Position numbers and translations under genes: made by a program. The notes beneath the pieces were generated by a model. It saw only the letters and a program-made list of their open reading frames with translations. It was not told the DNA's origin and did not search any database. Positions 1-45,453 of a stretch of 45,453 nucleotides of DNA are shown one piece after another (the stretch's first letter is position 1; every line of letters starts with the position of its first letter). Source of the stretch: Hyphomicrobiales bacterium. GTDB lineage: Bacteria > Pseudomonadota > Alphaproteobacteria > Rhizobiales > Devosiaceae. The DNA lies in the NCBI GenBank assembly GCA_027066315.1, contig JAMONZ010000035.1:1-45453 (forward strand). The letters run 5' to 3'.

Positions 1-465
1 GCGAGAACCACCTACTTTATTTAAAATTACCCCAGCAATATTCACTTCATAATCAAATGCTTGATAGCCTGCCAATAGTGGCGCAATTCCCCTTGTCATT
101 CCATTTGCATCAATCACTAAAATAACTGGTATGTTTAATAGTTTTGCAAGCTGGGCATTTGAATCTGAGCCATCAAGTTTTACCCCGTCATAAAGTCCTT
201 TATTGCCTTCAACCAATGAGATTTTGGCATAATCTCTTTTTTGAGCAAAAAGAGTGATTATTTCAACTTCGCTCATGCCATTAAAATCTAGATTATAACA
301 AGAGTTACCGCTAGCCGCACTAAGCCACATTGGATCAATATAATCTGGCCCTTTTTTAAAAGTTTGAACGCTCAATCCACTAGAGTGCAAACTGGCCGCT
401 AATCCAGTTGAAACAACAGTTTTACCCGATGATTTATGGGCTGCCGCAATCATAAAACTAGCCAT
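1..465 (-). CDS. dsrN: DsrN, cobyrinic acid a,c-diamide synthase-like amidase (partial, C-terminus beyond window)
   Basis: Only the first 155 codons are present; the frame runs open off the left edge. The N-terminus reads MASFMIAAAHKSSGKT, a P-loop of the CobB/CbiA dethiobiotin-synthetase-like ATPase fold, followed by KKGPDYIDPMWL and a VEGNKGLYDG segment, all typical of cobyrinate a,c-diamide synthases. In the family this domain activates a carboxylate with ATP for glutamine-dependent amidation. In dsr operons the homologue DsrN is thought to amidate the siroheme of sulfite reductase, which fits its place 10 bp after the preceding minus-strand gene at the end of this operon. A role in cobalamin synthesis is possible but no cobalamin genes are visible. 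Chosen start is the ATG at 465. Confidence 0.85.
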   Translation of the reverse strand, partial: MASFMIAAAHKSSGKTVVSTGLAASLHSSGLSVQTFKKGPDYIDPMWLSAASGNSCYNLDFNGMSEVEIITLFAQKRDYAKISLVEGNKGLYDGVKLDGSDSNAQLAKLLNIPVILVIDANGMTRGIAPLLAGYQAFDYEVNIAGVILNKVGGSR

Positions 466-475
466 TTAAATCACC

Positions 476-1489
476 TTAATTTGTCTTATTGGGTAAAAAA
501 TCTTTATTTCGATTTTGCCACATATCATTTGCTAGTGCTTGGGCGGCAGAAATATCATGCGCCCTGCCCATTGCTTTTAGCGCAATTGCCAATGTCCCAA
601 TTGTTGCAGCATGACCATATTCATTCTCACTTTCGCCACGCCACAGAGTAATCATATTATCAACATTCATTTCTTCATCAATAGGTTGAAAACCATCACC
701 TAATAACACGGGCCATGTTTCTTTACTGAACTCGTTATTACCCTTGGTCGAATGAACCAGAGTTGGCTTGTTCGGGCGACGTTCAATCTCGCCACCCTCA
801 CCTCTAAACACCGCCATAAATGGCTGGTCAAGCAAGATTGCTGCACCCGTATGAATTTCCATAAAACCTCGATGAAAAATTCCCTGCATCATAACTGGCG
901 CATTAAATGGGTTTAACATTCTTGCAAAACTATGCACTGGCGAGCGCAAACCTAAAATAGGACGCATATCTATAAGTTCACGCAATTTAGGGCTTAAAAC
1001 CTCAAGCGGCACATAGGTAAAGCTATTTTGTTCAATTTGCTTGGCCGCATTTTCAAGGTTTTTTGCGATAGGAACACCAAGCTGTTCTAATACTTGTTCA
1101 GTATAAATCCGCCCGCTAGTATGACCGCTTGTACCGTGCATAAAAACTTTCAGGCCATTTTGAGCAAGCAATAAAGCCGAGAGAATAAACCAAGGCAATT
1201 GCCGTTTTTTACCAGCATAGCTTGACCAATCAATATCGACTTTTGGGATTTTTTTTGGGATTTTGATTACGCTTCGTGCGCCTAGGGTAAATCCTGCAAT
1301 TTCTTTTGCATTTTCTTCTTTTAAACGCATTAACATAAGAAATGCGCCTATTTGCTCGGGCAATGTCTCATCACGCAAAATCATGCTCATTGCTTCTTGC
1401 GATTCTTCAAGTGTGAATGAACGAGTTTTGGTTTTTCCACGTGCTAAAATTGCAATATATTTTGCAAATGGGTGCAATTCTTGTTCCAT
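476..1489 (-). CDS. TrpD2/YbiB-like glycosyltransferase-family protein within the dsr operon
   Basis: A 337-residue protein with the two-domain fold of anthranilate phosphoribosyltransferase relatives. The N-terminal helical domain has the family pattern (GKTKTRSFTLEESQEAMSMI, then a segment like PEQIGAFLMLMRLKEENAKEIAGF), and the middle has HGTSGHTSGRIYTEQVLEQLG. Regions such as DMRPILGLRSPVHSFARMLNP match the YbiB/TrpD2 subgroup rather than true TrpD. YbiB-type proteins bind nucleic acid in Escherichia coli; the function here is unknown. It lies 35 bp after dsrP and 10 bp before dsrN on the same strand, so it is probably co-transcribed with sulfur oxidation genes. No other tryptophan genes are nearby, which argues against TrpD. 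Confidence 0.75.
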   Translation of the reverse strand: MEQELHPFAKYIAILARGKTKTRSFTLEESQEAMSMILRDETLPEQIGAFLMLMRLKEENAKEIAGFTLGARSVIKIPKKIPKVDIDWSSYAGKKRQLPWFILSALLLAQNGLKVFMHGTSGHTSGRIYTEQVLEQLGVPIAKNLENAAKQIEQNSFTYVPLEVLSPKLRELIDMRPILGLRSPVHSFARMLNPFNAPVMMQGIFHRGFMEIHTGAAILLDQPFMAVFRGEGGEIERRPNKPTLVHSTKGNNEFSKETWPVLLGDGFQPIDEEMNVDNMITLWRGESENEYGHAATIGTLAIALKAMGRAHDISAAQALANDMWQNRNKDFLPNKTN

Positions 1490-1524
1490 ATAACTCCTAA
1501 AAGATGGCTATTTTATACTTGTGC

Positions 1525-2730
1525 CTAGACTTGAGTAATATCTACATTGTCATCTGAAAGGTTAACTGGCAAGATGCGTAAAATTTTCATTCCTATAATT
1601 GTAATAGCGAGTGCAAGCGCAACGCCGCCAAGTCCCAATATAAGCTCAAGATATGACGGGCTATATTGATTGATTACTCCATCTGAAAAACTACTAGAAA
1701 CGTCATAGCCGGGGAAAATTTCTAGCGGATACGCCTGCCCTGCAATAATGATAACATAAAGCTGCACTAGGCCACCTAAAACAACTAATAATGCGGCTAA
1801 AACAACCAAGCCTTTTTTAACGTCTAATTTGGGGTGAAAAAGCAAAGTTAGGGGAACTATGCCGCCAAAGAAAACCTGACCAAGCCAAAATAGCCAAGTA
1901 TAAATTCCACCTTCAAGTAAAATAAAACGCTCAAATCCATTATGCTCGGCAACATATAGATTACTTAAATGCTGAACCGCTGTAAAATATAACACAACTG
2001 CAACAAACAATCCAAGTAACCTTGCCTGACGAGTGCGAAGCTCAACTGCATAACGACGGTTAGTCATTGTGCATGTGCCAATCATTACTAACATGAACAT
2101 TGCCAGACCAAAAGAGAAAGACATAGCTATAAACATTGGAGCCATGATAGCTGCATCATAACCCTGACGAGCAACTAGCCAGCCAAAAATTGAACCCGTG
2201 CCCGTAGTTAATGCCAAACGCCACAAAAAGGCAGTAATGCCAGCGGCTTTAAGCGCAAAACTATGCACACCTCGTGCCATTTGTGCGTAAAGGTAAATTG
2301 CTACAATGACTAAAAAGCCAGTATAGAGCAGTATATTCCAAGCAAAAATTGACTTAAAATTATATTTTACCATAGCGATAATCAAACGATCGACCCGACC
2401 AAGGTCAAGTACCAAAACCGCCAAACCTCCCATTAGCAAAGCCATAGCTAAAAGCGAAGAAAGCCTTGCGGTTGGTTTATATGCCTGTTTACCAAAGACT
2501 GAACCGATTGAAGAAACATTTAATGCACCCGATGCAGCAACGATAAGGAAAATTGCAAAAACATGCGGCAAACCCCAGACAATTTGATTATTCATGCCAG
2601 TAACAATATGGCCGTGATGCTCGATATATAAAACCGTAAGTGCCGCTGCCCCTACAAACCCGACTAAAATTGCCAATAATGACCAAAGTTTTGGGGTCGA
2701 TCTTAATTCTGAATATTTAATACGTTCCAT
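1525..2730 (-). CDS. dsrP: DsrP, NrfD-family integral membrane subunit of DsrMKJOP
   Basis: A 401-residue, very hydrophobic protein with about ten predicted membrane helices and no visible cofactor-binding cysteine cluster, as expected of the NrfD/PsrC family. DsrP is the quinone-interacting membrane subunit that pairs with the periplasmic iron-sulfur protein DsrO and haem protein DsrJ. Context is decisive: the gene lies 11 bp downstream of dsrO in an ordered dsrMKLJOP run. The N-terminus MERIKYSELRSTPKLW precedes the first helix, without a cleavable signal. The length matches the family. Electron flow direction (quinone reduction or oxidation) is not deducible from sequence. Confidence 0.93.
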   Translation of the reverse strand: MERIKYSELRSTPKLWSLLAILVGFVGAAALTVLYIEHHGHIVTGMNNQIVWGLPHVFAIFLIVAASGALNVSSIGSVFGKQAYKPTARLSSLLAMALLMGGLAVLVLDLGRVDRLIIAMVKYNFKSIFAWNILLYTGFLVIVAIYLYAQMARGVHSFALKAAGITAFLWRLALTTGTGSIFGWLVARQGYDAAIMAPMFIAMSFSFGLAMFMLVMIGTCTMTNRRYAVELRTRQARLLGLFVAVVLYFTAVQHLSNLYVAEHNGFERFILLEGGIYTWLFWLGQVFFGGIVPLTLLFHPKLDVKKGLVVLAALLVVLGGLVQLYVIIIAGQAYPLEIFPGYDVSSSFSDGVINQYSPSYLELILGLGGVALALAITIIGMKILRILPVNLSDDNVDITQV

Positions 2731-2741
2731 AAAATTCCCCC

Positions 2742-3479
2742 TTAAATATTAAGATAGCGGACGCCAAGATTTAGGCGAAGGTCATCTCGAAGTTCTACAC
2801 TTGGATAATTTGTTAATGCCAAAGAAATATCGCTGCTTGGGTCATTCAAATCACCAAAAATCATTGCATTGTTACCCGTTGCAGAACAAGCCGTAACACA
2901 AGCAGTTGTACCTTCACCTTTATCGAGTTTATGCACACACATATTGCAGCCCTCAACCGTGCCTTTGCCTCTTGGCGAGCTTGTTTTTTGCCCTTTGACC
3001 TTTTCATGCACAAAAGAGCGAGCTTTAAACGGACATGCCATCATACAATATCTACAACCTATGCAAATATGTCTATCAACTAATACAATTCCATCTGCTC
3101 GTTTAAATGATGCTCCAGTTGGACAAACATCTACACAGGGAGGTTTTTCGCAATGTTGGCACATAAGCGGAAGGGTGTTTTCATGCCCTGTGTTTTTATC
3201 TTTTAGGGTGATTTTTCTAATCCATTGAGGATCGGTTGGCAGGCCGTTATCTTCCCAACCATGCTCATTTGAGCAAGCAGAAATACAGGCCGAGCAATCT
3301 GAGGGGCATTTATTGGCATCAATTAGCAAGCCCCAACGCACATTTGGATTTGCTCCTGCTGCAACACCCTGCCCCATTGCCATTAAAGTTACGCCTGATG
3401 CAAGCGTGACACTTGCCAATGCTGCACCAGATTTTAAAAAATCACGACGATGAATATTTGCGCCTTTTTCTTTTGTCAT
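2742..3479 (-). CDS. dsrO: DsrO, Tat-exported periplasmic [4Fe-4S] ferredoxin subunit
   Basis: A 245-residue protein with a twin-arginine signal at residues 11-16 (RRDFLK) and a hydrophobic stretch to about residue 41, so it should be exported folded by Tat. Mature-protein cysteine groups are CPSDCSACISAC (from residue 58), CQHCEKPPCVDVCPTG, CIGCRYCMMACP and a final CNMC...C...C group, enough for the multiple [4Fe-4S] clusters of the DsrO/HmcB family. It transfers electrons between DsrJ and DsrP. The ATG overlaps the dsrJ stop codon (ATGA), showing translational coupling, and dsrP follows 11 bp later. Confidence 0.95.
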   Translation of the reverse strand: MTKEKGANIHRRDFLKSGAALASVTLASGVTLMAMGQGVAAGANPNVRWGLLIDANKCPSDCSACISACSNEHGWEDNGLPTDPQWIRKITLKDKNTGHENTLPLMCQHCEKPPCVDVCPTGASFKRADGIVLVDRHICIGCRYCMMACPFKARSFVHEKVKGQKTSSPRGKGTVEGCNMCVHKLDKGEGTTACVTACSATGNNAMIFGDLNDPSSDISLALTNYPSVELRDDLRLNLGVRYLNI

Positions 3480-3916
3480 TTTGCAGTCTCCTCAAGATAG
3501 GCCATAACCGCATTGAGTGATCCATTTGCATCTGGGTGTTTAAAAGAAGTTTTTAAACCCTCTTCTGGCACAGAGTTATGACATGAGAAACAATCTAATT
3601 TAACTGCTGCAAAGTCATGACAAACTCGGCAAAAATGTTCTTCACTCTCAATAGTAACAGGTTTGCTATCAGTACCTTTCACCACATGGCATGAGATACA
3701 TTGAGCTAGAGAATTATCAACATCTCTTATACCTTCTCTCATTGTCATATCACGCTCGTGCCGAAGCATATCCATGTGATTGATGCGCATAAATTCATTG
3801 CCCTGTGGGTGTTCATTACCTGTTGCTTTTGGGATATTGGGAAATAGACTTTGCGCCAACACAGCGGTTGAGAAAAAAGCAAAAATCATCAATACCAAAA
3901 TCAACAGTTTTTTCAT
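3476..3916 (-). CDS. dsrJ: DsrJ, periplasmic triheme cytochrome c (146 aa)
   Basis: The start at 3916 (MKKLLILVLMIFAFF) gives a signal/anchor sequence followed by the mature domain; a longer open frame to 3994 lies inside dsrL and is not used. Three haem c motifs are visible: CISCH (73-77), CRVCH (96-100) and CFSCH (109-113). The family segment NEFMRINHMDML with its histidines precedes them. DsrJ belongs to the membrane complex DsrMKJOP. All six cysteines lie in haem motifs; the extra cysteine proposed as a haem ligand in Allochromatium vinosum DsrJ is absent (see findings). One base separates dsrL and dsrJ, and the stop overlaps the dsrO start. Confidence 0.93.
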   Translation of the reverse strand: MKKLLILVLMIFAFFSTAVLAQSLFPNIPKATGNEHPQGNEFMRINHMDMLRHERDMTMREGIRDVDNSLAQCISCHVVKGTDSKPVTIESEEHFCRVCHDFAAVKLDCFSCHNSVPEEGLKTSFKHPDANGSLNAVMAYLEETAK

Positions 3917-3917
3917 T

Positions 3918-5867
3918 TTAGCCCCCAAGTCCCATATTGATATAGCCAGTTGGGCAAACATCAGCACAGACATGACAGCCAATGCATTTATCATAATCTG
4001 TCACTACATATCGACCAACAGTTCTATCGGATTTTTTCACCCGTGAAACTGCATCTTGTGGGCAGAAAATCACGCAGTTATCGCACTCAAAACACATGCC
4101 ACATGACATGCAACGCTCGCCTTCTTTTTGTGCCTGCTCTTCTGTATAGGCAATGATACGTTCTTCAAAATTACCAAGAACATTATCACCTTCAATTCGC
4201 ACTTCATCACGCACCTCACGAGGCACATAGGGAAAATGAGCAAGGAATAAATCTTTATGCTTGATAATTTGTGAATCGGATCGATCATCATAATTATGAA
4301 CCGCAAAACTGCTTACATCAGTTCCACGAGTTGACTGGTGATTATATTCTGTCTTTTCTTTGCCACGTTGCTTTAACTCATCAAGCAAATCAAAATTATA
4401 CACATCAATTTTTGGACGCTTTTCAATGTCGCCATCGTCTAAAAAGTCAGTGATTGTTTGTGCTGCTATGCGGCCATGACCAATTGCTGTTGTTAAAAGA
4501 TGTGGCTTAATAATATCACCACCAGCAAAATGTTTTTCTTTTCCTTTAATTTGATAACTAGCTTCTGTTGCAATAAAGCCCTTGCCTGCATCAAATTCTT
4601 CAACTCCTGCAAAATCACCATATTGGCCAATTGCTGAAATTATAATGTCACACTCAACAGTAAATTCAGTCCCCTCACGTGGGATTGGGGTCATGCCTTT
4701 CATATCGCATTCGCACATTTTTAGTGCAGTCGCAAGGCCGTTCTCGTCCTTGATGATTTCAAGCGGCATAACACCACCCTTGATATCAACACCTTCACGT
4801 TTTGCATCTTCTCGCTCATGCTCAGAGGCTGTCATCTTTTCAAGTGGGAAAAGCGAAGTAAGCGTTGCTTTTACACCTTCACGATTTAATGCACTTGCTG
4901 CATCGCCTGCGGTGAAGTTAATTTTATCAACATCAGGTTTGTCAGTTTTTGCTTCACTTGAAACATGCCCCAAACGACGAGCAACAGAGGCAACGTCAAT
5001 TGAGGTATCACCACCACCAACAACAATAACTCTAAGCTCGGTATCAACCATATAGCCCTTATTAAAAGCGTCTAAAAACTCAATGCCGTTAATGCAGTTT
5101 TTAGTTCCTTCCCAGCCATCAAGTGGCAATGGACGGCCATTTTGCGCACCTAAAGCCCAAAAAATTGCATCATAATCATCTTCAAGTTGTTTTATTGAAA
5201 TATCTTTACCAACCCTAGTATTTAGGTGAATTTCAACACCCATATCAATGATACGGCCAATTTCTTTATCTAGCATATCACGAGGGGTGCGATAGCCTGG
5301 AATGCCATAGAGCATCATGCCGCCAAGTTTTTCATTGGCTTCAAATAAGGTTACGCTATGCCCAAGTTTTCGCAAGAAGAAAGCCGCTGAAAGACCCGCA
5401 GGTCCACCGCCAATTATGGCAATTTTGCGGCCAGTATCAACACTTGCGGCTTCATGCTTTAAGCCGTTTTCATTTGCCCAATCGCCCACATATTGCTCAA
5501 CACCATTGATGCCGACATAATCATCTACCTCATTACGGTTGCAGCCCTCTTCACATGGAGCTGGGCATACTCTACCCATGGTTGCAGGAAATGGATTGGC
5601 TTGTGCCATACGCTCAAACGCATATTCTTGCCATGCCATGCCTGCAACAGGTGACTTATCCATACCTCGAGCAATTGCCAACCAGCCACGAATTTCATGA
5701 CCCGATGGGCAAGAACCCTGACAGGGCGGAGTTTTATTTATATAGGTTGGGCATTTATACGATTTATCTTGTGTGAAGATTTTCTCTTCTAAATCCCAAT
5801 CATTAGGTGTTTCACCGTCTTCATAACGCCTAAAAGTGCGTTTTTGATTTGGAGTAAGATCGTTCAT
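3918..5867 (-). CDS. dsrL: DsrL, iron-sulfur flavoprotein NAD(P)H:acceptor oxidoreductase
   Basis: A 649-residue protein related to the glutamate synthase small subunit. Near the N-terminus are cysteine groups CPTYINKTPPCQGSC (39-53) and CPAPCEEGC (101-109). An FAD-binding IIGGGPAGLSAA lies near 151-162 and a second dinucleotide fold VIVVGGGDTSIDVA near 285-300, probably for NAD(P)H. Two C-terminal ferredoxin clusters follow, CMSCGMCFECDNCVIFCP and CIGCHVCADVCP. DsrL is essential for sulfur oxidation in Allochromatium and is regarded as the electron acceptor of rDsrAB, passing electrons to NAD(P)+. Its presence is a marker of the oxidative pathway. The gene abuts dsrK with no gap. Confidence 0.95.
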   Translation of the reverse strand: MNDLTPNQKRTFRRYEDGETPNDWDLEEKIFTQDKSYKCPTYINKTPPCQGSCPSGHEIRGWLAIARGMDKSPVAGMAWQEYAFERMAQANPFPATMGRVCPAPCEEGCNRNEVDDYVGINGVEQYVGDWANENGLKHEAASVDTGRKIAIIGGGPAGLSAAFFLRKLGHSVTLFEANEKLGGMMLYGIPGYRTPRDMLDKEIGRIIDMGVEIHLNTRVGKDISIKQLEDDYDAIFWALGAQNGRPLPLDGWEGTKNCINGIEFLDAFNKGYMVDTELRVIVVGGGDTSIDVASVARRLGHVSSEAKTDKPDVDKINFTAGDAASALNREGVKATLTSLFPLEKMTASEHEREDAKREGVDIKGGVMPLEIIKDENGLATALKMCECDMKGMTPIPREGTEFTVECDIIISAIGQYGDFAGVEEFDAGKGFIATEASYQIKGKEKHFAGGDIIKPHLLTTAIGHGRIAAQTITDFLDDGDIEKRPKIDVYNFDLLDELKQRGKEKTEYNHQSTRGTDVSSFAVHNYDDRSDSQIIKHKDLFLAHFPYVPREVRDEVRIEGDNVLGNFEERIIAYTEEQAQKEGERCMSCGMCFECDNCVIFCPQDAVSRVKKSDRTVGRYVVTDYDKCIGCHVCADVCPTGYINMGLGG

Positions 5868-7436
5868 TTATTTTGCCTCCGCTTTAGCTTCTTGCACCGC
5901 TTGAGCGGCTTTTTGTTTTTCTTCTTCTAAAACCTGATCGTCAAGTATTATGGCGTTTGAAACTAATTGATGGACTGAAAGAATATTGTCCATTTCATAG
6001 CCAAATTTTGGCATCACTTTTGAGAATTGGGTTTTACAAATTGCACAAATTGCCGCCATGTGGGTTACGCCATGATCTTCTGTAACTTGCTGAAGAGCAG
6101 TCATACGAGGGCTTGCGCCTTTTGTGCGTAAATCCATCAATTCATCAGTTAGCAAACCACCGCCACCACCACAACAAAGTGTGCTTTCTTTAATCGTATC
6201 ACGATCCATATCGAAATAATGATTACAACATGCTTTTAAGACATCACGAGGAAGTTCAAACTGCCCACCGGGGAAATCACCCATACGTGAGCCACGTGCT
6301 ACATTACAGCTATCATGGAAGGTAACTCTAAATTCGTCATTTTTTGACTTGTCAAATTTAAGTTCGCCTTTTTGAATTAAATCATGCGTAAATTCCATAA
6401 TATGTTGAGGAATTGGGTAGTTTTGGTCTAAAAAATCAAATGGTCCAGCTAGCGTATTTAAAAAGCTATAAGCCACCCGCCACGCATGACCGCATTCGCC
6501 AAAAACTATTCGCTTTACGCCAAGGTCTTTCGCCGCTTTACGCACCCTTAAACTCAGCTCGCGCATATTCTCATACGAGCCAATAAACATGCCAAAATTG
6601 GCAGCTTCTGAGGCATACGAGCTTATTGTCCAGCTAACACCTGCTTGGTGAAATACTTTTGCATATCCCAAAAGGCCATCAATATGCGGCTCGGCAAAAA
6701 AGTCAGCACTAGGGGTAATAAGTAAAATATCAGCCCCTTTTTCATCGAGCGGAAGGCGAACTTTTACGCCTGTTTCGTCCTCGAGATCTTCTTCAAGATC
6801 TTCAAGCGTTGCTCTGAGAGCTTTTGGGTTAAGGCCAAGATTATTGCCAATAGTTTTTGCTTTAGCAATAATCTCATTGCAATATTTTTGCCCTTTGCCA
6901 ACGCTATCTAAAATTTCACGAGCTGCCATTGAAATTTCTGCAGTATCAATTCCATAAGGGCAGAAAACCGAACATCTACGGCATTGCGAACATTGGTGAT
7001 AATAAGTGTACCATTCGTTTAAAACTTCTTCAGTTAGGTCTCGCGCGCCAACTAACCACGGAAAATACTTACCTGCAAATGTGAAATAGCGGCGATAAAC
7101 TGAGCGCAATAAATCTTGGCGTGCAACGGGCATGTTTTTAGGATCACCAGAGCCTAGGAAATAGTGGCATTTATCGGTGCAAGCACCGCATTTAACGCAA
7201 ATATCAAGATAGACTTGAAAAGCACGGTTTTTCTTGCCCAATTCACCAATTTTGGCAATTGCTACCTCTTTCCAATTATCAATTAACTCAGGCGGAAAAC
7301 CAAGGTCGGTATTATGTTTTGGGTGAGCGGCAAAAGTTTGGCTATCCGCCATTGCACCACAAGCCAATTTTGGTATTTCTAGTGGATCACCAACATATTT
7401 GGGATTTTTTTTGTTTGAAATATCAAGTTCAACCAT
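5868..7436 (-). CDS. dsrK: DsrK, cytoplasmic HdrD-like iron-sulfur subunit
   Basis: A 522-residue protein. Two [4Fe-4S] ferredoxin sites lie at C80/C83/C86/C90 and C149/C152/C155/C159. Two CCG-type cysteine-rich parts follow, with C377 in HDSCNVARG, CCGGGGG at 421-427 and C464/C467 in CAICKTQF, as in heterodisulfide reductase HdrD. DsrK is the proposed site where DsrC trisulfide or disulfide is processed. An Ala/Glu/Lys-rich tail from about residue 500 has no recognised role. The ATG overlaps the dsrM stop codon by one base (TAATG), and dsrL follows immediately, so dsrM, dsrK and dsrL are translationally coupled. Confidence 0.95.
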   Translation of the reverse strand: MVELDISNKKNPKYVGDPLEIPKLACGAMADSQTFAAHPKHNTDLGFPPELIDNWKEVAIAKIGELGKKNRAFQVYLDICVKCGACTDKCHYFLGSGDPKNMPVARQDLLRSVYRRYFTFAGKYFPWLVGARDLTEEVLNEWYTYYHQCSQCRRCSVFCPYGIDTAEISMAAREILDSVGKGQKYCNEIIAKAKTIGNNLGLNPKALRATLEDLEEDLEDETGVKVRLPLDEKGADILLITPSADFFAEPHIDGLLGYAKVFHQAGVSWTISSYASEAANFGMFIGSYENMRELSLRVRKAAKDLGVKRIVFGECGHAWRVAYSFLNTLAGPFDFLDQNYPIPQHIMEFTHDLIQKGELKFDKSKNDEFRVTFHDSCNVARGSRMGDFPGGQFELPRDVLKACCNHYFDMDRDTIKESTLCCGGGGGLLTDELMDLRTKGASPRMTALQQVTEDHGVTHMAAICAICKTQFSKVMPKFGYEMDNILSVHQLVSNAIILDDQVLEEEKQKAAQAVQEAKAEAK

Positions 7437-8170
7437 TATCTATCTTCCCCCTCTTCTAGCTTTTTTGCCCAAGGAGCAATATGGCGTTTGGTGCGAGAAT
7501 CATCGACCTGATTACGGGTTGGACTAAAGAAAATACCAACACCATGCAGTAATTTTGAAATTGGGAAAATAATCATTAAAAGCGCAACAAGTGCAAGATG
7601 AATTAAGAGAGCAGGATGAGTTGGCAAATCACCAATTTGGAAGCGCATAAGCCCAAGCATATAAATTTTTACAGCAATAATATCAGTGTGCGAAACAAAT
7701 TTCATCGCCAGACCTGAAGCACCAATACCTATTAATAATAATAACATTAAATAATCAGATGGGCTAGAGATATAACGAATACGCTCAACCAAAAACCGCC
7801 GTGCTAACAAAGCTGAAAGCGCAAAAACCATTGCAAATCCTGCATAAATTCCAAATGGCTGAATTAGCTTAACCCACCACCAAACATCGCTTTGAAAATA
7901 GCGAAGGTGGCGTAATAATACGACAAGTAAAGCTACATGAAAAATATATCCAAATAGCCAAATCCATTTATTTGATTTGAACAGACTTTCAAAAAATGCA
8001 ACTTCTCGAAATAGACGAAACCCAACGCCAGCCTTTGTTAATGGAGCTGGCATAGTCGGGATTTTCAAAGGAGCAGGAGTTGTTGCATAACGCCATATTT
8101 TCATCCCCAACCCAACAACGAGCAGGATACTAGCAACATAAAAAAGTAACGCATAAACGATAGAAATCAC
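7436..8170 (-). CDS. dsrM: DsrM, membrane cytochrome b subunit
   Basis: A 244-residue integral membrane protein with about five hydrophobic helices, related to nitrate reductase gamma subunits and HdrE. Histidines in GYIFHVALLVVLLRHLRYF and in LLIHLALVAL sit within helices and are candidate haem b ligands. It anchors DsrK and exchanges electrons with the quinone pool. The C-terminal tail (NQVDDSRTKRHIAPWAKKLEEGED) is charged and probably cytoplasmic. The gene is separated from dsrC by 82 bp containing a strong hairpin, the largest gap in the operon, which suggests that the membrane complex is expressed at a lower level than dsrC. Confidence 0.93.
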   Translation of the reverse strand: MISIVYALLFYVASILLVVGLGMKIWRYATTPAPLKIPTMPAPLTKAGVGFRLFREVAFFESLFKSNKWIWLFGYIFHVALLVVLLRHLRYFQSDVWWWVKLIQPFGIYAGFAMVFALSALLARRFLVERIRYISSPSDYLMLLLLIGIGASGLAMKFVSHTDIIAVKIYMLGLMRFQIGDLPTHPALLIHLALVALLMIIFPISKLLHGVGIFFSPTRNQVDDSRTKRHIAPWAKKLEEGEDR

Positions 8171-8221
8171 GTCAACTCCTCCCTTTGACGATTAAATTCT
8201 AAGCAACCTCTAAAATAATAG

Positions 8222-8244
8222 AACACCCCTATTTTAGGGGTGTT
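8222..8244 (-). terminator. Intra-operon hairpin between dsrC and dsrM (attenuator or mRNA-stability element)
   Basis: A perfect 9-bp stem, AACACCCCT (8222-8230) with AGGGGTGTT (8236-8244), and a 5-nt loop. On the transcribed minus strand it is followed by the moderately U-rich tail CTATTATTTTAG, so it may act as a partial terminator or a 3' stabilizer for the dsrA-dsrC part of the message. Full termination is unlikely because dsrM-dsrN have no better promoter that I can see. Confidence 0.6.
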
Positions 8245-8252
8245 TTATATAA

Positions 8253-8585
8253 TTAGACGCAACCAGTTGGTTTTGGCAGACCAGCAATTTTACAAGCCTG
8301 CTTTGCAGGGCCATATGGGAATAATTCATACATATATTTATTATTTCCAACTTCAGGGCCTAAAGATTTTTTAATAGATTTTATTAGAACACGAACCGCT
8401 GGAGCAATTTGATATTCTTCATAATAATCACGCAAGAAATTAACAACTGCCCAATGCTCGTCAGTCATTTCTACTTCTTCAGCCTTCGCAATTATGTCAG
8501 CAAGTTCTTTTGTCCATTCACTAAGGTTAGTGATATAGCCTTCTTCATCATGCTCAACACTAGTTCCATTCACATCATACGCCAT
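8253..8585 (-). CDS. dsrC: DsrC, sulfur-carrier protein with both catalytic cysteines
   Basis: A 110-residue TusE/DsrC-family protein of standard length. The conserved flexible C-terminal arm is intact: C98 and the penultimate C109 are separated by ten residues (CKIAGLPKPTGCV). Both cysteines distinguish true DsrC from TusE-like proteins with one. DsrC receives sulfur from DsrEFH, presents it to DsrAB and is recycled by DsrMK. The gene follows dsrH after 75 bp and precedes a hairpin, consistent with independent adjustment of its mRNA level. Upstream, AAAAAAAAGGAAAAT-type purine-rich sequence supplies the ribosome binding site. Confidence 0.97.
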   Translation of the reverse strand: MAYDVNGTSVEHDEEGYITNLSEWTKELADIIAKAEEVEMTDEHWAVVNFLRDYYEEYQIAPAVRVLIKSIKKSLGPEVGNNKYMYELFPYGPAKQACKIAGLPKPTGCV

Positions 8586-8614
8586 GTATTTTCCTTTTTT
8601 TTAAATTCATTTAT

Positions 8615-8643
8615 TATAGCCAAGCCTGTATATAGCCAAGCCT
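8615..8643. repeat. 13-bp tandem direct repeat in the dsrH-dsrC spacer
   Basis: TATAGCCAAGCCT occurs at 8615-8627 and again at 8631-8643 (period 16). The core AGCCAAGC appears a third time at about 8665-8672, inside the 3' end of dsrH. This looks like a local duplication derived from the dsrH end rather than a mobile repeat. Confidence 0.7.
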
Positions 8644-8660
8644 ATTTTAGACTAAGACCC

Positions 8661-8969
8661 TTAAAGCCAAGCATGGCTCAAGTCATTTTTAGCTGCTAGA
8701 TCAACAAACCCAGCATAATCCGTTGTGTTTATTCCTTTTATCAAGCGATCTTCATCAATTCCTCTTGCTTGCATATCAGGTGCAAGAGCAATAATGCTAA
8801 CAGCTTTAGTTTTTGCAGTCACTAAATCAGCCATTGAGCTACCAGCCATTGCACCATAAACACCGTCTTCAATTAACAAAATTGTATCACCATCGCTTAC
8901 ATGCTCTAAACAGCTTTTTAGCGTTGAAGTTTCAAAGGGTGATTTATTCACTGTATGTAAAGTTGACAT
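8661..8969 (-). CDS. dsrH: DsrH, sulfur-transfer subunit
   Basis: A 102-residue DsrH/TusB-family protein with the hallmark DTILLIEDGVYGA segment. C20 (TLKSCLEHV) occupies the position known to be reactive in Allochromatium DsrH. The protein forms the DsrE2F2H2 hexamer that passes persulfide sulfur towards DsrC. Order dsrE-F-H-C, with gaps of only 10-12 bp between E, F and H, is standard for sulfur oxidizers and is not seen in sulfate reducers, so it supports the oxidative direction. Confidence 0.95.
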   Translation of the reverse strand: MSTLHTVNKSPFETSTLKSCLEHVSDGDTILLIEDGVYGAMAGSSMADLVTAKTKAVSIIALAPDMQARGIDEDRLIKGINTTDYAGFVDLAAKNDLSHAWL

Positions 8970-8981
8970 ATTCTTTTTCCC

Positions 8982-9392
8982 CTAAAAACTCAAAACAACG
9001 TCTTGATTAGCCATTAATTTAGCCATTTCTGTGCGGTCAATAATACGAATCGATGGCTTTTCAGCATAATCATCATCTTCATCTTCCCACACAAGCTCTT
9101 GTAGATCGTCTGCGCTTAGACCACGTTCTGCAAGCGATTCTTTTTCTACATAAAGTTTTGTCACTTCATAATCACCAAGTGCACGATATGTTGGTGAGAA
9201 ATTTTTCACCCCAATTTCTTTTGTATCCTGCCCTTTGGTAAGCTGAAAAACTCCATCATCAAGGAAAGCCAAACTAACATCTTGGTCAAATGCTGCGCCA
9301 ATTAGCACAACTTCTAAACTCTCAAGCGCATAAATTGTGCCATATGGAGCTTTACGATTTACGTAGAGAAATTTTTTCACTGTTTCACTCAT
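8982..9392 (-). CDS. dsrF: DsrF, sulfur-transfer subunit
   Basis: A 136-residue DsrF/TusC-family protein starting MSETVKKFLYVNRKAPYG. The start at 9392 is preferred over an in-frame upstream one at 9413 because GGGAG lies about seven bases before it and homologues start at this point. The protein contains no cysteine at all, consistent with a structural rather than sulfur-carrying role in the DsrEFH hexamer. An acidic patch, VWEDEDDDYAEKP, precedes the C-terminal strand. Confidence 0.94.
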   Translation of the reverse strand: MSETVKKFLYVNRKAPYGTIYALESLEVVLIGAAFDQDVSLAFLDDGVFQLTKGQDTKEIGVKNFSPTYRALGDYEVTKLYVEKESLAERGLSADDLQELVWEDEDDDYAEKPSIRIIDRTEMAKLMANQDVVLSF

Positions 9393-9402
9393 TTTTATCT
9401 CC

Positions 9403-9795
9403 CTAATCGCCAAATGTCATTAGGCGATCACTTAAGATGCCCATTTCAATTAACTGGCCAAGGCCAGAAATTCTAAAACCATCTGCAATATTATTTGCAT
9501 CTTTGCCTTGTCGTTTAGCTTCGTTTTCGTCTAACAAACCACGACGCTGAGCTGCAGCAATACAAATTACAAGATCAACACCATGATCTTTAGCTAAAGC
9601 AGACCATTCTTGTTGTAAATTTCGCTCATCTTGCGGCGGAATAGAAAGCCTAGTGCCAACATTAACCCCATCATGATAGAAAAATACTCGATCAATTTCA
9701 TGCCCTGCTTTTATTGCAGCTTTTGTAAATCTAAGCGCACTATCTGCCGCTTGATGGGTATATGGCCCTTCAGAAATAAGAATTCCAAATTTCAT
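9403..9795 (-). CDS. dsrE: DsrE, persulfide-carrying sulfurtransferase subunit
   Basis: A 130-residue DsrE/TusD-family protein. C78, in VDLVICIAAAQRRG, matches the essential Cys78 of Allochromatium DsrE, which carries the persulfide delivered by upstream sulfurtransferases and handed on to DsrC. Length and the N-terminal MKFGILISEGPYTHQAADSA pattern are typical. The gene begins 15 bp after dsrB and precedes dsrF by 10 bp. Confidence 0.95.
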   Translation of the reverse strand: MKFGILISEGPYTHQAADSALRFTKAAIKAGHEIDRVFFYHDGVNVGTRLSIPPQDERNLQQEWSALAKDHGVDLVICIAAAQRRGLLDENEAKRQGKDANNIADGFRISGLGQLIEMGILSDRLMTFGD

Positions 9796-9810
9796 AAAAA
9801 AATCCCTGTG

Positions 9811-10893
9811 TTAGAAGTGAATATGAGAAGAAGAGTTCATATTTTTGCGTGCGCCAGTCCATGTATCAATATGGTGTTTGGTGAATGCTAGACCAGTCAT
9901 ATCAAAAAAGCGACTCCAACCAATACGCTCAATCCACTCGCCCATACGCTCCCAATCTTTTGCGTCTGCTTTATATGCTTCAATAATTTTGCGCACAACA
10001 TCAGCAACTTCAGGCCAGCGAGGGGCATTATTTGGCAGGTTAGCAATTGCTAGCTTATGAAATGTTGGTTTTGAGCGAGCATTTGAGTGTTTTCCGCCAA
10101 CCCAAATAGCAATTTTGGTTGATTCTTGTGAATTGATTTGCATTGGTGGGCAAGGAGGATAACAAGCACCACAACAAATACATTTTTTCTCATCAATCTC
10201 AAGCGATGCTTTTCCATTTACCATTGCAGGTCGAATGGCCGCAACTGGGCAACGAGCCACAACAGCAGGTCGCTCGCAAACGTTTGCTACTTGATCGTGA
10301 TTAATTTTTGGTGGTTTGGTATATTGCACATTAATTGCAATATCACCCTGCCCGCCACAATTTATCTGACAGCAAGATGTAGTAATTCTTACCCTATTAG
10401 GCATACGCTCTTGAATAAATTCTTTATGTAAATAATCCATCAGGCTTTTAACAACGCCAGAAGCATCTGTGCCAGGAATATCACAATGCAGCCAACCTTG
10501 AGTATGCGAAATCATCGAAACAGAAGCACCAGTACCACCAACAGGGAAGCCAGCATTGCCCAGAGCTTCAATTAACGGGTCAACCTTTGCTTTATCTGCA
10601 ACCATATATTCGATATTTGAGCGTGTTGTAAAACGCACATGACCATCGGCATATTCATCGCCAATATCGCATAAAGTGCGAATGGTGAATACGTCCATCT
10701 GACGTTGTGTGCCAGCACGAACGGTAAAAATCTCATCACCCGTTTTACTCACATGGCGTAATACGCCTGCTCTTGGGCGTTCGTGCCAATCCCATTGCCC
10801 ATGATTTTTCCTCATCACTGGGTGCATATATTGCATGTGATCTGGCACACCTACTTCGTCGGCTGTGCGTGGTTTTTCTTGAACTTCATTCAT
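9811..10893 (-). CDS. dsrB: Reverse dissimilatory sulfite reductase, beta subunit
   Basis: A 360-residue DsrB. A siroheme/[4Fe-4S] motif region includes TTSCCQINCGGQGD (C174, C175, C179), and the inserted ferredoxin domain has CERP...CPVAAIRP and CICCGACYPPCPP (238-250). The C-terminus continues to SSHIHF. With DsrA it forms the alpha2beta2 enzyme that oxidizes DsrC-bound sulfur to sulfite in the cytoplasm. It lies 51 bp after dsrA; that spacer contains a short inverted repeat, ACTCAAA (10909-10915) with TTTGAGT (10933-10939). A GGGAG ribosome site precedes the ATG. Confidence 0.97.
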   Translation of the reverse strand: MNEVQEKPRTADEVGVPDHMQYMHPVMRKNHGQWDWHERPRAGVLRHVSKTGDEIFTVRAGTQRQMDVFTIRTLCDIGDEYADGHVRFTTRSNIEYMVADKAKVDPLIEALGNAGFPVGGTGASVSMISHTQGWLHCDIPGTDASGVVKSLMDYLHKEFIQERMPNRVRITTSCCQINCGGQGDIAINVQYTKPPKINHDQVANVCERPAVVARCPVAAIRPAMVNGKASLEIDEKKCICCGACYPPCPPMQINSQESTKIAIWVGGKHSNARSKPTFHKLAIANLPNNAPRWPEVADVVRKIIEAYKADAKDWERMGEWIERIGWSRFFDMTGLAFTKHHIDTWTGARKNMNSSSHIHF

Positions 10894-10944
10894 AAATTCA
10901 TCTCCCTAACTCAAATCAAATATTAAAATATCTTTGAGTAATCC

Positions 10945-12237
10945 TTATTCAGTATTAAGTGTTAGGCCTTCTTTTTGCGCTTTGCGCTCAAACCATTTGG
11001 CTGCCTCTTCATCAAAATCATCAGTTCTAACATAAGAAGATGTCCTTGGATGATTGACCATATTCGGATCTGCTAGAACGCCAACAGCATCAAGAAACGC
11101 TGGTAAACCAATGCGATCAATCGTTTCACCAATCCGCTCATGCTCAAGCGCATTATCGGCAAAAAATTCAATGCATGTTTCAGCAAACTCTTCTAGCTTT
11201 TCATAATCTTCATCGGTATCTAACTTGATGAACGGTAAAACCATTATACCCATCATATCACCAACTTTTAGCGAGCGTTTGCCGCCAATCATGACAGACG
11301 CACCACGATCATCTCCGGGTGAGAGAGCTTTTGTCATCACATTGATACAATGCATACAACGCACACAGCTCTTATTATCAACATCAAGCGTATCATCATC
11401 ATTAAGCGAAAGCGCACGAGTTGGACACATAGAAATCACTGTATCAATGGTGTATTTACGTCCCTTTTTAGCGATATGGGCTTTTACTTCTTCTTGATTG
11501 ACCTTCATATCGTCACGCCAAGTGCCAATAACGGCAAAATCAGCACGCTGAATTGAATTCACGCAATCATTACCGCAACCAGAAAATTTAAATTTAAACT
11601 TATACGGCAATGCTGGACGGTGCATCTCGTCTATGAATTTGTTGATTATACCACGATGAACACGCCCCTCATCATAACAGGACTGCTCGCAACGTGCTTT
11701 TCCAACGCAAGACATAGCGGTGCGAAGCGCAGGACCTGCTCCACCAAGATCAAAGCCAAGTTTGTTTAATTCATCAAACGCAATTTGGGTGTTTTCTGTT
11801 GTACAACCTTGGAACATAATATCTCCAGATTGACCATGAAAAGCAATAAGGCCAGAGCCATGTTCTTCCCATATATCGCAAAATTTGCGTAAAATATCTG
11901 TGGTATAATGAAATCCCGGAGGGGGCATAATACGTAAAGTATGAAATTCTTTTGACTGTGGGAATTCTTCAGCAACTTCAGAAAAACGAGGAATAACACC
12001 GCCGCCATATCCAAAAACGGAAAGTGTGCCGCCTTTCCAAAAACCTTTGCGCTCATCGTAAGAACGCTCCAACTGACCCAAAAGATCATTCACCATTGGC
12101 GCATATTGCTCACCCTCGGCATCACGAAGTTTTTTAAGACCAGTTACAAAACTCGGCCATGGGCCGCTCTCTAATTCATCAAGATGAGGTGTTGCGTGCG
12201 AACCTGCATCACCATTAGTTTTATTTCCATCTACCAT
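10945..12237 (-). CDS. dsrA: Reverse dissimilatory sulfite reductase, alpha subunit
   Basis: A 430-residue DsrA with the siroheme-[4Fe-4S] ligand pattern C-x5-C (C177, C183) and C-x3-C (C221, C225), and a ferredoxin insert with CPTRAL (C271) and CVRCMHC (C291, C294, C297). The substrate-channel arginines and lysines (KFKFKFSGCGNDC region) are conserved. It is the first gene of the dsr operon; GGGAGG lies about eight bases before the ATG. Oxidative assignment rests on the accompanying dsrEFH and dsrL genes, not on phylogeny, which would need a tree with reductive and oxidative DsrAB. Confidence 0.97.
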   Translation of the reverse strand: MVDGNKTNGDAGSHATPHLDELESGPWPSFVTGLKKLRDAEGEQYAPMVNDLLGQLERSYDERKGFWKGGTLSVFGYGGGVIPRFSEVAEEFPQSKEFHTLRIMPPPGFHYTTDILRKFCDIWEEHGSGLIAFHGQSGDIMFQGCTTENTQIAFDELNKLGFDLGGAGPALRTAMSCVGKARCEQSCYDEGRVHRGIINKFIDEMHRPALPYKFKFKFSGCGNDCVNSIQRADFAVIGTWRDDMKVNQEEVKAHIAKKGRKYTIDTVISMCPTRALSLNDDDTLDVDNKSCVRCMHCINVMTKALSPGDDRGASVMIGGKRSLKVGDMMGIMVLPFIKLDTDEDYEKLEEFAETCIEFFADNALEHERIGETIDRIGLPAFLDAVGVLADPNMVNHPRTSSYVRTDDFDEEAAKWFERKAQKEGLTLNTE

Positions 12238-12320
12238 TACAATCCCTCCCGAACTGAAAGTATGATTCGTATAAAGCCAGATTTTGCTTTAAAATGAATC
12301 TAAAATAACATATTCCCTAT

Positions 12321-12348
12321 TTTATATATATATACTATTCGATTGCAA
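12321..12348 (-). promoter_or_regulatory. Candidate promoter of the dsr operon
   Basis: On the minus strand TTGCAA (12348-12343) is separated by 16 bp from TATAAA (12326-12321), a reasonable sigma-70-like pair, about 85 bp before the dsrA ATG. The 170-bp dsrA/dioxygenase intergenic region is very AT-rich, with alternating TA around 12324-12334. TTGCAA is self-complementary, so it may also matter for the divergent gene. No regulator site is recognised. Confidence 0.35.
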
Positions 12349-12407
12349 AGAAAAATTTACTTAATTTTACTTGCTAATGTATATTGCTTAGAAAAGCAGG
12401 ACTTTTT

Positions 12408-13310
12408 ATGACAAAAAATATATCAAATTCCCCTTGGGGTATTAATTCAGACGCAAACTATTTTGCTTGGCGTGAAAAAAAACTAGCTCAAGCACGAGAG
12501 TTGCAGAGTGCAAAAATGGTAGAGATAGCTGATTTGGCCAAGCCAAGCCAACAAGAAAAAGCTGAACTTCTTAGAAGAGTTGAGCATACCAACATTGCAT
12601 TTTACCAAACAAATGCTTCGACTGATTCAGATACTGTTAGGCTTGAGTTAAGAGGCTTTGCTGATAGTCTTGGACTTAGAATAGCTGAAAAACATCGCTC
12701 GGCAGGGAAAAATGGGATTGTTGCTATTACTCCCTCTAAAGCAAAAGGACAAGTTGGCTATATCCCCTATTCTAAAAAACCGCTTAATTGGCATACTGAT
12801 GGATATTATAATGCACCAGATGAGCAAATTCACTCTATGGTGTTACATTGTTTTTCACCTGCTAGCTCTGGCGGACAGAGCCAAATAATTGATAATGAAA
12901 TTGCCTATATTCGGCTTCGTGATGAAAATCCTGCCTATATAGAGGCTCTTATGCATGAGGAGGCGATGAGTATTCCTCAAAATATTGATGAGAGTGGAAA
13001 TATTCGCCCGATAAGCATTGGTCCAGTTTTTAGCATTGATGCAAATAATAATAGTTTAATCATGCGATATACGGCAAGAACTCGCTCTATTGAGTGGAGG
13101 AAAGACAAAACTACTCAAGAAGCGGTGGAGTTTTTGCAAAACTTGTTAGAAAATGGTGATGAATTTATACAAACCACAACTTTAAAAGCTGGCCAAGGAA
13201 TATTATGCAATAATTCTTTGCACAATCGAAAAGCCTTTGATAGCGAGGTAAATAAACAACGTCTATTATTTCGAGTTAGGTTTTTTAATCGCATTAAGGA
13301 AAGTAAATAA
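12408..13310 (+). CDS. TauD/TfdA-family Fe(II)/2-oxoglutarate-dependent dioxygenase
   Basis: A 300-residue protein. The facial triad is visible as H129-x-D131 (NWHTDGYY) and distal H272 (NNSLHNRKAF), with a candidate 2-oxoglutarate-binding arginine around 285-289 (QRLLFRVRF). The ATG at 12408 is chosen over a TTG 24 bases earlier because AGGA lies six to eight bases before it. Family members oxidize taurine, other sulfonates, betaines or aromatic ethers; the substrate here is unknown. The gene is divergent from dsrA and overlaps the next small gene by one base (TAATG), so it heads a unit that runs into cysG. No sulfonate ABC transporter is adjacent, which weakens a simple taurine-use explanation. 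Confidence 0.85.
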   Translation: MTKNISNSPWGINSDANYFAWREKKLAQARELQSAKMVEIADLAKPSQQEKAELLRRVEHTNIAFYQTNASTDSDTVRLELRGFADSLGLRIAEKHRSAGKNGIVAITPSKAKGQVGYIPYSKKPLNWHTDGYYNAPDEQIHSMVLHCFSPASSGGQSQIIDNEIAYIRLRDENPAYIEALMHEEAMSIPQNIDESGNIRPISIGPVFSIDANNNSLIMRYTARTRSIEWRKDKTTQEAVEFLQNLLENGDEFIQTTTLKAGQGILCNNSLHNRKAFDSEVNKQRLLFRVRFFNRIKESK

Positions 13311-13501
13311 TGGCAAAACTTAGTGATTTAATCATTCAATATCCAGATGTAGATAATTTTGCAGCCCTTGAAGACTTAGTGGCTCATGCCGGATCATCTG
13401 GGCAGATGTTTTTGGAATTTGATGTTAAGCCTGATTATCGTGATACTCCAAAAAAGTGGGAATGGCGACTTGAGGCAGCTTTTACCCGTGGAATAGAATG
13501 A
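13310..13501 (+). CDS. Small protein of unknown function, 63 aa
   Basis: Starts by one-base overlap with the dioxygenase stop (TAATG), which indicates translational coupling and supports that it is real. The sequence is soluble and rather acidic in the middle (YPDVDNFAALEDLV), with a Trp-containing C-terminal part (KKWEWRLEAAFTRG). It has no cysteine, signal or membrane segment. I do not recognise a family. The position between a dioxygenase and a second small protein, upstream of cysG, suggests a role connected with siroheme or sulfur metabolism, but that is inference only. Confidence 0.65.
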   Translation: MAKLSDLIIQYPDVDNFAALEDLVAHAGSSGQMFLEFDVKPDYRDTPKKWEWRLEAAFTRGIE

Positions 13502-13517
13502 TGAGAGGGTTTTAATT

Positions 13518-13718
13518 ATGAGTGAAGAAATTACCCAAAGGGGTGAATTTGATTTGCCGTTTGGCCGCACCATTTCTACCAAAGCAGTTTGCCACGAAGA
13601 TGGGTTAGAATTTTTACGCCTTACAATTCGTGAGGGTCGCAGATTTACGATTATTGATCTTGATAAAAAAGCTGCAAATGAGCTAAGTGCCGAATTCAAT
13701 AGCTGGGCAAGCAAATAA
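13518..13718 (+). CDS. Small protein of unknown function, 66 aa
   Basis: A 66-residue protein with the look of a compact beta-rich domain: GEFDLPFGRTI, then EDGLEFLRLTIREGRRFTIIDLDK, then a helix ending in SWASK. The pattern resembles a short alphaproteobacterial domain-of-unknown-function family that I recall only vaguely, so no name is given. It has one cysteine (in AVCHEDG). It lies 16 bp after the 63-aa gene, with GAGGG upstream, and 31 bp before cysG, so it is probably in the same transcript. Confidence 0.7.
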   Translation: MSEEITQRGEFDLPFGRTISTKAVCHEDGLEFLRLTIREGRRFTIIDLDKKAANELSAEFNSWASK

Positions 13719-13749
13719 AAACTTCTTAGAAAAATTATAGTGAGATAAT

Positions 13750-15189
13750 ATGGATTTTTTACCCATTTTTTTAAATATTAAAAACAATAAAATTCTTGTT
13801 GATGGTGGCACTATGGTTGCGGCTCGCCGAGTGCAAAGGGCATTACAAGCTGGTGCAAATGTAAGTGTTTTTGACCCTGAATTAAGCGATGAATTCTTAC
13901 CTTTATTAGATGATGATCGCCTTACCCATGTTGCACGAGTTCCGGTTGCAAGTGATTATATTGGAGTTAAGATTGCTTTTGGGGCGTCTGAAAATGATGG
14001 ACGTGATGCAGCTTTGTTTAAAAATGCTAAAGCTGCGGGTGCGTTAGTCAATGTTGCCGATGTTGCAAAATATTGTGACTTTATTGCCCCCTCTGTTGTT
14101 GACCGAGATCCACTTATCATCGCTATTACATCAAGCGGAAAAACGCCTGTTATTGCGAGAATATTACGAGCAAGAATTGAAACTCTTATTCCGCCAAGCT
14201 ATGGTCATTTAGCTAGTTTTTTAGGTGGTTTTAGAGATAAAATTGCTAAAAAAATAAACAACCTCTCTTCTCGACGACATTTTTGGGAAAATATCATTGA
14301 AGGTGAAGTTAGTGACAGGTTTTTATCTGGTGATGAAAATGGCGCACATAGCCTTTTGAATGAAAAACTAGACCTTGTAAAAAATGGAAACACCTTAGAG
14401 AAAATTGGTGAAGTTTATCTTGTTGGTGCTGGGCCGGGTGACCCTGATTTATTGACTTTTAGGGCTTTGCGCTTGATGCAACGATGTGATGTTGTGCTTT
14501 ATGACAGGTTAGTAAGCGATGATATTTTGAACCTTGTGCGCCGAGATGCAGAGCGGATAAATGTTGGCAAATTACCGAAAAACCACACAATGCAACAAGA
14601 GGATATTAGCCAGTTAATGATTGACCTTGCAAAACAAGGTAAGCGAGTTTTGCGGCTTAAGGGTGGTGATCCATTTATGTTTGGGCGTGGTGGTGAAGAA
14701 ATTCAAATGCTTAGTGCTAATAATATCAGTTTTCAAATTGTTCCTGCAATTACCGCCGCTATGGGTGCTTCTGCCTATGGGGGAATTCCGCTAACTCATC
14801 GAGATCATGCCCAATCTTGTGTGTTTATAACAGCGCATGGCAAAGATGGTGCGCTTGAATTAGATTGGAAAGCCCTGCTGCGCCCATCGCAAACTGTAGT
14901 TGTTTATATGGGGCTATCTAACCTTAAAAAACTGACTGATGAATTTGTTGAGCATGGTGCTGACCCAAAACTACCTGCTGCAATAATTGAAAATGCTACT
15001 CGGCCAGAGCAAAGAGTTATTACTGGTAATCTTAGCGATCTAAATAAAAAAGCAAAGGCCGCTAATATCAAAAGCCCTTCTATCATTATCATTGGTGATG
15101 TGGTTAAATTACATTCACAATTAAAATGGAATGTTGAGAAAAAAGGCGATAGCCATAAGATGAGTCTTCAGGCTCAAAAACTACTTTAA
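13750..15189 (+). CDS. cysG: CysG, trifunctional siroheme synthase
   Basis: A 479-residue fusion. Residues about 1-150 form the precorrin-2 dehydrogenase/sirohydrochlorin ferrochelatase domain, with a dinucleotide loop at LVDGGTMVAARR, D104 at the catalytic aspartate position (NVAD), and FIAPSVVDRDPLIIAITSSGK. Residues about 220-460 form the uroporphyrinogen-III C-methyltransferase, with VYLVGAGPGDPDLLT and KGGDPFMFGRGGEE (about 304-317). It makes siroheme from uroporphyrinogen III in three steps. DsrAB needs siroheme, so linkage to the dsr operon is functionally sensible. The glycine loop differs slightly from the usual GGGxVA form. Confidence 0.95.
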   Translation: MDFLPIFLNIKNNKILVDGGTMVAARRVQRALQAGANVSVFDPELSDEFLPLLDDDRLTHVARVPVASDYIGVKIAFGASENDGRDAALFKNAKAAGALVNVADVAKYCDFIAPSVVDRDPLIIAITSSGKTPVIARILRARIETLIPPSYGHLASFLGGFRDKIAKKINNLSSRRHFWENIIEGEVSDRFLSGDENGAHSLLNEKLDLVKNGNTLEKIGEVYLVGAGPGDPDLLTFRALRLMQRCDVVLYDRLVSDDILNLVRRDAERINVGKLPKNHTMQQEDISQLMIDLAKQGKRVLRLKGGDPFMFGRGGEEIQMLSANNISFQIVPAITAAMGASAYGGIPLTHRDHAQSCVFITAHGKDGALELDWKALLRPSQTVVVYMGLSNLKKLTDEFVEHGADPKLPAAIIENATRPEQRVITGNLSDLNKKAKAANIKSPSIIIIGDVVKLHSQLKWNVEKKGDSHKMSLQAQKLL

Positions 15190-15201
15190 ACGAGAAATAA
15201 T

Positions 15202-15789
15202 TTGTCTGAATTACGGGTTGATTTTTTAAGCGGGGCTGTAGCCCATCGTTTTAAATATGGCGGTGGGCGTGGGCAGGCTTTACCCAAAGCAATTGGTATG
15301 AAAACCAATAAAAACCCAAGAGTGGTGGACGCAACTGCTGGGCTTGGACGTGATGCTTTTTTATTAGCTTCATTGGGTGCAAAAATTACATTAATAGAAC
15401 GCTCAAAGCAGATGTTTGAACTTTTGAGTGATGGCCTTGGGCGAGCAAGTGAGGCTGGCGGAGAAATTGGGGAAATAATTTCACGCATGACTTTATTGCA
15501 TGGTGATGCAAAGGAGCTTTTACCTAAGCTAAGCCCTGAGATTATTCTGGTTGATCCGATGCACCCAGAGCGAAAAGATTCTGCTTTAGTAAAGATTGAG
15601 TTGCGCCAGATACGGGAAATCGTTGGAATAGATGATGATGCAAGCGAATTAATGCAGATTGCGCTAAAAACCGCATGCAAACGAGTTGTGCTTAAATGGC
15701 CACAAAAGGCCAGCCCGATGAGTGGAATTAAAGCCCCCTCACATCAAATATTAGGAAAATCAACTCGCTATGATGTTTTTATAACCTAA
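15202..15789 (+). CDS. rsmJ: RsmJ-like SAM-dependent rRNA (guanine-N2) methyltransferase
   Basis: A 195-residue class I methyltransferase. Family features are LSGAVAHRFKYGGGRGQALPKAIG, the SAM loop VVDATAGLGRDAFLLASLGA, IERSKQMFELL, and the catalytic-type VDPMHPERKDSALVKIELR. These match RsmJ, which modifies G1516 of 16S rRNA in E. coli. The protein is shorter than the roughly 250-residue E. coli enzyme because the N-terminal part is missing. The start is a TTG at 15202, 12 bp after cysG; no ATG fits. The gene is convergent with the ABC importer, only 4 bp apart. Confidence 0.8.
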   Translation: MSELRVDFLSGAVAHRFKYGGGRGQALPKAIGMKTNKNPRVVDATAGLGRDAFLLASLGAKITLIERSKQMFELLSDGLGRASEAGGEIGEIISRMTLLHGDAKELLPKLSPEIILVDPMHPERKDSALVKIELRQIREIVGIDDDASELMQIALKTACKRVVLKWPQKASPMSGIKAPSHQILGKSTRYDVFIT

Positions 15790-15793
15790 AAGA

Positions 15794-16792
15794 TTAAGAA
15801 CGCCCCTCTTCTACAGCATGACATGTTACTTCGTTTCCATCAATATTAAACGAGGCAGGTATTTCTCTTTTACATCGCTCATTTGCTAGCGGACAACGAG
15901 GGTGAAATGTGCAACCAGTTGGGGGATTAATAGGGTTTGGGATTTCTCCCTCGATTGGCTTTCTCTCTTTACCGCTCATTTCAAGGTCAGGTATCGCATC
16001 AAGCAACATGCGGGTATATGGGTGGCGAGGATTTTTGAAGAGTGATTTTGTGTCAGCAACTTCAACCAAACGCCCAAGATACATCACCCCAATACGGTTT
16101 GCCATGTGACGAACTACAGAAAGATCATGCGAGATGAAAAGGAAAGTTAGGCCAAATTTGTCTTGTAAGTCACGCATAAGATTTAATATTTGTGCCTGAA
16201 CCGACACATCAAGTGCTGAAGTTGGCTCATCGCACACGATGAATTTTGGATTAGATGCCAAAGCCCTCGCAATGCAAATTCTTTGGCGTTGCCCACCAGA
16301 AAATTCATGCGGGAATTTTCGTCCATCTGACGGGGCAAGCCCAACTAGGCTAAGTAATTCGCCAGTTCTTTTAATTATCGCCTCATTTTCGCTCTCAAGG
16401 TTAAAAGCAATTATTGGCTCAGAAACAATTTTTTCCACCCTCCAGCGAGGGTTTAATGAGGCAAAAGGGTCTTGAAATATCATTTGTATTTCAGAACGCA
16501 TTTGACGTAGCTCTTTGACTTTATTTTTGTCACTTAAATCAAGATTATCAATCTCAATCCTACCCTTTGTTGGCTCTAAAAGCCCAACCACCATCTTAGC
16601 AACGGTAGATTTACCCGAGCCGCTCTCGCCAACAAGTGCGAATGTTTCACCCTGTTTAATTTCAATTGATAAATTATCAACCGCACGCAAAAATTGGCGT
16701 TTTTCATGCTCAATTATACGATTAAGCAAAGGCTTTGAAACATCAAACAAGCGATCAAGATTTTCTACTTTTACTAATATTGTATCACTCAT
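15794..16792 (-). CDS. Peptide/nickel-type ABC importer ATPase (DppF/OppF-like)
   Basis: A 332-residue ATPase with Walker A GESGSGKST, Q-loop FQDPFASLNP, signature FSGGQRQRICIARAL, Walker B FIVCDEPTSALD and the H-loop in FISHDLSVVRHM. The C-terminal extension GCTFHPRCPLANERCKRE is characteristic of oligopeptide/dipeptide importer ATPases and has three to four cysteines that can hold an iron-sulfur cluster in some members. It is the last gene of the five-gene importer; its start overlaps the stop of the other ATPase gene (ATGA at 16789-16792). Confidence 0.92.
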   Translation of the reverse strand: MSDTILVKVENLDRLFDVSKPLLNRIIEHEKRQFLRAVDNLSIEIKQGETFALVGESGSGKSTVAKMVVGLLEPTKGRIEIDNLDLSDKNKVKELRQMRSEIQMIFQDPFASLNPRWRVEKIVSEPIIAFNLESENEAIIKRTGELLSLVGLAPSDGRKFPHEFSGGQRQRICIARALASNPKFIVCDEPTSALDVSVQAQILNLMRDLQDKFGLTFLFISHDLSVVRHMANRIGVMYLGRLVEVADTKSLFKNPRHPYTRMLLDAIPDLEMSGKERKPIEGEIPNPINPPTGCTFHPRCPLANERCKREIPASFNIDGNEVTCHAVEEGRS

Positions 16793-17766
16793 TTTTTATC
16801 CTCCTCACTATAAAGCCAGCAAGCAACGTCTGATTGGCCAACTTTTATTTGAGGTGAGCGTTTTGAATAACATGGCTCAAAGACTTTTGAGCAACGTGGA
16901 TGAAACGAGCACCCACTAGGAATATCATTTAGTCGTGGCATTGAACCCGGAATTTGCACCAAACGCTTCACTTCCCCACTCATTGATGGAATTGAGCCCA
17001 TCAAACCTTTGGTGTAAGGGTGTTTAGGGTTTTTTATTAAATCATAAGTTTTGCCAATTTCAACAATTTGGCCAGAATACATAACCGCCATGCGATCAGC
17101 AATTTCTGCAATCACGCCCATATCATGAGTGATTAACATAATTGCTGTACCACGTTCACTGCACAAACGTTTTAGCACAGAAATAATTTGAGCTTGAATT
17201 GAAACATCAAGTGCCGTGGTTGGCTCATCAGCAATTATCAAATCTGGCTCACCAGCCAAGACCAATGCAATAACTACCCGCTGACGCATACCACCAGAAA
17301 ATTGATGCGGATAGCCATCAATCCTAGTTTCTGGTGCTGGAATTCCAACCTCATCAAGCAATTCTATTGCACGCTTTCTTGCTTGTTTTTTATTCATCGG
17401 AAGGTGGGTTTGAATAGTTTCAATTAACTGCTCACCCACCCGATAAAGCGGATTAAGCGAAGTTAGCGGGTCTTGAAAAATCATTGCAATACGCTTGCCA
17501 CGTAAATGGCGCATTTGCTCATCTGCAAGATTATCTATTCGCTGCCCATCAAAATATATCTCACCTCCAGCAATTCTTCCTGGTGGCTCAAGTAGGCCAA
17601 TGATAGCTGCTCCAGTTAAAGACTTGCCTGCGCCGCTTTCGCCTACAACACCCAAAACTTCGCCCTTGGCAATTTCAAAACTAACTTTATCCACCGCACG
17701 TAAAAGTGCCCTGCGAGTTGGGAATTCAACTATTAGATCTTTTATTTTAAGAAGTGGCTCACTCAT
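16789..17766 (-). CDS. Peptide/nickel-type ABC importer ATPase (DppD/OppD-like)
   Basis: A 325-residue ATPase with Walker A GESGAGKSL, signature FSGGMRQRVVIALVLAG, Walker B LIIADEPTTALD, LITHDMGV and the C-terminal GCSFHPRCSKVFEPC. The start ATG at 17766 (MSEPLLKIKDLIVEF) is preferred to a TTG six bases earlier; AAGG lies upstream. It pairs with the downstream ATPase to drive the importer. The gene begins 11 bp after the second permease gene and overlaps the next gene by four bases. Confidence 0.92.
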   Translation of the reverse strand: MSEPLLKIKDLIVEFPTRRALLRAVDKVSFEIAKGEVLGVVGESGAGKSLTGAAIIGLLEPPGRIAGGEIYFDGQRIDNLADEQMRHLRGKRIAMIFQDPLTSLNPLYRVGEQLIETIQTHLPMNKKQARKRAIELLDEVGIPAPETRIDGYPHQFSGGMRQRVVIALVLAGEPDLIIADEPTTALDVSIQAQIISVLKRLCSERGTAIMLITHDMGVIAEIADRMAVMYSGQIVEIGKTYDLIKNPKHPYTKGLMGSIPSMSGEVKRLVQIPGSMPRLNDIPSGCSFHPRCSKVFEPCYSKRSPQIKVGQSDVACWLYSEEDKK

Positions 17767-17777
17767 AATCAAATACC

Positions 17778-18728
17778 TTATCGCAATTTTGGATTAAGAG
17801 CGTCACGCAACCAATCACCCACCAGATTAACCGACAAAACAATAATGGCCAGTGCCACTCCGGGGAAAATAGTAATCCACCATTCACCCGAGAATAAGAA
17901 ATCCTGACCGATGCGAATAAGCGTACCAAGAGAGGGTTGAGTAACAGGAATACCAACACCTAAAAATGATAATGTTGCTTCAGTGATAATTGCCAACGCT
18001 AAATTTATCGTAGCAATAACCAAAACTGGCCCTAAGACATTTGGCAACACATGGCGAAGCATGATAATAAAAGGTCTTAAGCCTATTAGCTTTGCCGCTT
18101 GCACATATTCACGCTCTTTTTCAACTAACACAGATGAGCGAACAGTACGTGCATATTGCACCCAAAATGATAGAGAAATAGCCAATACCAAAACCCAAAA
18201 GGCACTATCTTCTCTGCGAACTTCAGGAAAAAGCGCTGAAACAGTGCCGTCAATTAACAACGCTATTAAAATTGAGGGGAAAGTAAGCTGAATATCCGCA
18301 ATACGCATAATCAAAGTGTCAATAAACCCACCAAAGTAGCCTGAAATTAAACCAAGGCTAATGCCCAATAGTGCGGCACAAAATACAGAAGTAAAACCAA
18401 CTGCAAGCGAAATACGAGAGCCATACATAATTGCTGATAGTAAATCACGTCCCTGATCGTCTGTACCAATCAAGAATTTAGAAGACCCACCCTCTTGCCA
18501 AGCTGGTGGAGTAAGTCCATCCATTAGATCAAGGCTTCCCAAATCAAATGGATTTTGGGTCGCAAGAATAGGTGCAAATAACGCAATGAAGAAATAGGCA
18601 AAGGTAACAAAAGCAGCCACCATAACTAGTTTTGAGCGAGTGAACGAATAAAAAATATCACTATCAATTGCTCTAGCAAACCAATTCGTTTCTTCCTTAA
18701 TATTTTTATCCTCCATCATATCACTCAT
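17778..18728 (-). CDS. Peptide/nickel-type ABC importer permease (DppC-like)
   Basis: A 316-residue permease with a long hydrophilic N-terminus, then about six membrane helices. The DppC family pattern is visible: FLIGTDDQGRDLLSAIMYGSRISLAVG and, in the coupling segment, EYVQAAKLIGLRPFIIMLRHVLPNVLGP (EAA loop). It forms the pore with the DppB-like subunit. Its ATG overlaps the dppB-like stop by four bases. Confidence 0.92.
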   Translation of the reverse strand: MSDMMEDKNIKEETNWFARAIDSDIFYSFTRSKLVMVAAFVTFAYFFIALFAPILATQNPFDLGSLDLMDGLTPPAWQEGGSSKFLIGTDDQGRDLLSAIMYGSRISLAVGFTSVFCAALLGISLGLISGYFGGFIDTLIMRIADIQLTFPSILIALLIDGTVSALFPEVRREDSAFWVLVLAISLSFWVQYARTVRSSVLVEKEREYVQAAKLIGLRPFIIMLRHVLPNVLGPVLVIATINLALAIITEATLSFLGVGIPVTQPSLGTLIRIGQDFLFSGEWWITIFPGVALAIIVLSVNLVGDWLRDALNPKLR

Positions 18729-19702
18729 TGGCTCACCCCACTTACACGAATACGTGGATCAACAGCGACATATAATAAATCAACAATCAAATTTATCATC
18801 ACGAATAAAAACCCAATCAGCATTAAATAAGCAGCCATAATAGGAATATCGACATTTTGTACCGAGTGTAAAAATAACAAACCCATACCCGGCCAAGAAA
18901 AGACTGTCTCGGTGATGATAGCAAAGGCAATTACTGAGCCAAGTTGCAATCCAGTTATTGTAATCACTGGCACAAGAGTATTTTTTAGGGCATGTCCAAA
19001 ATTGATAGCTGTGCGACTTAAGCCCCTTGCCCGAGCAAACTTAATATAATCGGTGCGCATCACCTCAAGCATTTCAGCCCGTACCAAACGCATAATTAGG
19101 GTCATTTGAAATAAGCCAAGTGTTATTGAAGGTAAAATGAGTGCTTTCAGGCCAGAAACTGTTAATAATCCAGTTGACCAAAACCCAATATCGACAACTT
19201 CACCACGCCCAAACGAGGGAAGAACCTGCAATTGCACCGCAAAAATATAAATTAGCAAAATTCCTATTAAAAATGTCGGCAAAGAAATGCCAACTAAAGA
19301 CACTGTTAAGAAAAATTTCGATAAAATAGAATTTCTTTTTAAGCCCGTATAAACCCCCATTGGAATACCAACAAGCAATGCAAAAATTGCAGACATTAAA
19401 GACAATTCAAGTGTTGCCGGTGCTCGCTCGGCAATCATTTGTGCGACTGGGCGTTTAAACTGATAGGACACGCCAAAATCAAATTGCGCAGCACCTTTTA
19501 TAAAACCAAAAAACTGCATAATCACTGGGTCATTAAGACCTAATTTATCACGCAATGCTTCACGTTGTTCTGGTGTGGTTTCAATGCCAACCATCTGGTT
19601 GACTGGATCACCAACAAAGCGAAACAATAAAAATGAAATCAGCGCAACAACAAACATTACAATAATTGATTGAATTATTCGTCTTATCATAAATGCGAGC
19701 AT
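18725..19702 (-). CDS. Peptide/nickel-type ABC importer permease (DppB-like)
   Basis: A 325-residue permease with an N-terminal helix (MLAFMIRRIIQSIIVMFVVALISFLLF) and the typical DppB segments GDPVNQMVG, LGLNDPVIMQFFGFIKGAAQFDFG and DYIKFARARGLSRTAINFGHALKNTLVPV (EAA loop). About six membrane helices. The spacer before it (19703-19792) holds a hairpin separating it from the binding-protein gene, a usual way to keep the binding protein more abundant than the permeases. Confidence 0.92.
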   Translation of the reverse strand: MLAFMIRRIIQSIIVMFVVALISFLLFRFVGDPVNQMVGIETTPEQREALRDKLGLNDPVIMQFFGFIKGAAQFDFGVSYQFKRPVAQMIAERAPATLELSLMSAIFALLVGIPMGVYTGLKRNSILSKFFLTVSLVGISLPTFLIGILLIYIFAVQLQVLPSFGRGEVVDIGFWSTGLLTVSGLKALILPSITLGLFQMTLIMRLVRAEMLEVMRTDYIKFARARGLSRTAINFGHALKNTLVPVITITGLQLGSVIAFAIITETVFSWPGMGLLFLHSVQNVDIPIMAAYLMLIGFLFVMINLIVDLLYVAVDPRIRVSGVSQ

Positions 19703-19733
19703 TTATTGACCCTTAAAGATAAGTGGAAAACGA

Positions 19734-19767
19734 GCCTCGCAATTCTTTATAAGAAGAACAGCGAGGC
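19734..19767 (-). terminator. Hairpin between binding-protein and permease genes of the ABC importer
   Basis: Stem GCCTCGC (19734-19740) with GCGAGGC (19761-19767), plus an inner stem TTCTT/AAGAA (19743-19747 with 19751-19755). There is no U-run on the minus strand, so it is more likely a 3'-end stabilizer of the binding-protein mRNA than a terminator. Confidence 0.55.
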
Positions 19768-19792
19768 CGAATTTAGGAAATTACAAATTTAT

Positions 19793-21385
19793 CTAATTTT
19801 TTGTAACATAACGTAGTGAGAACACATTATCCGCACGTTGTTTTAGCTCAACATCGTTTGAAACACCCCAAGCAAGACCTTGCTGATGAAGCGGAATATG
19901 AGACACTTCGTCAGTAGTCATCTTAAACGCTTGAGCGATCAAGTCATCACGGACTGCTGGATCATTCTCAGTCAAGATTTTTGCTGAAAGTGCGTCAACT
20001 TCTGGGTTGCAATATCCACCCAAGTTAAACGGACCACCTGCACCAGTTTCATCACGGCAACCATGAAGATTAGTCAAAACATTCCATGAATCAAGTGATC
20101 CTGGTGTCCAGCCTAATAGGTAGAATGATGTATCATAACCGTTTGAAGCTAGCACTTTGGCAAAATATTTCGACTTAGGCTGAGCATTAAGATTAACTTT
20201 AATGCCAACTTTTGCAAGCATGCCAGTAACCGCCTGACAGATAGCCTCATCGTTAACATAACGATCATTTGGACAATCCATGCCTACTTCAAACCCTTCA
20301 GGATAACCAGCTTCTGCGAGTAAGGACTTTGAGGCCTCAATATCATAAGGGAAGCGTTGGAAATCACCAGATTTTGAGAATAAGAAAGGCGAAATCATAA
20401 TAGCTGAAGGAGTTGAAAGATTACGCATAATCTTTAGCTTAATCGCTTCAATATCGATTGCTTGATAAAAGGCTTTGCGAACACGAACATCTTTAAATGG
20501 GTTTTTGCCCTTAATGTTAGAATAAAGCAATTCATCACGCATTTGATCCATACCAAGGAAAATTGTGCGAAGCTCTGGTCCAGTTAGTGCAGTCGTTGTA
20601 GCATTATCACTAACCCGCTTAAGATCTTGCACAGGTACAGGATAAACCATGTCTAACTCACCGGAAAGCAAAGCAGCAACACGTGTTGCATCAGAACCAA
20701 TTGTTGTGAAAACTGCGCTAGTAAGGTTATGAGAAGCACTATCCCACCAATCAGCATTAGGCACAAATGTTGTGCTAACACCAGTATCATGTGATGAAAT
20801 CATAAATGGCCCTGTGCCATTTGTTTCAAGGGAAATGGCAGATGCACTATCGTCAGAAGCCGAAGTTACGGCAACAGAATCATTTGCTTCCGTCCATTCT
20901 TTATCAAGCATCACCCATGTTTCCCATTCATAGTGAAGAATTGGATTTGGTGAGGTAAGAACAACATCAACCGTATAATCATCAACTTTAACAAATTTAG
21001 CATCAGCTGGAATACGTGTTGTAAGATCAGAACCCTCTGCACGAACACGCTCAGCTGAGAATATCACATCGTCAGCATTAAAATCACCACCTTGATGGAA
21101 TTTTACGCCTTGACGAAGATGGAAACGCCAACGAGTAGGCTCAAGCACTTCCCAACTTGTTGCAAGAGCTGGCTCAATATTTAGGTCACCATCACGTCTT
21201 GTAAGACCCTCATAAACATTTCCTAATGTTCCAAGTGTGAAGGTTTCATTTAGTGAATATGGATCAAGTGATTTTAATGTGCCTTGAAATGCAAATTTAA
21301 GAGTTTCAGCAGTTGCTGCTCCCATTCCCATTCCTAGTACTAAAGTGCTAGTCAGCAGCATTTTTTTTAAACTATTTAATTTCAT
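19793..21385 (-). CDS. Periplasmic substrate-binding protein of a peptide/nickel-type ABC importer
   Basis: A 530-residue SBP_bac_5-family protein. The N-terminus has a signal peptide, MKLNSLKKMLLTSTLVLGMG...ATA, with probable cleavage before ETLKF. The family pattern LKSLDPYSLNE...VYEGLTRRDGDLNIEPALATSWEVLEPTRWRFHLRQGVKFHQGG is intact, as is the C-terminal WTPGSLDSWNVLTNLHG. There is no lipobox cysteine, so it should be free in the periplasm. Substrates of the family range from peptides to nickel, opines and sugars; none can be chosen here. It is the promoter-proximal gene of the importer operon. Confidence 0.92.
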   Translation of the reverse strand: MKLNSLKKMLLTSTLVLGMGMGAATAETLKFAFQGTLKSLDPYSLNETFTLGTLGNVYEGLTRRDGDLNIEPALATSWEVLEPTRWRFHLRQGVKFHQGGDFNADDVIFSAERVRAEGSDLTTRIPADAKFVKVDDYTVDVVLTSPNPILHYEWETWVMLDKEWTEANDSVAVTSASDDSASAISLETNGTGPFMISSHDTGVSTTFVPNADWWDSASHNLTSAVFTTIGSDATRVAALLSGELDMVYPVPVQDLKRVSDNATTTALTGPELRTIFLGMDQMRDELLYSNIKGKNPFKDVRVRKAFYQAIDIEAIKLKIMRNLSTPSAIMISPFLFSKSGDFQRFPYDIEASKSLLAEAGYPEGFEVGMDCPNDRYVNDEAICQAVTGMLAKVGIKVNLNAQPKSKYFAKVLASNGYDTSFYLLGWTPGSLDSWNVLTNLHGCRDETGAGGPFNLGGYCNPEVDALSAKILTENDPAVRDDLIAQAFKMTTDEVSHIPLHQQGLAWGVSNDVELKQRADNVFSLRYVTKN

Positions 21386-21574
21386 TATTTTCTCCCTTAT
21401 AATTTCGCACCACCATTCTTGGGCGATACTTTACGTTTAAGTAAAGCATAGAGATCAAAAAGAGTCCAGTGTGCCTATATCAATACAAATTAGGCATAGA
21501 ATATTTACATTAAAGCAAGCTAGAAAAAAGCATTTTTGTGCTTAGATGAAATATCGAAAATTATGGAGTGTGAA

Positions 21575-21650
21575 TGGTGGGCGATGAGAGACTCGAACTC
21601 CCGACATCCTCGGTGTAAACGAGGCGCTCTACCAACTGAGCTAATCGCCC
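21575..21650 (-). tRNA. tRNA-Val (anticodon TAC)
   Basis: A 76-nt cloverleaf on the minus strand. The acceptor stem pairs GGGCGAT (5' end at 21650) with ATCGCCC, the D arm reads AGCTCAGTTGGTAGAGC, the anticodon loop is TTTACAC flanked by CCTCG/CGAGG, and the T arm has GTTCGAGTC. The terminal CCA is encoded (complement of 21575-21577). It sits downstream of hup, as in many Alphaproteobacteria. Confidence 0.97.
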
Positions 21651-21740
21651 TTAAGGGGTGAAACGAATTTTGATTTTCGTTTGGTGTGAATGAGTTATTG
21701 TGTTGAGAGGCTCACGTCAACTTTTCTTTTTCAAAAAGCC

Positions 21741-21773
21741 AAAAAAGACTCTAAAAAAGTGAATTTTAGAGCC
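21741..21773 (-). terminator. Rho-independent terminator downstream of hup
   Basis: On the minus strand GGCTCTAAAA (21773-21764) pairs with TTTTAGAGTC (21756-21747) through ten pairs including one G-U, followed by six Us (21746-21741). It lies 24 bp after the hup stop codon and before the tRNA-Val gene. Confidence 0.88.
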
Positions 21774-21796
21774 TTTTAATGATTTAACAAATCAAA

Positions 21797-22072
21797 CTAT
21801 TGGTTGATTGCGTCTTTAAGAGCTTTACCTGGCTTAAACTTAGCTTGGTTTGAAGCTGGGATATCAATTGCTGCGCCTGTTGAAGGATTGCGCCCTTTAC
21901 TTGCTTTACGACGAGTAACAGCAAAAGTACCAAAACCGATAAGACGAATTTCACCGCCATCTTTAAGTGTTTGTGTTACTGTTTCCAAAACAGCTTCAAC
22001 TGCACTTGCAGCATCTGCTTTAGAAAGGCCTGCTTTTTCAGCAACAGCACTAGAAAGTTCGTTCTTGTTCAT
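21797..22072 (-). CDS. hup: DNA-binding protein HU
   Basis: A 91-residue histone-like protein starting MNKNELSSAVAEKAGLSKADA. The HU/IHF signature is clear in GFGTFAVTRRKASKGRNPSTGAAIDIPAS, with the DNA-intercalating proline arm, and the C-terminus ends GKALKDAINQ. It compacts and bends DNA without strong sequence preference. Order clpP-clpX-lon-hup-tRNA-Val is a conserved alphaproteobacterial arrangement. A strong terminator follows. Confidence 0.97.
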   Translation of the reverse strand: MNKNELSSAVAEKAGLSKADAASAVEAVLETVTQTLKDGGEIRLIGFGTFAVTRRKASKGRNPSTGAAIDIPASNQAKFKPGKALKDAINQ

Positions 22073-22202
22073 ATCAAATCCTTACATTTTTAAAATGTTT
22101 GCCTAATTTTAGGCGAAACTAACTTAGCTACATTTTTGTGATTCTGTTTCAAAAGCAAGGAAAACTAGCGTTTGTTGGTCGTTATAATAGTTTTTATGTG
22201 TA

Positions 22203-23399
22203 TTATTGTTGGTTTTTTGGTTTTCTAACCCAAGCAGAACCTCCAAAAATGATAAATGGGATTGAAATAATATAAAGCACCAGCGCAACTAGCCAGATAG
22301 CACCCGGCCAATCATTACGGATATTTGCATAAATCACTGTGTAAAATATTGGCCCTGCAACTGCCGCAAGGCTTGCTAAGGACATCAACACCCCTTGTAA
22401 TTTTCCTTGGTTATCTTCAGCCACTTTAGAGGTCAATATTGACTGCAAAGCTGGCCCCCCAACATCACCAATAGCAAAAAGAGGTAATAGAATAAAAATC
22501 ATCCACCCCTGCCCTATGAAACTAACAAAAACTAAGGCTAACATTTCAAAAATTAAACCATATAAAATGGCTTTTTTTTCACCAAGCCATGTAATAATTG
22601 GTCCCGATAAAATTGCTTGGAAGGCAGCTTGAAATAATCCATACGCCGTGAGTGATAAACCCACCATGCCAGCCGTCCATAGAAATTTATCTTGAGTGAA
22701 TAACACCCATATTGTTGAATAAATAGTCCCAATAAATGAAAACATAAAAGACACCAGAAGTAATTTTCTTACTGAAATTAATTTCATTGCCCATATAATT
22801 GGAGCAAATGGATTAAGTTCTTTAAAACTTGTGGCTTGCTTTTTACCTTTGCGAGATTCTGGCAATAAGAAGATTGCCAGCAATAGATTTACTCCATTTA
22901 AAATTGCCGCTGCTAGAAATGGTGACCTTAACCATATTTCCCCTAATACTCCACCCAATGCGGGACCAATGATGAAGCCAACACCAAAGCAGGCATAGAG
23001 CAAGCCAAAGGATTTTGCTCTTTGGTCTTGATTAGAAATATCGGTAATATAAGCTGAAGCAACTGCCATACTTGCCGCAGTCATGCCTGCGACAAGCCGC
23101 CCAACAATTAGAATAGCTAAGTGAGGAGTAAAAGCCATTATTACATAGTCAATTGCCGCCCCACCCATCGCAATCATTAAAATAGGCCTACGACCAAACC
23201 TATCTGAGAGAACTCCCAGCATTGGGGCAAAAATGAATAGCATCAATGCATGACCAGCAAGAATCAGACCATAGAGAATTGATATATCGCTTGAACCTGT
23301 TAGCTCTAATAATAAAGAGGGTAAAATTGGAAAGATTAGACCAATTCCAATAGCATCGATTGTAATTGATAACAGAATTACAACCAAAGCCTTGTTCAT
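22203..23399 (-). CDS. MFS transporter of the TetA-like (TCR/Tet) drug:proton antiporter family
   Basis: A 398-residue protein with about twelve membrane helices. The first helix contains SITIDAIGIGLIFPILP, where the Asp in TIDAIGIG is the family-typical acidic residue; motif A appears as DRFGRRP in the loop between helices 2 and 3. Overall this matches TetA-like exporters of the DHA1 group. Many chromosomal members do not confer tetracycline resistance, so the substrate is left open. It is inserted between lon and hup on the same strand, 56 bp after lon, without an obvious terminator between. Confidence 0.85.
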   Translation of the reverse strand: MNKALVVILLSITIDAIGIGLIFPILPSLLLELTGSSDISILYGLILAGHALMLFIFAPMLGVLSDRFGRRPILMIAMGGAAIDYVIMAFTPHLAILIVGRLVAGMTAASMAVASAYITDISNQDQRAKSFGLLYACFGVGFIIGPALGGVLGEIWLRSPFLAAAILNGVNLLLAIFLLPESRKGKKQATSFKELNPFAPIIWAMKLISVRKLLLVSFMFSFIGTIYSTIWVLFTQDKFLWTAGMVGLSLTAYGLFQAAFQAILSGPIITWLGEKKAILYGLIFEMLALVFVSFIGQGWMIFILLPLFAIGDVGGPALQSILTSKVAEDNQGKLQGVLMSLASLAAVAGPIFYTVIYANIRNDWPGAIWLVALVLYIISIPFIIFGGSAWVRKPKNQQ

Positions 23400-23455
23400 A
23401 TTTAACTCTTTAAAAAAAGTGCAAGTTTAATGACTATCTTATAAATAAAGAAACT

Positions 23456-25882
23456 CTAATGAGGTAATTCTGAATGTTTCTTGTTATTAGAATTTTTTAA
23501 TTCAATAGCTGCTTGCTTTTCAAAATCCCACTCAATTGGCTCAAGATCTCGGACAAGAGCATGCTTAAGAACCTCTCCCATTCGAGAAACAGGAATTATC
23601 TCAAGCCCCTCTTTCACGCTATCAGGAAGCTCTAGCAGATCTTTGACATTATCTTGCGGAATAATTACTTTTTTTATGCCACCTCGAAGTGCCGCTAATA
23701 ATTTTTCTTTCAAGCCGCCGATTGGTAGCACCCGACCTCTTAATGTTATCTCTCCCGTCATCGCCACATCGTGGTGAACTGGAACATTTGTCATTATAGA
23801 TACAATTGCTGTTGCCATGCCAATGCCAGCAGATGGGCCATCTTTTGGTGTTGCGCCTTCTGGCACATGCACATGAATATCTCGAGTTTCAAACATTGTT
23901 GGTTTAATACCAAAATCAATGCAGCGTGAATGAACGTAAGAATTTGCAGCTGAAATGCTCTCTTTCATTACATCTTTTAAATTGCCTGTTACTGTCATTT
24001 TGCCTTTACCCGGAGTTATTACACCCTCGATATTTAACAAAACACCACCAACAGAAGTCCAAGCTAAACCTGTAACCAAACCAACTTGGGCATCATCTTC
24101 AATCTCGCCATGTTTAAATGGAGGTGGGCCTAAATATTCTTCAAGCAATTTTATGGTGATGGTGATTTTTCTTTTCTTTGAAACCATCAACTCTTTAACT
24201 GCTTTACGCATCAATTTTGAAATCTCTCTCTTGAGATTACGCACCCCTGCTTCACGAGTATATCGTTGAATAAGCATGGTGAGAGATTTTTCTGGCAACA
24301 CAAATTCTTTTTTGCTTAGGCCATGGTCTTTTAATGCTTGTGGGAGTAAATGACGGACAGCTATTTCAGCTTTTTCTTCTTCTGTATAACCAGAAATTCT
24401 AATAATTTCCATCCTGTCCAATAAAGGCCCTGGGATATTAAGCGTGTTTGAAGTCGTAATAAACATCACATCAGATAGATCATAATCAACCTCTAGATAA
24501 TGATCGGCAAATGTTGAGTTTTGCTCAGGATCAAGCACTTCTAGCAAAGCCGAAGATGGATCACCTCTAAAATCCATACCCATTTTATCAATTTCATCTA
24601 ACAAGAATAGCGGATTGCTTTTACCTGCTTTTTTCATTGATTGAATAACTTTCCCCGGCATTGATCCGATATAAGTTCTTCTATGTCCACGAATTTCAGC
24701 TTCATCTCGCACACCACCAAGTGACATACGCACAAACTCACGCCCAACAGATCTAGCAATAGACTTGCCAAGTGAGGTCTTACCAACCCCTGGAGGGCCT
24801 ACAAGGCATAGAATAGGCCCTTTTAGCTTGCCTGTTCTGGCTTGCACAGCAAGATATTCAATAATACGCTCTTTGACTTTTTCTAGGCCATAATGGTCTT
24901 GATCTAGAATTTTTTCGGCCTTAACTAAGTCTGTTTTGATTTTGGTTTTTTTATCCCAAGGAATATTAAGCAACCAATCAAGATAATTGCGGATAACCGT
25001 AGCCTCTGCCGACATTGGTGACATTTGTTTGAGCTTTTTAAATTCTGCCGCTGCCTTTTCACTAGCTTCTTTTGAGAGTTTTGTTTTAGCAATTCGTGTT
25101 TCAAGCTCTTTTAACTCGTTGCTCCCCTCATCACTATCTCCAAGCTCACGCTGAATAGCTTTCATTTGCTCATTTAGATAGTATTCACGTTGAGTTTTTT
25201 CCATCTGGCGTTTAACACGGCCACGAATACGTTTTTCGACCTGAAGAACACCAATCTCACCACTAATAATGTCCAAAATTTTCTCGAAGCGTTTAGCTAC
25301 TGAAATTATGCTTAACAAATTTTGCTTATCTTGGATTTTTACTACCAAATGCGAAGCAATTGTATCAGCTAGTTTTGAATAATCCTCTATTTGGGTAACA
25401 GCGGCTAGAACCTCTGCAGATATTTTTTTGTTCAATTTGACGTAATTTTCAAATTCCATAAGGGTTGAGCGTGATAATGCTTCGATCTCAACGGTTTCAG
25501 AATTTGGTTCAACCAAAGAAGTTGCAGTTGCTTCAAAATATTCTTCAGTTTGCACATATTCATCAATTTTTGCACGGCTTAGCCCCTCAACAAGAACTTT
25601 TACTGTCCCATCAGGTAATTTTAAAAGCTGTAAAACTGATGCAATTGAGCCAATTTCATTAATTTGTTCAGGAGTTGGGTCATCATCTTGCGCTTTTTTT
25701 TGCGTCACAACCATAATATGTTTGTCTTCACGCATTACTTCTTCAAGTGCCCTGACTGACTTTTCTCTACCAACAAAAAGCGGGACTATCATACCCGGAA
25801 AAACAACAATATCGCGCAATGGAAGAACCGGATAGATATTCTCACGATTATTCTTCTTAGTTGGATTTTCAACTTTGGACAT
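23456..25882 (-). CDS. lon: Lon, ATP-dependent serine protease
   Basis: An 808-residue LonA protease. N-terminal substrate-binding domain begins YPVLPLRDIVVFPGMIVPLFVGR; the AAA+ module has Walker A GPPGVGKT (about 362-369) and LFLLDEIDKMG; the protease domain has PKDGPSAGIGMA with the catalytic serine and a conserved lysine in GGLKEKLLAA. The start at 25882 (MSKVENPTKK) is preferred to an in-frame one 36 bases upstream because AAAGGA lies six bases before it. Lon degrades misfolded and regulatory proteins in the cytoplasm. Confidence 0.96.
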   Translation of the reverse strand: MSKVENPTKKNNRENIYPVLPLRDIVVFPGMIVPLFVGREKSVRALEEVMREDKHIMVVTQKKAQDDDPTPEQINEIGSIASVLQLLKLPDGTVKVLVEGLSRAKIDEYVQTEEYFEATATSLVEPNSETVEIEALSRSTLMEFENYVKLNKKISAEVLAAVTQIEDYSKLADTIASHLVVKIQDKQNLLSIISVAKRFEKILDIISGEIGVLQVEKRIRGRVKRQMEKTQREYYLNEQMKAIQRELGDSDEGSNELKELETRIAKTKLSKEASEKAAAEFKKLKQMSPMSAEATVIRNYLDWLLNIPWDKKTKIKTDLVKAEKILDQDHYGLEKVKERIIEYLAVQARTGKLKGPILCLVGPPGVGKTSLGKSIARSVGREFVRMSLGGVRDEAEIRGHRRTYIGSMPGKVIQSMKKAGKSNPLFLLDEIDKMGMDFRGDPSSALLEVLDPEQNSTFADHYLEVDYDLSDVMFITTSNTLNIPGPLLDRMEIIRISGYTEEEKAEIAVRHLLPQALKDHGLSKKEFVLPEKSLTMLIQRYTREAGVRNLKREISKLMRKAVKELMVSKKRKITITIKLLEEYLGPPPFKHGEIEDDAQVGLVTGLAWTSVGGVLLNIEGVITPGKGKMTVTGNLKDVMKESISAANSYVHSRCIDFGIKPTMFETRDIHVHVPEGATPKDGPSAGIGMATAIVSIMTNVPVHHDVAMTGEITLRGRVLPIGGLKEKLLAALRGGIKKVIIPQDNVKDLLELPDSVKEGLEIIPVSRMGEVLKHALVRDLEPIEWDFEKQAAIELKNSNNKKHSELPH

Positions 25883-25926
25883 AAATATTCCTTTCATAAT
25901 ACGCATTAAGCGTAACACTATATGAA

Positions 25927-25944
25927 CAACACAGATTTGTGTTG
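25927..25944 (-). promoter_or_regulatory. Perfect 7-4-7 palindrome in the lon leader
   Basis: CAACACA (25927-25933) and TGTGTTG (25938-25944) flank GATT, 45 bases before the lon ATG. It could be an operator or a short RNA hairpin in the 5' untranslated region. The 257-bp lon-clpX spacer otherwise shows no gene; it also contains CTTTGGGCA (26039-26047) facing TGCCCAAAG (26094-26102). Confidence 0.4.
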
Positions 25945-26139
25945 CATATTGTGTATTTCATTCAAGCAAGCATCTTTTTGAAAAAAACACTAATTGATTC
26001 TTGAATTATAGATAGGATTGTTAAGCAACGCTACAAGTCTTTGGGCAGTAAAAAAGTATTTAAACACCCTTTTAGCGCAAAAACTTATAAAAATGCCCAA
26101 AGTTAGATTTCATTAAGAAATTTCTTACAAGTTTCTCAA

Positions 26140-27474
26140 CTATTTTGATTTTACTTTAGCTTGTTTTTCTTTTGCAACTTCGACATTTTCACTCTCTTCA
26201 TTGCCATTTTCTTCATCACCATCTTTTAGCTCTTTATAAATATAAAGCGGGCGAACATCACTGTTATTTACTGCCTCTTTACCAATAACAACTTCTTTAA
26301 CACCTTCTAGTGATGGAAGATCATACATTGTATCAAGCAAAATTGCTTCCATAATTGAGCGAAGACCACGAGCACCCGTTTTGCGTTCAATTGCAAGTTT
26401 TGCAATAGCACCCAACGCCTCTTCTTGGAAGGTTAACTCAACCTCCTCCATATTAAATAGGCGTTGATATTGACGGATTAATGCATTTTTAGGCTTGGTC
26501 AAAATTTCAATCAATGCATCTTCATCTAGATCTTCAAGTGTGGCAATTACTGGCAAGCGGCCAATAAATTCAGGAATAAGGCCAAATTTAACCATATCTT
26601 CTGGCTCAACTTCTGCAAATAACTCACCAACTTTGCGATCTTCTGCATCTTTAACTTCAGCACCAAAGCCAATTGAAGAGCCTTCTCCACGAGCCGCAAT
26701 GATTTTTTCAAGCCCTGCAAATGCACCACCCACGATGAACAGAATATTCGTGGTATCGACTTGTAAAAATTCTTGCTGTGGATGTTTGCGTCCGCCCTGA
26801 GGTGGAACACTTGCAACTGTTCCTTCCATTATTTTTAGAAGTGCTTGCTGCACACCCTCACCCGAAACATCTCGAGTGATAGAAGGATTATCGGATTTGC
26901 GTGAAATTTTATCAATTTCATCAATGTAAACAATACCCCGTTGGGCTTTTTCAACGTCATAATCAGATGATTGTAATAATTTTAGAATGATATTTTCAAC
27001 ATCTTCACCCACATAGCCTGCTTCTGTAAGCGTGGTTGCATCTGCCATAGTGAAAGGCACATCAATTATGCGAGCAAGTGTTTGCGCTAAAAGAGTTTTA
27101 CCGCAACCTGTTGGCCCAATAAGCAAAATATTTGACTTTGAAAGCTCAATATCTTGCTCTTTTGTTGAATGATGAAGACGCTTATAGTGATTATGCACGG
27201 CAACAGAAAGCACTCGCTTGGCTTTTGCCTGCCCAATAACATAGTCATCAAGAGTTTTACATATTTCTGCTGGAGTTGGAACACCATCAGAAGATTTTAC
27301 CGTTGAAGATTTATTCTCCTCTTTGATAATATCCATACATAATTCAACACATTCATCACAAATGAATACGGTTGGGCCAGCAATTAGCTTACGCACTTCA
27401 TGCTGAGATTTTCCGCAAAACGAACAATAAAGTGTGTTTTTTGAACTATCGCTATCTGATTTATCTTTAGACAT
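26140..27474 (-). CDS. clpX: ClpX, ATPase and substrate-unfolding subunit of ClpXP
   Basis: A 444-residue AAA+ unfoldase. The N-terminal zinc-binding domain has C17/C20 (CSFC) and C39/C42 (CDEC). Walker A is [15 protein letters not shown], Walker [10 protein letters not shown], and the pore/IGF regions GYVGEDV and [21 protein letters not shown] are present. The start [11 protein letters not shown] at 27474 is chosen over an in-frame upstream codon at 27507 on homology; GGAG lies about 12 bases upstream, further than usual. The C-terminal tail is unusually charged ([24 protein letters not shown]). Confidence 0.96.
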
Positions 27475-27566
27475 TCTTTTTAAAACTCCAACAAAGGCAA
27501 TTTGCACTTAATGACTTAGTATCTTACTATTTAGCACCACGCTAATACGCATATATAAATAAAGAG

Positions 27567-27617
27567 TAAGTTTGGAACATAAACTTATGCATAATATGAA
27601 GCAATCTTCCAAACTTA
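27567..27617 (-). terminator. Long inverted repeat after clpP (candidate terminator or processing site)
   Basis: Perfect 10-bp arms, TAAGTTTGGA (27567-27576) and TCCAAACTTA (27608-27617), with a 31-nt loop that has its own smaller palindrome. On the minus strand the arm is followed by CTCTTTATTTATAT, weakly U-rich. It could partly separate clpP from clpX. Confidence 0.45.
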
Positions 27618-27638
27618 ATTATTGTAATCTCAGTTAAT

Positions 27639-28271
27639 TTAAGATTTTTCTTGTGTTGGCATCGCACGTTTTTCATGTATTTGATCGATAATGCCGAATT
27701 TTTTTGCTTCTTGTGGCGATAAAAAATTATCACGATCAAGTGCTTTTTCAACATCTTTTAGGCTTTGACCTGTGTGCTTTACATATATTTCGTTCAAGCG
27801 TTTTTTAACATTTTCTGTTTCTTTGGCATGAATCATAATATCACTTGCTTGCCCCTGATAGCCGCCAGATGGCTGATGCAGCATAACTCGTGAATTTGGC
27901 AAGATACCTCGCATGCCATTTTCGCCTGCTGCAAGTAAGAGCGAACCCATTGATGCCGCCTGCCCCATGCATAATGTTGCAACTTGAGGGCGAATAAACT
28001 GCATAGTGTCATAAATTGATAAGCCAGAAGTCACCACGCCACCTGGTGAATTAATATACATTGAGATTTCTTTTTTTGGATTTTCAGACTCCAAAAACAA
28101 TAATTGAGCAACAATAACCGAAGCCATATTATCTTCAACCTGACCAGTTACAAAAATAATGCGCTCTTTAAGCAAGCGTGAATATATATCATATGAACGC
28201 TCACCACGGTTAGTTTGCTCAACAACCATTGGTACTAGCGTATTCATATAGGTATCAATTGGATCTCTCAT
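27639..28271 (-). CDS. clpP: ClpP, ATP-dependent Clp protease proteolytic subunit
   Basis: A 210-residue serine peptidase with the catalytic triad at S107 (GQAASMGS), H132 (MLHQPSGG) and D181 (ALDRDNF). The N-terminus [34 protein letters not shown] is typical, including the region trimmed in the mature tetradecamer. ClpP partners with ClpX, encoded just downstream, for regulated proteolysis. The upstream 196 bp (28272-28467) is AT-rich and presumably holds its promoter. Confidence 0.97.
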
Positions 28272-28467
28272 TTTAGTAAAGCCTTATTCTGATTTAAGTT
28301 CGAAGTATAAAAAATCTAACTGATTGCAATAGATAAACTGTTAACGTCGAGGTAATTTGTTAAATAGGCATAAATAAGATGAGTTCAATGGATAATGAAA
28401 TATTAAATTAAATCATTCTACATTTGTGCAATTATTATTAATTTTGCTAAGAAATTTTTTGATAAAA

Positions 28468-29031
28468 TTAGTTAGTACCACTGTAATTCATTGCCTTGGA
28501 CAAATTGAAGTCAGGGTCTTGATACTCAGATTTAGAAATTCTTGGGTCGTTTATTTTGTCAACAATGAGCTGATTTGTTTTTATTGCGCCCACCAAAACA
28601 TCAGCAATTTGAGAGCGTTTTAACACACCACTCATAACAAGTTCTCCAACCTTATGCCCAATTTCATTGTTGTGAATGTCACCCATTGATTCACGCATTT
28701 GGTTGCCTAGCTTAGTTGAATTTTTATCTAGCACATATTTTGGAACATCTCTTACCAAGAATAATACTATTTCTTGACTCCACCCTAAAAAGTCAGCCGT
28801 TCCAACATTATACTCTATCGAGAGTTGAGCAGACATGTATGAATGCTCAAATGCGTTGCCCTCCAAGCTATCTAATTTTTTATCGCTAATGAGCTGCAAC
28901 CCTTCACTCTTATATTTAAAATAAGAAATGTTTCTTTGTGGGTATTGCTTAATAGAATTCATAATAGAAGAATTATCCATTAAAGTAATAAAACTAGCAG
29001 GGACACTATTGGTTAAACTATTTAATGGCAT
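28468..29031 (-). CDS. Unknown protein, 187 aa, with NAFxH...SA and DxHNNxxG motifs
   Basis: A soluble protein without signal peptide or membrane helix. The recognisable elements are GNAFEHSYMSAQLS (58-71) and RESMGDIHNNEIGHKVGE (113-130). Paired N-A-x-x-H-x-x-x-S-A and D-x-H-N-N-x-x-G motifs resemble a domain I recall as DUF6973, found in scattered bacterial proteins, sometimes at toxin C-termini; this link is from memory. The conserved His, Asp and Asn residues could bind a metal or form a catalytic site. The start has AAGGTG eight bases upstream. The gene lies between nnr and clpP on the same strand, 38 bp after nnr. Confidence 0.65.
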   Translation of the reverse strand: MPLNSLTNSVPASFITLMDNSSIMNSIKQYPQRNISYFKYKSEGLQLISDKKLDSLEGNAFEHSYMSAQLSIEYNVGTADFLGWSQEIVLFLVRDVPKYVLDKNSTKLGNQMRESMGDIHNNEIGHKVGELVMSGVLKRSQIADVLVGAIKTNQLIVDKINDPRISKSEYQDPDFNLSKAMNYSGTN

Positions 29032-29069
29032 TTTATTTTCACCTTAAATTTGCTGAAAGCTCAATGAAG

Positions 29070-30548
29070 TTAATTATTATCTTGCCTTAATACAAAAGGC
29101 AATAGACTAGGCAGATCATCGGCAATTAACCCCTGCCCGCCAAAGGCAGATCCAGCCTCGCCATGCAAGTATACCCCCGCCATTGCTGCTTTTTTAGCAC
29201 TTAACCCCTGAGCTAACAACCCACCAATAATCCCACTTAAAACATCACCTGAACCAGCCGTGGCTAAATATGGCGGAGCATTATTATTTATCGCCACCTT
29301 GCCATTTGGAGTGGCAATTATTGTATCTGCTCCCTTTAACACAATAGTTGCACCACTAATTTTTGCGGCTAGTCTTGCTTTTTTAACCTTTGATATGTCG
29401 TTTATATCAAATAGTTTGGCAAACTCGCCCATGTGAGGCGTTAGAACCACCTCGCCATAGGACTTAGCTTTTATTGCATCGAATAATATTTGTGGGTTTT
29501 TTGAAAAACTACTCATTCCATCGGCATCAATCACCATGCTTGCACTTGAGTTAAGTGCCGCCAATACCAATTTTTGTGTTCTGCTCCCTACACCTAAGGC
29601 AGGGCCAATAACAATTGAGTTAAATCGCTTGTCTAATAGTATATTTGACAATTCATTAGCGGTTTTTGCTTCAATTAACATGATTGAGCTTAAATGATTG
29701 GCGTGGACTAAAAGGGCTGATTTTTCACCTGCCAGTGTAACTAAGCCAGCCCCAATTCTAAGTGCTGATCTTGCTGCTAATCGTGCTGCACCTGTGTGCA
29801 ATTCATCACCCGAAATTACAATGCAATGCCCTGCATCATATTTATGATTTAAAGGGTTTCGCTTTGGCAACGTCCAAAGGTTTGGCGAGTTTAACCAAGT
29901 ACTTACCTCAATTTTTTGCAAAACTGATTCAACAATTCCAATATCAGCAATGTGCAATTGGTTGCAATATTCTCGCCCCGGTAACAGATAATGCCCTAGT
30001 TTGGGCTTGAAAAAACTAACCGTTTGTTTAGCGATAATGGCAATGCCACGAACCTGCCCAGTTTCACCATCAATGCCTGACGCAATATCAATTGCTACAA
30101 CTGGCAAGCCGCTTTTATTCACTAAATCAATGAAATGAGCCAAATCGCCTTCAATATTTCTATCTAAACCCGTTCCAAACAGTGCATCAACAATTAGATC
30201 AGCATTATTGATAAGGTTAGGGTGCAATATTTTAATTTCGGCTTCATATCTATCAGCATTGATTTTTGCATCGCCTTTAAGGGTGCTTTTATTGCCAAAT
30301 AGTGCCAACTCCACCTGCCAGCCCTGCTGTTTTAAAAGCCGTGCAACAACAAAACCATCACCACCATTATTCCCCGGCCCACAAATAACCAAAACATTAC
30401 ATTTTTGATATGATGCCAAAATCTGCTCAGCAACGACTTGGCCAGCATTTTCCATTAAATCAATGCTAGGCACACCGCCCTTAATAGCCAGCGCATCAGC
30501 CTTGGCCATTTGTTTAGGGGTAAGCAAAATATTCTCATCATCACACAT
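29070..30548 (-). CDS. nnr: Bifunctional NAD(P)HX epimerase / ADP-dependent NAD(P)HX dehydratase
   Basis: A 492-residue fusion. The N-terminal YjeF_N epimerase domain has VICGPGNNGGDGFVVARLL and VDALFGTGLDR. The C-terminal ribokinase-like dehydratase domain has VVLTPHMGEFAKLF, TIVLKGADTII and the signature ATAGSGDVLSGIIGGLLAQG. Together they repair damaged hydrated NADH and NADPH. In related genomes the gene often lies near glnB-glnA, as here, though now separated from them by the restriction-modification insertion, tig and the zur region. Confidence 0.96.
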   Translation of the reverse strand: MCDDENILLTPKQMAKADALAIKGGVPSIDLMENAGQVVAEQILASYQKCNVLVICGPGNNGGDGFVVARLLKQQGWQVELALFGNKSTLKGDAKINADRYEAEIKILHPNLINNADLIVDALFGTGLDRNIEGDLAHFIDLVNKSGLPVVAIDIASGIDGETGQVRGIAIIAKQTVSFFKPKLGHYLLPGREYCNQLHIADIGIVESVLQKIEVSTWLNSPNLWTLPKRNPLNHKYDAGHCIVISGDELHTGAARLAARSALRIGAGLVTLAGEKSALLVHANHLSSIMLIEAKTANELSNILLDKRFNSIVIGPALGVGSRTQKLVLAALNSSASMVIDADGMSSFSKNPQILFDAIKAKSYGEVVLTPHMGEFAKLFDINDISKVKKARLAAKISGATIVLKGADTIIATPNGKVAINNNAPPYLATAGSGDVLSGIIGGLLAQGLSAKKAAMAGVYLHGEAGSAFGGQGLIADDLPSLLPFVLRQDNN

Positions 30549-30580
30549 AATAACTATACCCTAACCCGATTTCCACCAAC

Positions 30581-30621
30581 AAAAAAGGCCTCATCGCAAA
30601 TGGTGAGGCCTTTTTTAATAT
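30581..30621. repeat. Terminator-like direct repeat, copy 1 (left of the restriction-modification genes)
   Basis: This copy matches 32760-32799 at 38 of 41 aligned positions. It contains GGCCTCA (30587-30593) facing TGAGGCC (30604-30610), extended by six As and six Ts, so it can form a 13-bp stem and work as a terminator on either strand. It lies between two divergent genes, nnr and the nuclease gene, where no transcript needs to end, which suggests that it was duplicated. Confidence 0.9.
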
Positions 30622-30702
30622 CTTGCAATACTTAGAGGCAAGAATCAGATAAAAGAAAATATAAGTGTTTAAAGTTCATATTTATGAGAAAGGAGAAATT
30701 GA

Positions 30703-31461
30703 ATGAGTGAGTATAATCTGGGCTTTATCAGCGATGAAGATATTTTCGAACATGTTCTTGACACTGTAAAAAAATACAGAATTTCTCCTAGTTCGGTCAA
30801 TCTTAAAAAATTCAATAAAAACCTCATAGACCCCATAAAACTTACTTTTGATTCTAAAGTTTATAGCCAAGACTTAACTGATATTGTTGAAAATGAAATT
30901 TTACGTCAAATAGACAAAACAAACAATAATCATATTGGGTATTTTCATCAAAATATTTTTAAATATTTTGGAAATGGCTGGATAGTTCCACAGAGAGGAT
31001 ATGATTTAGAAAATGAAAATGAAAACTTTTTTGTGGAGCTAAAAAACAAACACAATACTATGAATTCATCGTCATCACAAAAAACCTATATAAAAATGCA
31101 AGATAGTATTTTGAGAAACGATAAAGCAATATGCATGTTAGTAGAAGTTATTGCAAAAAAAAGTCAAAATATTACTTGGCGGATAAGTTTAAATGGCGAA
31201 CCATTTGCCAATAATAGAATTCGTAGAGTTTCAATTGATAAATTTTATGAATTGGTTAGCGGTGATAAGCATGCATTTAAAAAACTATGTGAAAAACTCC
31301 CCCAAATAATATCTGATGCAGTAAGCAGTTTAGATGAGCTTGTAGCGCAAAATAGCGTTATGGAAGAATTAAACGCAATTTCACCTAATCTTTTAAAAAG
31401 TCTATATCTTTTGTCATTTCAAAAATATGAGGGGTTTAATGAGTTTAAGGTTGAGCAATAA
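30703..31461 (+). CDS. Type II restriction endonuclease, Eco47II-like (predicted GGNCC)
   Basis: A 252-residue protein recognised as an Eco47II-family endonuclease from its whole-length pattern, notably LGFISDEDIFEHV, NKNLIDPIKLTFDSKVY, NNHIGYFHQNIFKY and KNKHNTMNSSSSQKTY. A PD-(D/E)xK-type site is visible as D101 and E112-x-K114 (GYDLENENENFFVELK). Eco47II cuts GGNCC; specificity here is inferred from family. AAAGGAG precedes the ATG, and the stop overlaps the methyltransferase start by one base (TAATG). The gene is plus-strand within a minus-strand block and probably acquired. Confidence 0.9.
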   Translation: MSEYNLGFISDEDIFEHVLDTVKKYRISPSSVNLKKFNKNLIDPIKLTFDSKVYSQDLTDIVENEILRQIDKTNNNHIGYFHQNIFKYFGNGWIVPQRGYDLENENENFFVELKNKHNTMNSSSSQKTYIKMQDSILRNDKAICMLVEVIAKKSQNITWRISLNGEPFANNRIRRVSIDKFYELVSGDKHAFKKLCEKLPQIISDAVSSLDELVAQNSVMEELNAISPNLLKSLYLLSFQKYEGFNEFKVEQ

Positions 31462-32759
31462 TGAAAAATAATACTCACTCACTTGCCCAAGTTGCTGATA
31501 TTTTATCCGTTAGTAAATCTATCATTCAAAAATGGGAAAATAACAAAAAACTTATCCCTTCAATAAATCCAACAACAGGTGATAAAGAATATAGCAGTGC
31601 GCAAATTATGAAATTTGAGCAAGCAAAAGCTATGTTTAATGGAGAATGGGATAAAGAAACAAAAATAACACCCCTTAAACAGTATAATTGCATAGAGTTG
31701 TTCGCTGGGGCTGGTGGTCTGGCACTTGGCTTAGAAAAATCAGGGCTTCATACAAAGATGCTAAATGAGATAGATCGTCACGCTTGTGCGACCCTCAAAA
31801 AAAACAGACCAAACTGGAATGTTATTGAAGGTGATATTGCAAAGATTGATTTCAATCAATATTTTAATAAAATTGATGTTTTATCTGGTGGTTTCCCCTG
31901 CCAAGCATTCTCCTATGCTGGGAAAAAACTAGGGCTTGAAGACACCAGAGGAACGTTATTCTTTGAGTTTGGCAGGGCTATAAAAGAAATTTCTCCTAAG
32001 ATTTTTATAGCAGAGAATGTCAAGGGCTTAGCTTCGCATGACAATGGGCGAACACTTGAAACCATCAAACAAGTTTTTGGTGACTTAGGTTATAGTTTAG
32101 TCGAGCCAAAGATATTAAAGGCAATTTTTTATCAAGTACCGCAAAAAAGAGAACGGCTAATTTTGATTGGAATTAGAAATGACCTCGCCCATCTTGCTAA
32201 TTTTTCTTGGCCATCTCCTTATACTAGAATAATGACGCTTAAAGACGCACTTAAAAAAGGAAAATTATACGATTGTGATGTTCCCAAATCACAAGGACAA
32301 ATATACCCAAAGAGAAAAGAGGAAATCTTAAGAAATGTGCCGCAAGGTGGGTATTGGAGGGATTTACCTGATGTTTTACAAAGAGAGTATATGCAAAAAA
32401 GCTATTTTCTTGGAGGAGGCAAAACAGGCATGGCTCGACGATTATCATGGGAAGAGCCCAGCCTTACATTAACTTGCTCACCTGCGCAAAAACAAACAGA
32501 GAGATGTCACCCAGAAGAAACACGCCCTCTTACAGTTAGAGAGTATGCAAGAGTGCAAACATTTCCTGATAGTTGGGAATTTATGGGATCTATTAGTAAT
32601 CAATACAAGCAAATAGGTAATGCAGTTCCTATTAATTTAGCGTATGCGATTGGCAGGTCTTTAATAAAAATACTAAATGATATTCACCTTGCTGAAATTC
32701 AAAACCTTGAGCAAATAGAAAATTTATCAAAATCAACTACTAATCATTCAAATCACTAA
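31461..32759 (+). CDS. DNA (cytosine-5) methyltransferase with N-terminal MerR-like HTH
   Basis: A 432-residue m5C methyltransferase partnering the upstream nuclease. Motif I is IELFAGAGGLALGLE (from 78), motif IV GGFPCQAFS with catalytic C147, motif VI AENVKGL, motif VIII QKRERLILIGIR, motif IX LTVREYARVQTFPDSW and motif X QIGNAVP. Residues about 5-55 resemble a MerR-type helix-turn-helix (LAQVADILSVSKSIIQKWENNKKL), absent from minimal enzymes. Such extensions can repress the enzyme's own operon, which would control the balance with the nuclease. Methylation protects GGNCC sites if the family assignment holds. Confidence 0.92.
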   Translation: MKNNTHSLAQVADILSVSKSIIQKWENNKKLIPSINPTTGDKEYSSAQIMKFEQAKAMFNGEWDKETKITPLKQYNCIELFAGAGGLALGLEKSGLHTKMLNEIDRHACATLKKNRPNWNVIEGDIAKIDFNQYFNKIDVLSGGFPCQAFSYAGKKLGLEDTRGTLFFEFGRAIKEISPKIFIAENVKGLASHDNGRTLETIKQVFGDLGYSLVEPKILKAIFYQVPQKRERLILIGIRNDLAHLANFSWPSPYTRIMTLKDALKKGKLYDCDVPKSQGQIYPKRKEEILRNVPQGGYWRDLPDVLQREYMQKSYFLGGGKTGMARRLSWEEPSLTLTCSPAQKQTERCHPEETRPLTVREYARVQTFPDSWEFMGSISNQYKQIGNAVPINLAYAIGRSLIKILNDIHLAEIQNLEQIENLSKSTTNHSNH

Positions 32760-32799
32760 AAAAAAGACCTCATCGCAAATGGTGAGGCCTTTTTAGTAT
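32760..32799 (-). terminator. Terminator of tig; direct repeat copy 2 (right of the restriction-modification genes)
   Basis: On the minus strand GGCCTCA (32789-32783) pairs with TGAGGTC (32772-32766), one G-U included, then U7 or more. It lies about 20 bp after the tig stop, so this is its natural terminator. On the plus strand the same stem has an A-C mismatch but could still end the restriction-modification transcript. Confidence 0.88.
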
Positions 32800-32818
32800 T
32801 TAAGGATACTTCGAAGAG

Positions 32819-34204
32819 TTAGTGATTATGTTCTTGTGGCACGTCGTCATCTTCTTCGTCTTTTTTGATCATTTCAGCCAATTCTTCACGAGTAACTTTT
32901 TTCTCGGTTTTGTTGGCTAATTCTGTAACAAACTCGACTACTTTATTTTCAAAAATTGGAGCGCGTAGGCCTGCTACTGCTTCTGGATTTTTGCGATAAT
33001 AGTCGTAAACTTCTTGTTCTTGTCCGGGGAAGCGTTGTACTTCAGCTATTAGGGCTTGTTGCAATTCTTCTTCTGCAATTTCAATTTTATTCACAGTTCC
33101 AACTTCAGCAACAACAAGACCTAGACGAACTCTACGCTCTGCAATACGGCCATATTGCTCCTTTGCTTTTTCTTCTGTTGTGCCTTCGTCTTCAAAAGAT
33201 TTTCCATGCTCTTTAATTTCGTGTGTTACACGCTCCCAAATTGCATTAAATTCAGCTTCAACCAAACCTTCTGGAACATCAAGTTTATGACCTTCATCTA
33301 GTGCATCAAGCACTTGGCGCTTAACACGCTGAGAACCCATGCTATTTAAAGCATTTGCCATTTGGTCTTTTATTGCCGTGCGAAGAGCAGCTAAATCGTC
33401 TAGTCCAAGAGTTTTTGCAAATTCATCGTCTGCTTTGCCCTCTTTTGGAGCATCAACATGAAGAATTTCAACATCAAATGTTGCATCTTTTCCAGCAAGT
33501 TTATCGCTAGAGTAATCTTTTGGGAAAGTTACATTGATTACGCCCTTATCGCCCTTTTTCATGCCGATAAGTTTATCTTCAAAACCTGGAATAAAGTCAC
33601 CAGAGCCAATTACTAGGTGAGAATGATCGGCTTTGCCGCCATCAAACGGCACGCCATCAATTTTACCTTCAAAATTAAGACCAACCTTGTCGCCATCTGC
33701 AATAACACCCTTATCGCCTTTGTCTTCATATTGACGTTGGTTAAGATAAAGACGCTCAAGTTCCGTATCGACTTCTTTCTCTTCAATATCAACAACTGGC
33801 TGCTCGATTTCTACTTTTTTAAAGTCCATCAATTTAATTTTAGGAAGAATTTCATAAGAAATATCAAAAATTAGGTCATCAACACCGTCCATAACTTTTT
33901 CGATATTGCTTTTTTCTTCGTCTAGATCAATTTTTGGCTGCATTGCAGCTTTTTCTTCACGCTTCTCAAGATTTTCAGTAACGCTTTTATTGATTTCTTC
34001 TTGCACAACTTCAGACATTGTTGAGCGACCATAGACTTTTTTTAGATGAGAAAGTGGCACTTTACCTGGTCTAAAACCTTTAATCGTGGCTTTTTCTTTT
34101 ACCTCGCCTAGCTTTGCGTCAAGACGTGTTTGCAAATGTTTTGCTGGTATTTTAACGTTTAATTTGCGCTTTAGGCCTTCGTTAAGTGTTTCTGTAACCT
34201 TCAT
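32819..34204 (-). CDS. tig: Trigger factor, ribosome-associated chaperone and prolyl isomerase
   Basis: A 461-residue trigger factor. The ribosome-binding signature is GFRPGKVPLSHLKKVYG (41-57), followed by an FKBP-like domain with DGDKVGLNFEGKIDGVPFDGGKADHSHLVIGSGDFIPGFEDKLIGMKKG-type sequence around 165-215 and a helical C-terminal domain. It binds nascent chains at the exit tunnel. The C-terminus is acidic then His-containing (DEEDDDVPQEHNH). It is followed by the duplicated terminator and preceded by tRNA-Leu on the same strand. Confidence 0.96.
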   Translation of the reverse strand: MKVTETLNEGLKRKLNVKIPAKHLQTRLDAKLGEVKEKATIKGFRPGKVPLSHLKKVYGRSTMSEVVQEEINKSVTENLEKREEKAAMQPKIDLDEEKSNIEKVMDGVDDLIFDISYEILPKIKLMDFKKVEIEQPVVDIEEKEVDTELERLYLNQRQYEDKGDKGVIADGDKVGLNFEGKIDGVPFDGGKADHSHLVIGSGDFIPGFEDKLIGMKKGDKGVINVTFPKDYSSDKLAGKDATFDVEILHVDAPKEGKADDEFAKTLGLDDLAALRTAIKDQMANALNSMGSQRVKRQVLDALDEGHKLDVPEGLVEAEFNAIWERVTHEIKEHGKSFEDEGTTEEKAKEQYGRIAERRVRLGLVVAEVGTVNKIEIAEEELQQALIAEVQRFPGQEQEVYDYYRKNPEAVAGLRAPIFENKVVEFVTELANKTEKKVTREELAEMIKKDEEDDDVPQEHNH

Positions 34205-34271
34205 GAATCTAATCCAAATCTTTTTGAGATATCACTATTAAAATATTGCTTGCCTTCTAGTTAGAACAATC

Positions 34272-34356
34272 TGGTGCGGGTGGAGGGACTTGAACCCCCA
34301 CGCCTCGCGGCACAAGAACCTAAATCTTGCGTGTCTACCAATTTCACCACACCCGC
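34272..34356 (-). tRNA. tRNA-Leu (anticodon TAG)
   Basis: An 85-nt class II tRNA on the minus strand with a long variable arm. The acceptor stem pairs GCGGGTG (5' end at 34356) with CACCCGC, the anticodon loop is TTTAGGT between CAAGA and TCTTG, the variable stem reads TGCCGCGAGGCGT, and the T arm has GTTCAAGTC. The terminal CCA is encoded. It reads CTA/CTN leucine codons. The remaining part of the 34205-34496 spacer shows no gene. Confidence 0.97.
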
Positions 34357-34496
34357 CAAATTGTTCTAATGGGCATATTTTTTGCCAGTGTCTAAAGCAA
34401 GTTTACTGCCCAGTCAAAGCCAAATTAAGCTAAAGAGCAAAAGAAATGCATTATTTCTACTTTTTTGCGCTTTTACTTGTATTTTTTGCATGTATT

Positions 34497-34895
34497 TTAA
34501 TGAGTTTGCAAAACATTGGTCTCAAATAGCAACCAAGCAATGTCCAGAGTTAGCAAAACACATGAAATAAGGAATATTCTAAAAGATTTTAGCTTTTTTG
34601 GCTTGCATGATTCGTGATCGCAACTATTGGCAGCTGCTTTGCAATCTACATTATATGCTACAAGATTAAAAATTCCACTAATAAACACCCCACTCACCGC
34701 AATGCCAAGTAACACTGGGTGATAGGCATCAACTAAAGCATAAAGAGGATTGCTGGCCAATGCAGCACCCAAACCAAGCGTAGTGCCAAGCCCAATTAAA
34801 GCGGCAATAACAGGAACACCACAACATAACATATGCGGAATAAGCGAAAGCATAGTAATTAGTGTGGTGGTTTTTCTAATATTTGTTGTTTGCAT
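34497..34895 (-). CDS. Small cysteine-rich membrane protein divergent from zur
   Basis: A 132-residue protein with three to four predicted helices (about 12-45, 62-82 and 104-124). Potential metal ligands are striking: H21, C24 and C25 in the first helix (LIPHMLCCGVP), and C85, C92, H94 and C97 in a loop (DCKAAANSCDHESCKPKK). The layout is reminiscent of MerT/MerC-like small metal transporters, but I do not recognise a defined family. It is divergent from the Zur gene with two palindromes between them, so zinc-responsive expression is likely. It could be part of a zinc uptake or sensing pathway. Confidence 0.75.
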   Translation of the reverse strand: MQTTNIRKTTTLITMLSLIPHMLCCGVPVIAALIGLGTTLGLGAALASNPLYALVDAYHPVLLGIAVSGVFISGIFNLVAYNVDCKAAANSCDHESCKPKKLKSFRIFLISCVLLTLDIAWLLFETNVLQTH

Positions 34896-34910
34896 TTTAA
34901 AATACCTATA

Positions 34911-34925
34911 TGTTAAAAATTAACA
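34911..34925. promoter_or_regulatory. Candidate Zur operator 1
   Basis: TGTTAAAAATTAACA is a perfect 6-3-6 palindrome, 15 bp, 15 bp upstream of the membrane-protein start. It shares the outer TGTTA...TAACA pattern with the second site at 34934-34948 and with the general form of Zur boxes as I recall them (TGTTAtnnnaTAACA-like). Confidence 0.6.
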
Positions 34926-34933
34926 TTTGCAAC

Positions 34934-34948
34934 TGTTACAGTTTAACA
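34934..34948. promoter_or_regulatory. Candidate Zur operator 2
   Basis: TGTTACAGTTTAACA has 5-5-5 palindromic form with the same TGTTA/TAACA arms as operator 1. Centres of the two sites are 23 bp apart, about two helical turns, so they lie on the same DNA face. It is 37 bp upstream of the zur ATG. Confidence 0.6.
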
Positions 34949-34985
34949 ATAAAGAAAGTCAACAAAATAATTATCTAAGGTTTTT

Positions 34986-35450
34986 ATGTCAAATATTTGC
35001 GATCATAACAGATGCAAAAAAAGCGCAAGAAAAGCTGCTGAGCATTTATGTAAAGAATTGGGCGTTCGCTTCACTACGCACAGGCGCAGAGTTTTTGAAA
35101 TTATATGGCAAAGCCATAAAGCAATGAGTGCTGCCCAAATCATGCAACAGATGGACAACAGCCAACCACCAATCACCTATCGTGCGCTTGATTTTTTAAA
35201 AAATGCAGGCCTGATACATCATGTAACAAGTTTAAATGCCTATGTCGGTTGTTTACACACACAAAACCCAAATCATATTGGCCAATTACTCATTTGCACC
35301 AGTTGTTATAATATTGTTGAACTTGAACCCAAAACTGCAATCGAAAAACTGACCTTTGAAGCCAAGCAGCATGGATTTCGCCCCAACCAGACGCATATCG
35401 AAATGCTTGGCACATGCAAAGACTGCCTAAAAAATGAGCGCAATGCCTAA
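34986..35450 (+). CDS. zur: Zur-type zinc-responsive repressor (Fur family)
   Basis: A 154-residue Fur-family protein. The structural zinc site is C104/C107 (CTSC) and C144/C147 (CKDC), both intact. A regulatory site like that of E. coli Zur is visible: H78 or H79, C89, H97 and E112 (GLIHH, YVGCLH, NHIG, VELE). This pattern separates Zur from Fur. The winged helix spans about 25-80 (TTHRRRVFEII...ITYRALDFLKNAG). N-terminal C5, H7 and C10 are extra potential ligands. AAGG precedes the ATG. Divergent expression with the membrane protein and likely autoregulation follow from the palindromes. Confidence 0.85.
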   Translation: MSNICDHNRCKKSARKAAEHLCKELGVRFTTHRRRVFEIIWQSHKAMSAAQIMQQMDNSQPPITYRALDFLKNAGLIHHVTSLNAYVGCLHTQNPNHIGQLLICTSCYNIVELEPKTAIEKLTFEAKQHGFRPNQTHIEMLGTCKDCLKNERNA

Positions 35451-35544
35451 AAAATAGCTACGCCCTAGTGTTCAGACTTATATATTGATTCACATTACCT
35501 GATTAACTATATGATTTTGCTAGATTTTCATGTAATTATAGCAA

Positions 35545-35561
35545 TTGGCACAGTCTATGCA
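35545..35561 (+). promoter_or_regulatory. Sigma-54 promoter of glnB
   Basis: TTGGCACAGTCTATGCA has GG (35547-35548) and GC (35559-35560) separated by exactly ten bases, as required for -24/-12 recognition by RpoN, and the TGGCAC part matches the consensus. Start of transcription would be near 35572, about 33 bases before the glnB ATG. Sigma-54 control implies nitrogen-starvation activation by an NtrC-type protein; I see no clear NtrC site. Confidence 0.8.
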
Positions 35562-35589
35562 TTATTTATGATATAGAATTAATATCTAA

Positions 35590-35943
<354 letters not shown>

Positions 35944-36011
35944 GCCTGTGCGCAACCGCCCTATCCCGTTTATACAATTTATTAAATCTAAGAAATAAGG
36001 ACTAAGCTAAC

Positions 36012-37421
36012 ATGAGCTCTGTAAAAGAAATTTTGAAACAAATAAAAGACGAAGCAATTGAGTATGTAGACTTTCGCTTCACTGACCCAAGAGGCAAACT
36101 TCAACATCTAACGCTAGATGCGAGCATTGTTGATGAAGACATGTTTGAAGATGGATCTATGTTTGATGGCTCATCTATTGCTGGTTGGAAAGCAATTAAC
36201 GAGAGCGACATGGTGCTAATGCCTGACGTTTCTTCTTCTTATATTGACCCATTCTTTAGCCAAGCTACTCTTTCTATCAATTGTGATATTCTTGAGCCAA
36301 ATACTTATCAGCCATATAATCGTGATCCTCGCACTACTGCAAAAAAGGCAGAGGCTTATCTAAAGTCTTCTGGCATTGGCGATTCTATTGTTTTTGGCCC
36401 TGAGCCAGAATTCTTTTTGTTTGATGATGTGAAATATGCAAATCAGCCATATAATACTGGTTTTAAGCTAGATCATTTTGAACTTGGTATAAATTCTGAC
36501 GCTGATTATGAAGCTGGTAATAGCGGCCATCATATTGAGCAAAAAGGCGGCTATTTCCCTGTTCCCCCTGTTGATAGTGCGCAAGATATTCGCTCTGAAA
36601 TGCTTACTTTAATGAAAGAAATGGGCGTAACAGTTGAAAAACACCACCATGAAGTTGGCTCAGCTCAACATGAATTGGGAATAAAATATGCCCCAATCAT
36701 TGAAAGTGCTGACCAAGTGCAGATTTATAAATATGTAGTGCAGCAAGTTGCAAATGCTTATGGCAAAACTGCAACCTTTATGCCAAAGCCTGTTTTTGGT
36801 GATAATGGCACTGGCATGCATTGCAACCAATCTATTTGGAAAGATGGCAAGCCGCTTTTTGCTGGTGATGAATATGCAGGCCTTTCAAAAGAAGCACTAT
36901 ATTATATCGGTGGTGTGATTAAGCATGCAAAAGCCATCAACGCTTTTACAAACCCTGCAACAAATTCGTATAAACGCCTTGTTCCCGGATATGAAGCCCC
37001 TGTTTTACTTGCTTATTCTGCTCGCAATCGCTCGGCTTCTGTTCGTATTCCTTTTGCACAATCACCAAATGGCAAACGTGTTGAGGTTCGTTTCCCTGAC
37101 CCAATGGCAAACCCGTATTTAGCATTTTCATGCCTGCTAATGGCTGGGCTTGATGGCATTAAGAATAAAATTCACCCTGGTGAGCCAATGGATAAAGATC
37201 TTTATGAACTTCCACCTGAAGAGTTAAAAGGCATTCCAACGGTTGCAGGCTCTTTGCGTGAAGCACTTGATGCACTCGACAAAGACCGTGACTTCTTAAA
37301 AGCTGGTGGTGTGTTTGATGACGATCAGATTGATGCCTATATTGCACTTAAAATGGAAGAAGTAATCCGTTTTGAACATACCCCACATCCAATTGAGTTT
37401 GAGATGTATTATTCTGGCTAA
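36012..37421 (+). CDS. glnA: Glutamine synthetase, type I
   Basis: A 469-residue GSI enzyme. Signatures are [22 protein letters not shown] near 53-75, the glutamate-binding [16 protein letters not shown] and the ATP-region [34 protein letters not shown]. The adenylylation site is conserved as [10 protein letters not shown] (tyrosine near residue 397). It condenses glutamate and ammonia to glutamine. Regulation by PII and an adenylyltransferase is therefore likely, and the glnB sigma-54 promoter may drive both genes. A strong terminator follows. Confidence 0.97.
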
Positions 37422-37464
37422 GGCAAAATTTTCTTATACTCAATTTTTGAGCACATCTAAAATT

Positions 37465-37492
37465 AGAGGCTTCATTTGAAGCCTCTTTTTTT
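37465..37492 (+). terminator. Rho-independent terminator after glnA
   Basis: AGAGGCTTCA (37465-37474) and TGAAGCCTCT (37477-37486) form a 10-bp stem with a 2-nt gap in the loop (adjusted by end opening), followed by a run of seven Ts. It ends the glnB-glnA transcript. Confidence 0.92.
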
Positions 37493-37560
37493 GTATGAAA
37501 TTTTATTCTTAGCAATGTAATTTTAGACTTGATATTGAAAAAATAATTCTCTATTTAGCG

Positions 37561-37582
37561 TATATTAGAATAATCTAATATA
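37561..37582 (+). promoter_or_regulatory. 22-bp palindrome upstream of the YeeE/YedE genes (candidate ArsR-family operator)
   Basis: Arms TATATTAGAAT (37561-37571) and AATCTAATATA (37572-37582) are complementary at all but the central step. It ends just before the ribosome site AGGAG and so would overlap promoter or start of transcription. Its AT-rich symmetry resembles sites of BigR/SqrR-type sulfide-sensing ArsR repressors as I recall them; no regulator gene lies in the window. Confidence 0.6.
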
Positions 37583-37594
37583 TAGGAGATTGAT

Positions 37595-38179
37595 ATGAAT
37601 ATAAGACTACCATGGCTTTTAGGGGGCATACTTTTAGGAGTGGTCACTTTATTTGCCGTAATGCTTGTTAAGCCCGTTGGGGTTTCAACACAATTTGTTG
37701 TTCTTGATGCAATGGTTTGGGACATGGTTGCTCCTGATACTATTGTTGAAAATCCAGATAACGCTAAAGGATATGGATCAGAAAATGCATATCTAAATAA
37801 AAGCGGTGGCAAATATGCTGCAAATGCTAAAAACCCGCTAAATTATAGCTTTGTTTTTGTAATTGCTATGATTGCTGGTGCTGGACTTTCTGCACTATTG
37901 GGCGGAGACAAAGCCAAGGGCAAGCGATCTGAAATGCCAGATGTATGGCGCAAGCGATTTGGCCCATCAAAAAGCAAACGCTATATAGCAGCTTTTGCTT
38001 CTGGATTTTTTGTTTTGTTTGGCGCTCGCCTTGCTGGTGGGTGCACATCTGGTCACATGATGAGCGGAATTATGCAAACTTCACTTAGCGGTTATTTATT
38101 TTTTGTTGCCGCATTCGCTATTGGAACACCACTTGCAATCATTGTTTATCGTGGTGCTGGTAAAGGAGAATTATCATGA
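37595..38179 (+). CDS. YeeE/YedE-family sulfur-compound transporter, first half
   Basis: A 194-residue membrane protein that has the first of two family repeats: GFFVLFGARLAGGCTSGHMMSG carries the key cysteine (near residue 151). An inserted periplasmic-type segment of about 60 residues (WDMVAPDTIVENPDNAKGYG...) follows the first helix. YeeE/YedE proteins such as TsuA import thiosulfate through conserved cysteines; others handle sulfide-derived sulfur species. Here the protein is split into two cistrons, the second overlapping by four bases (ATGA). The sulfur-oxidation genes in the same window make sulfur import plausible. Confidence 0.88.
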   Translation: MNIRLPWLLGGILLGVVTLFAVMLVKPVGVSTQFVVLDAMVWDMVAPDTIVENPDNAKGYGSENAYLNKSGGKYAANAKNPLNYSFVFVIAMIAGAGLSALLGGDKAKGKRSEMPDVWRKRFGPSKSKRYIAAFASGFFVLFGARLAGGCTSGHMMSGIMQTSLSGYLFFVAAFAIGTPLAIIVYRGAGKGELS

Positions 38180-38790
38180 CAATCGTTATTCTTGCAATAA
38201 TCATAGGTCTTGCCTTTGGTTTTACGCTTAATAGAATTGGCGCAACCAACCCGCAAAATATTATAAATATGCTTCGCCTAACAGATTTACGCCTGTTTAA
38301 AAGCATTGCATTTGGTATTGGTTTATCATCTGTCTTATTATTTGGTGGCATGGCTATTGGTTTAATTGATCCTGCACACCTATCAGTAAAATCTGCCTAT
38401 ATTGGCGTTATCATTGGTGGTGGCATTTTTGGTGCTGGTTTTGCCATTGGCGGCTATTGCCCTGGAACAAGCCTAGGGGCGGCGGCTGTTGGTCGTAAAG
38501 ATGCATTATTTTTCATTGCTGGCGGTTTGTTGGGCGCATTTGCCTATATGCTTAGCTATGGCTGGATAAAAACTACATTCTTATTAGACAAGATTGCAGG
38601 CGGCAAGGTAACTCTAGCTGTTAGTGGAAATGATAAATATGATGCATTATTCTCATCATTTTCAGGAACCACACTTGCTTTAATACTTGGTGTAGCATTC
38701 ATGGCTTTTGCTTGGTTTCTTCCAAATGAAATTAGCGAAAAACCAAAAAACGATAAAGCTAATATTGCAAAGGCTTCAAACAAAGCATAA
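38176..38790 (+). CDS. YeeE/YedE-family sulfur-compound transporter, second half
   Basis: A 204-residue membrane protein with the second family repeat, GAGFAIGGYCPGTSLGAAAVGRKDA, whose cysteine (C95) matches the paired cysteine of the fused transporters. Its ATG overlaps the first gene's stop, so the pair should be made together and assemble as a complex. The end is hydrophilic and lysine-rich (EISEKPKNDKANIAKASNKA), probably cytoplasmic. A terminator follows 30 bases after the stop. Confidence 0.88.
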   Translation: MTIVILAIIIGLAFGFTLNRIGATNPQNIINMLRLTDLRLFKSIAFGIGLSSVLLFGGMAIGLIDPAHLSVKSAYIGVIIGGGIFGAGFAIGGYCPGTSLGAAAVGRKDALFFIAGGLLGAFAYMLSYGWIKTTFLLDKIAGGKVTLAVSGNDKYDALFSSFSGTTLALILGVAFMAFAWFLPNEISEKPKNDKANIAKASNKA

Positions 38791-38820
38791 CTGAAGCATA
38801 AATTATGAAAAATAACTTTA

Positions 38821-38846
38821 AGGGCTTCTTTTGAAGCCCTTTTTTA
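38821..38846 (+). terminator. Rho-independent terminator after the YeeE/YedE pair
   Basis: AGGGCTTC (38821-38828) and GAAGCCCT (38833-38840) form an 8-bp stem with a TTTT loop, followed by six Ts. Confidence 0.92.
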
Positions 38847-39340
38847 TGGGTAAAAATAAGTAAAAGATACCCAGACTAAAGATTATCCCACCATTCAAGC
38901 AAAGTAGAACAACACTGACAATGAAAATAAAACTAGTGGACGTAAAACACATAGATGGTTGAGTTGGTACGCAAAACTTAAAAATCCGACTCTTAACCAT
39001 CCATGCATTTCTAGATTCTGGTCAATTATAAAGTTACTCTTATTATATCGAACAGACATGTTACGGATACTCCATACTAAAAACCGCATTTGTCTAAACT
39101 AGCATCTCCGATTTAAAAAAGTGCTGATACAAAGGAAAGTAAAAGTAAAAATAGGCATTTTTTGCCTGCCTAACTGTCCGATTTTGAACCACTTTCAAAT
39201 TCAATTATGAAAATGAGTTTATCCTTTTGCTGTTAAAAAAGATAATTTTTTTGCTTGAAATATTCTACAAAGCCTACAATCTCTAGCGTTTATGCTATGA
39301 AACATCTATTGCGATTCGCAATGAAAGTGCTGGAGTGAGA
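38847..39340. other. Gene-free stretch between YeeE/YedE and parE
   Basis: About 490 bp without a credible coding frame on either strand; the short frames there have no ribosome site or recognisable sequence. The most obvious structure is a 14-bp bulged hairpin, GATGGTTGAGTTGG (38954-38967) with CCGACTCTTAACCATC (38986-39001) and an 18-nt AT-rich loop. A smaller hairpin AGGCA/TGCCT lies at 39153-39167. The parE promoter must be near its right end; its ribosome site is GGAG at 39332-39335. Confidence 0.6.
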
Positions 39341-41353
39341 ATGAGCCAAGATAAAGACCTATTTGCAAATGATTTAATTAATCAAGCATCATCAACCACA
39401 AAACCAAAAAAGCCGCTAAAATCCTCTAGCGTTGATGGATATTCTGCTGCTGACATTGAAGTTTTAGAGGGGTTAGAGCCTGTTCGTCGTCGCCCTGGAA
39501 TGTATATTGGCGGAACAGACATAAACGCCCTGCACCATTTATTTGCTGAAGTTATCGACAACTCCATGGATGAGGCAATCGCTGGACATGCCACACGTAT
39601 TAGTGTGCATCTTGATAAAGATGGCTATCTCACGATTATTGATAATGGTCGGGGCATTCCAATTGGAGCGCACCCTAAATTCCCAGATAAGTCTGCTTTA
39701 GAAATTATTATGACCACCCTGCACGCTGGGGGGAAATTTGATAGTGATGCTTATGAAACCTCTGGTGGCTTGCACGGAGTTGGCATTTCAGTTGTTAATG
39801 CACTATCTGACGATTTAATTGTAGAAGTTGTTATCAATCAAATTCTTTATCGCCAAACCTATTCAAAAGGTCATGCAAAAAGCGAACTTAAAGAAATAGG
39901 CAAAGAGCATAACAGACGTGGCACTTCTATTCGTTTTCACCCTGATCCTGAGATTTTTGGCGATAAGCTAAAATTTATTCCTGCTAAAATTTTCAAAATG
40001 GCACGTGCAAAAGCATATTTATTTGGTGGAATTGAAATTCGCTGGTCATGCGATGAAGAAATTGCAACTGACGACATACCATCAAAACAGACTTTCTTAT
40101 ATAAAGGCGGTTTACGTGATTTTATGGAAACACGCATAGAGGGCGTTACCCGAATTGTTGATGATATTTTTTCTGGCATTGTTGGCACTCCAGGAAAACA
40201 CGGAGCGGTGGAATGGGCAATCTCATGGTTTATTGGCGATAGCTTTACCTCATCTTATTGTAACACAGTTCCAACCCAAGATGGCGGAACACACGAAGCT
40301 GGACTAAGAGCTGCTCTATTAAAAGGGTTAAAGGCATATGCGGAGCTTACAAATAACAAGCGAGCTTTAATCATCACGGCAGAAGATGTGCTTGGTTATT
40401 GTGGGGCAATGCTTAGTGTTTTTGTGCGAGAGCCTGAGTTTGTTGGCCAGACAAAGGACAAATTAGCTAGTATTGAGGCTAGTAAAATTGTCGATAATGC
40501 TGTTCGTGATGCTTTTGACCACTGGCTTACTACTACGCCATCACAGGCAAATAAATTACTGGAATGGGCAATTGAGAGAGCAGAAGAGCGGGTACGGCGG
40601 CGCAAGCAAAAAGAAATTGACCGCCAAAGTGCTACTAAAAGACTGCGCCTACCTGGAAAACTTGCCGATTGCTCACAAAGAGGGGCAAAGGGAGCAGAAT
40701 TATTCATTGTTGAAGGAGATAGTGCTGGTGGATCTGCCAAACAGGCTCGTAACCGCAAAAACCAAGCGGTTTTACCACTCAGAGGCAAGGTTCTTAATGT
40801 TTGTGGATCTAGCATAGAAAAAATATCAGCAAATCAGCAAATTGGCGACTTAATTCAGGCTTTGGGATGTGGAACTCGAGATAGATATAATGAAGATGAT
40901 CTTCGGTATGAAAAAATTGTTATAATGACAGATGCTGATGTTGATGGAGCGCATATTGCAGCACTATTGATGACTTTATTCTTCCAAGAAATGCCTCAGT
41001 TAATCGACAATGGCCATTTATATTTAGGAATGCCACCGCTTTTTCGCATTACACAAGGTGCAAAAACACTTTATGCAATGGATGACGAGGACAAAGATCG
41101 TTTGATGAGAGAAGAATTTTCAGGCCGTGGAAAAGTTGAAGTAACACGATTTAAAGGACTTGGAGAAATGCCTTTCAAACACCTTAAAGAAACGACTATG
41201 AACCCAAAAACGCGCAATATGTTGCAAATAAATATTCTTGATGATCGTTTATCTACTAGCACTTGTGTTGAACGGCTAATGGGAAACAAACCAGAGGCTC
41301 GCTTTGAATTTATCCAAGATAATGCTCAATTTGCTACAGATTTAGATGTGTAA
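39341..41353 (+). CDS. parE: DNA topoisomerase IV subunit B
   Basis: A 670-residue type IIA topoisomerase ATPase subunit. The GHKL ATPase has LEGLEPVRRRPGMYIGGTD, the ATP-binding IDNSMDEAIAG and TIIDNGRGIPIGAHP, GGKFDSDAYETSGGLHGVG; the TOPRIM region has VEGDSAGGSAKQARNRKNQAVLPLRGKVLNV and TDADVDGAHI. The spacing and C-terminal pattern fit ParE rather than GyrB. The ATG at 39341 has GGAG five bases upstream; an in-frame GTG two codons earlier is less likely. It decatenates daughter chromosomes together with ParC, not in this window. Confidence 0.95.
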   Translation: MSQDKDLFANDLINQASSTTKPKKPLKSSSVDGYSAADIEVLEGLEPVRRRPGMYIGGTDINALHHLFAEVIDNSMDEAIAGHATRISVHLDKDGYLTIIDNGRGIPIGAHPKFPDKSALEIIMTTLHAGGKFDSDAYETSGGLHGVGISVVNALSDDLIVEVVINQILYRQTYSKGHAKSELKEIGKEHNRRGTSIRFHPDPEIFGDKLKFIPAKIFKMARAKAYLFGGIEIRWSCDEEIATDDIPSKQTFLYKGGLRDFMETRIEGVTRIVDDIFSGIVGTPGKHGAVEWAISWFIGDSFTSSYCNTVPTQDGGTHEAGLRAALLKGLKAYAELTNNKRALIITAEDVLGYCGAMLSVFVREPEFVGQTKDKLASIEASKIVDNAVRDAFDHWLTTTPSQANKLLEWAIERAEERVRRRKQKEIDRQSATKRLRLPGKLADCSQRGAKGAELFIVEGDSAGGSAKQARNRKNQAVLPLRGKVLNVCGSSIEKISANQQIGDLIQALGCGTRDRYNEDDLRYEKIVIMTDADVDGAHIAALLMTLFFQEMPQLIDNGHLYLGMPPLFRITQGAKTLYAMDDEDKDRLMREEFSGRGKVEVTRFKGLGEMPFKHLKETTMNPKTRNMLQINILDDRLSTSTCVERLMGNKPEARFEFIQDNAQFATDLDV

Positions 41354-41397
41354 ATATTTTTAAAAACTGCCAAGGCTAAACCTTGCGTTAACAAAAG

Positions 41398-41457
41398 ATT
41401 AAGTTGGTTGTTGACTTAATACTTTTGAGCGTTATGTTTCGCTCAATACTTAGTCAA
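41398..41457 (+). other. Nested inverted repeats between parE and the helicase gene
   Basis: Within 60 bp there are ATTAAGT/ACTTAAT (41398-41404 with 41414-41420), TTGAGCG/CGCTCAA (41425-41431 with 41440-41446) and TTGACT/AGTCAA (41411-41416 with 41452-41457), so alternative stems overlap. No U-run follows. It could be a 3' or 5' regulatory RNA structure. Confidence 0.4.
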
Positions 41458-41500
41458 TCATTGGCAAAAGCTATAATTTTAATAATTTTGAGCAGATAAT

Positions 41501-42883
41501 TTGAGTGAAAATTTTTCTAAACTTGGTTTAAGTGCAAAAGTAGTTCAGGCTGTTAATGCAGCTGGATATACCGAGCCTACCGAAATTCAAGAACAAGCAA
41601 TCCCCCACGTACTTCAAAAAAGTGACGTGATTGGCATAGCGCAAACTGGCACTGGCAAGACAGCATCATTTGTTTTGCCTATGCTTACGCTTTTAGAAAA
41701 AGGGCGAGCAAGGGCTCGTATGCCTCGCACATTAATCTTAGAGCCAACCCGTGAATTAGCGGCTCAGGTGCATGAGAACTTTGAAAAATACGGCATTAAT
41801 CACAAGCTAAATGTTGCTTTGCTAATTGGTGGCGTTTCATTTGGCGATCAAAATAAGATATTAGATAAGGGTGCTGATGTCCTAATTGCCACCCCTGGTC
41901 GATTGCTCGATCATTTTGAGCGTGGGAAATTATTGATGAATGGCGTTGAAATTTTAGTCATCGATGAAGCTGACCGCATGCTTGACATGGGTTTCATTCC
42001 TGATATTGAGCGCATTTGTTCTTTACTACCTCCTCGCAGGCAAACTTTATTCTTTTCAGCTACTATGTCTAACGAAATTTCTAAGCTAACAAGCAGATTC
42101 TTAAAAAACCCGCAAAAGGTTGAAACTGCTAAGAAAAACCTAACTGCACAAACTATTGAGCAAAGACTTCTTAAAGCTGGCTCAAAACCTGCTGAAAAGC
42201 GTAGCATACTTAGAGATCAAATTAATAGCGAAGCTGATTTGAATAATGCGATTATCTTTTGTAATAGAAAGCGTGATGTTGCGACATTATTGCGCTCTAT
42301 GACACGTCATAAATTTAATGCTGGTGCATTGCATGGTGACATGGATCAAAAATCACGCATGGACACGTTGGCTAAGTTTAAAAATGGGGATTTAAAAATT
42401 CTCATTGCTAGTGATGTTGCAGCTAGAGGGCTTGATATTCCTAATGTTAGCCATGTGTTTAATTATGACATTCCTATTCATGCTGAAGATTATGTGCATC
42501 GCATTGGCCGCACAGGCAGAGCCGGAAGAAGCGGAAAAGCATTTTCTCTTGTCACCCCTGCCGATACTAAATATCTTGAGGCAATTGAAACTTTAATAGT
42601 TAAAAAGATTGAATGGGCAAATAATAAAGAAAAAAATATCGCCGAGACATCTGATAATATCCCAAAAGCTAAGCAGGCTAAAAAACCAACTCCAAAACAC
42701 AATAATCAAAAAAATGAGGCTAGTGACCACAAGAAGCATGAGGCTAGCAACAAGCCAAAGCACAAGAAAGCAGCAGTAATTAACAATAATGCCGCCTCTA
42801 AAAGCTCTCCTTTCGGTAATTTTGGCCCGACACCTGCTTTTTTGTTACAATCAGCTGCTAAACCCGTAAAAATTGAGAAATAA
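41501..42883 (+). CDS. rhlE: DEAD-box RNA helicase, RhlE type
   Basis: A 460-residue DEAD-box helicase. Q motif TEPTEIQEQAIP, motif I AQTGTGKT (47-54), Ia PTRELA, Ib TPGRLLDH, II VIDEADRMLD, III SAT, then ARGLDIPNV and HRIGRTGRAG in the second RecA-like domain. The C-terminal tail from about 385 is lysine-rich and low-complexity (KAKQAKKPTPKH...), typical of RNA-binding tails. The start is a TTG at 41501; the sequence MSENFSKLGLSAKVVQAV aligns with usual starts of homologues. Role in ribosome assembly or RNA turnover is inferred from family. Confidence 0.92.
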   Translation: MSENFSKLGLSAKVVQAVNAAGYTEPTEIQEQAIPHVLQKSDVIGIAQTGTGKTASFVLPMLTLLEKGRARARMPRTLILEPTRELAAQVHENFEKYGINHKLNVALLIGGVSFGDQNKILDKGADVLIATPGRLLDHFERGKLLMNGVEILVIDEADRMLDMGFIPDIERICSLLPPRRQTLFFSATMSNEISKLTSRFLKNPQKVETAKKNLTAQTIEQRLLKAGSKPAEKRSILRDQINSEADLNNAIIFCNRKRDVATLLRSMTRHKFNAGALHGDMDQKSRMDTLAKFKNGDLKILIASDVAARGLDIPNVSHVFNYDIPIHAEDYVHRIGRTGRAGRSGKAFSLVTPADTKYLEAIETLIVKKIEWANNKEKNIAETSDNIPKAKQAKKPTPKHNNQKNEASDHKKHEASNKPKHKKAAVINNNAASKSSPFGNFGPTPAFLLQSAAKPVKIEK

Positions 42884-42963
42884 ATTTCCTATTATCAAGC
42901 AATGGTTAAACTTTATTGATTATGCTCCTGTCAGGACTTAACTGGGAACAAAGAATAATCATC

Positions 42964-44013
42964 GTGAAAAATAGCAAATATGAGTTAGCTCTAAAGTATA
43001 GTAAAAATGCAATTAAACTTCATGAGAGGGGAAGTATTCCTCCTTATCCAAAGTTTTATGAGCTTTTTTATACTTATACTTGTGGAACTCACCCTGCTCT
43101 AAACGAGAAACTTAATGTTATTTTTGCAAAGGGTGACAACCCTAGTGCTGAAGTTGTTGAGGCTTTATATGATGAGTTTTTGAACCCAAATGACGTAGAA
43201 GAAAAACTAGCTCGCGTAGCAAATAACATGTCTGAGCAAATAAACTCCGTTAATGCTTCTATTAATGGTGCTATTTCTAATGCTGATGATTATTCAGACT
43301 TACTAAAAACAGCTATTTCTGGTTTTGGATCTTCTTCTGATAAAAAAAGCCTTGATGCTTTTGTCAAAACAATTATTGATAAAACCAAGGAGATTCAGAG
43401 TGCTAATATTAAGTTAGAAAAAAAACTTGCATCAGCAAAAGATGATGTAACGTCACTAAAATCAAAAATTGACGATGTGCGCCGTGATGCAATGCTTGAT
43501 CCGCTTACAAAAATCAACAACCGAAAATCATTTGATTCATCTATAAAAGCATCTATTGCTCACGCTATTGATAGTAAAGAGCCGCTTTCACTATTAATGA
43601 TTGATATAGATAAGTTTAAATTATTCAACGATAATCATGGCCACCAAACAGGCGATCAAGTGTTGCGATTAGTTGCTGCAACGTTGAGTGCAGGCGTGCG
43701 AGATACAGACTTAACTGCACGTTATGGTGGTGAAGAGTTTGCAGTTATCTTGCCAGAGTCCAAACTAAAAGACAGTGTTAAAGTTGCAAATAAACTTCGA
43801 TTAGCAGTTGAAAGCAGAAAATTGCACAAACGATCTACCGATGAAGATCTGGGGCGCATCACGATTTCGATTGGTGTTGCCAGCTTTAAAACTGGTGATA
43901 ATGCTGAAACGCTTATTGAGAGAGCAGACATGGCTCTTTATGCTGCCAAACACGCTGGGCGCAATCAGGTTGTTGATGAGAATAGTAATATTTTTAAAAA
44001 ATACGCCGCATAA
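42964..44013 (+). CDS. GGDEF-domain diguanylate cyclase
   Basis: About 349 residues if started at the GTG at 42964 (VKNSKYELALKYSKNAIKLHERG); an ATG at 42922 in the same frame adds 14 residues and is also possible, since neither has a strong ribosome site. The N-terminal half is helical with a coiled-coil-like stretch (IQSANIKLEKKLASAKDDVTSLKSKIDDVRRD). The catalytic motif is intact as RYGGEEFAVILPES, and a product-binding I-site RDTD lies exactly five residues before it, so feedback inhibition by c-di-GMP is likely. No membrane helix or sensor domain is apparent. It is convergent with sufA, with a 7-bp gap. Confidence 0.88.
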   Translation: MKNSKYELALKYSKNAIKLHERGSIPPYPKFYELFYTYTCGTHPALNEKLNVIFAKGDNPSAEVVEALYDEFLNPNDVEEKLARVANNMSEQINSVNASINGAISNADDYSDLLKTAISGFGSSSDKKSLDAFVKTIIDKTKEIQSANIKLEKKLASAKDDVTSLKSKIDDVRRDAMLDPLTKINNRKSFDSSIKASIAHAIDSKEPLSLLMIDIDKFKLFNDNHGHQTGDQVLRLVAATLSAGVRDTDLTARYGGEEFAVILPESKLKDSVKVANKLRLAVESRKLHKRSTDEDLGRITISIGVASFKTGDNAETLIERADMALYAAKHAGRNQVVDENSNIFKKYAA

Positions 44014-44020
44014 AAATAGT

Positions 44021-44398
44021 TTAGCTTGAGCGTGCTTTTGCTAATTCTTCTAAATCTACGGCTTTTAACTGCACGCTTTGCCCACACCCACATTCATCAC
44101 TTTGGTTTGGATTTTTAAACGTAAAACCTGACGACATCTTGCTTGTTGTAAAGTCCATTTGAGTTCCAAGAATATACATAGTTGCTGTTGGGTTGATATA
44201 GACCTCGACCCCGTGAGAGCTTATGTGGTCATCACCCTTAATTGGCGTTTGAACCTTATCAATTGTGTAGGAAACCCCAACGCATCCTGCGTCTTTTATC
44301 CCAATACGCACACCAATAGCTCCGCCTTCATCGGCTGCAATAATCTCATTTATTCGATTTGCAGCTGCTTTGGTGATTGTGATTATTTCAAAAGCCAT
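44021..44398 (-). CDS. sufA: A-type iron-sulfur carrier SufA
   Basis: A 125-residue IscA/SufA-family protein with the three conserved cysteines, C39 (DAGCVGVSY) and C103/C105 (DECGCG). It receives an iron-sulfur cluster from the scaffold and passes it to target proteins. It lies 3 bp after sufT in a sufS-sufT-sufA string, so assignment to the SUF system is contextual. The cell makes many Fe-S proteins (DsrABKLO), so demand is high. Confidence 0.93.
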   Translation of the reverse strand: MAFEIITITKAAANRINEIIAADEGGAIGVRIGIKDAGCVGVSYTIDKVQTPIKGDDHISSHGVEVYINPTATMYILGTQMDFTTSKMSSGFTFKNPNQSDECGCGQSVQLKAVDLEELAKARSS

Positions 44399-44401
44399 TT
44401 T

Positions 44402-44806
44402 TTACCACAAGTTTAGTGCAACTTGTGCCTCTTCGCTCATTCTATCAACGCTCCAAGGTGGATCAAACACCATTTTCACCTCAGCACCCATAACACCATC
44501 AACCGAAACAACTGCATTTTCAACCCAAATCGGCATTTCACCTGCAACTGGACAACCCGGAGCTGTTAATGTCATGTCGATGATTAGCTTTTTATCATCA
44601 TCAAGTTCAATTTTGTAGATAAGCCCTAATTCATAAATATCAACTGGTATTTCTGGATCATAAACCGTTTTAATTGCCGCAATTACATCTGTAGTAATGC
44701 GCTCAATCTCCTCATCAGAAATGCTCGAAGCTGTTGGCTTTACTAGTTCCGCCTCATTTGGTGAGGTTTCATTCTCTATTTCATCTGCGTCTTTATGCCT
44801 GTCCAT
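44402..44806 (-). CDS. sufT: SufT, DUF59/MIP18-family Fe-S maturation protein
   Basis: A 134-residue protein with an acidic, disordered N-terminus (DRHKDADEIENETSPNEAE) and a DUF59 core: VIAAIKTVYDPEIPVDIYELGLIYKIELDD, then MTLTAPGCPVAGEMPIWVENAV with a conserved cysteine, and EVKMVFDPPWSVDRMSEEA. These match SufT-like proteins that assist Fe-S protein maturation. The stop is 3 bp before sufA, and sufS ends 13 bp upstream. Confidence 0.93.
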   Translation of the reverse strand: MDRHKDADEIENETSPNEAELVKPTASSISDEEIERITTDVIAAIKTVYDPEIPVDIYELGLIYKIELDDDKKLIIDMTLTAPGCPVAGEMPIWVENAVVSVDGVMGAEVKMVFDPPWSVDRMSEEAQVALNLW

Positions 44807-44819
44807 AATAATATCCTAT

Positions 44820-45453
44820 TTAACTTAAAAAACTTTTTGCTTTTTTTAATCCCTCAACCAAGGCATCAACATCATCTTTGCCATTATATAGGCCAAATGA
44901 GGCTCTACATGTAGAGCTAATTCCAAATCTTTTTAATAAAGGTTGCGCACAATGCGTGCCAGCACGAACTGCTATTCCATAACGATCAAGAATGGTTGAA
45001 ACGTCATGTGCATGCGCTCCCTCCATTTCAAATGAAAAAATTGCGCCTTTATCTTTTGATTCTCCAATCACTCGTAATGAGTTGATTTCTTTAAGTTTTT
45101 GGGCGGCATAATCACCAATTTTCTTCTCATGTGCTGCAATATTATCTCGCCCCAAGGCATTAATATACTCAAGTGCAGCTCCCAAGCCAATTGCTTGCAC
45201 AATTGGCGGTGTGCCTGCTTCAAAACGTTGTGGGGGAGCATTATAGCTAACTCCATCAAGAGTTACTTCATCAATCATCTCTCCGCCACCTTGGTATGGG
45301 CGCATATTTTCTAACAAGTCATAGCGTCCATATAAAACTCCAATGCCAGTTGGCCCATAGAGTTTATGTCCAGTCATAATATAAAAATCAGCTTCCAAAT
45401 CCTGCACATCTACACTCGAGTGAACAGATCCTTGCGATCCATCAATCACCACA
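44820..45453 (-). CDS. sufS: SufS cysteine desulfurase (partial, N-terminus beyond window)
   Basis: The C-terminal 210 residues of a class V aminotransferase-fold desulfurase; the frame is open to the right edge and the start is missing. The PLP-lysine motif TGHKLYGPTGIGVLYG and active-site cysteine motif RAGTHCAQPLL are intact. It takes sulfur from cysteine as persulfide for Fe-S cluster assembly. The presence of PLP and cysteine motifs shows a functional enzyme. Upstream suf genes (sufB, sufC, sufD) are probably beyond the window. Confidence 0.95.
   Translation of the reverse strand, partial: VVIDGSQGSVHSSVDVQDLEADFYIMTGHKLYGPTGIGVLYGRYDLLENMRPYQGGGEMIDEVTLDGVSYNAPPQRFEAGTPPIVQAIGLGAALEYINALGRDNIAAHEKKIGDYAAQKLKEINSLRVIGESKDKGAIFSFEMEGAHAHDVSTILDRYGIAVRAGTHCAQPLLKRFGISSTCRASFGLYNGKDDVDALVEGLKKAKSFLS

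What the first reader, a model, noticed from the sequence alone, without database searches (positions are those of the whole stretch)
30581..32818. Restriction-modification unit bracketed by duplicated copies of the tig terminator
Two plus-strand genes (nuclease, methyltransferase) sit in a long minus-strand block. Near-identical 40-bp sequences flank them: 30581-30621 and 32760-32799 match at 38 of 41 positions, and weaker similarity (such as a shared ATACTT) continues towards the tig stop. The right copy is the natural tig terminator: on the minus strand its single substitution gives a G-U pair, whereas on the plus strand it is an A-C mismatch. The left copy sits between divergent genes, where no terminator is needed. 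Best reading: ancestral order tig-terminator-nnr, with the cassette inserted and the terminator duplicated. Terminators as insertion or recombination points for restriction systems are worth a systematic look.
Basis: partly seen in the sequence, partly recalled or inferred. Interest (0 to 1): 0.7.

Follow-up and report, generated by a model that had tools for sequence, protein, structure and literature searches.

The report
Restriction genes inserted, tig terminator duplicated
A restriction-modification gene pair sits between two housekeeping genes that are normally neighbours, and the transcription stop signal at that spot is now present on both sides of it; some related gene pairs in other bacteria are flanked by similar duplications, and in one case the two copies keep matching each other over time.

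Summary
The reading is supported. Of 20 family members with tig and nnr adjacent, 17 have one terminator hairpin, 3 none by a strict rule, 0 two. The left copy keeps the ancestral nnr-side flank, the right copy the tig side. The closest relative, G003, has the insertion with the nuclease gene deleted and the left repeat decayed. [quoted passage not shown]

The survey adds two things. Of 60 scorable loci of this nuclease family, 8 (7 insertions) have long flanking repeats, against 0 of 334 control segments; in 5 of the 7 the repeat lies at a host gene's 3' end, so a terminator as such is not the rule. And in one species pair sharing an insertion, the repeats match at 87/87 and 84/87 within genomes but 73-74/87 between them: they evolve in concert. 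The window pair fits that, less strongly. How such units enter without a recombinase remains unknown.

The parts
29070..30548 (-). nnr, NAD(P)H-hydrate epimerase/dehydratase, the ancestral downstream neighbour of tig
   Evidence: Pfam YjeF_N and Carb_kinase; within 600 bp of tig in 20 of 29 family loci
30581..30621 (.). left repeat: terminator-like hairpin with perfect 13-bp arms (by eye); nnr-side flank TTTTTTGTTGG is ancestral
   Evidence: 38/41 to the right copy; flank shared with G002/G004 and, shorter, G001; fold -19.2/-22.5
30622..30702 (+). inner flank and 5' region of the nuclease gene; contains TTTATCTGATTCT (minus strand), kept in G003
   Evidence: alignment with the G003 remnant
30703..31461 (+). 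Eco47II-type restriction endonuclease, 252 aa, open reading frame
   Evidence: PF09553 E 6.6e-88; PADLOC REase_II
31461..32759 (+). C5 cytosine DNA methyltransferase, 432 aa; stop codon abuts the right repeat; weak N-terminal HTH match below the Pfam cut-off
   Evidence: PF00145 E 4e-89; FAGAGG, PCQ, ENV present (motif names recalled)
32760..32799 (.). right repeat: the tig terminator in its native place, shared with the convergent methyltransferase
   Evidence: hairpin in both directions, -14.5/-14.6; position as in relatives
32819..34204 (-). tig, trigger factor
   Evidence: Pfam Trigger_N, Trigger_C, FKBP_C

Best explanation
An Eco47II-type restriction-modification gene pair was inserted between tig and nnr, most likely in an ancestor shared with G003, and the roughly 40-bp tig terminator at the insertion point was duplicated, so that tig kept its terminator (right copy) and nnr kept its upstream sequence (left copy). 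Shown: the empty site with one terminator, the two copies, the native flank on each side, and a decayed equivalent in G003. Inferred: the insertion was a long-target-duplication event of the kind described for restriction-modification systems, made by host-mediated illegitimate recombination, since the interval holds no other ORF of 80 aa or more. Inferred with less certainty: the two copies in the window stay nearly identical because they still exchange sequence (gene conversion, or amplification and contraction by unequal crossing-over), as seen more clearly in the G587/G1174 pair.
For: Repeat 38/41, unique in the genome, score 65 against control maximum 25. Empty sites: 17 of 20 adjacent pairs with one hairpin, none with two. 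Left copy continues into TTTTTTGTTGG as in G002/G004, right copy into the tig end. G003: methyltransferase 86% identical at the same site, no nuclease hit by tblastn, only its last codons by eye plus the upstream TTTATCTGATTCT, and a second terminator lacking its 5' arm. PF09553 absent from the other 396 of 397 genomes sampled in the order. Long direct repeats flank 8 of 60 scorable loci (7 insertions) against 0 of 334 control segments, Fisher p 1.9e-7 with all 8 counted. Concerted evolution: G587 copies 87/87, G1174 copies 84/87, between species 73-74/87, 12 species-specific positions shared by both copies, while unit and flanks diverge alike (unit 85-87%, flanks 82%).
Against: 51 of 60 scorable loci score below 40 and one more (L054) is a repetitive element, so duplication is not universal or decays fast. 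Fourfold sites between G000 and G003 are 37-58% identical, near saturation for some genes, so a 35-of-37 match of two copies at least that old is not expected under independent neutral change; it needs selection, exchange, or a younger event in G000. The concerted-evolution case rests on one species pair, and the first G1174 copy begins at base 1 of its contig. The nearest outside unit, L051, has no flanking repeat. No donor was found.
Confidence: 0.82

Rival explanations
1. Independent insertions at the same place: G003 received its unit earlier and G000 more recently, so the near-identity of the window repeats simply shows youth and the tig terminator is a hot spot.
For: Window copies are far more alike (35 of 37 columns) than the G000 and G003 tig terminators (28 of 36); the shared TTTATCTGATTCT could belong to the unit itself. 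The tig-nnr junction also holds 4.2 kb of other genes in G013.
Against: The methyltransferase (86% aa, fourfold identity 0.37) is as diverged as nnr (0.39) and more than tig (0.58) or clpP (0.56), as descent from the common ancestor allows. The 19 nt next to the window repeats look homologous but diverged (12/19, p 0.0016 in a fixed register; not significant by free alignment), which a young duplication would not give.
Confidence: 0.25
2. Campbell-type integration: a circular DNA carrying the gene pair and a copy of the target recombined with the resident target, giving the same direct-repeat structure without a staggered cut.
For: L067 and L085 show transfer of a unit between species with one end of the near-identical tract inside the repeat. 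L063 has GH127-unit-GH127 3' end while L072 has unit-GH127, an arrangement that tandem duplication or circle integration would explain.
Against: It needs a donor already joined to the target, so it explains spread better than origin. No such donor was found for the tig site.
Confidence: 0.25
3. Decayed integrative element with attL/attR at a gene 3' end, mobilised by an integrase in trans.
For: The target is a 3' end, as for many integrases (recalled).
Against: The repeats of the different loci show no common sequence by eye and run from about 40 to 187 bp; the window interval holds only the two genes among ORFs of 80 aa or more; gene orders of the units differ.
Confidence: 0.05
4. Chance: two similar terminators of a common type.
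For: AAGGCC-type hairpins follow tig in several relatives.
Against: The loop is identical as well, the core is unique in 2 Mb, and none of 20 relatives has two hairpins.
Confidence: 0.02

Closest known systems
Insertion of restriction-modification systems with long target duplication (Nobusato et al. 2000 Gene 259:99; Furuta et al. 2010 NAR 38:2428)
   Same: A restriction-modification unit between direct repeats of the target; [quoted passage not shown] The two original papers were not read (Furuta not held; Nobusato not looked up).
   Different: Here the duplicated target is a transcription terminator, about 40 bp; and repeats of a related unit evolve in concert.
Eco47II-type (PF09553) restriction-modification systems
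   Same: Same nuclease family, adjacent C5 methyltransferase.
   Different: Specificity not tested; GGNCC is recalled for Eco47II. GGNCC is low in the window (32 found, 59 expected) but so are CCNGG (33, 63), CGNCG (31, 53) and GANTC (41, 99), so this says nothing.
Tandem amplification of restriction-modification units between direct repeats
   Same: Direct repeats allow unequal crossing-over (stated in PMC3031569, passage).
   Different: The window interval holds a single copy of the gene pair.

Membership tests
RM insertion with long target duplication | empty site with one copy of the target in relatives | tested here: met
   of 20 tig-nnr junctions 17 have one hairpin, 3 none by strict rule, 0 two
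RM insertion with long target duplication | direct repeats of the target at both ends of the unit | tested here: met
   38/41
RM insertion with long target duplication | outer flanks of each copy are the native ones | tested here: met
   TTTTTTGTTGG on the nnr side, tig end on the other
RM insertion with long target duplication | repeat length of the order of 100 bp | tested here: inconclusive
   about 40 bp, perhaps 60 with the weak flank; described as variable
RM insertion with long target duplication | movement observed in the laboratory | not testable with these tools
   sequence only
Eco47II-type restriction-modification system | PF09553 nuclease next to a C5 methyltransferase | tested here: met
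Eco47II-type restriction-modification system | cleavage and methylation at GGNCC | not testable with these tools
   word counts uninformative
Integrase-borne element (attL/attR) | recombinase gene within the element | tested here: not met
   only the nuclease and methyltransferase among ORFs of 80 aa or more between nnr and tig
Integrase-borne element (attL/attR) | common att core in related elements | tested here: inconclusive
   repeats printed share no core by eye; no formal motif search was run

The most novel reading that the evidence does not exclude
The repeats left by insertion are not scars but working recombination sites: while the nuclease is live, ongoing exchange between them (gene conversion, or amplification and collapse of the unit) keeps the two copies alike, and once the nuclease dies they drift apart. 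Post hoc and with few cases: repeats beside intact nucleases are 93-100% alike (window 38/41, L060 152/162, L063 106/109, L067 82/85, L068 57/60, L121 87/87, L174 84/87), those beside damaged ones 88-90% or decayed (L086 65/74, L133 169/187, G003). L085 is an exception (67/73 with an open nuclease frame), put down to import. Units without any detectable repeat also include open nuclease frames (not counted), which this reading must lay to other modes of entry.
Probability: 0.33. Interest if true: 0.72.

Novelty: new member of a known kind. Interest (0 to 1): 0.5.

Why it matters
How restriction-modification genes move without a transposase is, to my knowledge, an open question. A unit with a clean empty site, a sister species carrying the same insertion in decay, and a survey in which about one locus in eight keeps long flanking repeats give material to test it. 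If the repeats do evolve in concert, the units are in continual recombination at their ends, which would fit the view of these genes as selfish elements that amplify or resist loss. It also shows how an insertion can leave both neighbours intact, even where, as at parB-DUF5683 in L067, the two reading frames overlap.

Tried and rejected
Chance similarity of terminators was rejected. Avoidance of GGNCC as a sign of long residence was rejected because CCNGG, CGNCG and GANTC are as low. L054 was set aside as a repetitive element because controls in the same locus score as high. The scores of 32-39 (L132, L127, L073, L153, L129, L077) overlap the control range, where 12 of 334 segments reach 32. 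Results against: in the looser random-window control, four loci had a control window of 60 or more (L054 82, L076 61, L079 67, L120 329). The unit in the nearest outside relative, L051 (Robiginitomaculum by its title, nuclease 70%, methyltransferase 79%), shows no flanking repeat (score 26, control maximum 32). The attempt to find further species pairs with a shared insertion gave none for L063 and L060, but those searches scored only 3 and 2 candidates per genome, so second copies could be missed.

Rows left out of the survey: 5 of 65 loci lay too close to contig ends (L057, L087, L124, L137, L152). From the G820 hit was not fetched and G424 is L067; G1067, G910 and G996 were not fetched. Three of the 60 scored loci (L081, L082, L136) have no methyltransferase beside the nuclease. 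Seven of 36 same-family relatives gave no tig locus for the junction count. L007's hairpin was missed by the strict rule although it is visible. The output was cut; the loci were listed again.

Full report
What is there. The window is a whole 45,453-bp contig of a 1.99-Mb, 109-contig assembly; I take it for an alphaproteobacterium from gene content, which no call states. Between nnr (29070-30548, minus) and tig (32819-34204, minus) lie two plus-strand genes: an Eco47II-type nuclease (PF09553, E 6.6e-88) and a C5 cytosine methyltransferase (PF00145, E 4e-89). The 41 bases at 30581-30621 and the 40 at 32760-32799 align with 38 identities, 2 mismatches and 1 gap. The repeat core is found nowhere else in the genome, and the direct-repeat score across the cassette is 65 against a maximum of 25 in 60 random windows of the same span.

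The empty site. One search covered 60 relatives and gave loci for 29 of the 36 in the same family; these I examined. Twenty have nnr within 600 bp downstream of tig; the space between holds one hairpin with a T tract in 17, none by a strict rule in 3, and two in none. One of the three misses, G001 of the same genus, has a single terminator by eye. The remaining nine are the insertion in G003, a 4.2-kb stretch of other genes in G013, a 781-bp gap in L032, one with a negative computed gap (L028), and five where nnr was not in the fetched stretch (L005, L006, L009, L012, L024). In two of these five, G002 and G004, the tig terminator is followed by other genes. So the ancestral order was tig, one terminator, nnr. 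The left copy in the window continues on the nnr side with TTTTTTGTTGG, as the single terminators of G002 and G004 do, and G001 with a shorter TTTTTGTTG; the right copy sits in the native place behind tig. That is the pattern left by duplication of a target.

The sister species. G003 (tig 88% identical) has the methyltransferase at the same place, 86% identical. No nuclease was found there by tblastn; by eye its last codons remain, and an upstream segment TTTATCTGATTCT is shared with the window. In G001 and G002 the methyltransferase search finds nothing, in G004 two distant matches at 35-41%. Next to nnr, G003 has a sequence that matches the 3' arm and T tract of the terminator but lacks the 5' arm (fold -5.9, against -17.6 for its tig terminator). 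The insertion with its second terminator thus appears older than the G000-G003 split, or struck the same place twice. Fourfold-degenerate identity is 0.37 for the methyltransferase, 0.39 for nnr, 0.56 for clpP and 0.58 for tig, which fits vertical descent with much neutral change. Against that background two copies matching at 35 of 37 columns in G000 are surprising; the tig terminators of G000 and G003 match at 28 of 36.

A wider look. PF09553 is rare in the order (1 of 397 sampled genomes, the window's own), scattered in the phylum (11 of 398, 9 over the cut-off) and commoner in the order of G424 (21 of 393; Bacteroidales by the title of L067). From I had 65 loci; 60 could be scored for direct repeats in 700 bp to the left and 1000 bp to the right of the genes (3 of the 60 have no methyltransferase next to the nuclease). 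Eight reach a score of 100 (L060, L063, L067, L068, L085, L086, L121, L133), against 0 of 334 control segments of one to three neighbouring genes from the same loci (Fisher p 1.9e-7). L067 and L085 are one insertion, so 7 insertions. L054 is a repetitive element, and the other 51 score below 40. A looser control with random windows did give four loci with a window of 60 or more, one at 329.

What is duplicated. In L067/L085 it is the end of parB and the start of the next gene, DUF5683, whose reading frames overlap at the stop; in L086 the end of gyrB; in L063 the end of a GH127 arabinofuranosidase gene; in L068 part of the 3' end of a UbiA-family gene; in L121 the end of an EamA-family gene, the gap, and the start of the next gene. 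L060 and L133 are intergenic. So 5 of 7 lie at a gene's 3' end. In the six other genomes of L067's genus that I fetched, parB and DUF5683 are adjacent with no unit between them. A long duplication lets a unit enter a gene end and leave both genes whole, so the 3'-end preference may be survivorship; terminators as such are not the common target.

Repeats that evolve together. G587 (L121) and G1174 (L174) carry the same insertion at the same place: units 85-87% identical, flanks 82%, inner flanks 70-72%. Within G587 the two 87-bp repeats are identical; within G1174 they match at 84 of 87; between the species at 73-74 of 87, and 12 positions differ between the species but are shared by both copies within each. 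With independent change at the between-species rate, the chance of no difference in 87 is about 7e-7. This is concerted evolution, and the window pair looks the same at lower resolution. One caution: the first G1174 copy begins at base 1 of its contig. Separately, L067 and L085 show a unit carried between species: about 95-100% identity per 150-bp window, mostly 98-99%, from inside the left repeat through the unit, the right repeat and part of the next gene, with flanks at 81-90% on the left and 90% falling to 68% on the right.

Mechanism. Shown: insertion, duplication, native outer flanks, decay in G003. Inferred: entry by host-mediated illegitimate recombination without an own recombinase, then exchange between the repeats. 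I could not tell staggered-end filling from integration of a circle that carried a target copy; the GH127 pair L063/L072, where the same gene lies upstream of the unit in one and downstream in the other, favours circles or tandem duplication in that case. The left copy, the stronger hairpin, may also be kept because it shields nnr from transcription out of the unit; that is untested.

What is known. Papers from the field state that some restriction-modification systems insert with long and variable target duplications, in the order of 100 bp (passages read in PMC3874152 and PMC3031569; related statements, with Helicobacter examples, in PMC4978471 and PMC3154945). The original papers were not read: Furuta 2010 is not held, Nobusato 2000 was not looked up. 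Eight searches, joining restriction-modification with target duplication, terminator, concerted evolution, tandem amplification, Eco47II or gene conversion, and insertion hotspots with terminators, showed in titles and abstract starts no paper on a duplicated terminator at such a unit or on concerted evolution of its repeats. The library is open-access only, the lists were cut to the best 10-15, and the two hits were not opened for this. The window is therefore a new member of a known kind, with one feature, repeats that stay alike, that seems worth pursuing.

Noticed in passing
L067 and L085, about 9895-12260: Two genomes about 85% identical in flanks share the unit plus right repeat at mostly 98-99%: recent transfer between species by homologous recombination, one end of the tract inside the left repeat.
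   Followed up: partly
L121 4401-4487 and 6940-7026; L174 1-87 and 2523-2608: Flanking repeats of a shared insertion are homogenised within each genome but about 15% apart between species.
   Followed up: yes
L063 7393-12610 and L072 834-5666: The same GH127 gene lies upstream of the unit in one and directly downstream in the other, hinting at tandem duplication or circle integration.
   Followed up: partly
L041 4178-5556: Solitary methyltransferase in G003, frame open, with the nuclease gone except for its last codons.
   Followed up: partly
L045 3586-7757: In G013 the same tig-nnr junction holds about 4.2 kb of other genes (a small membrane ORF, an oxidoreductase-like ORF and a large membrane ORF, judged by eye); the best repeat across it scores only 20.
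   Followed up: partly
window 30545-30580: On the minus strand TTGTTG overlapping the left copy's T tract, 18 bases and TATAGT just before the nnr start resemble a promoter for a near-leaderless nnr message; seen by eye only.
   Followed up: no
window 31461-31600: The methyltransferase has a weak N-terminal HTH match below the Pfam cut-off (HTH_19 E 0.0009; HTH_19 and MerR_1 in the G003 protein), which might regulate the pair.
   Followed up: no
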